Assembly: GCA_017469925.1 (NCBI GenBank)
Contig: JAFUFK010000013.1
Coordinates: forward strand, 372,001-436,000
DNA from: Bacteroidaceae bacterium
GTDB taxonomy: Bacteria > Bacteroidota > Bacteroidia > Bacteroidales > Bacteroidaceae
DNA length: 64,000 bases
Direction: 5' to 3'
In this document: positions 1-64,000 of the stretch, piece by piece
How positions within the stretch are numbered: the first letter of the stretch is position 1
Layout: each line of letters opens with the position of its first letter
Notes under the pieces: generated by a model
The model's database searches: none
What the model saw: only the letters and a program-made list of their open reading frames with translations
What the model was told of the DNA's origin: nothing
Position numbers and translations under genes: made by a program

Positions 1-987
1 AAGAACGACTATGTGGAGACCTCGCGTGAACTGGTTATCGTCACTGCTCCAGGCCCGGGAAGTGGTAAGATGGCCGTGTGTCTCTCACAGCTTTACAACG
101 AAAATAAGCGAGGAGTCAGTGCCGGTTATGCCAAGTTCGAGACCTTCCCCGTATGGAGCCTGCCCCTGAAGCATCCTGTCAATATCGCTTACGAAGCGGC
201 TACTGCCGACCTGAACGATGTGAACATGATTGACCCCTTCCACCTCGAAGCCTACGATAAAATAGCGGTCAACTATAATCGTGATATCGAAATATTCCCC
301 GTACTCAATGCCCTGTTCGAGGGTATATATGGTGGCAGTCCCTACAAGTCGCCTACCGACATGGGCGTCAATATGGTGGGCTTTTGCATCTCCGACGATG
401 AGGTGTGTTGCAATGCCAGCCGTGAAGAAATTATCCGTCGCTACTACGAGGCCACAAACAAGATGGCGAAAGGTGCCGACAACGAGGCCGAGGTCAATAA
501 GATTCTGATGCTCTTCAATCAGGCAAAGATTACCACTGCCTATCGTCGCGTTACCGTAGCCGCACAGGCCAAGCAGGAACTCAGCGGACATACAGCCGCA
601 GCTATGGAGTTGCAGGACGGCACTATCATTACAGCCAAGTCGTCACCCCTATTGGGTTGTTCGGCTGCTCTCCTGCTTAATGCCACCAAGCATCTGGCTG
701 GTATTGATCATGCCGTAAAACTCATTCCCCAACGCATGATTGAGCCCATACAAAAGACTAAGATTGAGTACCTGGGTGGCAAGAATCCACGTCTGCATAC
801 CGATGAAGTCTTGGTTGCCTTGAGCGTACTATCACGCGACGACGAGCAATGTCGTCGGGCCCTTGAGCAGTTGCCTATGCTACGTAGTTGCCAAGTCCAC
901 TCCACCGTCATGCTCAGCGAGGTAGACCAAAAGATTTTCAAGAAACTCGGCTGTGGTCTGACCTGCGATCCCATACGCAAAAAGTAA
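1..987 (+). CDS. DUF1846 family protein, C-terminal part
   Basis: The reading frame is open from the first base of the window, so the gene starts upstream; about 328 residues are visible out of the roughly 500 usual for the family. The visible part carries a glycine-rich GPGSGK stretch near residue 20 and the long conserved run typical of DUF1846 (UPF0371) proteins, ending in LTCDPIRKK. The biochemical role of the family is not settled, so none is assigned. The next gene starts 16 bases downstream on the same strand, which suggests cotranscription. The ATG/GTG codons inside the visible part are not taken as the start because the frame and the similarity both continue upstream. Confidence 0.8.
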   Translation, partial: KNDYVETSRELVIVTAPGPGSGKMAVCLSQLYNENKRGVSAGYAKFETFPVWSLPLKHPVNIAYEAATADLNDVNMIDPFHLEAYDKIAVNYNRDIEIFPVLNALFEGIYGGSPYKSPTDMGVNMVGFCISDDEVCCNASREEIIRRYYEATNKMAKGADNEAEVNKILMLFNQAKITTAYRRVTVAAQAKQELSGHTAAAMELQDGTIITAKSSPLLGCSAALLLNATKHLAGIDHAVKLIPQRMIEPIQKTKIEYLGGKNPRLHTDEVLVALSVLSRDDEQCRRALEQLPMLRSCQVHSTVMLSEVDQKIFKKLGCGLTCDPIRKK

Positions 988-1003
988 ATAATACACGCAT
1001 ATC

Positions 1004-3211
1004 ATGAAACGAATCCTTATTATCTTTTCAGCAATTGCCGTCATGAGCGCTTGCAAACAACAAGAAGACAAGACCATCATCACACGGAGCGACATCAAAC
1101 TTGAGAGCGATGTCATGACTCCCGAGGCCTTGTGGGCTATGGGCCACATTGGTTCCTATGCTGTATCGCCCGACCAAAAGCACTTGGCCTACCAAGTAAG
1201 CTATTATAGTGTAGAACAAAACCGTAGCCATACTGTCCTCTATCTGCAAGACATAGCCGAGGGGGCTGAACCCCATCTGCTTACCACCCACAGCGAAAGT
1301 GAGAGTGACCCTGTATGGCTCGCCGACAATGAGTTGGCCTTCGCCTCTGAAGGCGAGGTGTGGACCATGAACATTCGTGGCCGAGTGTTAAAGGCTAAAG
1401 GCCGTCAGCAGTTGACTAAGACTAATGGCGAGGTCGAGGGCTTTCTCTTCTCACCCGACCAAAAGAAGATAATCCTTATTAAGCAAGTACCCTTTCACGA
1501 CATCATTGCCGAGCGCCCTGCAGATTTGCCTAAGAGCACTGGCCGTGTGGTCAACGACCTAATGTATCGCCATTGGGACCACTATGTAGAGTCCATACCC
1601 CACCCTTTCGTGCTTGACCTGGAGACGGGTGAGGAGCACGACATCCTCGAAGGCCAGCCCTACGAGTGCCCCATGGAACCTTTCGGTGGCATCGAGCAAC
1701 TGGCTTGGAGCCCAGACTCGAAGTTCATCGCTTTCACCTGTCGCACGAAAACGGGCCTTGACTACAGCATCTCTACAGACAGCGACATTTTCCTCTACAA
1801 TGTGGAAAGTGGCAACCTGGACGACACTAAGAACCTCTGTAAAGGAGGTATTGAATTCGGTGTAGTGCCCGACGAAGGACTGGCCTACCACACCGACAAT
1901 ATGCTCAATCCCACCAAAACGCTCAAGGAACAGGCCATCAACAAGAAAAGCATTGACTACAACGTGGGTTACGACCAGAACCCCAAGTTCTCGCCCGACG
2001 GCAAGTACGTGGCATGGACTTCGATGGAGCGCGACGGCTATGAGGCCGACCGCCAGCGTCTTTGCGTCTATGACCTGCAGAACGGCACGAAGCAATACAT
2101 TACCGAGACGTTCGACTCTAATGTTGACGACTTTGTATGGGCCAGCGACAGCAAGACCATCTACTTCCTCGGCGTATGGCACGCAACTGAAAATCTCTAT
2201 CGCACAAACTTGAATGGCGAAGTGACCCAGCTCAGCAACTATCAGGCCGACTTTGGCAGTCTGCAACTCATCGACGACACACACCTACTTCTCGAACGCC
2301 ACGACTACATGCATCCCGCCGACCTCTACCTTTGTTCCGTAGATGGTGATGCTGTTGCTGATATCCAGCAAATAACTCACGAGAACGACCACATTCTCTC
2401 GCAGATTGCTGCTGGCACGAGCGAAGCCCGGTGGATTAAGACTACTACGGGCGAGGATATGCACTACTGGATTGTGAAGCCCCCTCACTTCGACCCGAAC
2501 AAGAAATACCCAACCCTGCTCTTCTGCGAGGGTGGCCCCCAGAGCCCTGTCAGCCAGTTCTGGTCATATCGTTGGAACTTCATGATTATGGCCGCGCAAG
2601 GCTACGTCATCATTGCACCCAATCGTCACGGGTTGCCTGGTTTTGGCCTTGCTTGGCAAGAAGAAATTTCTGGCGACTGGACAGGCCAATGCATGCAAGA
2701 TTACCTGGCCGCCATTGATGATGCCGCAGAGAATCTGCCCTATGTTGACCGTGACCGCTTGGCTGCCGTAGGCGCTTCATTTGGTGGCTTCAGCGTATAT
2801 TACCTTGCCGGGCATCACGACAAGCGCTTCAAGTGTTTCATTGCCCACGATGGTGCCTTTAACCTTGAGGCTATGTACACAGAGACCGAAGAGAACTGGT
2901 TCTCCAATTGGGAGTATGATGATGCTTATTGGAACAAGGACCAAACGGCTCGTGCCCACAAGACCTACGAAAACAGTCCACATCGCTTTGTCGACCAGTG
3001 GGATACGCCCATTCTCTGCATACACGGCGAGAAGGACTATCGCATCAATGCCACTCAGGGAATGTCGGCCTTCAATGCTGCCCGCATGCGAGGCATAGAG
3101 GCCCAATTACTTATCTTCCCCGACGAGAACCACTGGGTATTGAAGCCCCAAAATGGTATTCTGTGGCAGCGCACCTACTTCCAGTGGCTCAGCCGTTGGC
3201 TTGGGGTGTGA
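1004..3211 (+). CDS. S9 family prolyl oligopeptidase / dipeptidyl peptidase (lipoprotein)
   Basis: Serine peptidase of 735 residues that should release short peptides from oligopeptides in the cell envelope. The start is followed by a lipoprotein signal (hydrophobic stretch, then MSACKQQ), so it is probably anchored to a membrane. The first two thirds look like the beta-propeller with repeated SPD-type motifs (SPDQKH, SPDQKK, SPDSKF, SPDGKY). The C-terminal alpha/beta-hydrolase domain has GASFGG with the nucleophile Ser592, GEKDYR with Asp678 and ENHW with His710, a complete triad. The arrangement resembles DPP5-type enzymes of Porphyromonas and Bacteroides; specificity cannot be read from the sequence. 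An MFS transporter follows after 58 bases and could import the products, which is inference. Confidence 0.88.
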   Translation: MKRILIIFSAIAVMSACKQQEDKTIITRSDIKLESDVMTPEALWAMGHIGSYAVSPDQKHLAYQVSYYSVEQNRSHTVLYLQDIAEGAEPHLLTTHSESESDPVWLADNELAFASEGEVWTMNIRGRVLKAKGRQQLTKTNGEVEGFLFSPDQKKIILIKQVPFHDIIAERPADLPKSTGRVVNDLMYRHWDHYVESIPHPFVLDLETGEEHDILEGQPYECPMEPFGGIEQLAWSPDSKFIAFTCRTKTGLDYSISTDSDIFLYNVESGNLDDTKNLCKGGIEFGVVPDEGLAYHTDNMLNPTKTLKEQAINKKSIDYNVGYDQNPKFSPDGKYVAWTSMERDGYEADRQRLCVYDLQNGTKQYITETFDSNVDDFVWASDSKTIYFLGVWHATENLYRTNLNGEVTQLSNYQADFGSLQLIDDTHLLLERHDYMHPADLYLCSVDGDAVADIQQITHENDHILSQIAAGTSEARWIKTTTGEDMHYWIVKPPHFDPNKKYPTLLFCEGGPQSPVSQFWSYRWNFMIMAAQGYVIIAPNRHGLPGFGLAWQEEISGDWTGQCMQDYLAAIDDAAENLPYVDRDRLAAVGASFGGFSVYYLAGHHDKRFKCFIAHDGAFNLEAMYTETEENWFSNWEYDDAYWNKDQTARAHKTYENSPHRFVDQWDTPILCIHGEKDYRINATQGMSAFNAARMRGIEAQLLIFPDENHWVLKPQNGILWQRTYFQWLSRWLGV

Positions 3212-3269
3212 GGTCTTTAAAAGAACTGATAACTTTATAACAAATAACATTTAAACTTTTACTAGAGTA

Positions 3270-4886
3270 ATGACTGAACAAATCAAGACGCTTAGGGATA
3301 GTGCGGCTATGCGCTGGACTGCCCTGCTGCTGCTAGCGCTGGCCATGTTCTGCAGCTACATTTTCATGGACATCCTCTCCCCCATCAAGGACTTGATGCA
3401 GGAGACGCGCGGATGGGACTCGACAGCCTTCGGTACAATGCAAGGCTCGGAAGTGTTTCTCAACGTTTTCGTCTTCTTCCTCATCTTTGCTGGCATCATT
3501 TTGGACAAGATGGGCGTGCGCTTCACAGCCCTGCTTTCTGCCTCTGTGATGTTGGTGGGCGCCATCGTTAAATGGTACGCCGTAAGTGAGTCGTTCATGG
3601 GCTCAGGTCTGGAACAATGGTTTACAGACCATCTCAACTACATCCCCGTATTCGACGAGTTGGGTGTATCTCCCTTCTATGAGGGTATGCCTGCCTCGGC
3701 TAAGTTTGCAGCTGTGGGCTTCATGGTATTTGGTTGTGGCGTAGAGATGGCCGGCATTACCGTAAGCCGTGGTATTGTAAAGTGGTTCAAGGGTCGTGAG
3801 ATGGCTCTCGCCATGGGATCGGAAATGGCACTGGCTCGTTTGGGCGTGGCCACCTGCATGATTTTCTCTCCCTTCTTCGCAAAGTTGGGAGGCCAGATGG
3901 ATGTCAGCCGTTCAGTAGCCTTTGGCGTTGTGTTGCTTTGTATCGCACTGATGATGACTATCGTATATTTCTTCATGGACAAGAAATTGGATGAGCAGAC
4001 AGGCGAAGCAGAAGAGAAGGACGACCCCTTTAAGGTGAGCGACATCGGTACCATCTTGAGCGATTCAGGCTTTTGGCTTGTAGCTCTACTTTGTGTACTC
4101 TACTATTCGGCCATATTCCCCTTCCAGAAGTATGCCGTCAACATGCTACAATGCAACTTAAGCCTGACGGAGCCTGCTTCGAATTCATTTTGGGCTAGTT
4201 CAAGCGTAACCATCGTACAGTACGTCATCATGCTCATCGTGGCAGCTGCGGGCTTTGCCTCTAACTTTCAAAAGCGCAAGTCGATGCAGTACGGTCTGCT
4301 TACTGTCTCTATCGTAGCATTGGTAACCTATTGCTACATGGGCTACATGCGCCAGTCTGCCGAAAGTATCTTTGCTGTATTCCCTTTGTTGGCTGTGCTC
4401 ATTACCCCCATTCTGGGTTCGTACGTTGACCACAAGGGTAAGGCAGCCTCGATGCTCGTATTGGGCTCGCTGCTGCTGATTGCCTGCCACCTGACATTTG
4501 CCTTTGTACTGCCCATGTTTAAGGGAAGTGCTGTGGGTGGTATAATCATTGCCTACGTAACCATTCTGGTACTAGGAGCTTCGTTCTCTTTGGTACCAGC
4601 ATCACTATGGCCCTCTGTGCCCAAACTGGTGGACGCCAAGGTAATTGGCTCTGCCTATGCACTGATTTTCTGGATTCAGAACATCGGTCTATGGCTGTTC
4701 CCGCTGCTTATCGGTAAGGTACTGGATAAAACAAATCCGGGCGTGACCGACCCGACACAATTCAACTACACGGCTCCGCTTGTGATGTTGGCATCATTGG
4801 GAGTCTTGGCGCTTATTCTTGGCCTTATTCTGAAGGTGGTTGACCGCCGCAAGGGCATCGGACTGGAAGAGCCGAATATCAAATAA
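3270..4886 (+). CDS. MFS transporter
   Basis: Integral membrane protein of 538 residues with about twelve hydrophobic segments and a cytoplasmic charged loop near residues 235-255 (DKKLDEQTGEAEEKDD). The family moves small solutes using the proton gradient; this longer-than-average, Bacteroidetes-type member has no substrate that can be named from sequence. A large non-membrane insert lies between segments 3 and 4 (about residues 105-145). It follows the S9 peptidase gene, so peptide or amino-acid uptake is a reasonable guess. Its last 8 bases overlap the end of the convergent RNA methyltransferase gene. Confidence 0.85.
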   Translation: MTEQIKTLRDSAAMRWTALLLLALAMFCSYIFMDILSPIKDLMQETRGWDSTAFGTMQGSEVFLNVFVFFLIFAGIILDKMGVRFTALLSASVMLVGAIVKWYAVSESFMGSGLEQWFTDHLNYIPVFDELGVSPFYEGMPASAKFAAVGFMVFGCGVEMAGITVSRGIVKWFKGREMALAMGSEMALARLGVATCMIFSPFFAKLGGQMDVSRSVAFGVVLLCIALMMTIVYFFMDKKLDEQTGEAEEKDDPFKVSDIGTILSDSGFWLVALLCVLYYSAIFPFQKYAVNMLQCNLSLTEPASNSFWASSSVTIVQYVIMLIVAAAGFASNFQKRKSMQYGLLTVSIVALVTYCYMGYMRQSAESIFAVFPLLAVLITPILGSYVDHKGKAASMLVLGSLLLIACHLTFAFVLPMFKGSAVGGIIIAYVTILVLGASFSLVPASLWPSVPKLVDAKVIGSAYALIFWIQNIGLWLFPLLIGKVLDKTNPGVTDPTQFNYTAPLVMLASLGVLALILGLILKVVDRRKGIGLEEPNIK

Positions 4887-5673
4887 GCGCTTTGCGTTGG
4901 CGTACGGCTTCGTACATTAGAATAGCAGCTGAGACGCTGACATTCAAAGAATCGAGCTGACCGAGCATTGGAATACGGATGTGAGCATCTGCCACCCGTC
5001 GCCATTGCTCGGTCAGTCCTGTTGATTCCGTACCCATGACAATGGCCGTAGGCTTGGTCATGTCGGTTTCGTAATAGAGATGGCTGTCCTGTAGTTGTGC
5101 CGTAAGGACATTTACCCTATTACGTTTTAGAAAGTCGATACACTCCTCGCTTGTACATGCTACAGTAGGCACAGTGAAGATGGCACCCAAAGAGGCCCGG
5201 ATAAGGTTAGGGTTGTAGAGGTCTGTCAAAGGGTCGCAGACTATGACCCCCGTAATACCAGCAGCATCAGCCGAGCGCAAAATAGCGCCAAGGTTACCAG
5301 GCTTCTCCACACGCTCGAGAACAATGAAGAGAGGAGTCTTAGGTCCTATAAGGGCATTAAGGTCTTTATCTCCCTTGGCTCTCACAAGGGCAATCATGCC
5401 TTCCGTAGTACCGCGATAGGCAATGCGCTCATAGAGAGCGGAGGATATAGTGTAAGCCTGCTGCGGCAGGCTTACACCCTCCACCCCGCCCTCATTTAGT
5501 AAGTCAGGACAAAAGAAAAGCGTATCGACCTCATAGCCCGCACATAAGCAGTGCTGCAATTCACGGCGTCCCTCCACAACAAAAAGGCCACTCGCACGGC
5601 GTTCCTTCGAACTTTGTTGGATGTCCAGGAGACGCTTGACCTTGGGATTCTTCGTGCTTGTGATTGATTCCAT
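4879..5673 (-). CDS. TrmH/SpoU-family RNA 2'-O-methyltransferase
   Basis: S-adenosylmethionine-dependent methyltransferase of 264 residues that modifies a ribose 2'-OH in rRNA or tRNA. The N-terminal part (about residues 1-100) is the SpoU substrate-binding domain beginning with SITSTKNPKVKRL. The SPOUT knot domain has all three motifs: VEKPGNLGAILRSADAAG, MGTESTGL, and IPMLGQLDSLNVSVSAAI with the conserved LNVSVSAA loop. The target nucleotide is unknown. It starts only one base after the end of the GH97 gene, so it is probably the last gene of the PL11-GH97 transcript, although the function is unrelated. Confidence 0.88.
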   Translation of the reverse strand: MESITSTKNPKVKRLLDIQQSSKERRASGLFVVEGRRELQHCLCAGYEVDTLFFCPDLLNEGGVEGVSLPQQAYTISSALYERIAYRGTTEGMIALVRAKGDKDLNALIGPKTPLFIVLERVEKPGNLGAILRSADAAGITGVIVCDPLTDLYNPNLIRASLGAIFTVPTVACTSEECIDFLKRNRVNVLTAQLQDSHLYYETDMTKPTAIVMGTESTGLTEQWRRVADAHIRIPMLGQLDSLNVSVSAAILMYEAVRQRKALI

Positions 5674-5674
5674 A

Positions 5675-7627
5675 TTAATAAAGAACTATGGCTGATTCGG
5701 CGGCAATGGTAGCCTTCAACGTACCACGCTTATCGAGGGAAACAGATGTGGCACCTTTTACGTCGTCGAGCCACGTCACTTGCTTGCCTGCTAACATCGG
5801 CAATTGAACGTTAAGTTGCAGAGGCTCCTTCTGTCCGTTTAAGGCACAAACGAACCAGCGTTCGCCCGTACGACGAGCTAAGACGAGATTCTTGCCAGGA
5901 TAACCTGCGATATAGCGCGTCTCATCCCAAACCGTCGGCACCAAGTGCATGAAGTCTATTTGCCAACGAGGCGTCACCTGCTCGTCGAGATTCATAGGTG
6001 TAAGTGCAAAATTCTGAACGCTCGACTGGAACGCTATGGCAGTACCCAGTTCGAAGACATCACTCACACGACGGGTCGTTCCACGTTTATTATCACGGCT
6101 AAGACGTTGCTGCAATACGGTGCCGCCAAACTCCATCGAGCCCACAGCATTACGGCAGAAGGGATGGAGGGTAGCGTTAAAGCCTTCCATGTCGTCCATG
6201 TGCTGGCTGAAAACAAGATTCTCACTCGCAAGCACAGCCTCCGACGAACAGTAGTTGGGATACATCCGCTCCCAGCCGCGTGGCAGCGTGCAACCGTGGA
6301 AGATACACTGTATGCCGTAGTCGTTGGCGTCGGAGAGAATCTGTTCGTAGAGTTTGATAGTCTCCTGCTTATCGCCGGCAAAGAAATCGACCTTTATGCC
6401 CTTTACGCCATGCTCATGCAACCACTTCATCTCCTTTTTGCGGACGATGGGGCTATACATACGATGCTTTGCACATTGAGGGGCATCGTTCCATCCACCG
6501 TTTGAGTTATACCAGACCCATGGGGCTACACCCTTCTGGCGGGCATGGGCAAAGAGTTGTTCCATCCGTTCGTGGCCGATGTTGGTTTCCCAACCTCCAT
6601 CGATGAGGCAATACTCCCAACCGAGCGCAGAGGCAAGGTCGATGAAGCGAATCTGGTCGTCGTAGTTGATGCTGGCATCTTGCCATATAATCCACGACCA
6701 AGTGCTACGGCCGCCCTTATATTCAAAGTTCGGCTCATAGAGAGGTTCTACGACATCCCAGGTTACCGTGCTCTCGACAATGGGACCAAGGCCGGGTGCC
6801 AACGTAATGGTACGCCAAGGCGTGGAACCAGGCAGGCCAAATTGTGCGCCCGTACTACCGAATCCATTGTTCTCACCTTCCATAGGGAATGCTATCGTGA
6901 AGAGTCCGTCGGCTGTAGGGTCACTCAGATGTGAACCACAATAACGTCCGTCGAGTCCTGTCTCACTAACCTGCAACCAACCGCGGTCGCCAGCATGGAA
7001 TAGGCAGGGAAAAGTAAAGCCATGACCATACTTCGACTTTGCACTTACTGGGGCATCGGGCACATATTCTTCCTCATAAGAGGGTTTTGTTCGCTTCCAG
7101 CCCACCATCGGGTCACTTTGCGGAGAAAGGAAGGTCGTGGCATCGTCTGGCAAATTAAAGCCTGAGGCCTCGCTCGTCACTACAATAGCGGCCGTCTCGC
7201 CCTGCATAGGAATGTTGTAGCGATACGCGATGTTATGGTTGCCCACACGGAAATCAACGGTAAGGGCTTTGTGACGTGGAGTCTCCACCGTGAAGTACTG
7301 GTGCTGATACTTGGCATCAACCTCGCTCTGCTTGCCCTGACGCAGGGTATAGCGATAGTGCACAAGCTTGCCCCCTGTTTCTTTCAGGATAAGGTCGTGG
7401 GTCCAATCAGCCACATTCGAAGTTAGACCTAACGGAGAATCTTCGAGAAGCTGAACATCAATGGTGTCCTTCTTCACTACTTTACGGTAACCGGCAGTGT
7501 AGATTAGACGTCCACCTTCGAGACGGACATCAACGTAGGTCATATGGTCTGGGCTCAGTATGCGTGTCGTCTGGGCAGACACTAAAGATGTAACAAATAA
7601 AGAAAGAAGGAAAGCAATACGTTTCAT
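5675..7627 (-). CDS. Glycoside hydrolase family 97 (retaining alpha-galactosidase-like)
   Basis: Exo-acting glycosidase of 650 residues with a signal peptide (MKRIAFLLSLFVTSLVSAQ). The start chosen is the ATG at 7627 because it begins a clean signal peptide; the open frame extends 17 codons further up, into the end of the PL11 gene. An N-terminal beta-sandwich is followed by a TIM barrel. GIKVDFF puts an Asp at 414 and YCSSEAV a Glu at 463. In GH97 the retaining alpha-galactosidase branch has a nucleophile Asp at this place, while the inverting SusB-type alpha-glucosidases do not, so a retaining alpha-galactosidase is inferred. It lies 38 bases downstream of a rhamnogalacturonan lyase, consistent with trimming pectic side chains in the periplasm. 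Confidence 0.9.
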   Translation of the reverse strand: MKRIAFLLSLFVTSLVSAQTTRILSPDHMTYVDVRLEGGRLIYTAGYRKVVKKDTIDVQLLEDSPLGLTSNVADWTHDLILKETGGKLVHYRYTLRQGKQSEVDAKYQHQYFTVETPRHKALTVDFRVGNHNIAYRYNIPMQGETAAIVVTSEASGFNLPDDATTFLSPQSDPMVGWKRTKPSYEEEYVPDAPVSAKSKYGHGFTFPCLFHAGDRGWLQVSETGLDGRYCGSHLSDPTADGLFTIAFPMEGENNGFGSTGAQFGLPGSTPWRTITLAPGLGPIVESTVTWDVVEPLYEPNFEYKGGRSTWSWIIWQDASINYDDQIRFIDLASALGWEYCLIDGGWETNIGHERMEQLFAHARQKGVAPWVWYNSNGGWNDAPQCAKHRMYSPIVRKKEMKWLHEHGVKGIKVDFFAGDKQETIKLYEQILSDANDYGIQCIFHGCTLPRGWERMYPNYCSSEAVLASENLVFSQHMDDMEGFNATLHPFCRNAVGSMEFGGTVLQQRLSRDNKRGTTRRVSDVFELGTAIAFQSSVQNFALTPMNLDEQVTPRWQIDFMHLVPTVWDETRYIAGYPGKNLVLARRTGERWFVCALNGQKEPLQLNVQLPMLAGKQVTWLDDVKGATSVSLDKRGTLKATIAAESAIVLY

Positions 7628-7665
7628 AAGACTATGGGATTTTAGTGATTTAGAATTCAATAGAT

Positions 7666-9600
7666 TTAGAATTGCCAACCGCGGAACAGACGACCGCTCC
7701 CCAGAAGTTCGTAACCAAAGTAAAAACCGACTTGGGTAGGCTGGTTATAGGCCACATTCTGGGTGGTGATGCTATGGCGATAGACGGGGTCTTGTAGGAA
7801 AGTATGGAAACGATAAGGCGTCGGAATGGCAGTTACATATACTCGCAGATGCTTGTTGTCGCGAGTGCGCACAAGCACTTCTTCCCGCCAATCTCCGAGG
7901 ATGTCGCCCTGAAGGCAAGGATTGCTTTTCGTTCCATTATTGAATTGGCAACCCTCCATTTGCAGCAAGGGACGACAAGCATGTTCCTCGGGAACATATT
8001 TCGATATAGTCTCGTGGTCAAGCATCTCACGAAGAAGGTCCCCATCCCACCAGACAGCCATATTAATGGGGATATGTGCCAGACTATCGGTAACCTCGCC
8101 ACGTATATTGCGAATACCACCACTACTGCTGCTCCACATTTCCAAACCGGGGTTTGTGGGGTCGATATCGGCAGCCATGCAACGACCGACGTCGGTATTG
8201 TCGGGTAATTGAAAGATAACCTTACCTGTGGCGGCATCGCGAAACTCCGAGCCATCGCGTTTGTTTTCATGGCAGTCCCACACCTGCAGGCGGTCGCTGA
8301 GCGGGAAGAAACTGGTTACATGCATGGCATCACCATGACCAAAGCCTGTAGAATAAAGACCCTTTCCATTGTCATCAACAGCCATCGAACCATAGGTAAT
8401 CTCGTCGCGCCCGTCGCCATCAACGTCGGCTACACGCAAGTTGTGGTTGCCCTGCCCTGCATATCTGCGTCCCTCCTTATTTGAGTCGAAGACCCAACGG
8501 AGTTTCAATTCTCGCCCGTCGAAGTCCCATGCAGCAAGTACCGAACGCGTATAATAGCCTCGGCACATGACGACTGAGGGATGCACGCCATCGAGGTATG
8601 CCACACAGGCCAGGTAGCGTTCACTACGATTGGCGTAATTGTCGCCCCAGTCTTGCAACTCTCCACGCTCAGGTACATAATCGACGGTATGGATGGCACC
8701 TCCCGTTCGTCCGTCGAACACGGTCAGATATTCCGGGCCTTTATAGATGAAGCCTCCTCGGGCAGCCTTACGATCCATATTATTGGGCCAGCCAGGACCG
8801 CGGAATTGTTCGTTAGGATTGCCGTTAGCCTGATAAACCTTCGTGTCGGGTTGGCGCACATGATTGGCATCGGCATCGCCAATAACCCTTCCAAGCCCAT
8901 CAATAGTTCCATCACCCGTCTTGCACACAAGTTCTGCACGACCATCGCCATCGAAGTCATAGACCATGAACTGGGTGTAATGGGCTCCGCTACGAATGTT
9001 GCGCCCCAAGTCTATTCGCCAAAGCTGTTTCCCATTCAGTTTATAGGCGTCAAGGATGGTGTTGTTCGTAATACCCGACTGGGAATTATCTTTCGAGTTC
9101 GAAGGGTCCCACTTCAGCACGATTTCCATCTGCCCGTCCCCATCAAGGTCGGCAACTGTAGCGTCATTCGCGATATACTCCACCGAACGTCCATTCACGT
9201 CGGTGTAGCCAACGGGCTGCTGAAGGGCAATGTCGAGATAGCCCATGGGAGCATTGGCAGGCAGAGTCCACTTGCCTCGTTGGGCAACACCTTTCCTGGT
9301 CGTGCGCACCTCGTACCTTGCCTGTTTCGTTTTGGGATAGTAGTCCATCAGGCAGGTAGGCTCGCCTGGCCCGCGATGTCCAATTCGTTTACCATCGCGA
9401 TAGATGTCGAACTCCGTTCCGAGGGGGTCTTCCTTCAGGTAACGCCAGGAGACCATGACACTATCCTCCGATGTCCTGACGGCTACCACACCACGGTCGA
9501 GACGTTCCATCTGGAGGCGGCTAAAGTCGTAACGAGCCTGGGCATTGACATTGAGCATTATTAAGGAAGATGAGAAAAGAAGAAAGGCTAATCGTTTCAT
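7666..9600 (-). CDS. Rhamnogalacturonan lyase, polysaccharide lyase family 11
   Basis: Secreted enzyme of 644 residues that cleaves the rhamnogalacturonan I backbone of pectin by beta-elimination. A signal peptide (MKRLAFLLFSSSLIMLNVNAQ) is followed by a short beta-domain and an eight-bladed propeller. Repeated calcium-binding loops of the DxDGDG type are visible (DLDGDGQMEI, DFDGDGRAEL, DVDGDGRDEI), as are the long conserved runs of PL11 such as WDPSNSKDNSQSG and GDWREEV. Length fits the family. It is the first gene after a good promoter at 9635-9642 and is followed by GH97. There is no SusC/SusD pair next to it, so this is not a classical polysaccharide utilisation locus. Confidence 0.93.
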   Translation of the reverse strand: MKRLAFLLFSSSLIMLNVNAQARYDFSRLQMERLDRGVVAVRTSEDSVMVSWRYLKEDPLGTEFDIYRDGKRIGHRGPGEPTCLMDYYPKTKQARYEVRTTRKGVAQRGKWTLPANAPMGYLDIALQQPVGYTDVNGRSVEYIANDATVADLDGDGQMEIVLKWDPSNSKDNSQSGITNNTILDAYKLNGKQLWRIDLGRNIRSGAHYTQFMVYDFDGDGRAELVCKTGDGTIDGLGRVIGDADANHVRQPDTKVYQANGNPNEQFRGPGWPNNMDRKAARGGFIYKGPEYLTVFDGRTGGAIHTVDYVPERGELQDWGDNYANRSERYLACVAYLDGVHPSVVMCRGYYTRSVLAAWDFDGRELKLRWVFDSNKEGRRYAGQGNHNLRVADVDGDGRDEITYGSMAVDDNGKGLYSTGFGHGDAMHVTSFFPLSDRLQVWDCHENKRDGSEFRDAATGKVIFQLPDNTDVGRCMAADIDPTNPGLEMWSSSSGGIRNIRGEVTDSLAHIPINMAVWWDGDLLREMLDHETISKYVPEEHACRPLLQMEGCQFNNGTKSNPCLQGDILGDWREEVLVRTRDNKHLRVYVTAIPTPYRFHTFLQDPVYRHSITTQNVAYNQPTQVGFYFGYELLGSGRLFRGWQF

Positions 9601-9634
9601 GCTCTTTACTTATGGTGTCGTTAATTGAATCATA

Positions 9635-9642
9635 CAAATGTA
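9635..9642 (-). promoter_or_regulatory. Bacteroidetes -7 element for the PL11 gene
   Basis: On the minus strand this reads TACATTTG, matching the Bacteroidetes consensus TAnnTTTG. It lies about 35 bases upstream of the PL11 start codon, which gives a short leader. It is back to back with the promoter of the TonB receptor. Confidence 0.65.
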
Positions 9643-9707
9643 GTGATTTTATTCCGTCTGGCAATCGTTTTGGCCTACTTTTTGCCAAATAATCGAAAAA
9701 GATTCAT

Positions 9708-9715
9708 TATCTTTG
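9708..9715 (+). promoter_or_regulatory. Bacteroidetes -7 element for the TonB-dependent receptor
   Basis: TATCTTTG matches TAnnTTTG, with a TTTG about 23 bases upstream (9681-9684) as a possible -33 element. Transcription would begin near 9722, which puts the hairpin at 9732-9745 inside the leader. Confidence 0.65.
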
Positions 9716-9731
9716 TACCTTCGAAAGAGAA

Positions 9732-9757
9732 CCGCAATTATGCGGCCTGTTTTTTAT
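9732..9757 (+). terminator. Hairpin with T-run in the leader of the TonB receptor
   Basis: CCGCA (9732-9736), a loop of four and TGCGG (9741-9745) form a short perfect stem followed by TGTTTTTT. It looks like a weak intrinsic terminator, but it stands between the promoter and the start codon at 9772, so it may attenuate transcription of the receptor gene. The stem is only five pairs, so this is tentative. Confidence 0.4.
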
Positions 9758-9771
9758 TCACTTAATTAATT

Positions 9772-11811
9772 ATGTTCAACAAACAAATCCACGACAATGG
9801 TGTCGTCACCTGGAAGCAGTACTCACACAAGGGGTACAGCGCTTTTGCCAGCATGGGACGCCTGATTCGAATCGGAGTTCTGTCGGTTAGCACACTGGCT
9901 ACTGTAACTCCCGTCGAAGCAGAGACCTCTCGCATGATGAGCAAAGAGACAGAAGGTGAGGAACGGACGCTCGAAGAGGTCTCCGTCACAGGCACCATGG
10001 CGCCACTGACACAACTGCAGTCGGCGCGAATCGTAAGTGTACTTACCCGCGAGGATATCCAACAAGCGGGGGTGCAGAGTGTTAATGACCTCTTGAAATT
10101 AGCCTCAGGCGTTGATGTCCGCCAGCGCGGAGGCTTTGGTATTCAGACGGACATCAGTATCGATGGCGGTACCTTTGACCAAATTACCCTCCTGCTCAAT
10201 GGTACGAACATCTCAAACCCTCACACTGGGCACCTTGCTGCCGACCTTCCCATAAGCATTGCCGACATCGAGCGTATCGAAATACTCTCGGGAGCTTCGA
10301 GTCGCGTCTATGGTGGTTTGGCCTTTGGCGGGTGCATCAACATCGTGACGCGCAAGGAGGCCCTGAACGCCATCGAGGCGGGTGCTGAAGGTGGAATGTA
10401 CGCTACCATCCAGGGCGATGCCCGATTGAGCCTGCAACACCATCGAGTTGGTAATAGACTGAGCGTGGGTGGTGGCCGCACGGATGGAGGAACCGACAAC
10501 AGCGAATGGCGTAAGGCGCAAATCTTCTACCAAGGCGACTACGGCCACGACCAGTTCGACCTGCAATGGCAGTTCGGGTTCTCAAAAAAGAACTATGGCG
10601 CCAACACCTTCTACTCAGCCGCCTACCCTAACCAATACGAACGTAACGAACGTTACCTAATGAGTGTGGGCGGGGAGACGAAGGGGAAGTTCCACTTTAC
10701 CCCACAACTTTGGTGGAACCGCACTTACGACAACTTTGAACTCGTACATGGCGAACGCTTTGGAGAGAATTTCCATCAGGTCGATGTCTATGGCCTGCGG
10801 TTGGGTGGTCACTTCAATTGGTGGGGTGGCAAGACGGCCTTCGGCACCGAGATTCGTAACGAGGGCATTCTAAGTACCAATCTGGGCAAGCCGATGGACG
10901 AGGAAAAGTTCGTCGCAGTGCATGGCGAGGAAGGCATCTCGTATGACCATCGCGACAATCGTACCAATGTCTCCTACAACATCGAGCACAATATCCTACT
11001 CAATCACTGGACCATTTCGGCAGGTGTCATCGCTAACATGAACACCTCGGTTGACCACCGTTTCCGTTTCTACCCTGGCGCCGACATCGCTTATCGCCCC
11101 AATACAAACTGGAAGGTCTTTCTCTCCTACAGCCGAGGTTTCCGCCTACCCTCCTTTACAGACCTCTACTACAAGTCTCCCACCCTCAACGGCAATACAA
11201 CCCTTCGCCCAGAGGTGAACAACTCCATGCAGGTGGGTGCACAATACCATCGCCGAGGCATTACGACCTCCCTCCGAGGTTTCTACCATCGTGGAGAGGA
11301 TATGATAGACTGGGTCATGTATTCACCCGAAGACATCTACCACTCTACCTCTTTCGACCTCGACAATATGGGCCTCCAGGCGGAAGCAAAATTAGATTTC
11401 GCCCAGCTCTTCAATAAACCAATCTTTATTCGCTCATTCTCTGTTGGTTACACTTACATACATCAGCATCGGCGCGACAAGATTGACATCTACAAAAGCA
11501 ACTATGCCTTGGAGTATCTTCGTCACAAACTGACGGCATCGCTCAACCATCGTATCGTGTCGCGATTGTCTGCCACATGGAGTCTTCGTTGGCAAGAACG
11601 CATGGGGTCATACATCAACTATACGACGGGCCAGCTCGTATCGTACAGTCCCTATGCCACGCTCGACCTGAAACTCCAATGGACCGACCGCCACTGGCTT
11701 GCCTACGTCCAAGGCACCAACATTACGAACCGTAAGTATTACGACTTGGGTAACGTACGCCAGCCCGGCATCTGGGTGCTTGCCGGAGCGCGATTCAACA
11801 TCAACTGGTAA
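9772..11811 (+). CDS. TonB-dependent outer-membrane receptor
   Basis: Outer-membrane transporter of 679 residues. An unusual N-terminal extension of about 50 residues (with YSAFASMGRLIRIGVLSV) precedes the mature part; this resembles the long signal sequences of some Bacteroidetes receptors. TLEEVSVTG is a TonB-box-like start, followed by the plug (about residues 70-190, with ASRVYGGLAFGGCINIVTRK) and a beta-barrel ending in the aromatic W typical of outer-membrane proteins. The length suits BtuB/CirA-type receptors for vitamin B12, haem or siderophores rather than SusC, and there is no SusD partner. The substrate cannot be named. It is divergent from the PL11 gene. Confidence 0.88.
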   Translation: MFNKQIHDNGVVTWKQYSHKGYSAFASMGRLIRIGVLSVSTLATVTPVEAETSRMMSKETEGEERTLEEVSVTGTMAPLTQLQSARIVSVLTREDIQQAGVQSVNDLLKLASGVDVRQRGGFGIQTDISIDGGTFDQITLLLNGTNISNPHTGHLAADLPISIADIERIEILSGASSRVYGGLAFGGCINIVTRKEALNAIEAGAEGGMYATIQGDARLSLQHHRVGNRLSVGGGRTDGGTDNSEWRKAQIFYQGDYGHDQFDLQWQFGFSKKNYGANTFYSAAYPNQYERNERYLMSVGGETKGKFHFTPQLWWNRTYDNFELVHGERFGENFHQVDVYGLRLGGHFNWWGGKTAFGTEIRNEGILSTNLGKPMDEEKFVAVHGEEGISYDHRDNRTNVSYNIEHNILLNHWTISAGVIANMNTSVDHRFRFYPGADIAYRPNTNWKVFLSYSRGFRLPSFTDLYYKSPTLNGNTTLRPEVNNSMQVGAQYHRRGITTSLRGFYHRGEDMIDWVMYSPEDIYHSTSFDLDNMGLQAEAKLDFAQLFNKPIFIRSFSVGYTYIHQHRRDKIDIYKSNYALEYLRHKLTASLNHRIVSRLSATWSLRWQERMGSYINYTTGQLVSYSPYATLDLKLQWTDRHWLAYVQGTNITNRKYYDLGNVRQPGIWVLAGARFNINW

Positions 11812-11831
11812 CTCGCACGAGAGAGAGACCA

Positions 11832-12524
11832 TCACGCCTTTGCCAGCGTCAGGATACTGAAGACGACATCAGGATTCTGACGCTGGATGGCTTTTGCACA
11901 AGACGTGAGTGTGGCGCCGGTGGTCAGGACATCGTCAACGAGCAAGACATGATGGTAAGGCAGATTGGGCATTGCGCTGAAGACATCTTCGACATTGACG
12001 ATACGTTCGGAAGCAGACCGGTTAGTCTGGGTTGGGTTGTTACGGATGCGGCGGACACAATTCTCTACGACAGGAAGCGTGCTTACTTCCGAAATTCCTT
12101 TGGCCAGCATAAGGCTCTGGTTATAGCCTCTTTGCAAGCGACGAAGCCAATGAAGTGGAACGGGCACGATACAGTCCACGCCCTCAAAGAATCTCCGTCT
12201 TTTCAGGTCTTTTGCCATCTGTCGGCCAAACCATCGGGCCAGGTCGGGACGATGATTGTACTTCAACTGCATGAGTAGGCGGTGCGAAGGACTGCCGTGA
12301 CGATAAGACAGATAGCTATGCGCACGTTCGACGGGAATCTTACCCCAGAAAAGGCGGTTCTCTTGATTATCTCGGAAGTCAGTCATCGGCAAATAGGGCA
12401 AGGCCACGAGACAAGCCGAACACAGCACCTGTTCGGAGGTTGAAAGGGCACAACCGCAGACGGCACATCGGCGCGGAAGCAGGAAGTCGCGCAAATCGTA
12501 TATCCAAGTTTTGACGGAGGCCAT
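11832..12524 (-). CDS. ComF-family phosphoribosyltransferase-like protein
   Basis: Protein of 230 residues of the ComF/GntX family, linked to DNA uptake and recombination in other bacteria. An N-terminal zinc-binding knuckle is visible (CAVCGC, then CSAC), and a PRPP-binding loop LLVDDVLTTGATL lies near the C-terminus after NPTQT. The start is placed at the ATG at 12524 because the upstream 27 codons of the open frame overlap the glycosyltransferase gene and do not resemble the family. It is the last gene of the sugar operon, 7 bases after the glycosyltransferase stop. ComF is often placed in unrelated operons, so context says little. Confidence 0.88.
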   Translation of the reverse strand: MASVKTWIYDLRDFLLPRRCAVCGCALSTSEQVLCSACLVALPYLPMTDFRDNQENRLFWGKIPVERAHSYLSYRHGSPSHRLLMQLKYNHRPDLARWFGRQMAKDLKRRRFFEGVDCIVPVPLHWLRRLQRGYNQSLMLAKGISEVSTLPVVENCVRRIRNNPTQTNRSASERIVNVEDVFSAMPNLPYHHVLLVDDVLTTGATLTSCAKAIQRQNPDVVFSILTLAKA

Positions 12525-12531
12525 AACGTGT

Positions 12532-13410
12532 TTAGCATACAATATTGGCCAGTCGCCATGCCCCACGACCGCCGAGAGCCGTATAGTGCTGAAGCAGAGT
12601 ACCATAAAGGCGGATACACCACCCTATTGACCGACCGAGCAAGAGTGGCCGTGTCCCTTCACGTTCCAACATGCCATTAAGGATGCAACGGCGAAGATAC
12701 AGAGCCCTGTGTGCAGCCGCCGTGTTGAGTTGTCCTGCAACCACATCAAGTGTAAGATTACGTTCTTCGCGCCTTGAGGCCATGCTTGGCCCGGTAATAC
12801 TGTCGGGATGGATGTGGATGGTGTGGTAGGCACGTCTGTCGAGCCAAAGCATACGAGGACCAGCCAGCAGGGCCCGAACACCCAGTTCCCAGTCTTGCCA
12901 GACTGCCAATCGGGCATCCCACCCACCGATGGCGCGCAGGAAATCGGTACGGAAGAGCATCCCCTGCGTATTCAGTGTAGCAGAAAGTATCTGAGCCGAG
13001 ACCGACGAAGACTTTACGAAAGCACGCGTTCGCAGCCGTCCCTCCTGCTCCAGGCGTGTGGGGAAGGCGATGAGGTCGTAGTCTCCTGTGGCCCTGGGCA
13101 TGACTTCCTGGAGGAAGATGGCCGACAGTTCGTCGTCGCTATCGAAGAAATAGACCCACTCCGTCTGGCACTGGGCAAGGCCGTGATTACGCGCCTGACA
13201 GGCTCCTGGCCGAGCCTCCTCGAGCACACGGACAACCATCGGCGCATCCTCGGCAAAGGAGCGGCAAAGACTGAGCGAACCGTCCGTCGAACCATTATCG
13301 ACGAGCACTACCTCCAGGTCTTCGTAATCGACGCAGGCAATGGAGCGGAACAGGCGGGGCAAGTACTGCGCCCTGTTCAGGACGGGGATAATGATACTTA
13401 CCGAGGCCAT
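12532..13410 (-). CDS. Glycosyltransferase family 2
   Basis: Cytoplasmic GT-A glycosyltransferase of 292 residues transferring a sugar from a nucleotide donor to a surface glycan. Residues 1-110 hold [13 protein letters not shown], the nucleotide-binding VDNGSTDGS and the DSDDE metal-binding motif; ARPGACQARNHGL is also typical of GT2. The ATG at 13410 is preferred because MASVSIIIP is the classical GT2 beginning; the eight codons above it lie within the preceding gene. The two genes overlap by 13 bases, which suggests translational coupling. Donor and acceptor are unknown. Confidence 0.85.
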   Translation of the reverse strand: MASVSIIIPVLNRAQYLPRLFRSIACVDYEDLEVVLVDNGSTDGSLSLCRSFAEDAPMVVRVLEEARPGACQARNHGLAQCQTEWVYFFDSDDELSAIFLQEVMPRATGDYDLIAFPTRLEQEGRLRTRAFVKSSSVSAQILSATLNTQGMLFRTDFLRAIGGWDARLAVWQDWELGVRALLAGPRMLWLDRRAYHTIHIHPDSITGPSMASRREERNLTLDVVAGQLNTAAAHRALYLRRCILNGMLEREGTRPLLLGRSIGWCIRLYGTLLQHYTALGGRGAWRLANIVC

Positions 13411-14153
13411 TCGAGGATATATCTTGCACCCCATAGCATATTACGAAGTATGGGGAACGGGGTTGTACGCTTCCTGACCATCAGCCCAAGCGACTCGCGC
13501 ACCGACTTGTATAGTGCATAAGGGAAGCCTCGCGTATAGCAGAAGACAGCCCCTTTGGAGCGTTGTAGAAGGGGCGATTGCCACTGAGTGCCCGTGGTGT
13601 CGGGCTCGGTTTGGCAGATGGGCAATGGCGCATAATGAATCCTGAGTCCCAAACGCCGTGCATCGCACAGGAAGACCGCCTCCTCGCCCGCATTTAGCGC
13701 TTCGGAACCCAAGCCGAAGCGTTCGTCGAAGCGCAGCGAACCCAAGGCGGCCCTACGCAGGGTAATCTCCCAGGATGAAACGAACCGAGGCGGATACTCT
13801 TTCCTGGGGCCGATGGCCTTGAAGTGGACGATGTCGTATTCGGGATGCTGGCGATAGACGGAAAGGATATTGTCGAAGTACGAGTTGGTCCATCGCTCGT
13901 CGTCATCACAAATCTTCAGTATGTCGCCCTCGGCATGGGCCAAGGCATGATTGCGATTGCGCGAAAGCCCCCGACCTTCCAGCCACACTACTCGCACGTC
14001 GCTACGCCCCCGAAGCCAGTCGGGTACATCCGGACGCGGACCGGTATGCTGCCACGAGACAAGGTAACGCACATCACGACGAACGGGCAACAGGGCCTCA
14101 CGAATCCTGGCGATGCCTTCGTCGATGGTGCAAATCAGGAGCTCAAGCGTCAT
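13398..14153 (-). CDS. Glycosyltransferase family 2-like protein
   Basis: Protein of 251 residues with a GT-A-like N-terminal half. The usual first strand is represented by [11 protein letters not shown], the region [15 protein letters not shown] corresponds to the conserved arginine loop, and ICDDDERW is the DxD metal site. The later part has [11 protein letters not shown], as in GT2 enzymes that recognise an acceptor. Its start overlaps the end of the fusion gene by 4 bases (ATGA-type), so the genes are coupled. It probably adds a sugar, perhaps the amino sugar made by the upstream genes, to a surface glycan; the latter is inference. Confidence 0.78.
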
Positions 14154-16309
14154 AGTTCGACATTAAATTCGTTCAGGGCGCGCACGATGCGCTCCACCTG
14201 AGCATCGGTCAGCAACGGGCTGATGGGCAGGGAAAGAATCTCGCGATGGATGCGCTCCGTGATGGGGAAACGCAGGTCGTTCCACTCCCTGAAGGCCTCC
14301 TGCCTATGCGGCGGTATGGGATAGTGGATGAGCGTCTGTATGCCTCGTTCGCGCAGGTGCTGCTGCAACTTCTCCCTGGCCGGACAACGGACGGGATAGA
14401 CGTAGAAGACGTGCTCACGGATGTCCGCAGGCAAGGTGGGCAGGGTGATGAGCGGATTCTGCACCCCCTCGCTGTATTGGCGGGCAATGGCCCTGCGGCG
14501 GTCGTTGTCGGCATCGAGTCGGGGCAACTTGACGCTAAGCACGGCGGCCTGCAACTCATCGGTGCGGCTGTTCAGACCCTTATACCGATTGACGTACTTC
14601 TCCGCCGACCCATAGTTGCCCATCATACGGACAACCTCGGCCAGACGGTCGTCATCGGTAGTCACGCAACCGGCATCGCCCAACGCCCCGATGTTCTTAC
14701 CCGGATAGAAACTGAAGCCCGCAGCATCGCCCAGATGGCCCGCGCGACGCCCGCGATACAGGGCACCGTGGGCCTGAGCCGCGTCCTCCACCACCTTCAG
14801 CCCGTGCTCGCGGGCAAAGGTCCCTATCCGTTCCATGTCACACACCTGGCCATACAGATGGACCGGCATGATGGCGCGAGTGCGCTCCGTCACGAGTTGC
14901 GGCAGTCGGTCGGGGTCGATAAGATAATCCTGCATCGAGGGCTCGCACAGGACAGGCGTCAGACCCGCCTCGCGGATAGCCAGGATGCTGGCAATGAAGG
15001 TGTTGGCCGGGACGACCACCTCGTCGCCCTCCTGCCAGCCCAGCAGTTCCTTGTAAGCCCTCAGGACGAGCACGAGGGCCTCCATGCCATTGCCCACAAG
15101 CACGCAATGGCGCGTGCCGCAATACCGGGCAAACTCCGCCTCAAAACGGCGATTAGCCTCGCCCTGCAAGTACCATCCGCTCCGCATCACCGCCTCCATG
15201 GCCTGGGTCAGCCGAGGCTCGAAGCTATCGTTGATGGCCTTCAGATGGAGGAACCTTACAAGTCCCTCGTCGCCCTCCGCCTCGCCATTCGCCATGCGGT
15301 CGATGGCCTCACTGGCCAAGTCCACCTCGTAACAGTCATAGCAGACGGCGCGCCCGCCGAACCCCTCCTTCTGGAAGATAAGTCCCGTATTCAGCCAATG
15401 GCCCTCCCGTTCGGTCGAGATGCCAAAGTCCAGGAACTCCATCTGCTTATACCGCTCCGTGATGAGGTGGCGGAAGAGCAGGTCCAGCGCTCCGAACTGG
15501 CGTCCCTCGTCGTCGGCAGCAATGTACTGGACATGAGCCACCTGGGCACACACAAACACCACGCAGCCCGCCGTCGTACGCTCCTCGTGCTTGACCAGGA
15601 AGACCTTTATCTCGCGCGGGAACCGCTGCATCAGCAGCCCAATCTCCTCCTCGCTATGCACGGGGCGCACGCCATGGTGGGTCATGAGCACGTCGGTCAG
15701 CAGCTGCCAGAACGTGTGCAGCCCCTCCCGGTCGCTCTCCACGAGGCGTTCGATGTAGAAGTTATTGTCCAGCGCCTTCTTGGCCTGCCGCTGGCGCAGG
15801 GTGCGCATGCGCAGTTGGTTGCGCAAGGCCACTACGGAACTCACCGCCCGCGACCGCAGCCTGGCCCCGGCCCGGAAGAGTGCATACAAGTCCTCACCCG
15901 CCGGCAGCGCACTATATATATAAGGTATAGGCTTATAGACGAGCGTGCTGGCCTGCAGCATGTCGCGATAGTACTGCATCACCTGCTGCATGATGCCCAG
16001 CACCTCCTGCTGCGTAATCTCCGCCTCCATCACCAGGCCGCCATACGTCAGCCCGCCGTGCGAGCAGACCGTCCGCTCCCGCTCCACGAAGTTGGCCGGG
16101 AACACCGCCTTCAGTCCGTCCAGCCCCTCCGGGGCCTGCGTTTCACCACTATTGACATCACCTTCGTAGATGAGCAGCGAGCAGTCGAAAAACCGGTCGG
16201 CATGATAGTCCATAAAGTCGCGCAGGAACAGGAACGTCCCGTTCTTCGACTGACGGACAAAACCGTCCCACGCCTCCCGGTAATTCACCGAATACGGGAC
16301 AACAATCAT
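14150..16309 (-). CDS. Fusion: FemAB/GNAT-like acyltransferase + DegT/DnrJ/EryC1 sugar aminotransferase
   Basis: Fusion protein of 719 residues. About residues 1-330 are FemAB/GNAT-like (an aminoacyl- or acyltransferase fold, with [10 protein letters not shown] and the C-terminal half ending in [18 protein letters not shown]). About residues 350-719 are a complete PLP-dependent sugar aminotransferase: [49 protein letters not shown] with the Schiff-base Lys538, and [13 protein letters not shown]. The upstream neighbour is FdtA-like. In the FdtA/FdtB/FdtC pathway a ketoisomerase, an aminotransferase and an acyltransferase make dTDP-Fuc3NAc, so this protein could do the second and third steps. 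The acyl donor and exact sugar are unknown. The gene is clearly G+C-richer than the window average. Confidence 0.85.
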
Positions 16310-16707
16310 GCGTGCCTCCTTTCTCCGACGAACTCCTCGTAGTCGTGGACGTAGCCCTCGGGGTCATACGGATGCGATGCCATCACCACCAGCACGGTAC
16401 CCGGGTCGAAGTCCTTCAGCTCGCACCATACACCAGCCCTCACAAGTAGGCCCTTCTCGGGCGAATCCATGCGCACCTCGCGGCGCTCGCAGCCGTCGTC
16501 GAGCAACATCGTAAAGGCCCCCCGTACGGCCACCACCACCTCCGAGCACGTCCAGTGGGCATGACCGCCACGCTGGGCCTCCTGCGGGATGTCATAAATC
16601 CAGAACACACGCCTTACGTCGAACGGAATCGTCCGCCCCGCCTCGGCAAAGGCCAGCGCGCCCCGTTCGTCACGGACCGCAGGAATGGGAATAATCAACC
16701 GATTCAT
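16306..16707 (-). CDS. FdtA-like dTDP-4-oxo-6-deoxy-hexose 3,4-ketoisomerase (WxcM-like cupin)
   Basis: Cupin-fold protein of 133 residues. It begins with the motif [17 protein letters not shown] and contains the pair [10 protein letters not shown] and [21 protein letters not shown], as in FdtA/WxcM C-terminal domains, including the histidines used for isomerising a dTDP-4-oxo-6-deoxyhexose to the 3-oxo sugar. The product would be aminated by the downstream DegT domain. The two genes overlap by 4 bases. A -7 element sits 4 bases before the start codon, so the mRNA is nearly or completely leaderless. It is the first gene of the five-gene operon. Confidence 0.82.
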
Positions 16708-16711
16708 GTCG

Positions 16712-16719
16712 CAAAGTTA
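16712..16719 (-). promoter_or_regulatory. Bacteroidetes -7 element of the sugar operon, start-codon proximal
   Basis: On the minus strand this is TAACTTTG, and the ATG of the ketoisomerase gene comes only four bases later. Transcription would begin at or just beside the start codon, so no ribosome binding site can be present. Confidence 0.6.
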
Positions 16720-16784
16720 AGAAATAAATACGAGAAAAACGTAAAAAACTTTACGAAAAGTTTGGCGGGTTCGGGGAAATGTAC

Positions 16785-16792
16785 TACCTTTG
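16785..16792 (+). promoter_or_regulatory. Promoter of the tRNA-Ser/tRNA-Glu pair
   Basis: TACCTTTG matches the TAnnTTTG consensus and is preceded, with a 20-base spacer, by TTTG at 16761-16764. It is one of the best promoters in the window and lies about 55 bases upstream of the mature tRNA-Ser. Confidence 0.75.
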
Positions 16793-16845
16793 CATCGCAT
16801 TTGAGCAAAAGACCCTCGAAGAAGCGCATCCGAGGATGCAATGAA

Positions 16846-16932
16846 GGAAGTTTGGGTGAGTGGCTGAAACCACCAGTTTGCTAAACTGACGTGCGGGTTA
16901 CCGTACCGGGGGTTCGAATCCCCCAGCTTCCG
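16846..16932 (+). tRNA. tRNA-Ser (anticodon GCT)
   Basis: Class II tRNA of 87 bases with a long variable arm. The acceptor arms GGAAGTT and AGCTTCC pair over seven positions, the T-arm is GGGGG-TTCGAAT-CCCCC, and the anticodon GCT is at 16880-16882. The discriminator is G and CCA is not encoded. Confidence 0.93.
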
Positions 16933-16965
16933 CAAGGGGCGCGTAAAAGACTCAGGTGCACATCT

Positions 16966-17040
16966 GGCGCTTTCGTCTAGCGGCTAGGACACATGCCTCT
17001 CACGCATGGAACACGGGTTCGATTCCCGTAGGCGCTACCA
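16966..17040 (+). tRNA. tRNA-Glu (anticodon CTC)
   Basis: Acceptor arms GGCGCTT and AGGCGCT pair over seven positions with two G-U wobbles. The anticodon stem CATGC/GCATG encloses CTCTCAC, so the anticodon is CTC. The T-arm is CGGG-TTCGATT-CCCG. CCA is encoded at 17038-17040, unlike in the neighbouring tRNA-Ser. Confidence 0.93.
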
Positions 17041-17059
17041 GAGAGATAGAAAATGAAGG

Positions 17060-17088
17060 GAGAGTCGGTTTACGGCTCTCTCTTTTTT
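17060..17088 (+). terminator. Intrinsic terminator after tRNA-Glu
   Basis: GAGAGTCG and CGGCTCTC form an eight-pair stem (one wobble) with a five-base loop, followed by TCTTTTTT. It closes the tRNA transcript. Confidence 0.85.
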
Positions 17089-17141
17089 GTTACCTAACTA
17101 TTGGGCGTCTTACCCATAGGGACCATTTGAGGCCCCATCTC

Positions 17142-17192
17142 AAAACGATGCTGCAACCACGGCACTGTGTGAGGTGGTTGCAGCATTACGTT
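17142..17192. repeat. Long inverted repeat without a T-run
   Basis: ATGCTGCAACCAC (17148-17160) and GTGGTTGCAGCAT (17174-17186) are perfect complements over 13 bases. The flanks AAACG and CGTTT add five more pairs after a two-base bulge. No poly-T follows on either strand, so it is not a typical terminator. It sits between the tRNA cluster and the AT-richer accessory stretch. Confidence 0.75.
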
Positions 17193-17235
17193 TAAAGAGT
17201 AGCAAATAAAGCCCTACGCGAATTATCGAACCTCG

Positions 17236-17643
17236 TCAATTCATCCTTGTATAGGTCACAGGGTCATATTCCTCGTATCCTTCTTCCCAACAATTCACAT
17301 AAAGTTTTTCCTTATTCACGGTTATCACTTTTAGGTAAAATATATACCCATAGCTACCATCATCTAAGTCTATATAGGTACACGTGAGAGTGTTTGTCTT
17401 TGTATCAAACTTATTGATGATGTACTTTTCCCCCACACTACCATCCTCAAGCCTGTAATACAGGTTTTTATCCGTAATCTCCATATATGGCATCCATTCA
17501 GTCTGGTCGCATTTCCAATAACCTTTTATTTGTGAAAAAACATCAGTTGTTTCACCTTCTTCGTCATCACTACAGGACACGAATACCATACCACTCACTA
17601 CGAGGACCAACAAGAGGCCCACCAAATAAAATACTTTTTTCAT
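17236..17643 (-). CDS. Small lipoprotein, lipocalin-like
   Basis: Protein of 135 residues with a lipoprotein signal (hydrophobic stretch, then VSCSDDEE). The remainder is beta-rich, with IKGYWKCDQTEW at the beginning of the mature domain, as in the small lipocalin-like lipoproteins common in Bacteroidales. No catalytic motif is visible and no function is assigned. It lies 12 bases downstream of the BIG2/LRR gene on the same strand, so the two are probably cotranscribed, and both belong to an AT-richer segment than the rest of the window. Confidence 0.7.
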   Translation of the reverse strand: MKKVFYLVGLLLVLVVSGMVFVSCSDDEEGETTDVFSQIKGYWKCDQTEWMPYMEITDKNLYYRLEDGSVGEKYIINKFDTKTNTLTCTYIDLDDGSYGYIFYLKVITVNKEKLYVNCWEEGYEEYDPVTYTRMN

Positions 17644-17655
17644 TTGGTTTTCCGA

Positions 17656-19158
17656 TTATTTGATAAATACTTTTTGGGAAGTCCCATCCGAGAAGCGGAT
17701 AATGTTCAGGCCCTTTTGCAAAGAAGGATATTCAACGCCTTGCAAATCGAAAACCTTATATCCAGCTTCTTTTGCACTCACTTTTCCAATGGATGTGCCA
17801 TCCGTAACAGTAATCGTACAGAAGGCCATATGATTTCCATCAGTGGTTGTTACAGAAACCATTGCTGTACCTTGTCCAACAGCTACGACCAAACCATTGG
17901 AAACAACACAGACAGATTCGTTATAACTTTTCCACGTTACCTCTTTATTGTCGGCATTTTCAGGATGAATCGTAGCGACCAGTTGAACACTCTTTCCAAT
18001 TCCTTCCAATGTATAAGCATCGTGGTTCAAAACAACGCCTGTTACGGGATGTTCTACCACCACAGTTACTTTACACGTTGCGGTATGTCCACCATCTTCT
18101 GATTTTACGGTAATTGTAGATTGCCCTTCACCCACAGCGGTTACCCTTCCTGCGTTAGATACGGTACAAACCGACTCTTTAGAGGAAAACCACTTCACGT
18201 TTTTGTTAGTTGCATTCTCTGGCAGGACGTTGGCTTTAAGGTCGAACGCAGATCCAACACCATTCAGCGTATATTCACTATGGCTTAACGTCACGCCTGT
18301 CACAGGACGGATGACTGTAATCACGCATGTATCGGCGGCCTCAGGATTGTCTTCTGATGTCGCGATGACGTGGCAAGTACCTTCGTTATTCGCTGTCACC
18401 ATTCCTCCCTCACTCACCGTAGCTACTGTTTCGTCCGATGAAGACCATATCACGTTCTGGTTATCTGCATAGGTTGGCAAAATTTCATATTTCAGTGTTT
18501 CACTCTTCTCTACGTTTAACGTCAAATTGTGCTTCTCAAGTTTCAACGACTCTACAGGATCAGGGATAGCGCAGATGCTATCAAAATATGCCCAAGGGTA
18601 AGAGGTTTTATACTTTTCTACGGATTCCTTAGGGACATGTAAAGTTGCGATATAAAGGTGGTTTGATGAATAAGAGGAAGTAGAGGATTTAATTATACCA
18701 TTACTGCCTTTTCTGAAACCAGTATATTCAGACTCGACGAAAGCCATATGCTTATCAGCTTGAGGTGGATCAATAGAATAACAATATATGTCAGGAATTG
18801 TACAGCCTTCAAATGCACCATCACCGATTTTACGCACAGTTTTAGGTATTGTTAAACTGGTTATTCTGCTACCAGTCGATCGAAATGCGCATTCTCCAAT
18901 TTCTACTACGGTATATGCCTTTCCTTCATATGCTATGCTTTCGGGGATGACAATGTCTCCTTCATAATATCCGTTGTAGTTCCAATAATTAGTAGTACTA
19001 TTAGGACCATTATAACTAGCATATGTAACAACTGCGCCATAACCATGGCAATAAAAATACGCGCCATTTACTTCTACATCATAATTAGCCGCGGAAGCAG
19101 AAATAGCCACCATGCGCATGAGCACAGCGAGCATTAAAGTTAACTGATTGTGTTTCAT
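17656..19158 (-). CDS. Surface protein with LRR_5-like repeats and three BIG2 Ig-like domains
   Basis: Secreted protein of 500 residues. A signal peptide is followed by a short BspA-type leucine-rich segment (about residues 75-125, with VVEIGECAF and VRKIGDGAFEGC). Three bacterial Ig-like BIG2 domains follow (about residues 203-285, 287-367 and 371-451), each with the LPENA...WxSS/SxxVxxVSNxGxVTAVGEG pattern. The end, VFDLQGVEYPSLQKGLNIIRF...KVFIK, resembles the C-terminal sorting domains used by the type IX secretion system. It is probably a cell-surface adhesin or binding protein; the ligand is unknown. Confidence 0.82.
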   Translation of the reverse strand: MKHNQLTLMLAVLMRMVAISASAANYDVEVNGAYFYCHGYGAVVTYASYNGPNSTTNYWNYNGYYEGDIVIPESIAYEGKAYTVVEIGECAFRSTGSRITSLTIPKTVRKIGDGAFEGCTIPDIYCYSIDPPQADKHMAFVESEYTGFRKGSNGIIKSSTSSYSSNHLYIATLHVPKESVEKYKTSYPWAYFDSICAIPDPVESLKLEKHNLTLNVEKSETLKYEILPTYADNQNVIWSSSDETVATVSEGGMVTANNEGTCHVIATSEDNPEAADTCVITVIRPVTGVTLSHSEYTLNGVGSAFDLKANVLPENATNKNVKWFSSKESVCTVSNAGRVTAVGEGQSTITVKSEDGGHTATCKVTVVVEHPVTGVVLNHDAYTLEGIGKSVQLVATIHPENADNKEVTWKSYNESVCVVSNGLVVAVGQGTAMVSVTTTDGNHMAFCTITVTDGTSIGKVSAKEAGYKVFDLQGVEYPSLQKGLNIIRFSDGTSQKVFIK

Positions 19159-19634
19159 AATTTTACCATTTTTAATTCATTTGTAAATTGTTCAATTATA
19201 CTCAGCTCAATACGCCCACGTGCCGAAAAAGCTACTGGACATTTACGGAAAAATGTTGTTACCTGTACCATTTCTCCCTTTTTTTCCACACAAGCATGGG
19301 CAATTGCATTCCGAAGATGGTACAAAAAAGATAATAAGAGACTGCCATGCTTTGAGCCATAAATTTCATTCTGCAGATTGTTAACATCCAATCGATTCAT
19401 TTCTTCTGCATTAGACTTATGAAATGATACTTTATCCATACATTCCTTTAGTCCCATCAACTCAGGGTGAACACGGAATAATTCAGTTTCGTTTTTGAGT
19501 TGCCGAATATCACTCCACTCGTATGCATCAACAAAGGCATAGAGTTTGAGGACCTCTGGAGCTTCAAAGCCACACACTTTATTAACAACAGAATGCGTTT
19601 GGGACATTTCTTTGCTTTTCTTTTTCTGTTTCAT
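19155..19634 (-). CDS. HEPN-motif protein, function unknown
   Basis: Protein of 159 residues, basic at the N-terminus (MKQKKKSKEM) and largely helical. The stretch LRNAIAHAC places Arg108 and His113 in the RNxxxH pattern (RX4H) that is the catalytic signature of HEPN ribonucleases, and the preceding SLLLSFLYH helix fits. HEPN proteins serve in toxin-antitoxin, abortive-infection and RNA-processing systems. The match rests on one motif and general architecture, so an RNase is a hypothesis. It sits 10 bases after a small uncharacterised gene on the same strand and overlaps the start of the LRR/BIG2 gene by 4 bases. Confidence 0.55.
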   Translation of the reverse strand: MKQKKKSKEMSQTHSVVNKVCGFEAPEVLKLYAFVDAYEWSDIRQLKNETELFRVHPELMGLKECMDKVSFHKSNAEEMNRLDVNNLQNEIYGSKHGSLLLSFLYHLRNAIAHACVEKKGEMVQVTTFFRKCPVAFSARGRIELSIIEQFTNELKMVKL

Positions 19635-19644
19635 AACTTTTCTA

Positions 19645-20010
19645 TTATTTTTTGTATAGTATAATTTTTTTATCCATATTTATCACAACAGGTTCGCCAT
19701 CGACATTAGCACCTATTGTGACGGAGCAATTGGCGAATGTTGTAGCAATTGTCATATGTTCCCCATTGTTTTCATTCACCTTTACCCAAATTGTTGCATC
19801 ACCATGAATTTGATAGGTACCTATGCCATTAAATGGAGCCGACATAAACACATTAAAACTTTCAACTCGTTCTAAACGAGGATACTCAAAATAATCCCTA
19901 TGCCGACATAAATACTCATGAATGACAAGTTGAACATCTTCCTTTGTCATTGTTCTTTTCTTCTTTGTCGGCTCATACTGATTACCGAACCGTGATTCTT
20001 CAAAAGACAT
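19645..20010 (-). CDS. Hypothetical protein, possible partner of the HEPN-motif protein
   Basis: Protein of 121 residues that I do not recognise. The N-terminal 35 residues are charged (EPTKKKRTMTKEDVQ), followed by a predicted helix with HEYLCRHRDYF and then a beta-rich half (GTYQIHGDATIWVKV, TIATTFANCSVTIG). There is no signal peptide and no membrane segment, so it is probably cytoplasmic. It lies directly upstream of the HEPN-motif gene with a 10-base gap. It has no clear promoter of its own; the nearest strong one is the minus-strand element at 20431-20438, beyond the candidate RNA. Confidence 0.55.
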   Translation of the reverse strand: MSFEESRFGNQYEPTKKKRTMTKEDVQLVIHEYLCRHRDYFEYPRLERVESFNVFMSAPFNGIGTYQIHGDATIWVKVNENNGEHMTIATTFANCSVTIGANVDGEPVVINMDKKIILYKK

Positions 20011-20087
20011 AATTTTTCCTTTTTATGCCCCGCGACTCTCTGACAAAGCGGTTAATGATGTGAGGTGAAGAAGAAACCAATAGATAC

Positions 20088-20430
20088 AAAAAAGCGTGAG
20101 AGTCATTGTCCGTTGCATCGTCCAATGAACTGAGGCCTTAGGAAACCCTTACAATCTGGACAAGCAACCTAAGACCCCACGCCGATATGTTATATATGCC
20201 ACCTCTGCTTTACCTAACTATACAGCAAAACAGGGCCGGTCTGATAACATACCCGTGACATCTATCGTTGCATCGTTCTCTGATTGTAATTGAAGTGTCC
20301 TAAGTTTCAGCTCATCAAGAACAAAGCGCGTGATAAACGCCTTTCCATATATGGTATCCCCACGACAAACGAGGCCCGCTGGCCACCATTTTCGTCCCAA
20401 CGCATACGCGTTATCGGCGCGGGGATGCTG
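20088..20430 (-). ncRNA. Candidate structured non-coding RNA or long leader
   Basis: A minus-strand transcript from the -7 element at 20431-20438 would begin near 20425 and run through many short hairpins: AACGC/GCGTT (20399-20412), GGCC/GGCC (20373-20384), GCGT/ACGC (20328-20340), and GTCTTAGG with CCTAAGGC. An outer stem pairs GCGTGGGG (20175-20182) with CTCTCACGC (ending near 20094) and is followed directly by six Us (20088-20093), as in an intrinsic terminator. I looked for tmRNA and RNase P signatures and found none. A 71-codon TTG-started frame (20218-20433) lies inside, but its start falls in the promoter. Alternatively this is the leader of the gene starting at 20010. Confidence 0.4.
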
Positions 20431-20438
20431 CAAAGATA
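20431..20438 (-). promoter_or_regulatory. -7 element of the candidate RNA
   Basis: On the minus strand TATCTTTG is a full match to TAnnTTTG and is followed by GCAGC, as in many strong promoters of this genome. The nearest protein start downstream is about 420 bases away. Confidence 0.6.
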
Positions 20439-20512
20439 CAAATAAAAGTTTAATGATTAATGGCTGACGGTTAATTTTTTCATGACAGGAGAGTCGTTTC
20501 GCATTAGTAAAA

Positions 20513-20673
20513 GGCGGAACACTTAGGTGGAAAAGGCTTAGCCAGGAGGTGCAAAGTCGTTAAGATAAGGATGCTTGCTATGTTCATAAGTTTGGAACGT
20601 ACGTACCAAAGTTATGAACGCACGTCCCGAACCTTGGAACGTGCGTTCATAACCTTGAAAATCTTTATGCAAT
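20513..20673. repeat. Dispersed hairpin repeat, copy 1
   Basis: About 161 bases that match 57725-57886 at roughly nine positions in ten, in the same orientation. It begins with GGCGGAACACTTAGG and holds two inverted repeats: 20582-20595 with 20606-20619 (14 bases, one mismatch) around ACGTACGT, and GAACGCACGT (20616-20625) with ACGTGCGTTC (20639-20648). The two share GAAC, so they compete. It ends 19 bases beyond the stop codon of the coiled-coil gene. The gap between 20439 and 20512 shows nothing. Confidence 0.8.
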
Positions 20674-20692
20674 GATAGGCGCGAAGCAAATG

Positions 20693-21628
20693 CTAATTGG
20701 CTTCGGGAGTGGCCTCTTCCGTGGTTTCTTCGGAGGGGGCGGAGGAATCGGATTGGTCTTTCGACTTCGTGTCGCGCTGGCGGCGGGCAGAGGCAACGGG
20801 GCCTTCGGCCTTGCGCTTCTCCTTCTCCAACTTCTTTCGGGCCTTTTCGGCGTCGCGGGCGGCCTGCTGCTCTTCCTTCTTGGCCTTGGCTGCCTCGCGA
20901 GCAGACTCCTTCTCGGCGGCACGGGCGGCCTGCTGTTTCTGCTTCAACTGCTGCTCGTAGTGCTTGTTGCGCTGTTTCTGCTGGCGCAGGGCTTCCTTGT
21001 CGCTAATGCGACGCTTGGGAGCGGCAGGCGTGGTCTCCTCAGTCTTTGGTTCGGGGGTGGCGGTGGCCTTTATTCCTTCGGGGGCTCCCTCGGGCTTAGA
21101 GGGGGAGGTCTGTTTGGCTACGTCCTTGGGCGCTTGTCCTTCGTCCTTTGCCGGGGCCTCTGCGGCCTTTGCGTCTGACGGTTTCTCGGCTTTTGCCCTT
21201 CGTCCCTTGCTTTTCGTCGGGGCTTTAGTGGCTTTCTCCTTCACCGGGACTTGAACAGCCTTTTCCTTTGCCGGGGTCGGAGCACCCTTTTCCTTTGCCG
21301 AAGCCGGAGCAGGTTCGGGGTGGGCGAACTGGCTGGTGTAGGTGCGCTCTACGGGTTTGGGGGTAAAGTCTTTACCGCGTTTCTTGGCCTCGCGTGCCCG
21401 TTGCTTGTTCTGCTGGATGGTGTTGCGGGCACGCTCCAACTCGGTCTGCAACTTACGCAGTTCGCGCTCTTGGTCGCGCAGCAGGGTGCGCGTCTCGCGT
21501 GTGCGGGCCTTCACGGCCTGGATGTCGTCCTTGATAGACTGGACAACTTCTTCGTCGGTCTGGGCATGAGTGCCGAGAATGAGGAATGGGGAAATAGAGA
21601 GGATGAGGAGTAAGGCGAGGCGTTTCAT
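20693..21628 (-). CDS. Secreted Ala/Lys/Glu/Pro-rich coiled-coil protein
   Basis: Protein of 311 residues with a signal peptide (MKRLALLLILSISPFLILGTHAQ). Residues 25-85 form a regular coiled coil (VQSIKDDIQAVKARTRETRT and onward). The middle (about 95-205) is a disordered Pro/Ala/Lys stretch with repeated AKEK and PxKEK units, and about 205-275 is a second highly charged helix. No enzymatic domain is visible. The composition resembles the coiled-coil protein encoded at 24094-24783, which lies on the other side of the GH105 gene. A periplasmic or surface structural role is the most that can be said. It follows the GH105 gene by 26 bases and may share its transcript. Confidence 0.65.
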   Translation of the reverse strand: MKRLALLLILSISPFLILGTHAQTDEEVVQSIKDDIQAVKARTRETRTLLRDQERELRKLQTELERARNTIQQNKQRAREAKKRGKDFTPKPVERTYTSQFAHPEPAPASAKEKGAPTPAKEKAVQVPVKEKATKAPTKSKGRRAKAEKPSDAKAAEAPAKDEGQAPKDVAKQTSPSKPEGAPEGIKATATPEPKTEETTPAAPKRRISDKEALRQQKQRNKHYEQQLKQKQQAARAAEKESAREAAKAKKEEQQAARDAEKARKKLEKEKRKAEGPVASARRQRDTKSKDQSDSSAPSEETTEEATPEAN

Positions 21629-21654
21629 CGTTATGCGTACATAATATTTCTATA

Positions 21655-23961
21655 TTACTTAACGACTAAAGGGTATTGAATATTGCGTGCATAGGTCTGC
21701 ATTTGTGCTTCCCAAAGTTGCTGGGTGGGGACGTCGTACTTGCTCCAGGCGGTGCCGAAGTAGTAGGTGAAGGGTTGACCGGACTGGTAGGTGGTCTGCC
21801 CAATGACGTGGCCGACGGCTCCTGAGCGTTCCTCGCGGAGGGGCAGATAGCGCAGTTTGCTCATCTTCCCGGGGAAGAGGAGGCCGATGTAGAGTTGGCC
21901 GTTCTGGCCTTGAGGGGTATCGAGTGCGTCGGCATAGGTCAGATAACCCAACTTCTTGTTTATCGTATAGGCCTGGGGCTGGCTCTTGTGGACGGCAATG
22001 CCGGCACATACCGTAGCGTCTGAGGGTTGGCCCTCATAACTGACCTGGCAACGAGCGAGGTGGGAGCCGCGGTCCTGACTAATGAGGCGGGTCTCGCGGA
22101 TGCCGTCGCGCTCGTACATCTCCTCACGGACAACGAAGCGCAGGGGGCCGTTCTCAAGGATTTCGGCACGCTCATAGACGTCGGGGAGCAGGAGTTCATC
22201 GCCCTGCATGAGTGCGGGGGCTCCGGCTCCGAGGGTGGCGCCGACGGTGTAGGCATCCATGCCCTGGCCCTTGTCGCGGTGATAGGTGTAGAGGTCGCGA
22301 TGGATTTGCGCCCACTCGCCACCACGGCCCTGACGTTTCAGCTGTTCGTTGACGCCGTAGCTGGTGAGTTCGTTGTGGTAGAGTTGGTCCTGAATGGGAT
22401 AGGTGACGTTCTTCGTGAACGTGTCGAAGCCAGCAACACCTTTATTGTGCATCTTGGGGCCGTAGAAGCGCCAGGCGTTGCGGTCGTTCTCCCAAGTAAG
22501 GTCGTCCTCGCGATTGGGATAGATGCGGCCATTGACGTCGAGGCGGTAGGCACGAGGCTCGCCCGTAACGAGGGTGAACGTGGCAGAGGCTCCGGGGGCG
22601 AGGAAGACCTGGAGGAGCAACTTGCCGTCGCGAGTCAGTTGATAGGGCTGCTCTACCCCATCGCCATCAAGCACGACAAACTGGCGTCCGCCGCCAATGC
22701 CCAACTTGTCGAAAAGGGGCTGGGCAGGAGTCTCGACGACGTCCTGGCGCTGGCTGTCGGAGGGGTTGGTGACGGTGAGCGTGGCACGACGGGGCTGGTC
22801 GGCTATCTGGGGGGCACCTTCCTTGACTCCGGGGCAGGCCGTCTGGTCGAGATAGCGCACACGCTCGCAGGCAGCCAGCAGCCATGCGCCCGTGCCAAAG
22901 GGGGCTTGTGAGTGGGCATCGACTATCTTCGTGGGGTCAGGCTTCTCGCCGATGGGTTGTACGTAGCCGATACTGCCATCGGACTGAAGGGCTACGGTAG
23001 AGAGGTAGTGCCAGGCACGTTCGATGACGGGAGCATACTTGTCCCGATCGAGATAGCCGTGATTGACGCCCCACTCGAGTCCGTAGCAGAAGAAGGCCGT
23101 GCCGCTGGTCTCGGGACCGGGAGCATCGCCCTCGCACAGCATGGAACGGCTCCAGTAGCCATCGGGCCGCTGGCAACGAGCCACGCCCTCGGCCAACTGC
23201 TGGAAGCGCTGGACGAAGATGTCGCGATGGCGATAATCGCGAGGCATGTCGGCCAGAACCTTTGCAAGGCCTGCCAAGACCCATCCGTCGCCTCGGGCCC
23301 AGAAACTCTTGCCTCCGTCGCACGAGGTCGTGACCTTGGGCCAGATGTACTTCCCGTCGCGATAGTAGAGTTGAGCCTCGGAGTCCCACATGAGGGAGTC
23401 GCTCCAGAGGAAGTTCTGGTAGAGTTTGTCGAGGTACTGCTCCTCGCCCGTCAGGCGGTACATCTTGGTCATTACAGGCATGACCATGTAGAGGGCATCG
23501 GCCCACCACCAGAACTTATTGTCCTGGAGGCTGCACTCATAGGACATTACCTCACGGGCTCGAGCGACCTTGTAGTCGGTGGGCACGAGGTGATACATAT
23601 CGATATAGGTCTGGAAACAAATCTGCCAATCGCCGAAGAGCACGAAGTCCTGGCCTTCGCCATACCACTGGTACTTCCACTGGCGTTTGTCGTTCGAACG
23701 GGCCCCCTTCCACTCGTTATGGCGGCACCAGCGGTCGCTATACTGATACCACTCGGCTCGCCCCAGAAGGCGATAAGCCTCCATGTTGCCCGTATAGTAG
23801 GCAGCATGGTCCCAAAAGGCACGCACGTAGGGGGTATTCTTTGCTTGCCAATAGTTGTTGACCTTCTCGACGAGGCTGAGCACCTCGCGAGAATTTTCAG
23901 CTCGCAACGATGCCGACAGCACGAGCAGAGCTGTCAGCAGGAGGGGTCGGATTGTCTTCAT
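21655..23961 (-). CDS. GH105 unsaturated rhamnogalacturonyl hydrolase with C-terminal DUF4861 domain
   Basis: Protein of 768 residues, exported (MKTIRPLLLTALLVLSASLRAE). The start at 23961 begins this signal peptide; the frame is open 21 codons further up, but the promoter at 23990-23997 lies inside that extension. Residues 25-390 are a GH105/GH88 (alpha/alpha)6 barrel: RDGKYIWPKV, FWARGDGWVLAGLAKVL and YWSRSMLCEGD are family hallmarks. Residues 400-768 are a DUF4861 beta-domain. GH105 removes the unsaturated galacturonyl residue left by rhamnogalacturonan lyases, so it follows on from the PL11 product encoded 12 kb away. Confidence 0.88.
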   Translation of the reverse strand: MKTIRPLLLTALLVLSASLRAENSREVLSLVEKVNNYWQAKNTPYVRAFWDHAAYYTGNMEAYRLLGRAEWYQYSDRWCRHNEWKGARSNDKRQWKYQWYGEGQDFVLFGDWQICFQTYIDMYHLVPTDYKVARAREVMSYECSLQDNKFWWWADALYMVMPVMTKMYRLTGEEQYLDKLYQNFLWSDSLMWDSEAQLYYRDGKYIWPKVTTSCDGGKSFWARGDGWVLAGLAKVLADMPRDYRHRDIFVQRFQQLAEGVARCQRPDGYWSRSMLCEGDAPGPETSGTAFFCYGLEWGVNHGYLDRDKYAPVIERAWHYLSTVALQSDGSIGYVQPIGEKPDPTKIVDAHSQAPFGTGAWLLAACERVRYLDQTACPGVKEGAPQIADQPRRATLTVTNPSDSQRQDVVETPAQPLFDKLGIGGGRQFVVLDGDGVEQPYQLTRDGKLLLQVFLAPGASATFTLVTGEPRAYRLDVNGRIYPNREDDLTWENDRNAWRFYGPKMHNKGVAGFDTFTKNVTYPIQDQLYHNELTSYGVNEQLKRQGRGGEWAQIHRDLYTYHRDKGQGMDAYTVGATLGAGAPALMQGDELLLPDVYERAEILENGPLRFVVREEMYERDGIRETRLISQDRGSHLARCQVSYEGQPSDATVCAGIAVHKSQPQAYTINKKLGYLTYADALDTPQGQNGQLYIGLLFPGKMSKLRYLPLREERSGAVGHVIGQTTYQSGQPFTYYFGTAWSKYDVPTQQLWEAQMQTYARNIQYPLVVK

Positions 23962-23989
23962 TCTTGCGTCAGTTTTGATATTATTAAGG

Positions 23990-23997
23990 CAAAGATA
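23990..23997 (-). promoter_or_regulatory. -7 element for the GH105 gene
   Basis: Minus-strand TATCTTTG, about 29 bases before the chosen start codon at 23961. It supports that start over the upstream ATG. Confidence 0.65.
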
Positions 23998-24041
23998 CGA
24001 ATTTATTCCTGATTCATAATTCATATTTCATAATTATTTAG

Positions 24042-24049
24042 TACATTTG
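24042..24049 (+). promoter_or_regulatory. -7 element for the coiled-coil gene at 24094
   Basis: TACATTTG matches TAnnTTTG. It is divergent from the GH105 promoter and leaves a leader of about 38 bases holding the repeated AAACGTTAAACACTAACCG-type sequence. Confidence 0.6.
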
Positions 24050-24093
24050 CCACAAATAACCCCTTAAACGTTAAACACTAACCGTTAAACATT

Positions 24094-24783
24094 ATGAAAA
24101 AATTACTGATGGCAGCCATGCTGCTGGCGATGGGCACGGGTGCCTTCGCACAAGAGAATCAGACTCAGGTGGTTGTGGCCGCCGAGAAGACTTGCCAAGA
24201 CTGGGTCAACCAGTTCGACGCAGAGGTTACACAACTGAAGGCCGAAGTGGCTAAACTGACCATCGACGCCAAGGCCGACAAGAACAACAACGAAGTGAAG
24301 GGCCGTCTGAAGGACAAGAAAAACGACCTGAAGATTGCTCAGCAGAACCTGAAAGCCGCCAAGACGGGGCTGAAGAACGAGACTGCCGCCGACAAGGAAA
24401 TTGCAAAGGCAAAGGCTCAGGTGGCCAAACTGCAACAGAAGAAGGACAAGGCCGACGCTGCCGTACAGAAGGCCGAGCAGAAAGTGGTGAAGGCTGAGCA
24501 GGGCGTATCGAAGGCCGAGCAGAAGGTGGCCAGTGCCGAGCAGGGCGTAGCAAAGGCTCAGCAGAAGGTTGACGCTGCCAAGGCTAACGTAGCCAAGGCT
24601 AAGGACGATGTAGCCAAGGCTAAGGACGACGTGGCCAAGGCTAAGGACACCGCCGCCAACATGGCTAAGAACACCGACGTGAATGCCACAGCCATCAAGG
24701 CTGCCGAGGACAAGAAGGCTGCCGCTAAGGCTAACATACTGAAGAGCATCACCATCCGCCCCGACGGGACAAGCGGACGTTGA
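24094..24783 (+). CDS. Secreted Ala/Lys-rich coiled-coil protein with 7-residue repeats
   Basis: Protein of 229 residues with a signal peptide (MKKLLMAAMLLAMGTGAFAQ). The mature part is an almost continuous alanine/lysine/glutamine-rich coiled coil with heptad units such as AEQKV and AKAKDDV. At 24592-24654 three consecutive 21-base units encode AKAKDDV, AKAKDDV and AKAKDTA, so the protein may vary in length by repeat slippage. The architecture resembles lipoprotein- or OmpH/Skp-like periplasmic coiled coils, but there is no specific match. Its last 35 bases overlap the end of the convergent radical SAM gene. Confidence 0.7.
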   Translation: MKKLLMAAMLLAMGTGAFAQENQTQVVVAAEKTCQDWVNQFDAEVTQLKAEVAKLTIDAKADKNNNEVKGRLKDKKNDLKIAQQNLKAAKTGLKNETAADKEIAKAKAQVAKLQQKKDKADAAVQKAEQKVVKAEQGVSKAEQKVASAEQGVAKAQQKVDAAKANVAKAKDDVAKAKDDVAKAKDTAANMAKNTDVNATAIKAAEDKKAAAKANILKSITIRPDGTSGR

Positions 24784-25630
24784 GCCGATCGGTGAACTCG
24801 TGGTTCTTTAGCCCCCACTGCGGAGCCACAAGCAAGTGCTTGGGAGCACTGCTCACGAAGCGATCGAGAACGAGCCCTGGGGGTAAAAGAGCAATGTAGT
24901 CGAGTACTAAATCGATGTATTCATCTACGGATGGCAGGGGCCAAGGGGCTGCCTGCCATTCTTTTTCCATCGGTGTGTCGCGAATGATTTGTAACTGATG
25001 GAGTTTGAGCGTGTTCAGGGGCAAACGGGCAATAAGCCGGGCCTGGCGCATCAATTCGTCGTGGTCCTCGCCTGGCAGGCCGAGAATGACGTGCGCCCCT
25101 ACCCTAATGCCCCGTTCGGCAGTCAGTCGTATGGCACGCTCGGAATCGGCAAAGGTATGGCCCCGACGGACACGACGGAGGGTCTTGTCATTGGCACTCT
25201 CGACACCATACTCGACAAGGAGAAAGGTGCGACGATGGTACTCCTCGAGGAGGTCGAGCAACTGGGGCGTCAGGCAATCGGGACGTGTGCCGACAACCAG
25301 CCCCACGACATCCGGTACAGAGAGTGCTTCGTCGTAGAGTTGACGCAAGCGAGAAAGGTGGGCATAGGTCCCCGTATAGGCCTGGAAATAGGCCAGATAG
25401 CGCATTTCGGGATACTTGCGCGAGAAGAAGCGTTTACCGGCCTCCAGTTGTTCAGTAACGGTCGTCAACCCATGGGCATAAGAAGGGACGAAGGCCCGAT
25501 TGTTGCAAAACGTGCAACCACCAAGACCCTTCGTCCCATCACGGTTAGGACAGGTGAAACCAGCATCAACGCTTAGTTTCTGTACCTTCACACCCAGCTC
25601 CTGACGGAGCCATGTCCCATAGTCGTTCAC
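24749..25630 (-). CDS. YhcC-like radical SAM protein (TIGR01212 family)
   Basis: Iron-sulfur protein of 293 residues. CPNRDGTKGLGGCTFC holds the three cysteines that bind the [4Fe-4S] cluster, spaced as in the YhcC subfamily; VEYGVESANDKTL and GLPGEDHDELM are also typical. The reaction is unknown. The GTG at 25630 is chosen as start: it overlaps the galE ATGTGA end so that galE and this gene would be translationally coupled. A longer frame begins at the ATG at 25663 inside galE. It is the last gene of the rnf-galE run. Confidence 0.85.
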   Translation of the reverse strand: MNDYGTWLRQELGVKVQKLSVDAGFTCPNRDGTKGLGGCTFCNNRAFVPSYAHGLTTVTEQLEAGKRFFSRKYPEMRYLAYFQAYTGTYAHLSRLRQLYDEALSVPDVVGLVVGTRPDCLTPQLLDLLEEYHRRTFLLVEYGVESANDKTLRRVRRGHTFADSERAIRLTAERGIRVGAHVILGLPGEDHDELMRQARLIARLPLNTLKLHQLQIIRDTPMEKEWQAAPWPLPSVDEYIDLVLDYIALLPPGLVLDRFVSSAPKHLLVAPQWGLKNHEFTDRLNVRLSRRGGW

Positions 25631-26664
25631 ATTACACCGTCGGCGCGGAGCTTCTCTTGCCACTTCCAGGCAGAGGCGAGCACCTGGTCGGTGGGGGTGT
25701 CGGCCTTCCAGCCAAGCACGCGGTTGGCCTTATCCACATTACCCCATACCTTCTCGATGTCGCCCTCACGACGAGGTGCATACTCCCAATTGACCTTGAC
25801 ACCGGTGGCCTTCTCGAATCCTTCGACAACCTCGAGGGTGGAAAGTCCGCGGCCCGTACCGATGTTGAATACCTCTACGGCTTCGCCATCACCCTCGAGA
25901 ACGCGTGTCATAGCCTTCACATGGGCCTTGGCAAGGTCAACGACATAGATGTAGTCGCGAATGCAAGTGCCATCAGGAGTGTCATAGTCGTTGCCGAATA
26001 TCTTCAGTTGCTTGCGAACGCCGATTGCCGTCTGGGTAACAAAGGGTATCAGGTTCATGGGCACGCCAATGGGAAGTTCGCCAATCTCGGCTGAGGGATG
26101 GGCACCAATGGGGTTGAAGTAGCGCAGGATGACCGACTTGATGGGGGCACCAGAGTGTACGTAGTCCTGAATAATCTCTTCATTGATCTGCTTCGTATTG
26201 CCATAAGGCGAAAGGGCCTTCTGGATGGGAGCTTGCTCGGTGACGGGCAGATTCTCCTTCGTGGGCTGGCCATAGACGGTGCACGAACTGGAGAAGATGA
26301 TACCCTTAACGTCGTACTTGGGCATGAGCTCAAGCAGATTGATGAGCGAAACAATGTTGTTGCGGTAGTAGAGCAAGGGCTTCTCGACACTCTCGCCCAC
26401 AGCCTTAGAGGCAGCGAAGTGGATGATACCACGAATCTCGGGATACTTACGGAATACGCCTTCTGTAGCCTCCTGGTCGCGAAGATCTACCTGCTCGAAG
26501 GCAGGGCGAATGCCCGTAATCTTCTCGATGCCGTCGAGTACCTCGATGCGGGAGTTCGACAGGTTATCGACGATGACTACATTGTAGCCTGCGTTCTGCA
26601 ACTCTACGGTCGTGTGGCTTCCGATGAAACCGCAACCGCCTGTTACCAAAATAGTTTCTTTCAT
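25627..26664 (-). CDS. galE: UDP-glucose 4-epimerase
   Basis: NAD-dependent epimerase of 345 residues that interconverts UDP-glucose and UDP-galactose for the Leloir pathway and surface glycans. The Rossmann motif GGCGFIGSH is at residues 9-17, SSSCTVYG carries the catalytic serine region, and the YxxxK pair is Tyr154/Lys158 (PYGNTK). NPIGAH and the C-terminal PRREGDIEKVWGN are typical of bacterial GalE. It follows rnfA by 42 bases on the same strand. Length matches the family. Confidence 0.94.
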   Translation of the reverse strand: MKETILVTGGCGFIGSHTTVELQNAGYNVVIVDNLSNSRIEVLDGIEKITGIRPAFEQVDLRDQEATEGVFRKYPEIRGIIHFAASKAVGESVEKPLLYYRNNIVSLINLLELMPKYDVKGIIFSSSCTVYGQPTKENLPVTEQAPIQKALSPYGNTKQINEEIIQDYVHSGAPIKSVILRYFNPIGAHPSAEIGELPIGVPMNLIPFVTQTAIGVRKQLKIFGNDYDTPDGTCIRDYIYVVDLAKAHVKAMTRVLEGDGEAVEVFNIGTGRGLSTLEVVEGFEKATGVKVNWEYAPRREGDIEKVWGNVDKANRVLGWKADTPTDQVLASAWKWQEKLRADGVM

Positions 26665-26706
26665 GTCTGTGTATAGGTTAGAGGTTAAAGATTATAAAGT
26701 TAAGGT

Positions 26707-27324
26707 CTATTCAAAGAGTTTGGCCAAGCCGTTGTTTACTCCCGAGAAGCCCATGAAGGCCATAGAGAGCAGACCAGCTACTACGAGGGCAATGGCCATT
26801 CCCTGCATGCCCTTGGGCACGTCCATGCGAGCCAACTGTTCGCGGATGGCTGCGAAGACAATGAGTGCCAAAGCAAATCCAAGGGCCGAACAGAGGGCAA
26901 ACCACACGCCGCTGATGAGCCCAGGCTCCATGCCGGCAGCATCGTAGGTGCCATTGCCAACGAGGATGGCTACACCCAGAATGCAGCAGTTAGTGGTTAT
27001 CAGGGGCAGGAACACGCCCAATGCCTGATAGAGTGCGGGAGAGACCTTCTTCAGCACAATCTCAACCATCTGCACCAAGGCTGCAATGACGAGGATGAAA
27101 GCGATGGTCTGCAAGTACTCGAGGTGGAAGACATTGAGCACATAGAGTTGAATCAGATAGGTCACGAGCGTGGCAATAGTGAGCACAAAGGCTACTGCTG
27201 CGCCCATACCAAGCGCCGTTTCCACCTTCTTCGATACTCCCAGGAACGGGCAGATGCCAAGGAACTGGGACAGTACAATATTGTTTACAAATATTGCCGT
27301 AATAAAGATAAGTATGAATGCCAT
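26707..27324 (-). CDS. rnfA: Electron transport complex subunit RnfA
   Basis: Membrane subunit of 205 residues with six hydrophobic segments (about 1-25, 37-60, 70-90, 100-120, 135-160, 170-190). It carries the typical LSQFLGICPFLGVSKK and LPLITTNCCILGVA runs; the conserved cysteines in these helices bind the membrane [2Fe-2S] cluster in the Rnf complex. The complex couples ferredoxin oxidation and NAD+ reduction to export of Na+ or H+. It is the last rnf gene of the operon, 5 bases after rnfE. Confidence 0.94.
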   Translation of the reverse strand: MAFILIFITAIFVNNIVLSQFLGICPFLGVSKKVETALGMGAAVAFVLTIATLVTYLIQLYVLNVFHLEYLQTIAFILVIAALVQMVEIVLKKVSPALYQALGVFLPLITTNCCILGVAILVGNGTYDAAGMEPGLISGVWFALCSALGFALALIVFAAIREQLARMDVPKGMQGMAIALVVAGLLSMAFMGFSGVNNGLAKLFE

Positions 27325-27329
27325 AGTCG

Positions 27330-27914
27330 TTATGCCTTTTTCAGTTTGTTAAAGATTGCAATAAGATAGCCCAGGACAATAAATGCACCAGGAGCCAGGA
27401 CAAAGAGCAACGCACCATATTGCTCGGGGAAGAGCGTAAGGCCAAAGACCTTACCAGTGCCCAGAATCTCGCGGCAAGCGCCCAGGAGAGTCAGTGCCCA
27501 TGTGAAACCGAGTCCGATGCCAAGTCCGTCGAAGATGCTGGGGATGGCTCCGTTCTTGGCTGCAAAGGCCTCGGCACGGCCGAGGATGATGCAGTTGACC
27601 ACAATAAGCGGGATGAACAGACCGAGGGAGGCATCAACAGCAGGAGCATAGGCCTTGATGAGCATCTGCAGGATGGTCACCAGAGAGGCTATCACCACAA
27701 TGTAAGAGGGGATACGCACCATGTCGGGTATCAGGTTCTTAATGAGTGCGATGATGAAATTAGAGAACACCAGAACGGCCATGGTAGCCAAGCCCATTGA
27801 CATGCCGTTGAAAGCACTGCTGGTGGTTCCCAACGTAGGACACATGCCAAGGAGGAGCACAAAGGTGGGATTCTCCTTGATGAGTCCGTTCAGAAATACT
27901 TTTATGTTATTCAT
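27330..27914 (-). CDS. rnfE: Electron transport complex subunit RnfE
   Basis: Membrane subunit of 194 residues related to RnfA. LGMCPTLGTTSSAFNGMSMG and LIVVNCIILGRAEAFA are family motifs. It has six hydrophobic segments and a strong ribosome binding site (GGAGGTGACAA) just before the start, which lies 8 bases inside the end of rnfG. Confidence 0.93.
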   Translation of the reverse strand: MNNIKVFLNGLIKENPTFVLLLGMCPTLGTTSSAFNGMSMGLATMAVLVFSNFIIALIKNLIPDMVRIPSYIVVIASLVTILQMLIKAYAPAVDASLGLFIPLIVVNCIILGRAEAFAAKNGAIPSIFDGLGIGLGFTWALTLLGACREILGTGKVFGLTLFPEQYGALLFVLAPGAFIVLGYLIAIFNKLKKA

Positions 27915-28515
27915 TTGTCACCTCCTTTTCTTCGTTATGTTGAACAGTGGCACCCGTCTGGGCATCTTCCTTCTGTGTGTTCAGGGCCTCGTAGGCACTG
28001 TTGACACAACGCAGGAAAGCACGGCTGGTAATGGTGGAAGCCGTAATGGCATCAACCTCGCCACCATCCTTCGAGACGGTCATGTTATTGCGTACGGGAC
28101 TCATGCCGATAATGTCGCCTTTCTGGCCCTTCTGGAACCACTGGTCGGCCTTGGCGCCAAGCCCTGGCGTCTCGCTGGTCTCCAGAATCTGGTAGCCCTG
28201 AATGGTGCCTTCGTTATCGAAACCGACAAGTACGGTCAACTTACCACCAAAGCCATTGGGGTCGGTGGCCTGTACGGCTACACCCTTATCGGTGCGATAG
28301 AGCACTGCCCCACTCTCAAGCGTATCGGGAGCCTCGACCTTCACCTCATCGGCATTAAGCACCGCCTTGATACCGTCGGAAAGTTGCTGAGCCTTAATCT
28401 GTTCGATGGGGCCAGCCGTCACACTATTTACATATCCCAAAGCCAAACCTGCGATGACGGCAATCGAGGTCAGCACTATTACCATATTAGGCAATGTTGA
28501 TTCTAACTTCTTCAT
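27907..28515 (-). CDS. rnfG: Electron transport complex subunit RnfG (FMN-binding)
   Basis: Subunit of 202 residues with one N-terminal membrane segment (about 10-30) and a periplasmic FMN-binding domain. The covalent flavin attachment region is DAITASTITSRAF; LETSETPGLGAKADQW is also typical. RnfG carries one of the two covalently bound FMN groups of the complex. It overlaps the end of rnfD by 4 bases. The last 20 residues (ATVQHNEEKEVTNE) are charged and variable. Confidence 0.92.
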   Translation of the reverse strand: MKKLESTLPNMVIVLTSIAVIAGLALGYVNSVTAGPIEQIKAQQLSDGIKAVLNADEVKVEAPDTLESGAVLYRTDKGVAVQATDPNGFGGKLTVLVGFDNEGTIQGYQILETSETPGLGAKADQWFQKGQKGDIIGMSPVRNNMTVSKDGGEVDAITASTITSRAFLRCVNSAYEALNTQKEDAQTGATVQHNEEKEVTNE

Positions 28516-29492
28516 TTCTTGATTACCTCCCCGAATCGTTTTGGTTTGAAATAAGTATTGATGAGTGGCGTAAAGGCGTTCATAATAATGATGGCAAACG
28601 ACATGCCCTCGGGATAGGCGCCCCAGTTACGAATAATAACAGTGAGCAGACCTATCGCTACGCCATAGACGAGTTGGCCTCGATGCGACATGGGACTGGT
28701 TACATAGTCCGTTGCCATGAAGCAGGCACCCAGCATCAGGCCACCCGAGAAGACAACCTGCAAAGGATTGGCATAAATGGGATTGGCAAGGTGCAACAGG
28801 CCTGCAAACACCAGCACGGTGGCCACGATGCTTACGGGAATGTGCCAAGTGATAATCTTGCGCCAAAGCATGTAGGCGCAACCTATCATCAGCAGCAAGG
28901 CACTAACCTCACCCATCGAGCCTTCCGTCTGGCCAAGGAACATCTCGAAACTGCTGGGCAGGTCGTTGAGTATCGAAGCATCCTTCTCCAAAATTGCTTT
29001 CTGCATAAGACTCAGCGGAGTGGCACCAGAGGCTCCATCGATAGCATCGTTGAAGTTATCGGGCCAAGTGGTCATCTGCACAGGGAAAGAAAACAAAAGG
29101 AATACACGACCAGCCAAGGCAGGATTGAAGATATTCTGGCCAAGGCCGCCGAACGTCATCTTACCTACACCGATTGCGAAAAGAGCACCCAGAACGATAA
29201 TCCAGATGGGAAGGTTGCTGGGCAGGTTGAACCCAAGAAGCAGACCTGTCAGGATGGCCGAGCCATCGGCTATCGTCAGACGTTCGCTCTTCAGGATGTA
29301 CTTTGTAATAGCCCACTCGAAGAATACGCAAGCACAGACCGATGTCAGCATCACTACTACGGCTCCCAAGCCAAAGAAATAGAAGCTGGCAAGCAGGGCG
29401 GGCAAGAGTGCTATGCACACGCCATACATGTTCTTCTGTACAGAGTCGCCTCCGTGAACATGTGGCGAAAGGGAAATTATTGGTTTGTTCAT
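28512..29492 (-). CDS. rnfD: Electron transport complex subunit RnfD
   Basis: Integral membrane subunit of 326 residues. The covalent FMN site is DGASGATPL with the attachment residue Thr158; LPSNLPIWIIVLG and HRGQLVYGVAIGL are typical of the family. Eight to ten hydrophobic segments are visible. It follows rnfC after 50 bases. Confidence 0.93.
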   Translation of the reverse strand: MNKPIISLSPHVHGGDSVQKNMYGVCIALLPALLASFYFFGLGAVVVMLTSVCACVFFEWAITKYILKSERLTIADGSAILTGLLLGFNLPSNLPIWIIVLGALFAIGVGKMTFGGLGQNIFNPALAGRVFLLFSFPVQMTTWPDNFNDAIDGASGATPLSLMQKAILEKDASILNDLPSSFEMFLGQTEGSMGEVSALLLMIGCAYMLWRKIITWHIPVSIVATVLVFAGLLHLANPIYANPLQVVFSGGLMLGACFMATDYVTSPMSHRGQLVYGVAIGLLTVIIRNWGAYPEGMSFAIIIMNAFTPLINTYFKPKRFGEVIKK

Positions 29493-29542
29493 AATTCTTT
29501 TTCTTTATAAGGTCATTAAGGTCATTCGAGTCCGTAGGGTCA

Positions 29543-30886
29543 TTACTTTTGAGAGCGGCTACGGATAATGCCCATCACGGTAGCCTTTCCGACACGAATG
29601 CGGTCGAGCAAAGGACGATGGCTGGGGCAGGTGAACTGACAAGAGCCACATTCGATGCAGCTGGGTATGTCGTTCTGCTCGGCAGCCTCCCAGTCGAACT
29701 GCTCACTCATGCGAGCCAACAGGTAGGGTTCCAATCCCATGGGACATGCACCTACACACTTTGCGCAACGAATACAGGGCTGAGCCTCGGCCCGACGGGC
29801 TTCTGACTCAGGCATAATAAGCAATCCGCTAGAGCCTTTTGTCATGGGCACCTCAAGACTAAGCAAGGCCTTGCCCATCATGGGGCCGCCACCGATAATC
29901 TTACCAGTGTCTTCGGGCAGACCTCCACACTCGTCGATGAGCTGCTGGAAGGGCGTGCCCAGACGGGCCAGAAGGTTCGAAGGCTGCTTCACGCTCTTTC
30001 CCGTAACAGTAATGATGCGGTCGATGAGGGGTTTGTTCTTCATTACGGCCTCATAGATAGCGAAACATGTACCTACGTTCTGCACAATAGCACCCGTATC
30101 GATAGGCAATGCAGGAGGGGCAGGAACCTGACGACCGATGACGGCGTCGATGAGTTGCTTTTCACCGCCCTGAGGATACTTGACCTTCAAGGGAACAACC
30201 TCTATTTCAGGGTATTTTGCTGCATGTTCCGTCATTAGTTTGATGGCGTCGGGCTTGTTGTTCTCGATACCGATGTAGCCCTTATTAACACCAACGGCCT
30301 TCATGACGAGTTGCAAGCCAACCAAGACCTCTTCAGGATGCTCCAGCATCAAACGGTGGTCGGCAGTGAGATAGGGCTCACACTCTACGGCATTCACGAT
30401 GACGCACTCGGCTACCTTACCAGGGGGCGGGCAAAGCTTGACGTGTGTGGGGAACGTGGCACCGCCCATTCCGACGATACCTGCGGCCTTTACTTTATCA
30501 ACAATGGCCTTTCCGTCCAGTTCAGGGCGGTCGTTGAGTTTCACAAGATCCTTTGAGCGGTCGATGCTATCCTCCCACTCGTCGCCCTCTACGTCAACAG
30601 TCACAGCCATACGACGAAGGCCACTGGCATCAAGTGCAACATCTACCTTATTCACGGTTCCGCTTACGCTCGAAAATACAGGAGCAGAAACAAAACCTCC
30701 AGCTTCACCCAATAAGGTACCCACCTTCACGGTATCTCCCTTTTTTACCACTGGATTTGCAGGAGCACCTATATGTTGGAACATACTAAACACAGCCTGC
30801 TTTGGCAAAGCAGCCCCACGAATGGGACTGGCGGCAGACAGCTTATTCTCTTCGGGGTGTACTCCACCTAACTTAAATGTCTTCAT
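29543..30886 (-). CDS. rnfC: Electron transport complex subunit RnfC
   Basis: Soluble subunit of 447 residues that accepts or donates electrons with NAD(H) through FMN. GMGGATFPTHVKL is the flavin/NADH-binding stretch, and the C-terminal third has two ferredoxin clusters, CIRCAKCVGACPMGL and CIECGSCQFTCPSHRPLL. This is the short form without the long repeated C-terminal tail seen in Escherichia RsxC. Its start overlaps the end of rnfB by 4 bases. Confidence 0.94.
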   Translation of the reverse strand: MKTFKLGGVHPEENKLSAASPIRGAALPKQAVFSMFQHIGAPANPVVKKGDTVKVGTLLGEAGGFVSAPVFSSVSGTVNKVDVALDASGLRRMAVTVDVEGDEWEDSIDRSKDLVKLNDRPELDGKAIVDKVKAAGIVGMGGATFPTHVKLCPPPGKVAECVIVNAVECEPYLTADHRLMLEHPEEVLVGLQLVMKAVGVNKGYIGIENNKPDAIKLMTEHAAKYPEIEVVPLKVKYPQGGEKQLIDAVIGRQVPAPPALPIDTGAIVQNVGTCFAIYEAVMKNKPLIDRIITVTGKSVKQPSNLLARLGTPFQQLIDECGGLPEDTGKIIGGGPMMGKALLSLEVPMTKGSSGLLIMPESEARRAEAQPCIRCAKCVGACPMGLEPYLLARMSEQFDWEAAEQNDIPSCIECGSCQFTCPSHRPLLDRIRVGKATVMGIIRSRSQK

Positions 30887-31755
30887 ACGGCTTCTTCTGT
30901 TTTAGGGGTTTCAACCTTCGGCTTCCGTGGCGGGAAGTTGAAAGCGTGGATGGCGTGTTTCGGACAGGCATCGACGCACTTCAAGCACATCTTACATTTC
31001 TCGGCATCAATGTAGGCCAAATTACGATTGAGAGTGATAGCTTCGAACTTATCACAGGTCTTCACGCACTTGCCACAACCGATACATGAGGCCTTGCAGA
31101 CCTTGTTGGCCATGGCTCCTTTGTCTTTGTTGCTGCACAATACAACCACACGTCTGCCCTTTGGGCCTTTGAGACGAATCTCGATAATCTGACGCGGGCA
31201 AGCCTTGGCACAAGCACCGCAGGCGGTACACTTCTCCTCGTCAACCTCGGGAAGGCGAGTTTCGGGATTGATGTGGATCGCATCGAACTTACATTGACGT
31301 GTGCAGTCGCCACAACCATAGCAACCATAGGAACAAGCCGTGTCGCCCATGCCTATCATCTGCAACACCTTACAACTCTCAGCTCCATCGAACTCTGCAA
31401 TACGCGGACGGTTCTCGCACGAACCATTGCAACGCACTACAGCAATCTTTGGAGCCGAAGCCTCTACCTTCATGCCCAGGATGTCAGCCACCTGCCCCAT
31501 GACAGGCTGACCACCTACAGGGCAGAGCAAGCCTTCGAGACTACCCGCATCGGCAGCCTTCACACATGCTCCTGCAAAACCAGCGCAACCCGGAAAACCG
31601 CAACCACCACAATTGGCTTGTGGCAGGACAGCACTTACCTGTCCGATGCGCTCATCCTCGTGCACCGCAAATTTTCGCGATGCGAAGTAGAGCAATACGG
31701 ATGCGATGAGTCCGATAGCGCCCAAGGCAATAATTGCCAGTAGGATTAAATTCAT
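30883..31755 (-). CDS. rnfB: Electron transport complex subunit RnfB
   Basis: Iron-sulfur subunit of 290 residues. An N-terminal membrane anchor (1-25) is followed by the CGGCGFPGCAGFA cluster domain, a second region with CSYGCYGCGDCTRQC, and further ferredoxin motifs (CTACGACAKACP, CIGCGKCVKTC, CKMCLKCVDACP). RnfB passes electrons from ferredoxin into the complex. It is the first rnf gene, after the RseC-like gene, in the order usual for Bacteroidetes. Confidence 0.94.
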   Translation of the reverse strand: MNLILLAIIALGAIGLIASVLLYFASRKFAVHEDERIGQVSAVLPQANCGGCGFPGCAGFAGACVKAADAGSLEGLLCPVGGQPVMGQVADILGMKVEASAPKIAVVRCNGSCENRPRIAEFDGAESCKVLQMIGMGDTACSYGCYGCGDCTRQCKFDAIHINPETRLPEVDEEKCTACGACAKACPRQIIEIRLKGPKGRRVVVLCSNKDKGAMANKVCKASCIGCGKCVKTCDKFEAITLNRNLAYIDAEKCKMCLKCVDACPKHAIHAFNFPPRKPKVETPKTEEAV

Positions 31756-31775
31756 GATTTACAAATATTTAATAG

Positions 31776-32192
31776 TTAACTTTTAATGCTAAACGTAAAG
31801 CTTTGTTGCAATCGATTACGTAGAAGGTAAAGCACCACGAAATAGGGCACGAGCGACAACAAGGCCAACAAGGCAGCCAGGCCTTCACGACCCGTCAAAC
31901 GGGCGGCTGTAAGGAGTACAACCATCAACAGCACAAGGGGTACGACATAAGCCCAAAGCGTAGCCTGCAAACCCAGGCCCAGTTCGCCAACGACAACCAC
32001 CTCTTGGCCGACATGATAGCACGAGGAGTCGGCAACGAGGACCTCCATCGTCTTTTGTTTCTTCTCGGCACTATGACAAAGGGCAGCTGCCGCACATGCA
32101 GAGCAAGCTACGTCTTGCATGATGGATACAACAAGGCCGTGGGACATAACACGTTCCACGACACCTCGATGTTCGATTTGCCTTCCTTTCAT
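31776..32192 (-). CDS. RseC/MucC-like positive regulator, SoxR-reducing family
   Basis: Membrane protein of 138 residues of the RseC/MucC family, commonly the first gene of rnf operons in Bacteroidetes. Its N-terminal soluble part has the conserved CSACAAAALC cysteines, followed by two membrane helices (about 68-90 and 100-120). The ATG at 32192 is chosen as start because the promoter at 32217-32224 lies between it and the upstream ATG at 32228, which could not be in the mRNA. The role next to Rnf is unproven; redox sensing is inference from the cysteines. Confidence 0.85.
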   Translation of the reverse strand: MKGRQIEHRGVVERVMSHGLVVSIMQDVACSACAAAALCHSAEKKQKTMEVLVADSSCYHVGQEVVVVGELGLGLQATLWAYVVPLVLLMVVLLTAARLTGREGLAALLALLSLVPYFVVLYLLRNRLQQSFTFSIKS

Positions 32193-32216
32193 ATACGAAT
32201 GCTCGGTAAGCACCCA

Positions 32217-32224
32217 CAAAGATA
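32217..32224 (-). promoter_or_regulatory. Promoter of the rseC-rnf operon
   Basis: Minus-strand TATCTTTG, about 25 bases before the rseC-like start. All genes down to the radical SAM gene at 24749 are on the same strand with no obvious terminator between them. Confidence 0.7.
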
Positions 32225-32394
32225 ACACTTTTTAATGGTTAGGCAAAAGGATTTATTCATTTTTATAAAAAACTTGCATTCTTCTTATACGCGCGCATGC
32301 GTATATTAATATATGTATGATACTATATCCCCCTTTCGCTTGGCAATATGGAAAGTTTTTTGTAACTTCGCACTCGATTAACACAACAAGTGAT

Positions 32395-33195
32395 ATGAAA
32401 AAGTTCTGGAAACCAATTGCCGTAGTTCTCATCTTTTGTGTCATGCAGGTAGTAGCCAGCATGTGTATGTTACCATTCATAGACAAGACATCAGAAGAAG
32501 GTATAGCACAACACCCCACCCTATTTGCCTGGATTTTAATCATTAGCGGGCTGCTGACCGTTGCCGCTCTGCTTGTCATGCGCATGATAAAGTCCAAGAC
32601 TTTCCGCGTCACTGATATCAAATGGAAACATGCTCCGCTGGCTCTGGTGGGTGCAATCATGGGCATCATTGCGACTGATCTGCTGAGCGAACAGTTGGCT
32701 CTACCTAACCTCATGAAAATGGAGTTTCTCGAACTGGCCAAAAACTTCTGGGGCATACTTGCCATCTGTATCGTGGGCCCCATCGTGGAGGAACTGGTGT
32801 TCCGTGAGAGCATCATTCACTATCTGCTCAAGCACCGCACACATCGCTGGGCAGCAATTCTATTCTCAGCCGTTGCTTTTGGACTGATCCATTTAAATCC
32901 AGCCCAAGTTCCTTTCGCTGTCATCATGGGTATCATCCTAGGTATTATTTACGTAAAGACGGGCAATATCGTGCTGACCAGCATCATTCACATTTTCAAC
33001 AACACACTGGCAGTCATCGAAATGAACTTATTGGGTGACAAGGCTGAAGAGATTACTTATGCCGATTTGCTGGGTGGGACGGCTGTTTGCTGGGTTTATA
33101 TCGTTGTATGCACAATCATGTGCGTGCTCTTCATGCGACAGTTTTGGAAACAATACCATCGCAAGCACCTGCACGAACGGAAAGACAACGATTAG
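32395..33195 (+). CDS. CPBP family intramembrane glutamic metalloprotease
   Basis: Membrane protease of 266 residues of the CAAX/CPBP family. VEELVFRES gives the EExxxR motif (Glu132, Glu133, Arg137), FGLIHLN gives His166, and HIFNN gives His199, so the metal site is complete. About eight hydrophobic segments are visible. The start is the ATG at 32395, which begins a normal membrane protein; the frame is open 26 codons further up but there is a promoter-like TAACTTCG (32363-32370) in that stretch. Bacterial members are linked to bacteriocin self-immunity or protein maturation; the substrate is unknown and no peptide gene is adjacent. Confidence 0.88.
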   Translation: MKKFWKPIAVVLIFCVMQVVASMCMLPFIDKTSEEGIAQHPTLFAWILIISGLLTVAALLVMRMIKSKTFRVTDIKWKHAPLALVGAIMGIIATDLLSEQLALPNLMKMEFLELAKNFWGILAICIVGPIVEELVFRESIIHYLLKHRTHRWAAILFSAVAFGLIHLNPAQVPFAVIMGIILGIIYVKTGNIVLTSIIHIFNNTLAVIEMNLLGDKAEEITYADLLGGTAVCWVYIVVCTIMCVLFMRQFWKQYHRKHLHERKDND

Positions 33196-33211
33196 CGAGC
33201 ACAATAAATAT

Positions 33212-33243
33212 GAAAGGGCCCTACCTCACGGCAGAGCCCTTTC
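33212..33243. terminator. Possible bidirectional terminator between the CPBP gene and rpsP
   Basis: GAAAGGGC (33212-33219) and GCCCTTTC (33236-33243) form a perfect eight-pair stem between two convergent genes. The T-run after it is broken (TCGTTGTGTTT), so the efficiency is uncertain. Confidence 0.5.
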
Positions 33244-33292
33244 TCGTTGTGTTTGGAATAATCTATTAGAATAAAATTTTAAACTTGATTGG

Positions 33293-33841
33293 TTACGCCT
33301 CGGTAGCCTCGGCATTGGTCTCTGTAGCTTCTTCGTTCTCTGATGCAGCAGCAGCCTCAGCCTCAGCCTTAGCAGCAGCTTCGGCAGCCTTCTTCTCAGC
33401 CACCTTCTCCTGAACCTTGGCGTTAGCCTTCTTCTCAGCCTCCAGTCGAGCAGCATCGGCAGCTTTCTTCTCAGCAGCGAGTTTCGACTCGATTGCGGCA
33501 AGACCCTTCTGGCGGTCGGCCTTCCAAGCTTCGAACTTTGCCTGTGCGGTTGCTTCGTCAAAAGCGCCCTTCTTTACTCCACCCTTCAAATGCTTCATCA
33601 GGTAAACACCTTCGCCTGAAAGGATGTTGCGTACGGTATCAGTGGGCTGTGCGCCTACTTCTACCCAATACAAGGCACGGTCGAATTTCAAATCTACAGT
33701 GGCAGGATTGGTGTTGGGATTGTAAGTACCAATCTTCTCTGTAAACTTACCATCACGTGGAGCTCTTACATCAGCGATCACGATGCTGTAGAAGGCATAG
33801 CCTTTGCGTCCGTGGCGCTGTAATCTAATTTTTGTTGCCAT
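33293..33841 (-). CDS. rpsP: 30S ribosomal protein bS16 with long Ala/Glu tail
   Basis: Small-subunit ribosomal protein of 182 residues. The first 80 residues are a standard bS16 ([40 protein letters not shown] and [13 protein letters not shown]). The remaining 100 are an alanine-, glutamate- and lysine-rich helical tail ([17 protein letters not shown]), which is normal for Bacteroidetes and doubles the length seen in Escherichia. It has its own promoter at 33897-33904 and a leader of about 50 bases. In most bacteria rpsP is followed by rimM and trmD, but not here. Confidence 0.95.
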
Positions 33842-33896
33842 TAGTTAAAATTTTATTTAATAGGTTTGAAAATCTGCCATCTCGTGGCATTGGGCG

Positions 33897-33904
33897 CAAA
33901 GGTA
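33897..33904 (-). promoter_or_regulatory. rpsP: Promoter of rpsP
   Basis: Minus-strand TACCTTTG, matching TAnnTTTG. It is about 56 bases before the rpsP start codon. Confidence 0.7.
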
Positions 33905-33970
33905 CAAAAAATATTTGGATTAGGGATTATAGATTCGTGATTATTTTCCTTTTAAGGGTGTTTTTGATCT

Positions 33971-35773
33971 TCAAGCCCACTCGCTCAGCTCGAGCCAGCG
34001 CTCGCTTTTTGTATCCAGTTCGACTTCCAACTGGGGCAGACGTTTCGACTTCTCTGTGATTTCGTCAACAGACAAAGAACCGTCAGAAAGCGCATTGACG
34101 ATAGCAGCCTTCTCTGCTTCCAACGCATCGATATCTCTACCAAGCTGTTCATATTCATGTCGTTCCTTAAAGGTCAAACGACGTTTGACTTCATTTAGCC
34201 GAGGCTTGGCTTTCTCTATATTTGTCTCGCATCTTGCAGTCGTATCCGGGCGAGGTTGAAGACTCTCCCACTCCCTGTACTGGGTATAGTTTCCCGGGAA
34301 GTCTTTTACTTCACCATTGCCCGAGAATACCAGTAGATGGTCAACAACCTTGTCCATAAAATAGCGGTCGTGGCTAACCACAATTACGCAACCACGAAAG
34401 TCGGCCAGATACTCCTCGAGTATTTGCAGGGTAAGGATGTCAAGGTCGTTGGTAGGTTCATCGAGCACAAGGAAGTTTGGATTAGACATCAAGACCTGAC
34501 ATAAATAAAGTCTGCGTTGCTCTCCACCTGAAAGTTTATAGATGTAGTTTTGCTGCTGCTCCGGCGTAAACATAAAGTGCTGCAAGAACTGCATGGCTGT
34601 CAGGTGGCGTCCGCCACCCAAATCTACGTACTCAGCTTGCCGACGAATGGCATCTATAACTTTCATCTGCTGGTTGAAGTTCATGCCTTCCTGAGAAAAA
34701 TAGCCAAAGCGTACGGTCTCGCCCACAACGAAACGTCCGTCATCAGGTCGTTCCAAACCGAGTAGCATTTTGACGAACGTACTCTTGCCTGTCCCATTAG
34801 CACCGACAATGCCCATCTTTTCGTAACGAGAGAAGTTGTAGTAGAAGTCCTTCAGTATCGTCAGGTCACCATAACGCTTACTGACATATTCGGCTTCAAA
34901 TATCTTAGAACCGATGTAAGAGGATTTCAACTGCAGGCGCATACGTTTTTCCTCCATACGTTGTTTGGCCACTTTCTCAAGTTCGTAGAAAGCCTCCTCA
35001 CGGTAGCGAGCCTTATGGCCTCGCGCCTGAGGCATTCGGCGCATCCAGTCTAACTCCGTCCGATATAGGTTCTGGGCACGAGCCGTTTGAGCTGTTTGGG
35101 CCTCGATACGCTCTTGTCTTTTTTCCAGATAATACGCATAATTGCCCCGATAGGTATAAAGTCGTTCGTCGTCAATTTCAAGTATCACACTGCAAACTCG
35201 GTCGAGGAAATAACGATCATGCGTGACCATCAGCAGGGTCATGGATGAGCGGGAAAGATACTTCTCGAGCCACTCTATCATCTCTAAGTCAAGATGGTTC
35301 GTCGGTTCATCCAGTATTAGGAAATCTGGTTCAATGGTTAGCACATTGGCCAAAGCCACTCGCTTCAATTGCCCCCCTGAAAGTTCTGAGAGAAGCTGGT
35401 CTTGGTCAAAAATCTTTAATTTCGTCAGTATCTGATTCGAGCGAATCTCGTATTCCAAGGCTTTATCCACGTCCATACTGGCAAGGTTGAGGTGCCAGTG
35501 GCAAGCCTCTCGTACCGTCATGTGCATAGGATAGTCTGGCAATTGTTCGAGATAACCGACGCACAAGTCTTTTCTATAGACCACAGAACCCTCATCGGGA
35601 GAGTCCTTACCTGCGATAATATTGAGCAATGTGGTCTTTCCCGTTCCATTTTTTGCTATTAGTCCTACATGTTGCCCCTCTGCGATTCCGAAATTTACGT
35701 CGGAAAACAACATACGGTCACCAACACTACGCGTAAGGTTCTTAACCTGCAAAAAAGGGTTTACCAAAGCCAT
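33971..35773 (-). CDS. ABC-F family ATPase (Uup-like)
   Basis: Cytoplasmic protein of 600 residues with two ABC ATPase domains and no membrane segments, the layout of ABC-F ribosome-associated factors. Walker A motifs are LIAKNGTGKTT (about residue 40) and IVGANGTGKST (about 330); signatures are ELSGGQLKRV and KLSGGEQRRL; Walker B strands are LILDEPTNHLD and LVLDEPTNDLD. Between the domains lies the arginine/lysine-rich linker (residues about 235-290), and the C-terminal 80 residues form a coiled coil as in Uup. ABC-F proteins act on ribosomes or on DNA intermediates; some give antibiotic resistance, but the linker here gives no reason to infer it. Confidence 0.9.
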   Translation of the reverse strand: MALVNPFLQVKNLTRSVGDRMLFSDVNFGIAEGQHVGLIAKNGTGKTTLLNIIAGKDSPDEGSVVYRKDLCVGYLEQLPDYPMHMTVREACHWHLNLASMDVDKALEYEIRSNQILTKLKIFDQDQLLSELSGGQLKRVALANVLTIEPDFLILDEPTNHLDLEMIEWLEKYLSRSSMTLLMVTHDRYFLDRVCSVILEIDDERLYTYRGNYAYYLEKRQERIEAQTAQTARAQNLYRTELDWMRRMPQARGHKARYREEAFYELEKVAKQRMEEKRMRLQLKSSYIGSKIFEAEYVSKRYGDLTILKDFYYNFSRYEKMGIVGANGTGKSTFVKMLLGLERPDDGRFVVGETVRFGYFSQEGMNFNQQMKVIDAIRRQAEYVDLGGGRHLTAMQFLQHFMFTPEQQQNYIYKLSGGEQRRLYLCQVLMSNPNFLVLDEPTNDLDILTLQILEEYLADFRGCVIVVSHDRYFMDKVVDHLLVFSGNGEVKDFPGNYTQYREWESLQPRPDTTARCETNIEKAKPRLNEVKRRLTFKERHEYEQLGRDIDALEAEKAAIVNALSDGSLSVDEITEKSKRLPQLEVELDTKSERWLELSEWA

Positions 35774-35843
35774 TCGTCGCCCACATTATAAGATTTCTTG
35801 TGCGAAATTAGTCTTTTTATTTGGATTATCAAAGGAAAAGGAG

Positions 35844-35851
35844 TACCTTTG
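35844..35851 (+). promoter_or_regulatory. rho: Promoter of rho
   Basis: TACCTTTG with TTTG at 35820-35823, a 20-base spacer. It supports the ATG at 35941 as the start and gives a leader of about 83 bases. Confidence 0.72.
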
Positions 35852-35940
35852 CACTAGAATTTGATGATATAAGACCATCTTATATCTCTTTTCACCTCAT
35901 TATTACACCCCTTATTTATACTTATTTTACTATCATTCGC

Positions 35941-37650
35941 ATGCATACAAAGAGTGAACTCGAAAGCATGACTCCCGAACAACTTGTGGAGCTCGGCATG
36001 AGCATTGGTGCTCAAATGTCTAATGACAAGATGTCTCTCATCTATAATATAATTGATAAGGAATCAACTCTGCCAACCGATGTGGCAACTCCAGAAAAGC
36101 CCAAGCGTGGTCGCCCCAAGAAGACGGCGGCACCCACTGTCGAGGAAACACCTGTTGCTGACGCAACTCCGGCTCCAGAGAAGCCTAAGCGCGGACGTCC
36201 TAAAAAGGTAAAGGAACCTGCCGCTGAAGCAGAGGCTACAAAGGAAGAAGTTAAGGCTGAAGAAGTAAAAGCCGAAGAGCCAAAGAAAAAACGTACACGC
36301 ATCTCCAAGAATGCAGAAGCAAAGCCTGAAGTTTCACCCAAAGAAAAAACTACAGAAACTACAAAAGACCCTATAGCAGACTTCTTCAAGAAAGATGAAC
36401 CGGATTTTGTCATCCTAAAAGACATACCAACTGTCAGTCAGCCTGAGCCGACCAATTCCCCTGTAAAGAGTAAAGAGGTCTCAAAAAAAGAAGCGAAGGA
36501 GGCAGAGAAAGCTATTGCACAACGTTATGACTTTGGTGAGAAGATTAAAGGTGAAGGTGTGCTGGAAATCATGCCCGAAGGCTTTGGATTTCTCAGAAGT
36601 AGCGACTATAATTATCTGGCCTCGCCCGATGACATCTATGTCAGCCAGCAGATTATCAAGACACTGGGGCTGAAGACTGGTGATGTGGTAGAAGGTCCCG
36701 TGCGTCCCCCTCGCGAGGGAGAGAAGTACTTCCCCCTGATAAAAGCCGTCTCTATCAACGGCTGTAACCCTAGCATTGCCCGTGACCGCAGTCCCTTCGA
36801 GCATCTTACACCACTCTTCCCTGACGAGAAATTCACGCTCTGCACTGGCACTAACGATTCCCTCTCGTCTCGGGTAGTTGATCTTTTTGCACCTATCGGC
36901 AAGGGCCAGCGTGCATTAATCGTGGCTCAGCCAAAAACAGGTAAGACATTGCTATTAAAGGACATCGCCAATAGCATTGCCCGCAACCACCCTGAGGCTT
37001 ATTTGATGATGTTGCTCGTAGATGAGCGTCCTGAGGAAGTAACGGACATGGCCCGCACAGTTAATGCCGAAGTTATTGCAAGTACCTTCGACGAACCTGC
37101 CGAACGCCACGTAAAGATTGCAGGCATTGTACTGGAAAAGGCAAAGCGTATGGTAGAGTGTGGCCACGATGTTGTCATATTCCTCGACTCCATCACCCGC
37201 CTCGCTCGCGCCTATAACACCGTAACCCCAGCCAGTGGAAAGGTGCTGACAGGTGGTGTGGATGCCAATGCCATGCACAAGCCCAAACGTTTCTTTGGAG
37301 CAGCCCGTAACATCGAAGGAGGCGGTTCACTGACCATCATCGCCACAGCCCTTACCGACACGGGAAGCAAGATGGACGAAGTCATCTTCGAAGAGTTCAA
37401 GGGTACGGGCAATATGGAGTTGCAGCTCGACCGTACATTGGCCAACAAACGAATCTTCCCAGCTGTCAATATCGTAGCCTCGAGCACGCGTCGCGACGAT
37501 TTGCTGCACGATAAGATGACCCTCGATCGTATGTGGATTTTGCGCAAGTTCTTGTCCGATATGAATCCTATCGAAGCCATGAACGAGTTGAAGAGCCGGA
37601 TGGAGCGCACAGCAAGCAATGAGGAGTTCCTCATTAGCATGAATTCGTAA
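35941..37650 (+). CDS. rho: Transcription termination factor Rho with disordered N-terminal insertion
   Basis: Hexameric RNA helicase of 569 residues that ends transcription. Residues 1-30 hold the Rho N-terminal helices ([19 protein letters not shown]). About residues 45-190 are a charged, low-complexity insertion with two AT-hook-like KPKRGRPKK motifs, absent from Escherichia Rho. The RNA-binding domain follows ([20 protein letters not shown]), then the ATPase with Walker A AQPKTGKT and [14 protein letters not shown]. In Bacteroides thetaiotaomicron the Rho insertion has been reported to be disordered and to drive condensate formation. The start at 35941 fits the promoter; the frame upstream is open by chance. 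Confidence 0.95.
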
Positions 37651-37664
37651 GGAAAGAAAGCCCA

Positions 37665-38591
37665 CTAAATCTTCTTCTCAAAAGGCCAACGGCGTCCTAA
37701 TTTCCGGTTATCCATAGGCTTCAGTTTTACCATCAGACCCATGTCGGGCTTTTGGCGAAAAGCCAATGGAGACATACCTACCTGCCGCTTGAAGAAACGG
37801 CCGAAATAGGATTGGTCTGGGAAGTTTAGTTCATTGCTTATTTCCTGTATCGACATTCGACTCTTGCTCAGCAGATACATCGATTCTATAGCTAACTTAC
37901 GGTCAATCATCTCCTTAGGCGTTATACCGTAATGACGCTTTACTACTTGGGTGAGGTACTTGGGCGAAACGCACACCTTATCTGCATAGAACATCACTTG
38001 ATGGCTTTCTTTGTAGTGTTGTCTCAATTCGTTCATAAAACGCGACAACAGGTTGCCAGTAAGTGCTGAGACTCCTTCTGTGGCATCAGGAGGAATGATA
38101 TTCTTCACTTTCTCGTAAAAGGCTTGAATGAATACGGAAAACAATGATGCTGCTATATTGGTGGAGTTAGGACCTTTCAACTGACTGCAATTATAGTCGA
38201 ACATTGTGCAAAAGGCATGAGTAGCGCGTGTAGTCTCCTTATCCATATCCCACGAAGGTCGTTGCAGAAGCATTGCAAGGAAGGCAGGCGGGATATTATA
38301 GGTCGCCTCTGTCTGCAACTCTAAAACAGATCCGATGCAATACGCATCAAAATCATCTGACACGAAGGTTATCTCACTTTCAAAATGAGGATGAACCAAA
38401 AGGAACTTACTATTATCTATTTCATAGGACTTGCCATTCAACACAAAAATGGCCTTTCCCGATAATGGGAACACGAGGATAAATCTTCCACTAACAAGGC
38501 TTTCGCGAACGCAATTTCGCGAATTAATACGGATACAAAAATACAATTCTTTCTCCAATTTTCTTATGTCATGAACCATAAAGTCTGCCAT
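37665..38591 (-). CDS. AraC family transcriptional regulator
   Basis: Regulator of 308 residues. The N-terminal part (about 20-110) looks like a cupin-type sensor domain (SGRFILVFPLSGKAIFVLNG), and the C-terminal 100 residues are the two helix-turn-helix motifs (YADKVCVSPKYLTQVVKRHYG and SIQEISNELNFPDQSYFGRFFKRQVGMSP). It is divergent from the RND efflux operon, separated by 165 bases holding both promoters, so it probably controls that operon and itself. The inducer is unknown. Its end lies 14 bases from the convergent rho stop. Confidence 0.9.
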   Translation of the reverse strand: MADFMVHDIRKLEKELYFCIRINSRNCVRESLVSGRFILVFPLSGKAIFVLNGKSYEIDNSKFLLVHPHFESEITFVSDDFDAYCIGSVLELQTEATYNIPPAFLAMLLQRPSWDMDKETTRATHAFCTMFDYNCSQLKGPNSTNIAASLFSVFIQAFYEKVKNIIPPDATEGVSALTGNLLSRFMNELRQHYKESHQVMFYADKVCVSPKYLTQVVKRHYGITPKEMIDRKLAIESMYLLSKSRMSIQEISNELNFPDQSYFGRFFKRQVGMSPLAFRQKPDMGLMVKLKPMDNRKLGRRWPFEKKI

Positions 38592-38599
38592 TTTATATG

Positions 38600-38607
38600 C
38601 AAAAGTA
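38600..38607 (-). promoter_or_regulatory. -7 element for the AraC-type regulator
   Basis: Minus-strand TACTTTTG matches TAnnTTTG. It is only 9 bases before the start codon at 38591, so the leader is minimal; use of the downstream ATG (residue 5) is possible. Confidence 0.5.
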
Positions 38608-38705
38608 AGTTAAAGATTGTTCAAAAGCAAACCTTATATACTATTATGAACAAATATCATTCCTTTTTTGACTATATACCCTTTTATCAATTCATCTTTT
38701 TTTCG

Positions 38706-38713
38706 TATCTTTG
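38706..38713 (+). promoter_or_regulatory. -7 element for the RND efflux operon
   Basis: TATCTTTG followed by GCAGC. No clear -33 partner is seen, which fits a promoter that needs an activator such as the divergent AraC protein (inference). Confidence 0.62.
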
Positions 38714-38756
38714 CAGCCGAATTGTGCAAGACTATAAAATTTAATCTTTTTATTAT

Positions 38757-39863
38757 ATGGTAAAGAACATTAAAATCATCGCCTCAGTACTTGCCACAGT
38801 GCTTCTATTGAGTGCGTGTGGCGGCGAAAAGAAGCAACAGGCTTCATCTGTCGTCAGCTTCAAGACAACAAAGGTTAAGAAACAAGACCTGACACTGAAT
38901 TCCAAGTTTAGTGCCACTATACGTGGCCGTCAGGACATAGAAGTCTATCCACAGGTTGGCGGTACGCTGCAAAGGCTGTGCGTGACTGAAGGCCAGAACG
39001 TAAAGAAGGGACAGACGCTGTTCATCATCGACCAGGTTCCCTATCAAACTGCCTTGAATACTGCTGAAGCCGCACTGAAGGCAGCTCAGGCACAAGAGGC
39101 TACGGCCAAGCTGACATACGACAGTCGTAAGGAACTTTTCGACCAACAGATTGTCAGTGAGTACGACCTGCAAACGGCTTATAATGCGTTGCTGACAGCC
39201 AAAGCCAGCGTTGCCCAGGCTCAAGCCCAAGTAGTCAATGCGCGCAACTCTCTATCATACACGGTAGTGAAGAGCCCAGCCAATGGCGTAGTAGGCACAC
39301 TGCCCTTCCGCCAGGGAGCATTAGTAGGCCCCAGCATGCCTATGGCTTTAACCACCGTTTCCGACAATAACCAGATGTACGTTTACTTTAGCCTGCCTGA
39401 ATCCCAGTTCCTTGAGATGACGCGTGAAAGTGGAAGCACAGAAAAGGCCATTGCCGAGATGCCCAGCGTACAGTTACAATTGGTTGACGGTTCCATCTAT
39501 GAAGCAACGGGTGTCGTTGAAACGGCCAGTGGTGTGGTTGACCGCGCTACGGGCAGTGTCCAACTTCGTGCCGTATTCAACAATCCCAGCCATGTTCTTC
39601 ACTCGGGTTCGACAGGCAATGTGGTTATCCCTGTTGAGTACAAGGACGTACTGGTTGTTCCTGCTGCTGCAACCGTACAGACACAAGACAAATTCAAGGT
39701 CTTTGTCGTAGAAAAAGACGGCACAGCCAATAGCAAGATTGTTAGCATCCTGCCCCAGAACAATGGTAAGGAATTTATCGTTACCGAAGGACTTGAGGAA
39801 GGTATGGAAATTGTTGCCGAGGGTGCCAGCATGGTCAAGGAAGGCCAAAAGGTGAAAGAATAA
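38757..39863 (+). CDS. RND efflux periplasmic adaptor (membrane fusion protein)
   Basis: Lipoprotein of 368 residues (LLLSACGGEKKQ) that links the inner-membrane pump to the outer-membrane channel. The lipoyl-like halves are VYPQVGGTLQRLCVTEGQNVKKGQTLFIID and SYTVVKSPANGVVGTLPFRQGALVGP, separated by the alpha-hairpin (about residues 95-150). The beta-barrel and membrane-proximal parts follow. First gene of the three-gene operon; the RND pump begins 28 bases downstream. Confidence 0.92.
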   Translation: MVKNIKIIASVLATVLLLSACGGEKKQQASSVVSFKTTKVKKQDLTLNSKFSATIRGRQDIEVYPQVGGTLQRLCVTEGQNVKKGQTLFIIDQVPYQTALNTAEAALKAAQAQEATAKLTYDSRKELFDQQIVSEYDLQTAYNALLTAKASVAQAQAQVVNARNSLSYTVVKSPANGVVGTLPFRQGALVGPSMPMALTTVSDNNQMYVYFSLPESQFLEMTRESGSTEKAIAEMPSVQLQLVDGSIYEATGVVETASGVVDRATGSVQLRAVFNNPSHVLHSGSTGNVVIPVEYKDVLVVPAAATVQTQDKFKVFVVEKDGTANSKIVSILPQNNGKEFIVTEGLEEGMEIVAEGASMVKEGQKVKE

Positions 39864-39891
39864 GGATACACACTATTATTGACTATCTACA

Positions 39892-42800
39892 ATGAAAGGT
39901 AATATATTTATCAAACGTCCGGTGATGGCGATGTCTATTGCTGTCGTCATCTTGTTCCTCGGTACGATTTCCTACTTCAGCCTGCCTGTGGAACAGTTCC
40001 CCGATATTGCACCTCCAACGGTGATGGTCAGCGCCACTTATCCTGGTGCCAGTGCCGAGACGGTGACCAAGGCCGTAATCCAACCGCTTGAGGAGAGTAT
40101 CAATGGTGTAGAGAACATGATTTATATGACCTCTACGGCTACGAATAATGGTTCGGCAAGTATCACCGTATTCTTCAAGCAAGGCACTAATCCCGATATG
40201 GCCGCCGTGAACGTTCAGAACCGTGTCTCGATGGCTCAAGGTCTTTTGCCTCAAGAGGTTACGATGATTGGTGTAACGACCTTTAAGCGCCAAACCTCGT
40301 TCCTTCAGATTAATGCCTTGGTAAGTGACGTTCCTGAGTACGATGCCAATTTTATGGCCAACTACATGAACATCAACGTCACACCACAACTGAAGCGTAT
40401 TCAGGGTGTAGGTGAAGTGTTTGCCCTCGGAGCCTCCTATTCGCTTCGCGTATGGATGAAGCCTGAGGTAATGGCTCAATATGGTCTTATCCCTTCCGAC
40501 ATTACGGCCTGTCTGGCAGAACAGAACCTCGAAGCAGCCATTGGTAAACTGGGTGAGAAGCCCATCGAGGGAGGTCATGGCGAAGGCATCGACAACGTAT
40601 ATCAGTACACGTTGAAATATACTGGTCGTCTGAAGACGGTAGAGGAATTTGAAAACATCGTCATAAGTGCCAAGTCCGATGGTAGTGTTCTCCGTTTGAA
40701 GGATGTAGCCGACATCGAACTAGGTCAGGCCGACTATGGCTATTCGGGTCACGTAAACGGCAAGCCCGCCGTACAATTCATGGCCTTCCAGTTGGCGGGT
40801 GCCAATGCAAAGGAGACCAACGACCGCTTCTCAGCCAAGCTGAAGGAGTTAAACGAAGAATTGCCAAAGGGGTTGCACTTTACCCAGATGATGTCGTCCA
40901 ACGACTTCCTGCTCGAGTCTATTGGCAATGTAGAGGAGACGCTGATTATCGCCCTGTTCCTCGTGGTATTGGTGGTTTACTTCTTCCTGCAAGATTTCAA
41001 GGCTACGCTGATTCCTTCCATTTCCATCATAATCTCCCTGGTGGGAACCTTCGCAGCCTTGCGTGTGGCCGGCTTTACGCTTAACCTCTTGACCCTCTTT
41101 GCCTTGGTGCTGGCCATCGGTACGGTAGTCGATGATGCCATTGTGGTTGTAGAGGCCGTTCAGGCCAAGTTCGATGCCGGTTACAAGAGTTCCTATCAGG
41201 CCACAAAGGATGCCTTGTCCGACGTAACGATGGCTGTTATCTCCTGTACCTTCGTCTTTATGGCCGTATTCATCCCCGTGACGATGATGGGTGGTACGTC
41301 TGGTATGTTCTACACCCAGTTCGGCATCACGTTGGCCACGGCCGTAGGTATCTCCTGTGTCTCGGCCCTTGTGGTCTGCCCTGCCCTCTGTGCCATGATG
41401 ATGCGCCCAAGCGACGGCACGAAGAGCGAGAAGAGTTTCAACGGTCGCGTGAAGGCTGCCTACAACGCTTCGTTTGGCGCCGTCATGGGCAAATATACAC
41501 GTTTCCTCCGGGGCGTAGTCAACCACCGCTGGGTAGCCTGGGGCAGTGTTGCTGTTGCTTTCGTACTGCTTTACTTTACCATGACCCACCTGCCTAAGGG
41601 TCTCGTTCCTCAGGAAGACCAAGGCGTGCTGATGGTCAATGTCACCTGTCCTCCGGGTTCCAACCTGGGCGTGACGGAGAATGTGCTCGATAAGGTAGAG
41701 GCTATCGTACGCGAAGATGAGGACATCCGCGACTTCTCTCGTGTGGCCGGCTACGGCATGATGAGCGGCCAGGGTGCGGCCAACGCTATGGTCATCCTTC
41801 GCCTGAAGCATTGGAGCGACCGTTCGGGTAAGTGGTATCTGCCAGGGTCTGGATTCATCCACAATTCTTCCATTAAGAAGTACATGCTCCTCGGCAAGTT
41901 TGCTCAAGAGATACCCGAGGCTCAGATATTCGTCTTCGAACCCGGTATGATTCCGGGCTATGGTATGGGTTCCAACGTTGACCTGCACTTGCAGGACAAG
42001 TCCGACGGCGACAAGGGCCAGTTCCTGGAACTGACCAACAAGTTCCTGGCTGCCCTGAACCAACGCGACGAGGTGCAGATGGCCATGACCTCGTACGCTC
42101 GCACCTATCCCCAGTATCAGGTTGAGGTGGATGCTGCCCAGTGTAAACTGGCAGGCCTTTCTCCGGCCTCCGTCCTTTCGGCACTCAGCAGTTATTGCGG
42201 TGGCTCGTACGTGTCGAACTTCAACCAGTTTGGTAAGGTCTATCGCGTAATGTTGCAAGCCGACCCGAAGTATCGCACCAACGAGTTCGACCTCTCTAAT
42301 ATGTACGTGCGCAATGGTGCAAGCATGGCCCCCATCTCGCAGTTCCTGAAGCTCACGCCAGTGCTTGGTCCTGAGAACGACACGCGCTTCAACCTGTTCT
42401 CGGAAATCACCGTTATGGCATCGCCAGCTCAGGGATACACATCTACCGATGTCATGAAGGCAGTCGAGGAAGTAAAGCAGCAGACCCTGCCCGAGTACAT
42501 ATCGTACGAATATGGTAGCATCTCACGCGAGGAATATCAGCAGATGGGTAGCAACCAGACGCTCTTCATCTACATCGTTTGCGTAGTCCTCATTTTCCTT
42601 ATTCTCAGCAGCCTGTACGAGAGTTTCCTCGTGCCCTTTGCCGTCATCCTGTCCGTGCCCGCCGGCTTGCTTGGCTCGTTCGGCTTCGCATGGTTGTGGA
42701 ATCTGGTTTATTCCGTATTCCCGCCCATCGGGCAGATTGAGAACAACATCTACCTGCAGACGGGTGTCATCATGCTCATTGGTCTGCTGGCCAAGACGGC

Positions 42801-43176
42801 CATTCTGATTACGGAGTTCGCCCTCGAGCGTCGCCGTAAGGGTATGGGCATCGTCGAGGCCGCCTATGCAGCCGCCGAGGCACGTCTGCGTCCTATCCTG
42901 ATGACGGTACTGACTGCCGTACTGGGTATGATGCCGTTGCTCTTCTCGACAGGTGCAGGTGCCAACGGTAACCGTACGATTGGCGTGGGTGTTGTCGGCG
43001 GTATGATTGTCGGCACATTTGCCATCCTGTTCACGGTGCCCGTATTCTTCATCTTCTTCGAGTTCTTGCAGGAGAAGATTCGCCCCGCCATGAAGGAGGA
43101 GGCCGACCAGCAATTCCTGAAGGAGCGCGAACGTACCCAGATGGAGAAGAGCGAGTACAATAAGAGAGAGAACTAA
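39892..43176 (+). CDS. RND multidrug efflux pump, HAE1 family (AcrB-like)
   Basis: Inner-membrane proton-driven pump of 1094 residues. It has twelve membrane segments in the usual 1+5+1+5 layout, two large periplasmic loops and the proton-relay motif GTVVDDAIVVVEAV, whose two aspartates match those of AcrB. ETVTKAVIQPLEESINGVEN and GLVPQEDQGVLMV are HAE1 hallmarks. Substrates (drugs, bile acids, dyes) cannot be told from sequence. The C-terminal 30 residues are charged. It begins 28 bases after the adaptor and ends 20 bases before the channel gene. Confidence 0.95.
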   Translation: MKGNIFIKRPVMAMSIAVVILFLGTISYFSLPVEQFPDIAPPTVMVSATYPGASAETVTKAVIQPLEESINGVENMIYMTSTATNNGSASITVFFKQGTNPDMAAVNVQNRVSMAQGLLPQEVTMIGVTTFKRQTSFLQINALVSDVPEYDANFMANYMNINVTPQLKRIQGVGEVFALGASYSLRVWMKPEVMAQYGLIPSDITACLAEQNLEAAIGKLGEKPIEGGHGEGIDNVYQYTLKYTGRLKTVEEFENIVISAKSDGSVLRLKDVADIELGQADYGYSGHVNGKPAVQFMAFQLAGANAKETNDRFSAKLKELNEELPKGLHFTQMMSSNDFLLESIGNVEETLIIALFLVVLVVYFFLQDFKATLIPSISIIISLVGTFAALRVAGFTLNLLTLFALVLAIGTVVDDAIVVVEAVQAKFDAGYKSSYQATKDALSDVTMAVISCTFVFMAVFIPVTMMGGTSGMFYTQFGITLATAVGISCVSALVVCPALCAMMMRPSDGTKSEKSFNGRVKAAYNASFGAVMGKYTRFLRGVVNHRWVAWGSVAVAFVLLYFTMTHLPKGLVPQEDQGVLMVNVTCPPGSNLGVTENVLDKVEAIVREDEDIRDFSRVAGYGMMSGQGAANAMVILRLKHWSDRSGKWYLPGSGFIHNSSIKKYMLLGKFAQEIPEAQIFVFEPGMIPGYGMGSNVDLHLQDKSDGDKGQFLELTNKFLAALNQRDEVQMAMTSYARTYPQYQVEVDAAQCKLAGLSPASVLSALSSYCGGSYVSNFNQFGKVYRVMLQADPKYRTNEFDLSNMYVRNGASMAPISQFLKLTPVLGPENDTRFNLFSEITVMASPAQGYTSTDVMKAVEEVKQQTLPEYISYEYGSISREEYQQMGSNQTLFIYIVCVVLIFLILSSLYESFLVPFAVILSVPAGLLGSFGFAWLWNLVYSVFPPIGQIENNIYLQTGVIMLIGLLAKTAILITEFALERRRKGMGIVEAAYAAAEARLRPILMTVLTAVLGMMPLLFSTGAGANGNRTIGVGVVGGMIVGTFAILFTVPVFFIFFEFLQEKIRPAMKEEADQQFLKERERTQMEKSEYNKREN

Positions 43177-43196
43177 GAATTGAAAACTTGAGAACT

Positions 43197-44603
43197 ATGA
43201 AAGCTATACGATTAATCGTAATATCCACCTTGGCCCTGACGCTAAGCAGTTGTGGCCTTTATAAGAACTACGAGCGTCCGACCGAGATTTCTACTGACGG
43301 CATCTATGGGGATGCCCAGAGCGGGGACTCGCTGGGCCTGGGCGACCTGGCTTGGCGCGAGGTCTTCACCGACCCACAGCTCCAGCAACTGATTGAGCGC
43401 GCGCTGGCTCAGAACACCAGTATGCGGCAGGCCGACCTGCGCATCCAGGAGGCTCAGAACAACCTTCGTGCGGCCAAGCTTGCCTTCTTCCCCAGCCTCG
43501 CATTTGCCCCCTCGGGCACCATCAGTGGCATCTGGGACCCCTCGAACCGTGCTGAGTACAAGGGCGTGATGGGCAACGGAGCCACCAAGACCTACTCTAT
43601 CCCTGTGGCAGCCAACTGGCAGGTCGATTGCTTCGGCCAGTTGCGCAATGCCAAGAAAGGTAGCGAGGTGGCCGTTGAGAACATGCAGACCGTCAAGCAG
43701 GCCATACAGACGGCCCTCGTGGCAAACATTGCCAACCTCTACTACACCCTGGCCATGCTCGACGAGGAACTGGCCATTGCCACGCAGACGAGCGAGAACT
43801 GGCGGCAGAACCTCGAGGTGACCCAGCGCCTGATGCAGGCAGGTCAGTCGAACAAGGCCGCAGTTGCCAGCACGGAAGCCCAGTACTGGAGCATACAGAC
43901 CAGTGTCGTGGACCTTCAGTACAGCATTCGCCAAATCGAGAACACCCTGTCGGCCCTGATAGGGGAAACGCCTCAACACATCTCCCGCGGCGCACTCGAC
44001 ACGTTCCAGACGCCCAGCCTCTGCACGACGGGCTTCCCCGTCAGCCTGCTGGCTCGCCGTCCCGACGTCCGTCAGGCCGAACTGGCATTGGCATCGGCCT
44101 TCTATCAGAAGAATCAGGCCCGTGCCTCGTTCTACCCCGCCCTTAATATCTCGGCCACTGGCCAATATACCAACTCGCTTGGCTCAATGGTTGTCAACCC
44201 GGGCGGCATTATAGCTGCCCTCGTGGGAACCCTGACTCAGCCCCTCTTTGCCCAAGGCAAGATTCGTGCCGCCTATAAGAACACGTTGGCCGAGATGGAG
44301 GTGGCCACACTGGGATTCCAGCAGACACTGCTCGACGCGGGTAGCGAAGTCAACACGGCAATGGCCAGCATCCATGCGGCAAAGGCTAAGCAGGAGCTCG
44401 TCGTGAATCAGGTCAACAGCCTGCAAGATGCCGTTGATGCCACCCAGGCCTTGATGAAGCATAGCAACCAGGTTACTTATCTCAATGTCTTGACGGCACA
44501 GAGCGGACTCCTGGGAGCCCAGCTTGCCGAGGTCAGCAACCGCTTTGCCATCATCTCTGCCACCATCGACCTCTATCAGGCACTTGGCGGAGGGTGGCAG
44601 TAA
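43197..44603 (+). CDS. Outer-membrane efflux channel, NodT/TolC family lipoprotein
   Basis: Outer-membrane factor of 468 residues, with lipoprotein signal (LTLSSCGLYKNYERP). The ATG at 43197 is preferred over the upstream TTG. Two repeats of the coiled-coil/beta-barrel unit are visible, beginning near ALAQNTSMRQADLRIQEAQ and LLARRPDVRQAELALASAF, the latter a family signature. It completes the tripartite pump with the preceding two genes and ends just before the 22-base tandem repeat and the terminator at 44763. Confidence 0.93.
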   Translation: MKAIRLIVISTLALTLSSCGLYKNYERPTEISTDGIYGDAQSGDSLGLGDLAWREVFTDPQLQQLIERALAQNTSMRQADLRIQEAQNNLRAAKLAFFPSLAFAPSGTISGIWDPSNRAEYKGVMGNGATKTYSIPVAANWQVDCFGQLRNAKKGSEVAVENMQTVKQAIQTALVANIANLYYTLAMLDEELAIATQTSENWRQNLEVTQRLMQAGQSNKAAVASTEAQYWSIQTSVVDLQYSIRQIENTLSALIGETPQHISRGALDTFQTPSLCTTGFPVSLLARRPDVRQAELALASAFYQKNQARASFYPALNISATGQYTNSLGSMVVNPGGIIAALVGTLTQPLFAQGKIRAAYKNTLAEMEVATLGFQQTLLDAGSEVNTAMASIHAAKAKQELVVNQVNSLQDAVDATQALMKHSNQVTYLNVLTAQSGLLGAQLAEVSNRFAIISATIDLYQALGGGWQ

Positions 44604-44606
44604 ACG

Positions 44607-44752
44607 CCTAAGGCTTTCGGCAATAACACCTAAGGGTTACAGCAATAACGCCTAAGGGTTACAGCAATAACGCCTAAGGGTTACAGCAATAACGCCTAAG
44701 GGTTACAGCAATAAGACCTAAGGCTTTCGGCCGAAGTTCCTAAGGGCAATAA
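44607..44752. repeat. 22-base tandem repeat, about 6.5 units
   Basis: Units start every 22 bases at 44607, 44629, 44651, 44673, 44695, 44717 and 44739. Units 2-4 are identical (CCTAAGGGTTACAGCAATAA plus CG), unit 5 differs at the last two bases, and units 1 and 6 are variants with CCTAAGGCTTTCGG. There are no spacers, so it is not a CRISPR array. It begins three bases after the stop codon of the efflux channel gene. Confidence 0.9.
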
Positions 44753-44762
44753 GTCACACAAC

Positions 44763-44796
44763 AAGGAAGCCCGAGACCTGTGTCTCGGGCTTCCTT
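44763..44796. terminator. Strong bidirectional intrinsic terminator
   Basis: AAGGAAGCCCGAGAC and GTCTCGGGCTTCCTT form a perfect 15-pair stem with loop CTGT, with A/T ends on both sides, between the convergent efflux operon and the DUF3127 gene. It is the longest perfect terminator stem in the window. Confidence 0.9.
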
Positions 44797-44820
44797 ATGC
44801 CATTTCGGTAACTTATGTGA

Positions 44821-45249
44821 TTAGAATGGCAGCTGGCTGTCGTCAGGCTCTCCGCCAAAGGGCGTCTGGTCGATAGCAGGAGCTGCTGCGGCAGCAGGCT
44901 CAGAGGCAAACGGAGCCGCGGGAGGAGGCACGGGAGCCCCAGCCACAACGGGAGCGCCCTCGGGAGCCTGGGCCTGGACATTACGATCGACGCGGAAGGC
45001 ACGAATGGAGTTGAACCAACGGCCATTGTACTCGTGGGCATCGATGTCGAAGGATACGGTCATCATCTCGCCCACCTGGATGTTGAAGTTCTGTATGCGC
45101 TCGACGCCGAACACCTCGAAACACATCTTCTTGGGATATTGTTCCTGGGTCTCAAGTACGTAGGATGCTACTTTCCACTCCGAGCCCGTACGGGCACTGG
45201 TACCGCTGCGCTCGGGCAGCACGGCTATAATTCTTCCTGTTAAGTCCAT
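44821..45249 (-). CDS. DUF3127 protein with SSB-like acidic tail
   Basis: Protein of 142 residues of the Bacteroidetes-specific DUF3127 family. Residues 1-92 form a predicted beta-barrel of OB-fold type (MDLTGRIIAVLPERSGTSA, VASYVLETQEQYPKKMCFEV). A disordered Pro/Ala tail follows and ends in EPDDSQLPF, which resembles the acidic SSB tail (DDDIPF) that recruits repair proteins. This suggests a single-strand-binding-related role, next to dnaN, but it is inference. The promoter at 45307-45314 is back to back with that of dnaN. Confidence 0.8.
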   Translation of the reverse strand: MDLTGRIIAVLPERSGTSARTGSEWKVASYVLETQEQYPKKMCFEVFGVERIQNFNIQVGEMMTVSFDIDAHEYNGRWFNSIRAFRVDRNVQAQAPEGAPVVAGAPVPPPAAPFASEPAAAAAPAIDQTPFGGEPDDSQLPF

Positions 45250-45306
45250 AGTGATGGATAGTGAGTTTAAGGGTTAAAATGTTTATTGTTTATCTGTTTG
45301 CAGGCA

Positions 45307-45314
45307 CAAAGATA
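45307..45314 (-). promoter_or_regulatory. Promoter of the DUF3127 gene
   Basis: Minus-strand TATCTTTG about 57 bases before the start codon. Confidence 0.68.
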
Positions 45315-45376
45315 CGAAAAGGGAGGCAAAACGTCAAATTTTTAATTTGAAATTTCCAATTTTTAATTTTATTATG

Positions 45377-45384
45377 TATCTTTG
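45377..45384 (+). promoter_or_regulatory. dnaN: Promoter of dnaN
   Basis: TATCTTTG, 33 bases before the dnaN start. The upstream 40 bases are a very AT-rich run of ATTTTTAATTT-type sequence. Confidence 0.68.
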
Positions 45385-45417
45385 CCTCTGCGAAAAACCT
45401 AATATATAAAGAATAGT

Positions 45418-46539
45418 ATGAAATTCGTTGTTTCCAGCTCGGCTCTCTATAGCCGTCTCGCTGCTGCCAGCAAAGTCATGACAGCAAAAAACAGTATGCC
45501 CATCCTCGACAGCTTCCTCTTCGACATCAAGAACGGGAAGGTGACCATCACAGCCAGCGACGGGGAGAAGTATTTCATTACCTCCGTGCCCCTCGTTGAC
45601 TCGGACAATAACGCCCAATTCTGTATCACGGCTAAGACTATAATGGACTCCATGAAGGAGTTGGCCGAGCAACCCCTGACCTTCGAGTATAATCCCGAGA
45701 GCCACGAGTTGCAGGGCCGCCACCAGACGGGTGTGTTCTCCGTGATGAGTTTCGACGCAAGCACCTATCCCGTTCAGCAGGCGCTGAAGGACGACTGCAC
45801 GAAGCTGGAACTCTCGAGCAACATTCTCCTGACGGGCATCAACCGCTGCCTCTTTGCTACGGCTAACGACGAGATTCGCGTCGTTATGACAGGCATCTTC
45901 CTCGACGTACATGCCGAGGACATCACCTTTGCCGGAACCGATGGCCGCAAGCTGGTGCGCTACATCAACCGCGAGGTGAAGCCTGGGCTTGAGACCAGTT
46001 TCATCCTGCCCAAGAAGGTGGCAGCCATTCTGAAGAACGTCCTGCAGAAGGACACCCTGATATCGATTTGCTTCGACAACGAGAAGGGCCAGATACACGC
46101 CGAAGACTTCGACATGTACTTCCGCCTCGTCGAGGGTCGCTACCCCAACTATAATGGTGTCATCCCCACCAACAATCCATACGTGGCCACCATCGACCGC
46201 GCCAGCCTCATCTCGGCCCTGAAGCGTATCTCGGTCTTCTGCAACCAGTCGAGCGGACTGATGAAGCTCCACCTCGAGAACAACCAAATGCGCCTCACCG
46301 GCGAGGACAACGACTACTCGACCCGCGCCGAGGAGAACCTGATGTGCGACTACCAGAACGACCCCATCTCGATTGGTTTCTCCTGCATCTTCCTCATCGA
46401 GATTGCCAACATCATGGAGGGCGACGCCCTGACCATCCAGTTGGCCGACCCCAGCCGTCCCGGCGTAGTGGTTCCGGCAGAGCAGCCTGAGAACGAGGAG
46501 ACGCTGATGCTCCTGATGCCCATGATGCTGAACGACTAA
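45418..46539 (+). CDS. dnaN: DNA polymerase III sliding clamp, beta subunit
   Basis: Clamp protein of 373 residues with three similar domains (about 1-120, 130-245, 247-373). It begins MKFVVSSSALYSRLAAASK and has SKNSMPILDSFLF-like and KKVAAILKNVL motifs; it ends in EETLMLLMPMMLND as expected. It holds the polymerase on DNA during replication. An exonuclease gene follows 5 bases downstream. In this organism dnaN is not next to dnaA within the window. Confidence 0.96.
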   Translation: MKFVVSSSALYSRLAAASKVMTAKNSMPILDSFLFDIKNGKVTITASDGEKYFITSVPLVDSDNNAQFCITAKTIMDSMKELAEQPLTFEYNPESHELQGRHQTGVFSVMSFDASTYPVQQALKDDCTKLELSSNILLTGINRCLFATANDEIRVVMTGIFLDVHAEDITFAGTDGRKLVRYINREVKPGLETSFILPKKVAAILKNVLQKDTLISICFDNEKGQIHAEDFDMYFRLVEGRYPNYNGVIPTNNPYVATIDRASLISALKRISVFCNQSSGLMKLHLENNQMRLTGEDNDYSTRAEENLMCDYQNDPISIGFSCIFLIEIANIMEGDALTIQLADPSRPGVVVPAEQPENEETLMLLMPMMLND

Positions 46540-46544
46540 GCGAT

Positions 46545-47372
46545 ATGAAGCTCAACCTCACCCGTCCGCTCGTCTTCTTCGACCTGGAGACGACAGGACT
46601 CGACATCGCGAAGGACCGCATCATCCAGTTGTCCTACATCAAAGTATTCCCCGACGGACACGAAAGTCGGGGAAACTACTTGATAAACCCCGGCTGCCCC
46701 ATCCCCCCCGTCGTGGTCGAACTGACCAAGATTACCAACGAGATGGTCAAGGACCAACCCACCTTCGCTCAGCTGCGCAGTATCATCCAGGAGGTATTCA
46801 CGGGATGTGACATTGCGGGCTACAACTCCAACCACTTCGACGTGCCCCTGCTGGCCGAAGAGTTTGTGAGGGCCGGCGTACAGTTCGACTTCAGCCAGTG
46901 TCGCCTCATCGATGTGCAGAACATCTATCACAAGAACGAACGCCGCAACCTGGCCGCCGCCTACAAGTTCTATTGCGGTCGCGAGATGGACGAGGACTTC
47001 CAGGCCCACCGTGCCGACCAAGACACGGAGGCAACCTATCGCGTCTTGATGGGGCAACTCGACAAGTATGCCCCCGAGAACGAGCCCGACCCCACTCGTC
47101 AGCTGAAGAACGACGTGGCAAGCCTGGCCGAGTTCTCGCGCATGAACAACAACATCGACTTCGCAGGCCGCATTGCCTGGAAGGAGGAACAGGGCGCCAA
47201 TGGCGAGACCATCCGCACCGAGGTCTTCACTTTCGGCAAGTACAAGGGCCTGAGCGTGCGCGACGTACTCCTGCGCGACCCGGGCTACTATAGCTGGATT
47301 CTGGGTGGCGACTTTACGCAGAACACCAAACTCGTCTTGAAACAACTCTGGCTTAAATATGCTAAAAGGTAA
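46545..47372 (+). CDS. DnaQ-like 3'-5' exonuclease (DEDDh)
   Basis: Protein of 275 residues. The exonuclease domain covers residues 5-175 with FFDLETTGLD (exo I), the middle motif YNSNHFDVPLL (exo II) and HRADQDTEAT (exo III, DEDDh). The last 80 residues are an extra domain with FTFGKYKGLSVRDVL and PGYYSWIL. It could be the proofreading subunit of DNA polymerase III or a separate exonuclease; the position directly after dnaN supports a replication or repair role. The coaBC start lies 14 bases inside its end. Confidence 0.88.
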   Translation: MKLNLTRPLVFFDLETTGLDIAKDRIIQLSYIKVFPDGHESRGNYLINPGCPIPPVVVELTKITNEMVKDQPTFAQLRSIIQEVFTGCDIAGYNSNHFDVPLLAEEFVRAGVQFDFSQCRLIDVQNIYHKNERRNLAAAYKFYCGREMDEDFQAHRADQDTEATYRVLMGQLDKYAPENEPDPTRQLKNDVASLAEFSRMNNNIDFAGRIAWKEEQGANGETIRTEVFTFGKYKGLSVRDVLLRDPGYYSWILGGDFTQNTKLVLKQLWLKYAKR

Positions 47373-48549
47373 GAAGATAGTCTTGGGCATCACGGGCAGC
47401 ATCGCCGCCTATAAGGCTTGCCTCATCATTCGCGGGCTCATCAGACAGGGGGCCGAGGTGCAGGTGGTCATCACCCCCGCGGGCAAGGAGTTTATCACGC
47501 CGATAACCCTGAGCGCACTCACCTCGAAGCCCGTCATCAGCGAGTTCTTCTCTGGGCGCGACGGTTCGTGGCACAGCCATGTCGATTTAGGCCTTTGGGC
47601 CGACGCCATGCTCATCGCACCGGCTACAGCCAGCACCATCGGAAAGATGGCCCATGGCATTGCCGACAACATGCTCATTACGACTTACCTCAGCATGAAG
47701 GCACCCGTGTTCGTGGCTCCCGCTATGGACCTCGACATGTTTGCCCACCCCTCTACACAAGAGAACCTTTCGACCCTTCGCCAGCGTGGCAACCACATCA
47801 TCGAACCTACCAGTGGCGAACTGGCCAGCCACCTCGTGGGCAAGGGGCGCATGGAGGAACCGGAGGAAATCATCCGCCAGCTCGACGACTTCTTCCACGA
47901 GAAGGACCTCCAGGGCCGCCGCATCCTCATTACGGCCGGCCCGACGTACGAAAAGATCGACCCCGTTCGCTTCATCGGCAACTACAGCAGTGGGAAGATG
48001 GGCATTGCCCTGGCCGAGGAGTGTGCCAAGCGCGGGGCTGAGGTAGAGTTCGTAAGCGGTCCCATACAGTTGCGCCCACGCCACACCAACGTCCACGTGA
48101 CTCCAGTCGAGAGTGCCCGGCAAATGCACGAAGCGGCTACCCGCCTCTTCCCCACTTGCCAGGCAGGCATCCTCTGTGCGGCAGTAGCCGACTTCACGCC
48201 CGCAAGTGTGGCCGAGGAGAAGATTAAGCGCGAGGGCGACGACCTCGTCCTCCGTCTCTGTCCGACTCAGGACATTGCCAAAGCGCTGGGCCAGATGAAG
48301 CGCCCTGACCAACGCCTCGTCGGCTTTGCCCTCGAGACGAACGATGAAGCCCAGCACGCCAAGGCGAAGTTGGCAAAGAAGAATCTCGACTTCATTGTCC
48401 TTAACTCACTTCGCGACAAGGAGGCGGGGTTCCAGTTCGACACGAACAAGGTGACCCTCATCTCCGCTTCGGGCGAGAAGGCCTTCCCCCTGAAGCCGAA
48501 GACCGAGGTGGCTGGCGATATTGTTGACGAACTCAGTAAGTTGCTATGA
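47359..48549 (+). CDS. coaBC: Bifunctional phosphopantothenoylcysteine decarboxylase / phosphopantothenate-cysteine ligase
   Basis: Enzyme of 396 residues for two successive steps of coenzyme A synthesis. Residues 1-180 are the flavin-dependent decarboxylase (GITGSIAAYKA, the catalytic His in SHVDLGLWAD, and APAMDLDMF in place of the PXMNxxMW loop). Residues 185-396 are the CTP-dependent ligase (ITAGPTYEKIDPVRFIGNYS, AAVADFTPA, KIKR). Bacterial bifunctional form of normal length. It sits in the Bacteroidetes order coaBC-DUF4835-recN. Confidence 0.95.
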   Translation: MLKGKKIVLGITGSIAAYKACLIIRGLIRQGAEVQVVITPAGKEFITPITLSALTSKPVISEFFSGRDGSWHSHVDLGLWADAMLIAPATASTIGKMAHGIADNMLITTYLSMKAPVFVAPAMDLDMFAHPSTQENLSTLRQRGNHIIEPTSGELASHLVGKGRMEEPEEIIRQLDDFFHEKDLQGRRILITAGPTYEKIDPVRFIGNYSSGKMGIALAEECAKRGAEVEFVSGPIQLRPRHTNVHVTPVESARQMHEAATRLFPTCQAGILCAAVADFTPASVAEEKIKREGDDLVLRLCPTQDIAKALGQMKRPDQRLVGFALETNDEAQHAKAKLAKKNLDFIVLNSLRDKEAGFQFDTNKVTLISASGEKAFPLKPKTEVAGDIVDELSKLL

Positions 48550-49460
48550 AACGCCTCCTCTTCATCCTCGCAGTAATTGTCAATTTCCAATTGTCAATCA
48601 TCAATTCCCTAAGTGCCCAAGAGCTTAGGGCTAAGGTGGTCATCAACACGGCCCAACTCTCCAACACCAAGACGGAAGTGTTCGATGCCCTGAAGGAGAA
48701 GGCCGAATCCTTCCTCAACGACCACCAGTGGACCAACATGCAATACCGCGAGCAGGAGAAGATAGAGTGCAACTTCAACATAACCGTAAACAGTTGGGAC
48801 GAGGGCGAAAGCCTTATCAAAAGTACGTTGCTGATGACCTGCAGTCGGCCCGTCTTCAACAGTTCCTACAACACTACGCTCTATAGCGTACGCGACGGCG
48901 ACTTCCAGTTCAACTTCCAAACTACCGACCAACTCGAGTGGAACCCAGAGTACATCGACAACAACCTGACCGCCCTGTTGGCCTATTATGCCTACATGAT
49001 TATCGGCTACGACATGGACTCTATGGCTCCCAAGGGCGGGACTTCCTGCTTCCAGACGGCCGAGAATATCGTGACGAACGCCCAGAACCTGGGTTTCCCT
49101 GGTTGGTCTTCGTTCAGCGACTCAAAGAATCGCTTTGGCCTGCTCAACGACTACCTCGACGGTTCGATGGAGGACTATCGCAACCTCATCTACAAATACC
49201 ACCGCGAGGGGCTCGACCAGATGGCAGACAATGCCGAGAAAGGCCGCAGCGCCATCACGGAGGCCATCGACCTCTTAGAGGCATCGAAGGATGCGCGCAC
49301 GATGAGCCACCTGCCCCAACTCTTTACCGAATACAAACGCGACGAACTGGTCAACATCTACAGCGGTCACGGCACTTCGCAGGAGAAGGAGGGCGTCTAT
49401 GACATTCTGTTTGGTATCAACACCTCCCTCAGCGACTATTGGGAGAAGATTAAGAAGTGA
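48546..49460 (+). CDS. DUF4835 protein, PorD-like
   Basis: Secreted protein of 304 residues of the DUF4835 family, related to PorD, a type IX secretion/gliding-associated factor. Signal peptide MKRLLFILAVIVNFQLSIINSLSAQ, whose DNA contains the low-complexity CAATTTCCAATTGTCAATCA run. Family motifs include RAKVVINTAQLSNT, FEALKE-like FDALKEKAESFLND and YYAYMIIGYDMDSMAPKGG. It begins by an ATGA overlap with coaBC and is followed by recN. The presence of a PorD-like protein fits the C-terminal sorting-like ends on three surface proteins in this window. Confidence 0.85.
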   Translation: MKRLLFILAVIVNFQLSIINSLSAQELRAKVVINTAQLSNTKTEVFDALKEKAESFLNDHQWTNMQYREQEKIECNFNITVNSWDEGESLIKSTLLMTCSRPVFNSSYNTTLYSVRDGDFQFNFQTTDQLEWNPEYIDNNLTALLAYYAYMIIGYDMDSMAPKGGTSCFQTAENIVTNAQNLGFPGWSSFSDSKNRFGLLNDYLDGSMEDYRNLIYKYHREGLDQMADNAEKGRSAITEAIDLLEASKDARTMSHLPQLFTEYKRDELVNIYSGHGTSQEKEGVYDILFGINTSLSDYWEKIKK

Positions 49461-49469
49461 ACGCAAAAG

Positions 49470-51140
49470 ATGCTACGCACACTCCATATCCAACACTATG
49501 CCCTCATCGACCAGCTTGACATCGACTTCGATGAGGGATTTTCAGTTATTACGGGTGAGACGGGTGCCGGAAAGAGCATCCTCCTGGGGGCCATCGGTCT
49601 CTTGCTTGGCCAGCGTGCCGACCTCAAGATGCTGAAGGCCGGAGCCCAGCGCTGCGTCATCGAGGCACGGTTCGACCTCTCCCAATACGACTTTGCCGAA
49701 TATTTCCAGAGCCACGATCTCGACTTCGACGGCCAGGAGTGCATCATCCGCCGCGAACTTACGGCCACGGGCAAGTCACGTGCCTTCATCAACGACACCC
49801 CGACCTCGCTCGCCGACCTGAAGGAGTTGGGCGACCGACTCATCGACATCCACAGCCAGCACCAAAACCTCCTGCTCAACCGCGAGGACTTCCAGCTTCA
49901 GGTTCTCGATGCCGTAGCACAGGACGAGCACGAACACTCCGAATATACCCATATATATAAGGAATACGCGCGCGCGAAAGCAGAGTTGCAACAGACTCAG
50001 GAACAGGCCGAACGCGACAAGGGCGAACAGGACTATATGGCCTACCAGTTAAGCCAACTCGAGGAGGCCAACCTCTCGGAAGGAGAGGAAGAGGAGTTGG
50101 AACAGGAACTCTCCACGCTGGAACACGCCGAAGACATCAAGTCGGCCCTCTATCAGGCTGGCAACATACTTGAAGGCGACGAGACGGGAATCGTCCCTCT
50201 CCTTCGCGAGGCACAACGCCGCATCGAGTCCATCGCTACGGTCTATCCGCCTGCACAGGAACTTGCCGAACGTCTGGAGAGTTGCTATATCGAGGAACGC
50301 GATATCGCAAGCGAACTGGCCAGCCAGTCGGAGTCCATCGACTACGACCCCGAACGCCTCGCCTTTGCAAGCGAACGCCTCGCCACCATCCATTCGCTGA
50401 AGCAGAAGTTCCATGCCGATTCTGTAGCGCAGTTGCTCGCTATCGAGGACGACCTTCGCCAACGTCTGTCGCTCATCGAGAATAGCGACGAACAGTTGCG
50501 CCTGCTCAGCCAGCACATCACGGAGTTGGAACAGCAACTGACCGAGGCCGCAGCCTCTCTCTCCAAGTTACGCAAGGCCGCGGCCAAGAAGGTCGAGACG
50601 GAGATGTGCCAACGGCTCATTCCACTGGGCATGCCCAATGTGCAGTTCCAGGTCGTCGTCCTGTCCGACAATCCCTTCTCGGCCCATGGTCGCGACAAGG
50701 TCACCTTCCTCTTCTCGGCCAACAAGAACATCCCCATTCAACCGCTCTCTCAAGTGGCCAGCGGTGGCGAGACGGCCCGTCTGATGCTCTCGCTCAAGGC
50801 CATGATCAGTGGTGTCGTTAAATTGCCCACCATCATCTTCGACGAGATTGACACTGGCGTGGGAGGCCACATTGCCGAGCGCATGGCCGAAATCATGAAG
50901 GAGATGGGCGTTGCCCACCACAGACAGGTTATCTCCATTACCCACCTCCCGCAGATTGCCGCCATGGGACAGCACCACTATCGTGTCTTCAAGACCGAAG
51001 AGGGCGAAACGACCACCAGCCACATCGTCCGTCTTTCCGACGAAGAGCGCATCGAGGAGTTAGCCCGCATGCTCTCTGGCGCAACCCTCACTCAGGCTGC
51101 CATCTACAATGCCAAGGCCCTGCTTTCGATAAAAGTTTAA
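49470..51140 (+). CDS. recN: DNA repair ATPase RecN
   Basis: SMC-like ATPase of 556 residues for double-strand break repair. Walker A is TGETGAGKSILLGAIGLLLG, the middle is a long coiled coil (about residues 155-370), and the C-terminal half has the signature ASGGETARLMLSLKAM and Walker B TIIFDEIDTGVGG. Length matches the family. It follows DUF4835 after 9 bases. Confidence 0.95.
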   Translation: MLRTLHIQHYALIDQLDIDFDEGFSVITGETGAGKSILLGAIGLLLGQRADLKMLKAGAQRCVIEARFDLSQYDFAEYFQSHDLDFDGQECIIRRELTATGKSRAFINDTPTSLADLKELGDRLIDIHSQHQNLLLNREDFQLQVLDAVAQDEHEHSEYTHIYKEYARAKAELQQTQEQAERDKGEQDYMAYQLSQLEEANLSEGEEEELEQELSTLEHAEDIKSALYQAGNILEGDETGIVPLLREAQRRIESIATVYPPAQELAERLESCYIEERDIASELASQSESIDYDPERLAFASERLATIHSLKQKFHADSVAQLLAIEDDLRQRLSLIENSDEQLRLLSQHITELEQQLTEAAASLSKLRKAAAKKVETEMCQRLIPLGMPNVQFQVVVLSDNPFSAHGRDKVTFLFSANKNIPIQPLSQVASGGETARLMLSLKAMISGVVKLPTIIFDEIDTGVGGHIAERMAEIMKEMGVAHHRQVISITHLPQIAAMGQHHYRVFKTEEGETTTSHIVRLSDEERIEELARMLSGATLTQAAIYNAKALLSIKV

Positions 51141-51196
51141 CCGTTTAAGAGTTTAACCGTTTAAAGGTTTAACGGAAATTCCTAATTCCCATATCC

Positions 51197-52870
51197 ATGA
51201 GACGATTCATCCCCCTCTACCTCACTATTCTCTTCTCACTCCTCATCCCTCACTTCTCACCCCTCTCTGCTGCCGGTCCCAAATGGATGAAGCAGGCCTC
51301 CAAGAGCCTTGCCACCCTCTATGCCATACAGCAACGGGGCGACACCATTCAGGCCAACGGCTTCTTCACGAACGAGACGGGCCAGTTAGTCGCACCCTTC
51401 AAGGCCATCCAGCAGGCCCGTTCGGCCTGGGTCGTCGATGCTTCGGGCAATCGTTTCGAGGTCAGTCGCATCCAGGGCTTCAACTCCACGTATAATGTCG
51501 TCCGACTGCAAGTCGAGTCGGGCAAGAAGAAGACCGTCTGCCTCCCCATCGCATCGACCAGCCCCGCTAAGGGCCAGTCCGTTTACGCCATTCCTACGGC
51601 CACGCCCGACCCAGTTGCCCAAGTGGAGAAGGCTGGCGAATACGGTTACTACACACTTACGAGTCAGGCTACGCCCGACCTTGCGGGCAATCCCGTCGTC
51701 AACGAAGCAGGCGAGATAGTGGCCATTCTCCAGACGCCCGTCCTTGCCGCAAAGGCTCCCAATTATGCACTCGACATCCGTTTGCCCCTGAGCCTTACCA
51801 TTCGACCCATCGACGCCAACAACACCGACCTGCGCCAATGCGCCATCCCAAAGCAACTGCCCGACGACGAGGCTCAGGCTACCAGTTTCCTCTACATCGC
51901 CAATGCCACGGCCGGCACCCGCGAAGCCTACATCGAGGACTTCATCCGGGCTTTCCCTCAAAGCGTAACCGGTTATATCCAGAAAGCCGAAACCCAAGTG
52001 GCCGCCCAGTCCTACGAGGCAGCCCGCCAAACCTACGACGAGGCACTCCGCCAGCGAACGGGCCACGACGACGAGGTGCTCTACTCCCGTTCGCGTGCCA
52101 TCTACAACACGGTGCTTCAGGGCACTAATACCCTACCCGAACAATGGACGCTCGAGCAGGCGCTCTCCGACATTCAGACCGCCAGTCAGGCCAATCCCCT
52201 GCCCCTCTATGCCCTCCACGAGGCCAACACGCTCTTTGCCCTGAAGCGCTACGACGAAGCCTATCAGCGCTATATCGCCCTTACCCAGACACCGATGCGC
52301 TCGCCCGAGGTCTTCATGTATGCCTGGCAATGTCAACAGAATCTGGGTGCCGAGAAGGAAACCCTCTTGGCCCTCAACGACAGTGCTGTTGCCTGCTTTA
52401 CAAAGCCTTACACCACCGAGGCCGCACCCTTCCTCTATCTGCGCAGCACTACCCTTCAGGAGATGGGTCGCGTGCGCGAAGCCATCCTCGACCTCAACGA
52501 CTACGAACACCTCATGCAGGGCCAACTGACCGACCAGTTCTACTACCAGCGCGAACAGCTCGAAAGCCGTGTGCGCATGTACGGTCCAGCCGTCAACGAT
52601 ATCCAGAAGGCCATCTCCCTCTCGCCCGACGAGCCCATCTATCATGCCGAGTCGGCCGTACTCTTCTTCCGGCTCAACGACCTCGATGCAGCCATCGCCG
52701 CCTGTCGCAAGGCCATCAGTCTCGACGACGACTTCCCCGATGCCCACCGTCTGCTCGGCATCTGCATGCGCGAGAAGGGCGACCTCGCCAGTGCCCGTCG
52801 CCATCTTCAGCGCGCCATCGACCTCGGCGACCCCATGGCCTCCGGTATCCTTGAGAAGTTAGGGAAGTGA
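51197..52870 (+). CDS. TPR protein with degenerate trypsin-like domain
   Basis: Exported protein of 557 residues. After the signal peptide (LYLTILFSLLIPHFSPLSAA) comes a trypsin-like fold (about 30-200). At the place of the serine-protease GNSGGPV motif it has DLAGNPVVNEAGEIVAI, with Ala163 where the catalytic Ser would be, so it is probably inactive as a protease. Residues about 240-550 are tetratricopeptide repeats. This suggests a binding or scaffold protein at the envelope rather than a protease. It has no near homologue that I can name. Confidence 0.7.
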   Translation: MRRFIPLYLTILFSLLIPHFSPLSAAGPKWMKQASKSLATLYAIQQRGDTIQANGFFTNETGQLVAPFKAIQQARSAWVVDASGNRFEVSRIQGFNSTYNVVRLQVESGKKKTVCLPIASTSPAKGQSVYAIPTATPDPVAQVEKAGEYGYYTLTSQATPDLAGNPVVNEAGEIVAILQTPVLAAKAPNYALDIRLPLSLTIRPIDANNTDLRQCAIPKQLPDDEAQATSFLYIANATAGTREAYIEDFIRAFPQSVTGYIQKAETQVAAQSYEAARQTYDEALRQRTGHDDEVLYSRSRAIYNTVLQGTNTLPEQWTLEQALSDIQTASQANPLPLYALHEANTLFALKRYDEAYQRYIALTQTPMRSPEVFMYAWQCQQNLGAEKETLLALNDSAVACFTKPYTTEAAPFLYLRSTTLQEMGRVREAILDLNDYEHLMQGQLTDQFYYQREQLESRVRMYGPAVNDIQKAISLSPDEPIYHAESAVLFFRLNDLDAAIAACRKAISLDDDFPDAHRLLGICMREKGDLASARRHLQRAIDLGDPMASGILEKLGK

Positions 52871-52881
52871 GGAAGTGAAAA

Positions 52882-54147
52882 ATGGAGATTGAGCAATATC
52901 CTGGCAAGACACTCGTAGCACTCAGCGGCGGAGCCGACTCCGTTGCCCTGTTGCGCCTGCTCACCTCTACCCCCTCACCTCTAACCTCTAATCCCTCACC
53001 TCTAACCTCTAACCCCTCACCTCTAACCAGCGCCTTAGCGCTCCCCCAGTGCGAAGCACTACACTGCAACTTCCACCTGCGAGGGGCCGAAAGCGACCGC
53101 GACGAACAGTTCTGCCGCTCGCTCTGCGAACGACTCGGCGTCCCCCTCCACGTCCGTCACTTCCAGACCCGCGAGTACGCCCGTGAACAGGGGATAAGCC
53201 TCGAGATGGCCGCCCGCCAGTTGCGCTACCAGTGGTTCGAAGAGATGCGCCAACGGCTCGGCGCCCAACAGATTGCCGTAGCCCACCACCGCGACGACCA
53301 GGTCGAAACCCTCCTGCTCAACCTCGTCCGAGGCACCGGCCTGCGCGGTCTCGCCGGCATGCAATCCCGTACCGGCTACATCGTTCGCCCCCTGCTTCGC
53401 TATTCCAAGGCCGAGTTGCTCCAGTATCTCGACGGGTTGGGACAAGACTACGTGACTGACTCCACTAATCTCGAGCGCGATGCCCTGCGCAACCGCCTGC
53501 GGCTCGACGTCATCCCCCTGCTCCAACAATTCAACCCCCAAGCCTCGCGCCATATTGCCCAGACGGCCGAACGCGTAGCCGAGGCACTACCCTACTACAT
53601 CCAGGGCGTTGACGGGAGCGAAGAACTTTCGGCCACCACCCTCCACGAACGCCTCTATGGCCTCGGATTCACCCCTGCGCAAGAGGCCGACATCCTGCGC
53701 AGCACACGCTCGGGTGCCCTCTTCGAGAGTCCCACCCATCGCCTCGTGCGCCATCGTGGCCTCCTCCTCATCGAGCCTAAGGACCAGCCCGACCTACCCC
53801 CCCGGCTCACCACTACCCTCTCACCTCTCACCTCTAACCCCTCACCTCTAACCAGCGCCTTGGCGCTCACCTGCCACCTCGATGCCGCCCTCGTCGAGCA
53901 GCCCCTATCGCTTCGCCATCCCCGGCGGGGCGACCGCTTCCGCCCGTTGGGCATGGAGCGAGGCACCCGCCTCATCAGCGACTACCTTACCGACCGTCAC
54001 CTCTCGCTCTTCGACAAGCAACGCCAGTGGCTCCTTTGCGACGCTCGCGACCGCATCCTCTGGGTCTGCGGTCTACAGCCCGACCACCGTTTCCGCGTTA
54101 CCAGCGAGACACGGAATGTGCTCGTCGTCACCCTTTCGTATAGGTAA
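52882..54147 (+). CDS. tilS: tRNA(Ile)-lysidine synthase with two in-frame repeat insertions
   Basis: Enzyme of 421 residues that converts cytidine 34 of tRNA-Ile to lysidine, essential for AUA decoding. The PP-loop ALSGGADSVALLRLL is at residues 14-28, and HCNFHLRGAESDRDEQF, AVAHHRDDQVETLLLNL, RPLLRYSK and DSTNLERDALRNRLR follow as in TilS; the C-terminal domain is GDRFRPLGM. Two extra segments built from NPSPLTS units (DNA 52966-53043 and 53815-53868) interrupt the protein, both ending in SALAL. The catalytic residues are untouched. The gene must be functional if it is the only copy. Confidence 0.9.
   Translation: MEIEQYPGKTLVALSGGADSVALLRLLTSTPSPLTSNPSPLTSNPSPLTSALALPQCEALHCNFHLRGAESDRDEQFCRSLCERLGVPLHVRHFQTREYAREQGISLEMAARQLRYQWFEEMRQRLGAQQIAVAHHRDDQVETLLLNLVRGTGLRGLAGMQSRTGYIVRPLLRYSKAELLQYLDGLGQDYVTDSTNLERDALRNRLRLDVIPLLQQFNPQASRHIAQTAERVAEALPYYIQGVDGSEELSATTLHERLYGLGFTPAQEADILRSTRSGALFESPTHRLVRHRGLLLIEPKDQPDLPPRLTTTLSPLTSNPSPLTSALALTCHLDAALVEQPLSLRHPRRGDRFRPLGMERGTRLISDYLTDRHLSLFDKQRQWLLCDARDRILWVCGLQPDHRFRVTSETRNVLVVTLSYR
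53008..53043 (+). repeat. TilS-internal repeat, copy 1
   Basis: A 36-base block (TCTAACCCCTCACCTCTAAC, continuing into CAGCGCCTTAGCGCTC) that recurs at 53833-53868 with one mismatch. It is preceded by more CCTCACCTCTAA units from 52966. The end AGCGC-CTTA-GCGCT is a hairpin and a second hairpin AGTGC-GAA-GCACT follows at 53049-53061. Confidence 0.85.
53833..53868 (+). repeat. TilS-internal repeat, copy 2
   Basis: The same 36-base block in the same reading frame, 825 bases downstream of copy 1, ending AGCGCCTTGGCGCT. It encodes SNPSPLTSALAL like copy 1. Confidence 0.85.
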
Positions 54148-54219
54148 TCCGGAGTCCTCCTATCTACCTCTTCCTACAAAAAATATCTACATTTATTTGG
54201 CAAAATGTGGGAAAGTTTG

Positions 54220-54227
54220 TACCTTTG
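54220..54227 (+). promoter_or_regulatory. Upstream promoter of the HTH-LRR cassette
   Basis: TACCTTTG with TTTG at 54196-54199 (20-base spacer), one of the best promoter matches in the window. Transcription would begin near 54234 and leave a leader of about 375 bases. Confidence 0.75.
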
Positions 54228-54228
54228 C

Positions 54229-54614
54229 ACCGGAGTTTGTCCGCCCTGCATGCTGAAGAAGCATTAACAGGACACTTCAAACCTCAGCAGAGGCTGAGCG
54301 ATATCGTTTGATATTCGAAGCATTATGCTCTATCTTGCAAGCTGAAAACCTGAGAAATTTTCTATCTTTGCAAAGACTGGGAAGCCTGTAGCAGCGTAAA
54401 CCTACTACAGGAAAAGCCGATATAACATAAGATGACATACATGGCTTCACGCGTGTACTGGCGTGGAACTGACCATTAAGAACATCTTTGTTATATCGGG
54501 CATTCTCAGGGCCCTCAGCTTGGAGATGTGACATACAGTTCCACGCTTCGTTTGTCTATACGATGCAAGACTGATGTTTAACCACAAGACAAGCGACACA
54601 CGAGAGAATGCCCG
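54229..54614 (+). promoter_or_regulatory. Candidate structured leader RNA with start-codon-covering helix
   Basis: Long leader before the HTH gene. Hairpins: CTCAGC/GCTGAG (54283-54298) and CCTGTAG/CTACAGG (54385-54411). Helix A pairs 54417-54434 with 54483-54499, 17 pairs with one bulge. Helix B pairs GCGTGGAACTG (54461-54471) with CAGTTCCACGC (54536-54546), perfect over 11. Helix C pairs CGGGCATTCTC (54497-54507) with GAGAATGCCCG (54604-54614), perfect over 11 and covering the ATG at 54608. A and B cross (pseudoknot topology), B and C cross, and A and C share three bases. This arrangement suggests a switch that hides or frees the start codon. No known riboswitch signature was recognised. 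Confidence 0.5.
54363..54370 (+). promoter_or_regulatory. Downstream promoter within the leader
   Basis: TATCTTTG followed by GCAAAG, with TTGC at 54335-54338. A transcript from here would still contain helices A, B and C but not the upstream hairpins. Confidence 0.6.
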
Positions 54615-54949
54615 CACGCCGATTCACTTCACAAGACAAGGAACACATCCTCACCATGCTTCACAGCGGGGTGAGCAAGAAGACTATTGCTCGCCTCTTG
54701 CAGATTGACCGCCGCGACATCACCATTTGGGACCTCCGCTACCAGCGCTATGGCGTGGAGGGGCTTGAGCCCAGGTTCAAGCACACCATTCCTGCCGCCA
54801 CGAAGCGCCAGATTGTGGAGGAGTATCTCAATGGGGGTATCTCCATGCGTCAACTATGTACTGAACACAATATTTGTCTCTCTACGCTTAAGAACTGGCG
54901 AAAGAAGTATCTGGAAGAAAACAACATTCAAATACACAAACTAATATGA
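54608..54949 (+). CDS. Small helix-turn-helix protein, transposase-OrfA-like
   Basis: Basic protein of 113 residues made of two helix-turn-helix units: KEHILTMLHSGVSKKTIARL near residues 10-30 and YLNGGISMRQLCTEHNICLS near 78-97, the latter followed by LKNWRKKYLEE. It resembles the first frame (OrfA) of IS3/IS150-type elements, but no OrfB, terminal inverted repeats or target duplication were found, and the next gene is an unrelated surface protein joined by an ATGA overlap. It is therefore more likely a domesticated DNA- or RNA-binding regulator of this cassette than a live transposase. Start fixed by the ATG at 54608. Confidence 0.72.
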   Translation: MPARRFTSQDKEHILTMLHSGVSKKTIARLLQIDRRDITIWDLRYQRYGVEGLEPRFKHTIPAATKRQIVEEYLNGGISMRQLCTEHNICLSTLKNWRKKYLEENNIQIHKLI

Positions 54950-57402
54950 AACAAATCTTCGAGGTTATGAAAAGTTTTAAGGTAAGGGGACTCCAACGAG
55001 TCCTAATGGCGCTCCTACTGCTGGTGGCAGGTGCGGGGCAAACGTGGGCGGCAGAGTACCGTGTCATCTTCGACCATGAGCTGCCTGGTGCTGGGTATAC
55101 GCTTGGATATCCTGCAAGAACAAGTATTAGGACATGGGGCAATCCTGCCAGAGTCGATTCAACGACCGTTATTACGAGTGGGACTTATACTATTACCAGT
55201 GATAATGTCACAAACTACATTCGTCCTAAAACTGTTGCTGGCTATACAGGTGAAGTGTGGATAAACTCCGGAGGTGAAATCTGCGTGGGATATACACCCA
55301 CCAATACCTCTTCTGTAATCACATGGCACGATGATGTGTTTGAATATTCTACATTATTTGTGAAGAGTAGTACTTCCACGAAGTTGATGCCCTCTGGTGA
55401 GGTGGCTATTCGCTTGTATTGTGGAGGTGAAGAAAGTGTCACGGATACTGTTGCCTATACAGGAAGTTCATCTGCATATCCTCAAAATAAAAAGGGGGAT
55501 CGTCTAGGAGAAACAACGAATTACGTTTATTATGCTCAGGATGACGATGGCGATGATGCCAATGGTTCATATACTGGCTCCGGATATCAATATAATAATG
55601 GATTCCGCCAGGGCACGTATACGAGTTCTGCCAAATATAAATGTTTAGGAAATTTGGATTATGAGGCAAATGTTAGTACAATCAGTGGTATGACGCCACG
55701 ATATACCTACTTCTACGAACGCACACATACCGTAAAAGTTGCAAATGGTGAGGCACAAAGGAAAGTAACCGTACCTTTGGAGGTAACGGCACCTGCCGAA
55801 GTGGGTGGAGGAACTTATAAGGTAACCGCCATCCAGAAGTGGGGATTCTGCTATAATAAGAGTGCACAGACAAGTTTGGACTATTGTAAAGGATTTCAGG
55901 CCAATCAAAGTAATGATAATGCTTACACTTCAACCTATGTAGTTCACAATTGTATAAACGACCATAGCAATGAGTATCTTGAGTCGGTGGATTTTGGCGA
56001 CAACAGCAACATTACAGAGATTGGCGACTACGCCTTTATCAGCTGTGATAAGTTGACAGAAATCACGCTTCCTTGGCGACTAACCTATTTGGGCGTTGGT
56101 ACGTTTAAGTTCTGTAAGGGCATCCAAAAGGCTACGCTACAGACTTGCCCACTTACTGACAACAAATACTTCGGCCAGACTAGATTAAATATTATTCAGG
56201 CGTGGACTTTCATCGGATGCTTCAGTTTGGAACAGGTATATCTGGCTGATGGTGTTAAGAAGATTGAGGGCCTGTCGTATGGTGCACCTTTCCAATATCT
56301 TTCGAGCCTGAACTACATTCGTCTCCCGAATACGCTGGAGTACATTGGTCCCCATTTCTTGTGCACATGTACTGGACTTACTACGGTTACAATACCTGCC
56401 AGCGTGGAATACATCGATGGTGCCTGCTTCCACGGATGCGAAAGCCTGAATGACGTGCTCCTATTGGGTAAGGCTGCTGACCTTCAAGCACTTTCTGGTG
56501 AGTCAAGGACCTTTAGTGAGAACGCTACAAACTGTGGTAACCATGTGAATACTGCAACATTCTGGGTTGTTGACCAATATCAGAGTGAATATGAGAATCA
56601 TAGCGTTTGGGGAACATTGCTGACTGACGGATATAACAATACTATTAAGCCTTTCCCCGCCGTTCCGCGTGAATTCAAGGCTGGCAAGTGGGCAAGCGTA
56701 GTATTCCCGCCACGCGTGGCTGACCCCAACCGAACAGAGAATCCTACCGGAAAGAGCATCGACCCAGAGAAGGCCTTTGGCGAAGGCACGATGGTTGCCG
56801 TCTTGTCAGCGGCCAAACGTGATGATAATAACATCAGTCTCTATCATCTGACATTTACACAAGTTGAGGGTGAGATACCTACTGGCGCCACCTATATGCT
56901 GAAGCCCGGCCAGGATACCACCTATGAAATGTATAATGGTGCAGACCAGGCTCAAGAAGGTTTCACTCTTGACATGACGAACGAGCATCCCCGTTCTGTT
57001 GTGGCTCCTGAGGACAATGCCGTTGTATATCAAAAGGGTACGTATGTAAAGACGAAGCTGAAGACATACGACTTTATCTTCTCTGCAACAGGAGAAGGCA
57101 CAACAGCATCGCCTTACAAATACACTTTCCGTAAGGTGACGACAGGTACTGCCTACGCACGTGCTTGCGGTTGCTGGTGGGAAGTTGTTCGTAGTGGAGT
57201 TTCTCTTAACAGCGACGCAAAGGGCATCCTTAGTGTTAATGGCGTTGAGACAGGCTTAGACGAAGTACCATTTGAGGATTCTTCAGTTCGCTTTGTTATT
57301 GATGGAATATATGACCTCAGCGGACGCCTCATCAAGATTAAGCAAGAGGAACTGCCGACAGGTATGTATATCATTAACGGAAAGAAGGTATTAGTAAAGT
57401 AA
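54946..57402 (+). CDS. BspA-like leucine-rich-repeat surface protein
   Basis: Exported protein of 818 residues. A long N-terminal region with a hydrophobic signal (VLMALLLLVAGAGQTWAAE) precedes a beta-rich, Tyr/Gly-rich part (about 40-260). About residues 340-530 hold LRR_5/BspA repeats (ITEIGDYAFISCDKLTEITL, LEYIGPHFLCTCTGL, VEYIDGACFHGCESLND). The end, IYDLSGRLIKIKQEELPTGM and then YIINGKKVLVK, is the C-terminal sorting-like module typical of Prevotella surface proteins. Probably an adhesin or binding protein. It starts by ATGA overlap with the HTH gene. Confidence 0.85.
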   Translation: MKQIFEVMKSFKVRGLQRVLMALLLLVAGAGQTWAAEYRVIFDHELPGAGYTLGYPARTSIRTWGNPARVDSTTVITSGTYTITSDNVTNYIRPKTVAGYTGEVWINSGGEICVGYTPTNTSSVITWHDDVFEYSTLFVKSSTSTKLMPSGEVAIRLYCGGEESVTDTVAYTGSSSAYPQNKKGDRLGETTNYVYYAQDDDGDDANGSYTGSGYQYNNGFRQGTYTSSAKYKCLGNLDYEANVSTISGMTPRYTYFYERTHTVKVANGEAQRKVTVPLEVTAPAEVGGGTYKVTAIQKWGFCYNKSAQTSLDYCKGFQANQSNDNAYTSTYVVHNCINDHSNEYLESVDFGDNSNITEIGDYAFISCDKLTEITLPWRLTYLGVGTFKFCKGIQKATLQTCPLTDNKYFGQTRLNIIQAWTFIGCFSLEQVYLADGVKKIEGLSYGAPFQYLSSLNYIRLPNTLEYIGPHFLCTCTGLTTVTIPASVEYIDGACFHGCESLNDVLLLGKAADLQALSGESRTFSENATNCGNHVNTATFWVVDQYQSEYENHSVWGTLLTDGYNNTIKPFPAVPREFKAGKWASVVFPPRVADPNRTENPTGKSIDPEKAFGEGTMVAVLSAAKRDDNNISLYHLTFTQVEGEIPTGATYMLKPGQDTTYEMYNGADQAQEGFTLDMTNEHPRSVVAPEDNAVVYQKGTYVKTKLKTYDFIFSATGEGTTASPYKYTFRKVTTGTAYARACGCWWEVVRSGVSLNSDAKGILSVNGVETGLDEVPFEDSSVRFVIDGIYDLSGRLIKIKQEELPTGMYIINGKKVLVK

Positions 57403-57416
57403 AGGAGGGTACGAGA

Positions 57417-57605
57417 ATGAAGAAATATTATATTAGCCCCTCGTTGAGGAGCATAGGACTGGAGAACGAAGAGTTTATCGCTCATTCCATTGAATTGGAT
57501 GGCACCCTGCCTGATGGCACAGAAATCGGTACGGGTCCCCACGTAGAAGAAGGCGAAGAAGTTGAAGGCGACGTAAAACGGAACCTTTGGGATGAGTTGT
57601 GGTAA
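57417..57605 (+). CDS. 62-residue acidic peptide following the LRR gene
   Basis: Short frame with a strong ribosome binding site (AGGAGG about 10 bases before the ATG), 14 bases after the LRR stop. The sequence MKKYYISPSLRSIGLENEEF starts like the many short Bacteroidales proteins of the MKKxYxxPS type, and the rest is acidic (VEEGEEVEGD) with a short final NLWDELW. No signal peptide, no cysteine. It could be a secreted or processed peptide or a partner of the surface protein; neither is shown. Confidence 0.65.
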   Translation: MKKYYISPSLRSIGLENEEFIAHSIELDGTLPDGTEIGTGPHVEEGEEVEGDVKRNLWDELW

Positions 57606-57633
57606 GCGAAACTACACACGTGTTTTTATAGAA

Positions 57634-57670
57634 GAGGGAGGCGGCCTGCGACAGGTCGCCTCTCTCACTT
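57634..57670 (+). terminator. Terminator of the HTH-LRR-peptide cassette
   Basis: GAGGGAGGCGGCCTG (57634-57648) and CAGGTCGCCTCTCTC (57652-57666) form a 15-pair stem (two wobbles) with loop CGA, followed by ACTTTTA. It ends the cassette begun at 54220. Confidence 0.8.
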
Positions 57671-57724
57671 TTATGACCAAAGTAAATTCAGCTGGCTAAA
57701 AGAGCCGAAACACTTAGGTGCATT

Positions 57725-57886
57725 GGGCGAAACACTTAGGTGCAAAAGGCTTAGCCTGGAGGTGCAAAGTTGTTAAGATAAGGATGCTTGCTATGTTCAT
57801 AAGTTTGGTACGTACGTTCCAAACTTATGAACGCACGTCCCGAACTTTGGTACGTGCGTTCATAATTTCGGAAAATCTTGTGCAAT
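57725..57886. repeat. Dispersed hairpin repeat, copy 2
   Basis: About 162 bases matching 20513-20673. Its first inverted repeat, 57795-57808 with 57819-57832, is perfect over 14 bases around ACGTACGT, and GAACGCACGT (57829-57838) pairs with ACGTGCGTTC (57852-57861). A partial duplicate of the leading AAACACTTAGGTGCA precedes it at about 57707-57722. It ends 38 bases beyond the stop codon of the glycoside hydrolase gene. Confidence 0.8.
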
Positions 57887-57924
57887 AGAGGTGTTGCAAC
57901 AAGACGCCTTTTTAATTCATTCGC

Positions 57925-60609
57925 TTACCGAATCATGACCTTCTTGCCGTCGATGATGTAGGTGCCCTTCTGGGGGTGAGAGGATACGCGGCGGCCCGAG
58001 AGGTCGTAGATGGTGTGAGCAGCAGCGGGGGCGTTAACGTCGATGTCATGGATGGCATCGGTGGTTTCGTTAAAGAGGGTGGCAACCTCCTCGGCTGAAA
58101 GGGCGTAGTTGTAGATGCGGAAGTCGTCGATGGAACCCCGGAAGAGGGGGTCGCTGGAGGCCTGACCGCGACCGATGTAGTTGAGCGCAGGACGTATGTC
58201 GGAGGGCCGAATCGTAACGTCGGCATTGCTGGCCACGGCCTCGCCATCGACGTAGAGCGTAGCCCCGTCAGACCCCAGGGTAACGGCTACGTGTACCCAG
58301 CGGTTGAGCGAGAGATTGCGGCTGTAGCGGACGGTCTGCTCCGTATCGCCGTTCTTGATGCCGAAGCACATGCCGCTGCTGGAACGCGGGGTGTAGTAAA
58401 GGAGGTGGTCGGCATCGTTGCCGAAGGACCATAGGCGTTGCCAAGAGGTGCTACCACGCCAATTGACCCAGGTGGCTACGGTCAGCGACTCGTGGTTGGC
58501 CACGGTATAGGGCAGTTGGACGAAGTTGTCGGTGCCGGAGAGTTGCAGGGCCTTGCCAATCTTGCCATTGGCCCAAGTGGTGGTGCCTTGGAGGGCAGCG
58601 TGGTTGGCGTTGGGCGTACGGTCGAAGAAGGCGGTATCGAGCGGAAGGTACATGACAAGTCCACGCTCGCCCGTTGCACCAGCCTGGACGGCAGGCGTGC
58701 GCTCGCTTTGGTTATAGGAACGGTCAACGGCATAGACCTGATAGCTGTGTCCGGCGTGGTCGTCGGCCTCGTTATCGATAAAGACGGTATCGGTCAGGCC
58801 TGTGGCAATGGTGTAGTAGTCTTCGCCGTCGTCGCTACGCAGGACTGTATAAGAAGCTACGTCGGAGCTGGGCGAACTGGTCCAAGTGAGTTCGACGGAG
58901 GCCACCTGTTCCTTGGCCACGAGACGGGCGGGAGCATCAGGGTTCTTGCTGTCTGGAGCCACATCGACGGGCAGGAAGCGCCACTGTTGGGCAGGCTTGC
59001 CCGTAAAGGCTCCCTGCTGAATGTTGCCGCCAGCTGCTGTGCTGTTTCCAGCCACCTCCAGATAGAGGGCGCTATGGCGACTGCGGATGTAGAAGGCACC
59101 CTGGCCGGCATACTCGAGGAACCACTGCTCGTTGCCACCAAGGTCGCCAGGATATGTGCCTACGTCGGCACCTGCCGTCAGGCCCCAGTTGAGGACGTCG
59201 AGCACAAGGCCCGAACCGGTATTGAGGGTAATGCTGTAGTAGCTGAAGTCGCCGCCCACCTTCAGGTCAACGGGGGTCAGCTGCCACTGATAACGCAGGT
59301 TGGTATTGTTGTTGCGATACTGCTTGACGGAGGTCCAGGAGGTCGAAGCGGAAGAGACACCCATGACTAAGTTGCTGCCCACGTTGACAATCTTGTAAAG
59401 GCCGTCGATGTGGGGCATGATGTCGGGACCGCTCTGCACGTCAACCACCGTCTCGGCATTTGACTGCCCCTTCTGGTAGCCCGTGCCACCAGGCAGGGTC
59501 ATCAGGTACTCGCGACCGGGGAGGCCGTTGTACCAGACGGGACGGTCGAGAGAGGCAAAGCGGTAGGTCGTCTCTGTGGCCTGGCGCTCGCTGGTACCGC
59601 CAAAGGCCTGCACCGTGCCATCGGGCTGACGATAGACGGAGGCTGCCGTCCAGTTGTTGCGGTGTTCGGCATAGGCCAGACGGCGACCGGGATTGTCGTG
59701 ATGGGTAGCCTTCATAAACTGGCTGCGGCTGTGCTCGCACGTGCCCCACCAGATGCCCGTCTGTAAGCCGTACTCCACGCCTACCATAGCCTCCATCGTA
59801 TTGTGGAGTTCGTCGGCTGTGGCATGATGCCCGTAGGCGCGCACGCGTTGGAAGAAGGAAGCATAGTTCGCAAACGAGCCGGCCAACTGATGGGTGTTAC
59901 CCTCGTCGAGCTGTGCCTTCAGGTAGTTCCACCATTCATAGGCATAGTCGTCGTTCAGGGTATTGCCGCCACAGATGCGCACGCCGTCGTAGGCCCCGTC
60001 GAAGTCCTCGCGCAGGCTCTTGGCCGTAGCCAGGAAGTCGGCCTTGCGCGTATCGTTCGAGTATCCCTGATTCCACCCGTAATCGGGTTCGTTGTAAGGG
60101 CTGATGCTGACGAAGTTCGTCAGGCCCAACTCCTTGTACTTCTTGATGGTAAGGTCTATGACCTGTGCCCAACGCTTACCGCGCCCGGTGCTGCCGATGC
60201 TCTCCTCGTTGTACCAAGAATCGACGCTGGCATGGTCGTCGTTGAGGTTCAGCATGACACCACTCTTAGCATACCGCTTAATGAGGGTCGTGCGCTGGCG
60301 AATCTTACTTATCTGTGCCGAGGAAAGAGCCCCACCCTCTACACTCTCGGTGGGCATGTACGAGGTGCGGATAATGTCGATAAGGGCCTTGCCGGCAAAG
60401 TTCACGCCACGCTGGATGTTGCCCTCGTCGAGCCAAGCCAGGTCGAGCCCCCACTCGAGGGGAGTCTCCACGCCCTCGTCGAGATAGCGATACGGCACCA
60501 CGACGTCGGCCGTGGGCGATGGCGTGAGGAACGATGCACGACTCAGGGGTTGGGCCGAGAGGAGTGAAGTCGTCAACAACGAGGCGAGAAGGAAAAGAGG
60601 ACGTTTCAT
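57925..60609 (-). CDS. Multidomain secreted glycoside hydrolase: clan-A-like catalytic domain, ricin-type lectin, FN3, LamG
   Basis: Exported protein of 894 residues. Residues 25-390 resemble a clan GH-A TIM barrel such as GH30: SISPYNEPDYGW gives the probable acid/base Glu174, and AYAEHRNNW a possible nucleophile Glu315. About 400-555 is a ricin-type beta-trefoil (QWFLEYAGQGAFYIRSRHS, PAQQWRFLPVD), about 565-645 a fibronectin type III domain, about 655-845 a LamG-like jelly roll (GSIDDFRIYNYALS), and the end YDLSGRRVSSHPQKGTYIID is a sorting-like module. The substrate is unknown; pectin or plant cell-wall galactan is a guess. Confidence 0.8.
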   Translation of the reverse strand: MKRPLFLLASLLTTSLLSAQPLSRASFLTPSPTADVVVPYRYLDEGVETPLEWGLDLAWLDEGNIQRGVNFAGKALIDIIRTSYMPTESVEGGALSSAQISKIRQRTTLIKRYAKSGVMLNLNDDHASVDSWYNEESIGSTGRGKRWAQVIDLTIKKYKELGLTNFVSISPYNEPDYGWNQGYSNDTRKADFLATAKSLREDFDGAYDGVRICGGNTLNDDYAYEWWNYLKAQLDEGNTHQLAGSFANYASFFQRVRAYGHHATADELHNTMEAMVGVEYGLQTGIWWGTCEHSRSQFMKATHHDNPGRRLAYAEHRNNWTAASVYRQPDGTVQAFGGTSERQATETTYRFASLDRPVWYNGLPGREYLMTLPGGTGYQKGQSNAETVVDVQSGPDIMPHIDGLYKIVNVGSNLVMGVSSASTSWTSVKQYRNNNTNLRYQWQLTPVDLKVGGDFSYYSITLNTGSGLVLDVLNWGLTAGADVGTYPGDLGGNEQWFLEYAGQGAFYIRSRHSALYLEVAGNSTAAGGNIQQGAFTGKPAQQWRFLPVDVAPDSKNPDAPARLVAKEQVASVELTWTSSPSSDVASYTVLRSDDGEDYYTIATGLTDTVFIDNEADDHAGHSYQVYAVDRSYNQSERTPAVQAGATGERGLVMYLPLDTAFFDRTPNANHAALQGTTTWANGKIGKALQLSGTDNFVQLPYTVANHESLTVATWVNWRGSTSWQRLWSFGNDADHLLYYTPRSSSGMCFGIKNGDTEQTVRYSRNLSLNRWVHVAVTLGSDGATLYVDGEAVASNADVTIRPSDIRPALNYIGRGQASSDPLFRGSIDDFRIYNYALSAEEVATLFNETTDAIHDIDVNAPAAAHTIYDLSGRRVSSHPQKGTYIIDGKKVMIR

Positions 60610-60649
60610 GCGTATGCGTATTTGAATTAGTTAAGGTTTTATTAAAGCA

Positions 60650-60680
60650 AAAGGCACCCAGCCTTGAACCAGATGCCTTT
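60650..60680 (-). terminator. Terminator after tRNA-Cys
   Basis: On the minus strand AAAGGCA (60674-60680) pairs with TGCCTTT (60650-60656) over seven positions, followed by a short T-rich run. It lies just 3' of tRNA-Cys and before the glycoside hydrolase gene. Confidence 0.6.
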
Positions 60681-60683
60681 CAG

Positions 60684-60755
60684 AGGTGCGTAGCAGATTC
60701 GAACTGCTGTAGACGGTTTTGCAGACCGTTGACTAAGCCACTCATCCAACGCACC
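60684..60755 (-). tRNA. tRNA-Cys (anticodon GCA)
   Basis: Acceptor arms GGTGCGT and ACGCACC pair over seven positions, the anticodon stem ACGGT/ACCGT encloses CTGCAAA, and the T-arm is GCAG-TTCGAAT-CTGC. The discriminator is U as expected for tRNA-Cys, and CCA is not encoded. Confidence 0.93.
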
Positions 60756-60775
60756 ATTGTCTGCTTTTGCGACTG

Positions 60776-60783
60776 CAAAGGTA
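60776..60783 (-). promoter_or_regulatory. Promoter of tRNA-Cys
   Basis: Minus-strand TACCTTTG, about 20 bases before the mature tRNA. Confidence 0.7.
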
Positions 60784-60847
60784 CGACATTAGTTTGGTTC
60801 TGCCAAACAATCGGGCGACTTTTTTACGTCAGGTGGAAGAAAGACAC

Positions 60848-62137
60848 TCAATCTCCCACGAGTTCCCCCTCCAGTTGCTCCAGGCTCTTGCCCTTTGTCT
60901 CGGGGCATCGGCGCATGAGGAAGAGGAAGGCCAGGAGGCAGATGGCCGAATAGGTCCAGAAAGTCCCGCTCGAACCCAGGGCAGTGTTCATGGACGGGAA
61001 ACTGAACGTCAGCGTGCAGCAGCCCACCCAGAGGGCGAAGGTGCACGTGGACATAGCCACGCCGCGAATGCGGTTGGGGAAGATTTCGGCCAGCAGCGTC
61101 CAGGTGACGGGGCCCAGCGTCATCGCATAAATGGCGATGGCCGTAACGACGAGGGCCACCATCAGCAGGCCCGTCATGTGAAGGGCGTAGCACGTGCCCA
61201 AGATGAGATAGACGATACCCAGTCCGCCTGCCCCGATGAGCATGAGCGAGCGGCGGCCCCATCGCTCGATGGTGTAAAGGGCCACGAAGGTGAACAGGAC
61301 GTTGACCACGCCCGTAATGACGATGTTGATGAACATCCCATCTACGTCGAACCCTGCGCCGACGAATATCTCCTGGGCGTAGTTGAATATAACGTTCGTC
61401 CCGCACCATTGCTGGAAGACGGCGATGACAAGGCCCAACAGCAATACCTTCTCATATTTGTGTTGAAAGAGTTCGCCCAGGCCCGCCTCCTTATTCTTCA
61501 ATTCTTCAATCTTTTCATTTTTCAATTTTAAATAGACCGGGCTCTCGGGAATCAGGAAACTCATCACGAGGAACAAGGCGGCGGGCACCGTCTCGGCCCA
61601 GAACATCCAGCGCCAGCCCCAGGCGACGTTCCACGCCTGCGAGGCGGCCACCGAGGTGTCGCGCGCCAGCAGCAGGTTGACCACCTGGGCACCCAGTATG
61701 CCGAGGACGATGGTCATCTGGTTCAGGCTGACCATGCGCCCGCGAATCTCCGCAGGACTGACTTCGGCAATATACATGGGCGAGAGGGCCGAGGCCACCC
61801 CGATGCCCACGCCGCCGATGAAGCGGGCAAGGTTGAAGAGGGTGAAGTCGCTGACCCACCCCGTCATCAGGGCCGATACGGTGAAGAGGACTGCCGCCAG
61901 CGTGAGCAGGGGCTTACGACCAAAGCGGTCGGCCAGCCAGCCGGCCACCATTGCACCCAGCAGACAGCCCACGAGGGCGGTGGTCATGGCCACGCCTTGC
62001 AGCACGGGCGAGTCGCTGATGCCGAAGAAGAGTTCGTAGAAGGGCTTTGCGCCACCGATTACTACCCAGTCGTAGCCGAAGAGCAGACCGCCCAGGGCCG
62101 AGACGAGACAGATGAAGTAGATAAAACGTCGGTTCAT
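60848..62137 (-). CDS. Sugar/H+ symporter, MFS sugar porter family
   Basis: Inner-membrane protein of 429 residues with twelve membrane segments. Sugar-porter signatures are GWLADRFGRKP, RFIGGVGIGVASALSP with MYIAEVSPAEIRGR, PESPVYL (usually PESPRWL) and ETKGKSLEQLE. It resembles XylE/GalP-type symporters. The cytoplasmic loop after segment 6 contains an AT-rich low-complexity insertion (DNA about 61493-61538) coding KLKNEKIEELKNKE. The substrate, perhaps a pentose or galactose, is not determined. It has no operon partner. Confidence 0.88.
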   Translation of the reverse strand: MNRRFIYFICLVSALGGLLFGYDWVVIGGAKPFYELFFGISDSPVLQGVAMTTALVGCLLGAMVAGWLADRFGRKPLLTLAAVLFTVSALMTGWVSDFTLFNLARFIGGVGIGVASALSPMYIAEVSPAEIRGRMVSLNQMTIVLGILGAQVVNLLLARDTSVAASQAWNVAWGWRWMFWAETVPAALFLVMSFLIPESPVYLKLKNEKIEELKNKEAGLGELFQHKYEKVLLLGLVIAVFQQWCGTNVIFNYAQEIFVGAGFDVDGMFINIVITGVVNVLFTFVALYTIERWGRRSLMLIGAGGLGIVYLILGTCYALHMTGLLMVALVVTAIAIYAMTLGPVTWTLLAEIFPNRIRGVAMSTCTFALWVGCCTLTFSFPSMNTALGSSGTFWTYSAICLLAFLFLMRRCPETKGKSLEQLEGELVGD

Positions 62138-62142
62138 GAGAT

Positions 62143-62847
62143 TTAGAGATAATAGTCTTTAGTGAGTAAACTATAGGGCGTTGTGCGCGAACCATCAGGG
62201 CGTTGGAGCACTAATTCCTCGGTGTCTGTGGCCAAATGCCCAGGCGTTGCGAACGTGAGCAGAGCGCGTTTGGGCGGCTTGTGCCCGACGGTGCGTACAA
62301 GGCATTTGCGAGTAAGGTTAAGTCCGCGGCAGAATGCGCTGTCGATAAATCGGTTACACTCCGAAAGTGGAAGTATTACATGAAACTCGCCATCCGCGCT
62401 CAAAAGGCGGCAGACAACGGCAAGAAGTTCGTCGAAAGAGAGGAGCGACGAGTGGCGGGCAAGGGCCCGAGAGGCATCGGGCGGAAGGGTCTCTTCGGAA
62501 AAGAAGGGAGGGTTGCAGAGAATGGCGTCGAAAGGTGCGTCGGGGGCATAAAGACGAATGTCGGACTCCACCACCTCGATGCGCTCGGCAAACGGGCTGT
62601 TGGCCACATTTTCCCGGGCCTGGGCGGCAGCATCGGGGTCAACCTCGACGGCCACGACGTGGGCCTCCGCATTGCGTTGCGCCACCATAAGGGCTACCAG
62701 CCCCGTGCCCGTACCGATGTCGAGCAAGCGCCGGCGGCCCTCTACTCTCGCCCATGCGCCCAGGAGGACACCGTCGGTGCCCACCTTCATCGCACAGCGG
62801 TCGTGGGCCACGCTGAACTGCTTGAAACGGAACATTTGCTCGCTCAT
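62143..62847 (-). CDS. trmN6: tRNA1(Val) adenine-37 N6-methyltransferase
   Basis: SAM-dependent methyltransferase of 234 residues modifying A37 of tRNA-Val. MKVGTDGVLLGAWA, LLDIGTGTGLVALM (motif I) and DAILCNPPFF (the NPPF catalytic motif) are diagnostic. The start at 62847 is chosen because the -7 element at 62853-62860 lies just before it and the family starts here; the open frame upstream (to 63021) runs through both promoters and into lon. The mRNA appears to be leaderless. Confidence 0.9.
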   Translation of the reverse strand: MSEQMFRFKQFSVAHDRCAMKVGTDGVLLGAWARVEGRRRLLDIGTGTGLVALMVAQRNAEAHVVAVEVDPDAAAQARENVANSPFAERIEVVESDIRLYAPDAPFDAILCNPPFFSEETLPPDASRALARHSSLLSFDELLAVVCRLLSADGEFHVILPLSECNRFIDSAFCRGLNLTRKCLVRTVGHKPPKRALLTFATPGHLATDTEELVLQRPDGSRTTPYSLLTKDYYL

Positions 62848-62852
62848 AGGCA

Positions 62853-62860
62853 CAAAGTTA
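62853..62860 (-). promoter_or_regulatory. trmN6: -7 element of trmN6, start-codon proximal
   Basis: Minus-strand TAACTTTG, followed after five bases by the ATG. This is the same arrangement as at 16712-16719. Confidence 0.6.
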
Positions 62861-62904
62861 AGGAATATTTCGCAATTCTTACCGCGTATGTCGCAATTAT
62901 TTCG

Positions 62905-62912
62905 TATCTTTG
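62905..62912 (+). promoter_or_regulatory. lon: Promoter of lon
   Basis: TATCTTTG, 43 bases before the lon start codon, back to back with the trmN6 promoter. Confidence 0.68.
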
Positions 62913-62955
62913 CACGCTTTTTCACGCGCAGACGCGCATAATCATCTATCGAGAC

Positions 62956-64000
62956 ATGAACGAAGAGAACATACAGAACCCCTTTTCCTTTATTGCCGAC
63001 TTCGAAGGAGACATCAGCCAACTGACCAATCAGGAAGTGCCGCCCGTGATGCCCATCCTGCCCCTGCGGAACCTCACGCTATTCCCCTGCGTGATGTCGC
63101 CCTTGCGAGTGACCAGGAAGTCGTCGCTGAAGTTGGTGAAACGTGCCTTCAAGACGGGCGAAATCATCGGTGCCTTCAGCCAGATAAACAGTAGCGAGGA
63201 GGACGAGCAGACGGCCGAGCTCTTCAATTGCGGCGTGGCCGCCCGCGTCGTGAAGTTGCTGGAGATGCCCGATGGCGGCCTGACCGTCATCCTGCAAGCT
63301 GCCGGCCGACTGATGCTCGACAAGATAATCTCCGTCAGCCCAGTCCTGACGGGCGAGGTGACGAGGCTGCAAGAGTTCTACCCCGAAGCCGGCGATATGG
63401 AGTTCAGCGTGCTGGTGGAAGCCTGCCGCAAGCGTGCCATCCACTACATCGAGACCAACGAGGACCTGCCCAACGAGGCCAAGTTTGCCGTACTGAACAT
63501 CTCGAACGTATTCTTCATGATTAACTTCCTCTGCACCAGCCTGCCCCTGCCCGAGGAGGACAAGCGCGAGATGCTGCGCCTGGCCATCGTCAAGGAGCGC
63601 ACGAGCCGTCTGGTACAGAGCATCAACTCGATGCAGGGACTCGTGAACATGAAGAACCGCATCCTGCAACAGACGCACGTTGACCTGAACCAGCAGCAGC
63701 GCGAGTGGTTCCTGCAACAGGAGATGAAGAACATCCAGGACGAACTGGGAGGCTCGACGCCGACAAAGGACAGCGAGCGGCTGCGCGCAGCCATCGAGGC
63801 AAAGACGATGCCCCAGTACGCCAAAGACGCCTTCTACGACGGACTGAGCAAGTTGGAGCGCATCAACCCGCAGAGCCCCGACTACAACGTCGAACTCAAC
63901 TACCTTCAGACCATACTCGCCCTGCCCTGGGAGGAATATACGAAGGACAACCTGAACATCACCAATGCCGAGCGCGTGCTCAACCACGACCACTACGGCA
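62956..64000 (+). CDS. lon: ATP-dependent protease Lon (La), N-terminal part
   Basis: The frame starts at the ATG at 62956 and is still open at the window end, so about 348 of roughly 820 residues are visible. Residues 30-240 are the Lon substrate-binding domain (PILPLRNLTLFPCVMSPLRV, RLAIVKERTSRLVQSINSM), followed by the helical linker (QQREWFLQQEMKNIQDELGG). The ATPase and peptidase domains lie beyond the window. Lon degrades misfolded and regulatory proteins. Confidence 0.94.
   Translation, partial: MNEENIQNPFSFIADFEGDISQLTNQEVPPVMPILPLRNLTLFPCVMSPLRVTRKSSLKLVKRAFKTGEIIGAFSQINSSEEDEQTAELFNCGVAARVVKLLEMPDGGLTVILQAAGRLMLDKIISVSPVLTGEVTRLQEFYPEAGDMEFSVLVEACRKRAIHYIETNEDLPNEAKFAVLNISNVFFMINFLCTSLPLPEEDKREMLRLAIVKERTSRLVQSINSMQGLVNMKNRILQQTHVDLNQQQREWFLQQEMKNIQDELGGSTPTKDSERLRAAIEAKTMPQYAKDAFYDGLSKLERINPQSPDYNVELNYLQTILALPWEEYTKDNLNITNAERVLNHDHYG

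Follow-up and report, generated by a model that had tools for sequence, protein, structure and literature searches.

Introduction

The c-di-GMP-I (GEMM), c-di-GMP-II and c-di-AMP (ydaO) elements are second-messenger riboswitches that occur in many copies per genome, and the put RNA and the EAR element are thought to act by processive antitermination. Many RNAs of Bacteroides thetaiotaomicron were reportedly deposited in Rfam by a comparative-genomics paper of 2022. Differential RNA-seq of that species is described as giving ~4500 start sites (PMC7366714), Bacteroidota are described as generally lacking Shine–Dalgarno sites (PMC3155529), and a table in PMC2864571 lists Bacteroidales-1 (RF01693), Bacteroides-1 (RF01694), 6S-flavo (RF01685), Flavo-1 (RF01705) and Bacteroid-trp (RF01692), structured RNAs of the same phylum as the element described here, as well as epsC.

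The locus considered here lies in a 64 000-nucleotide stretch of DNA from a Bacteroidaceae bacterium, which is referred to as the window. A first-pass annotation of positions 54229–54614, made from the letters alone, had described three long interlocked complements (helices A, B and C) in front of a gene for a small helix–turn–helix (HTH) protein. From comparison with homologous copies the leader RNA is predicted to span ~54316–54550, as the 5′ leader of the 54608–57605 transcription unit and a divergent member of a family whose existence we regard, from sequence comparison, as nearly certain. The element looks like an uncatalogued, portable, switch-like cis-regulatory RNA.

Sequence sets and models

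A covariance model of the ~54425–54560 core (R1) and an improved model built from 43 copies with the long subtype left out (R2) were used for searching. Alignment A3 (MAFFT, structure-free, 43 copies) consisted of 41 of 61 copies plus L131 and L138, without long-subtype copies. Alignment A5 comprised 92 copies (91 distinct) from 89 chosen sources and was fitted to helices P1, P2 and P4; the long-subtype copies L077–L094 and L098 (the window copy excepted), four weak copies of the window's own genome, the loci of the genome-contigs collection and antisense echoes were left out of it. P3 is absent from the fitted model and was judged copy by copy, own against mismatched partner regions.

The set used for gene context held 118 copies: 15 loci were dropped as duplicates (including L181, though it is a separate copy), 23 of 27 order- and phylum-sample loci were included, and viral and plasmid loci were left out. 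Distances to open reading frames (ORFs) were counted for the 110 copies with 600 nt on both sides. The first-gene alignment covered 109 of 112 genes, the distant and doubtful ORFs of L107, L346 and L350 being left out.

The locus

The features of the locus, all on the forward strand, are as follows.

54196..54227 (+), promoter, TTTG at 54196–54199 and TACCTTTG at 54220–54227, read from the sequence; expected transcript start ~54233
54283..54298 (+), small 5′ hairpin CTCAGC-AGAG-GCTGAG, ahead of the RNA domain, read from the sequence
54316..54321 (+), 5′ strand of P0, CGAAGC, partner 54545–54550, from the minimum-energy and centroid folds
54339..54345 (+), 5′ strand of P1, partner 54515–54521, from double changes in the family and the own-partner test
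54349..54356 (+), 5′ strand of P2, CCTGAGAA, partner 54503–54510, from double changes in the family and the MAFFT alignment
54385..54411 (+), optional insert hairpin CCTGTAG...CTACAGG (I5), an exact complement that marks the long subtype
54417..54434 (+), 5′ strand of P3 (helix A), partner 54483–54499, from complementarity and folding
54441..54474 (+), local hairpin P4, CACGC at 54448–54452 with GCGTG at 54461–54465, from folding
54461..54471 (+), 5′ strand of helix B (pseudoknot PK), GCGTGGAACTG, partner 54536–54546, an exact complement; excludes P4 and P0
54482..54529 (+), tentative helix P6, ACATCT at 54482–54487 with AGATGT at 54524–54529; would exclude 54429–54434/54483–54488 of P3
54497..54614 (+), helix C, 54497–54507 with 54604–54614 (start codon); window-specific, excludes P2
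54536..54550 (+), switching 3′ strand CAGTTCCACGCTTCG, pairs within helix B or P0 and, in about half of the relatives, with a downstream hairpin loop GGNNCUG
54608..54949 (+), HTH protein of 113 amino acids, HTH_28/HTH_Tnp_1, transposase-OrfA-like, from the ORF and Pfam
54946..57402 (+), secreted BspA-type LRR_5 surface protein; the gene after the HTH gene, not a transposase
57417..57605 (+), gene for a 62-amino-acid peptide ending in NLWDELW; similar short ORFs follow several related operons

The boxes at 54196..54227 are of the Bacteroidota −33/−7 promoter type. A second promoter at ~54360 (TATCTTTG) was considered and rejected, the homologous site lying inside the RNA and not looking promoter-like in relatives by eye. 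By eye again, many copies from the genus have a hairpin with an AGCG-like loop at the place of 54283..54298; the insert hairpin at 54385..54411 is missing from compact copies of the leader RNA. A conserved leader peptide was also rejected: short frames occur in single copies, but their starts and frames vary between copies (judged by eye, no statistics).

The 62-amino-acid peptide gave no Pfam match. ORFs of 56–64 amino acids stand behind surface-protein genes in the window (57417–57605) and at L081, L087, L105, L113 and L121, and their products end in or near a tryptophan–aspartate motif (NLWDELW, IWDNEW, IWDEEW, LWDSEW). A second, weaker copy of the RNA lies in the window at 20088–20332 on the reverse strand (L156, 36.8 bits) and precedes an ORF of 121 amino acids that has no Pfam match.

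Complements and predicted fold

A sequence search found the three long complements where they had been described, as exact 11-nt pairs with 100% complementarity (54417–54427/54489–54499, 54461–54471/54536–54546 and 54497–54507/54604–54614); in the folds the first of them is prolonged across one bulge by 54429–54434/54483–54488, giving helix A as annotated. The assertion that three such complements are unlikely by chance was borne out by dinucleotide-preserving shuffles of 54229–54614: at least one Watson–Crick complement of at least 11 nt appeared in 30 of 2000, and three in none.

The segment 54316–54552 folds with −86.4 kcal/mol (z = −6.19), a value that none of 200 shuffles equalled, and its minimum-energy structure includes helix A, P0, P1, P2 and P4. 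The helices of the first-pass annotation are part of the leader's anatomy, which it had drawn without the long-range helices P0, P1 and P2 and without P4. Because they share bases, helix C and P2 are mutually exclusive, as are helix B and the local hairpin P4, the shared bases lying in the 3′ strand of P4 and the left strand of helix B.

Covariation

Comparison of the copies shows a predicted domain of ~165–235 nt made up of helices P1–P3, the inner part of P4 and the closing helix P0. For P0, P1, P2 and P4 together, 98.1% of the cells in A5 are paired, with 395 double-changed cells against a shuffled mean of 117.4 and a covariation score of 0.484 against 0.190 (at most 0.074 with the strands slid by 1–3 columns); the counts for P1, P2 and P4 are inflated because A5 was fitted to these helices, and P1 and P2 are borne out by the MAFFT alignment, which was made without structure. 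For these two predicted long-range helices the covariation is overwhelming. P1 has double changes at six of six family pairs and in 77 of 92 copies pairs better with its own partner than with at least 95% of the others; P2 has them at seven of eight pairs, with 99.2% paired. The exchanges in both also appear in the MAFFT alignment of 43 copies, where one P2 pair, for example, reads CG in 32, GC in ten and TA in one.

P0 shows double changes at five of seven family pairs and is paired in 96.2% of cells, its own partner being ahead of at least 95% of the others in only three of 92 copies. In the P3 region of homologues the own partner scores 17.2 against 9.7 for mismatched ones, and 65 of 92 copies beat at least 95% of the others; on A3, misalignment of that stretch makes the column counts for P3 low (of 20 to 43 cells per pair, 9 to 29 are paired). 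The inner pairs of P4 are formed at 99% in the 92 copies and its outer pairs have little support (42 to 62 of 80 to 90). P6 is weak (own 13.4, mismatched 11.9, 11 of 92 copies; on A3, 26 to 41 of the 41 to 43 cells of each pair are paired), and a local GAAA/TTTC hairpin likewise gave weak statistics in own-versus-mismatched pairing. The kept pairs of the nested helices and of helix B include G–U pairs.

The 3′ strand and its partners

Helix B is paired in 94.0% of cells in the family copies, with little variation. Double changes occur at eight of nine family pairs, in 14 cells against 3.3 after shuffling (none of 500 shuffles as high), and the covariation score is 0.128 against 0.105; slid controls reached up to 16 double-changed cells and a score of 0.107, at 25–56% pairing. 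Pairing with the own partner is better than with at least 95% of the others in 11 of 92 copies. By eye, helix B reads GCGTAGTCTG with CAGATTACGC in L131 and GCGTGAGT..CTG with CAGACTCACGC in L072, and is prolonged by CTATACTT/AAGTATAG in L358; in L131 and L128 the same helix-B strand retains its local partner too, again by eye. These observations suggest complementarity for a pseudoknot alternative, with weaker support than P1 and P2 have. Loss of the pairs in homologous leaders had been named beforehand as evidence against the first-pass reading: helix A is kept, as the P3 scores indicate, helix B is kept with little variation to judge by, and helix C is not kept.

A hairpin is found in many copies between the domain and the start codon. 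Its loop, GGNNCUG, mostly starts 23–39 nt past ACGC and is complementary to CAGNNCC, the 7 nt directly 5′ of ACGC. A perfect 7-nt pairing of loop and 3′ strand was present in 45 of 92 copies against 1.8% in shuffled windows, and a pairing of six of seven or better in 62 of 92 against 26.9%; in 30 of 92, the window copy among them, there is no six-of-seven loop partner 12–50 nt downstream. A longer search window gave perfect pairing in 47 of 92 against 13.0% for mismatched copies. Among the 42 variant strands, perfect pairing (14 of 42) compares with 13.5% for mismatched partners, and pairing of six of seven or better (27 of 42) is barely commoner than the mismatched 57.1%. Compensated variants include CTGTTCC/GGGACAG, TAGTTCC/GGGACTA, TAGTACC/GGTACTG, CAGCGCC/GGTGCTG, CAGCACC/GGTGTTG and TTGGCTC/GGGTCAA. 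For the stems round the loop, own partners give a score of 13.6 and those of other copies 10.3; 16 of 62 stems lie above the 95th percentile of the mismatched. At least five T in the 7 nt after ACGC, as would suit an intrinsic terminator at the 3′ strand, were counted in 33 of 92 copies. The pre-start hairpin was not found in the window copy, where the best loop match is five of seven.

Taken together, the predicted 3′ strand CAGNNCCACGCTTC can pair in three ways: in helix B, in P0 or, in about half of the copies, with the loop before the start codon. Of these predicted pairings, P0 and the loop contact are compatible with each other, and helix B excludes both. Repeated, conserved sequence could account for part of the apparent competition between helices.

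Distribution

Of 139 genomes of the genus, 37 were matched in a search at the DNA level; among the matches listed outside the window's own genome, all fall within ~54425–54560 and none in the HTH gene. Model R1 matched 83 of the 139 at E ≤ 0.01. R2 gave 19 matches at E ≤ 1 in the genome that holds the window, of which 18 reach E ≤ 1e-3. At E ≤ 0.001 the same model matched 309 of 399 genomes and 25 of 30 genera in the family sample (the other 90 genomes giving no match), 116 of 295 in the order sample and 22 of 296 in the phylum sample, the last being the window's own genome, one other of its family and 20 others of the same class. Match counts per genome are lower bounds, seven or nine candidates having been scored per genome.

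Among viral contigs, 35 pattern hits yielded 14 full and three end-truncated copies; seven records from the plasmid collection (among them Bacteroides, Phocaeicola and Parabacteroides) and a single phage record also carry the RNA. The records and the plasmid taxonomy point to Bacteroidales and the class Bacteroidia. Judged by these searches, the predicted RNA is common in the family and thinner elsewhere in the class.

Genes behind the RNA

In 79 of 90 copies (4.1 in simple shuffles) a TAnnTTTG box precedes the RNA by 20–110 nt, and in 44 of 90 a TTG stands 16–26 nt before the box. Within 260 nt, 104 of 110 copies have the start of a same-strand ORF of at least 80 amino acids; the mirror image gives 33 of 110. 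The distance from the end of the RNA to the start codon has a median of ~53 nt (quartiles 45–61 nt). A gene follows 113 of the 118 copies. What the copies present is, by prediction, a conserved structured domain in the 5′ leader of protein-coding genes, as expected of a riboswitch.

The first genes are mostly unrelated and include adhesins, lipoproteins, methyltransferases, toxin-like and resistance genes. The commonest informative Pfam families among 109 of them are Big_2 (seven), LRR_5 (six), Dockerin (five) and DUF4595 (four), followed by FRG, DUF2971 (L155 and L160 in the Pfam scans) and HxsD with two each, and by single DNA methyltransferases and lincosamide nucleotidyltransferases; the resistance-type nucleotidyltransferase of L356 (PF10706) is probably the Lnu-like member of this tally. 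No family is dominant among the 109 by Pfam, and gene content therefore gives no clue to a signal. By a crude rule, 74 of 113 first-gene products look exported.

DNA methyltransferase genes lie directly downstream of the RNA at four loci, three in the window's own genome (L075, cytosine-5 by sequence; L076, HsdM-like by sequence; L153, EcoRI-type by Pfam) and one in another genome of the genus (L128, D12 by Pfam). At L339, L352, L312 and L330 the RNA precedes candidate His-Xaa-Ser peptide maturation operons; the two HxsD matches are probably L339 and L352, and L312 and L330 have a similar second gene. Plasmid copies immediately precede a DUF4433 gene, whose product is presumably DarT-like, and the MUN-1 beta-lactamase gene of B. 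uniformis pBUN1 (L336); a DUF6088/AbiEii pair has a partial match 381 nt ahead of it. On six viral contigs of 4–5 kb (L304, L307, L310, L319, L320 and L329), perhaps small phages or satellites, the RNA is followed by a gene with MDFKDS at or near the start of its product, that of L329 matching HSDR_N.

HTH_28 was found in three of 109 first genes, and of the seven closest homologues of the window's HTH protein (at least 43% identity) five have the RNA upstream; none was found by model R1 at the other two, L132 and L140. The five HTH-linked copies are those of the window, L070 (= L137), L072 (= L141), L131 and L138. Double-HTH proteins of the transposase-OrfA type gave four matches in the window's own genome, the protein itself included (window 54608–54949; L130, L137, L140, L141), and the window, L137 and L141 copies have the RNA leader in front and a surface-protein-like gene behind. 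A protein search of the genome-contigs collection returned no relative of the HTH protein.

Helix C was rejected as a feature of the RNA family. It is peculiar to the window copy: for the junction of the remaining four HTH-linked copies, the downstream sequence of the same copy is no better a partner than that of mismatched copies, 29–64% of which pair as well. Since it excludes P2 and covers the ATG, helix C could, in the window copy, be a local stand-in for the absent pre-start hairpin, or it could be due to chance.

Discussion

We consider it rather probable that the RNA is a switch; the regulated step and its direction are inferred from the predicted pairings. In one state P4 and P0 would form, leaving CAGNNCC free to kiss the hairpin loop GGNNCUG by the start codon; in the other, the pseudoknot partner GCGUGG..CUG would capture the CAGNNCC strand and the pre-start hairpin would be released. 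The change of state would alter translation of the downstream accessory gene, or transcription where a U-rich tract follows the helix, and a common ligand or protein is the candidate trigger. In the window copy helix C, which excludes P2, may hide the start codon in place of the hairpin, although this is speculative. The boldest reading, which we think somewhat less likely than not, is one portable switch class ahead of accessory genes on Bacteroidia chromosomes, plasmids and phages. One signal shared by all of them would then govern adhesins as well as genes for DNA modification, abortive infection, toxin-like products and drug resistance, and the RNA would represent a new class, riboswitch or protein-sensing, with a 3′ strand that chooses among three partners. 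No common pathway is visible among the downstream genes, and this would be uncommon for a metabolite riboswitch; dependence on one protein would explain it if the RNA were instead the docking site of a protein complex, for processive antitermination or with a global RNA-binding protein, that allows foreign accessory genes, often long ones, to be transcribed or translated. The many copies per genome ahead of unrelated, often long genes, the fixed position right behind a promoter box and the nucleotides conserved outside helices (by eye) would suit such a site; short genes are served too, however, and the contact between strand and loop and the spacing to the start codon would be superfluous for antitermination, and we think this reading unlikely. 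A constitutive 5′ structure that stabilizes the mRNA or holds the start region open, with no switching, would agree with the very stable fold, the 5′ position and the many kinds of gene, but a plain stabilizer needs no distant 7-nt contact with compensated changes, no second GCGTGG partner and no such strong sequence conservation, and we find this reading doubtful.

A feature of the DNA itself, the end or recombination site of a mobile unit with accessory genes that folds as single-stranded DNA, is very improbable: although accessory genes, plasmids and viral contigs and the transposase-like HTH gene of the window could point that way, most copies have a fixed polarity between promoter box and start codon, and G–U among the kept pairs suits RNA better than DNA. 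The first-pass annotation had offered a cis-acting switch or autoregulation by the encoded HTH protein. Its cis-acting structured leader with mutually exclusive helices stands; the first genes being mostly unrelated, autoregulation is rejected as the general function of the RNA, with HTH_28 in three of 109 first genes, no RNA found by R1 at two of the seven closest homologues and helix C not conserved. A leader bound by its own HTH product, for which the five HTH-linked copies speak, is the least probable of the readings considered. If the portable switch class is right, a large structured RNA present in 309 of 399 sampled genomes of the family has remained outside the standard RNA library, and the element would show how Bacteroidota control imported genes and would bear on how gut and rumen bacteria restrain accessory genes.

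Comparison with known RNAs

The statement that no known riboswitch class is recognizable agrees with Rfam 15 (4227 families), and the known classes were rejected as candidates on this basis: nothing scored above the gathering threshold for the RNA in the window, where only three tRNAs were found, or in 15 related loci. At E ≤ 10 the region 54150–54960 gave two matches, with E = 2.6 and 3.5, that fall far short of the threshold, and at E ≤ 1 the 15 related loci gave a tRNA only. None of RF01693, RF01694, RF01685, RF01705 and RF01692 was reported for the window or for the 15 related loci at E ≤ 1; as they bear Rfam numbers, these five RNAs were presumably in the scanned library. The open-access literature, taken without supplements, gave no name for such an RNA, and novelty is for this reason judged mainly on Rfam 15. 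The words Bacteroid, Prevotella, Flavobacteri and Porphyromonas are absent from the main texts of PMC11109978 and PMC8632094. The candidate RNAs of the human microbiome in PMC8040213 number in the thousands and could include this element; in its main text, on which the comparison is based, the sole passage on Prevotella concerns RNAs near uvrC.

Like the second-messenger riboswitches, the RNA is a structured leader near the start codon with many copies, surface-protein targets and mutually exclusive helices; unlike them, it has no Rfam match, and its targets also include DNA-modification, toxin-like and drug-resistance genes. With the EAR element (the epsC leader RNA) and the put RNA it shares the place of a structured leader right behind the promoter. 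It differs from both in having no family match, in its predicted contact with a hairpin beside the start codon and in the many unrelated genes that it precedes.
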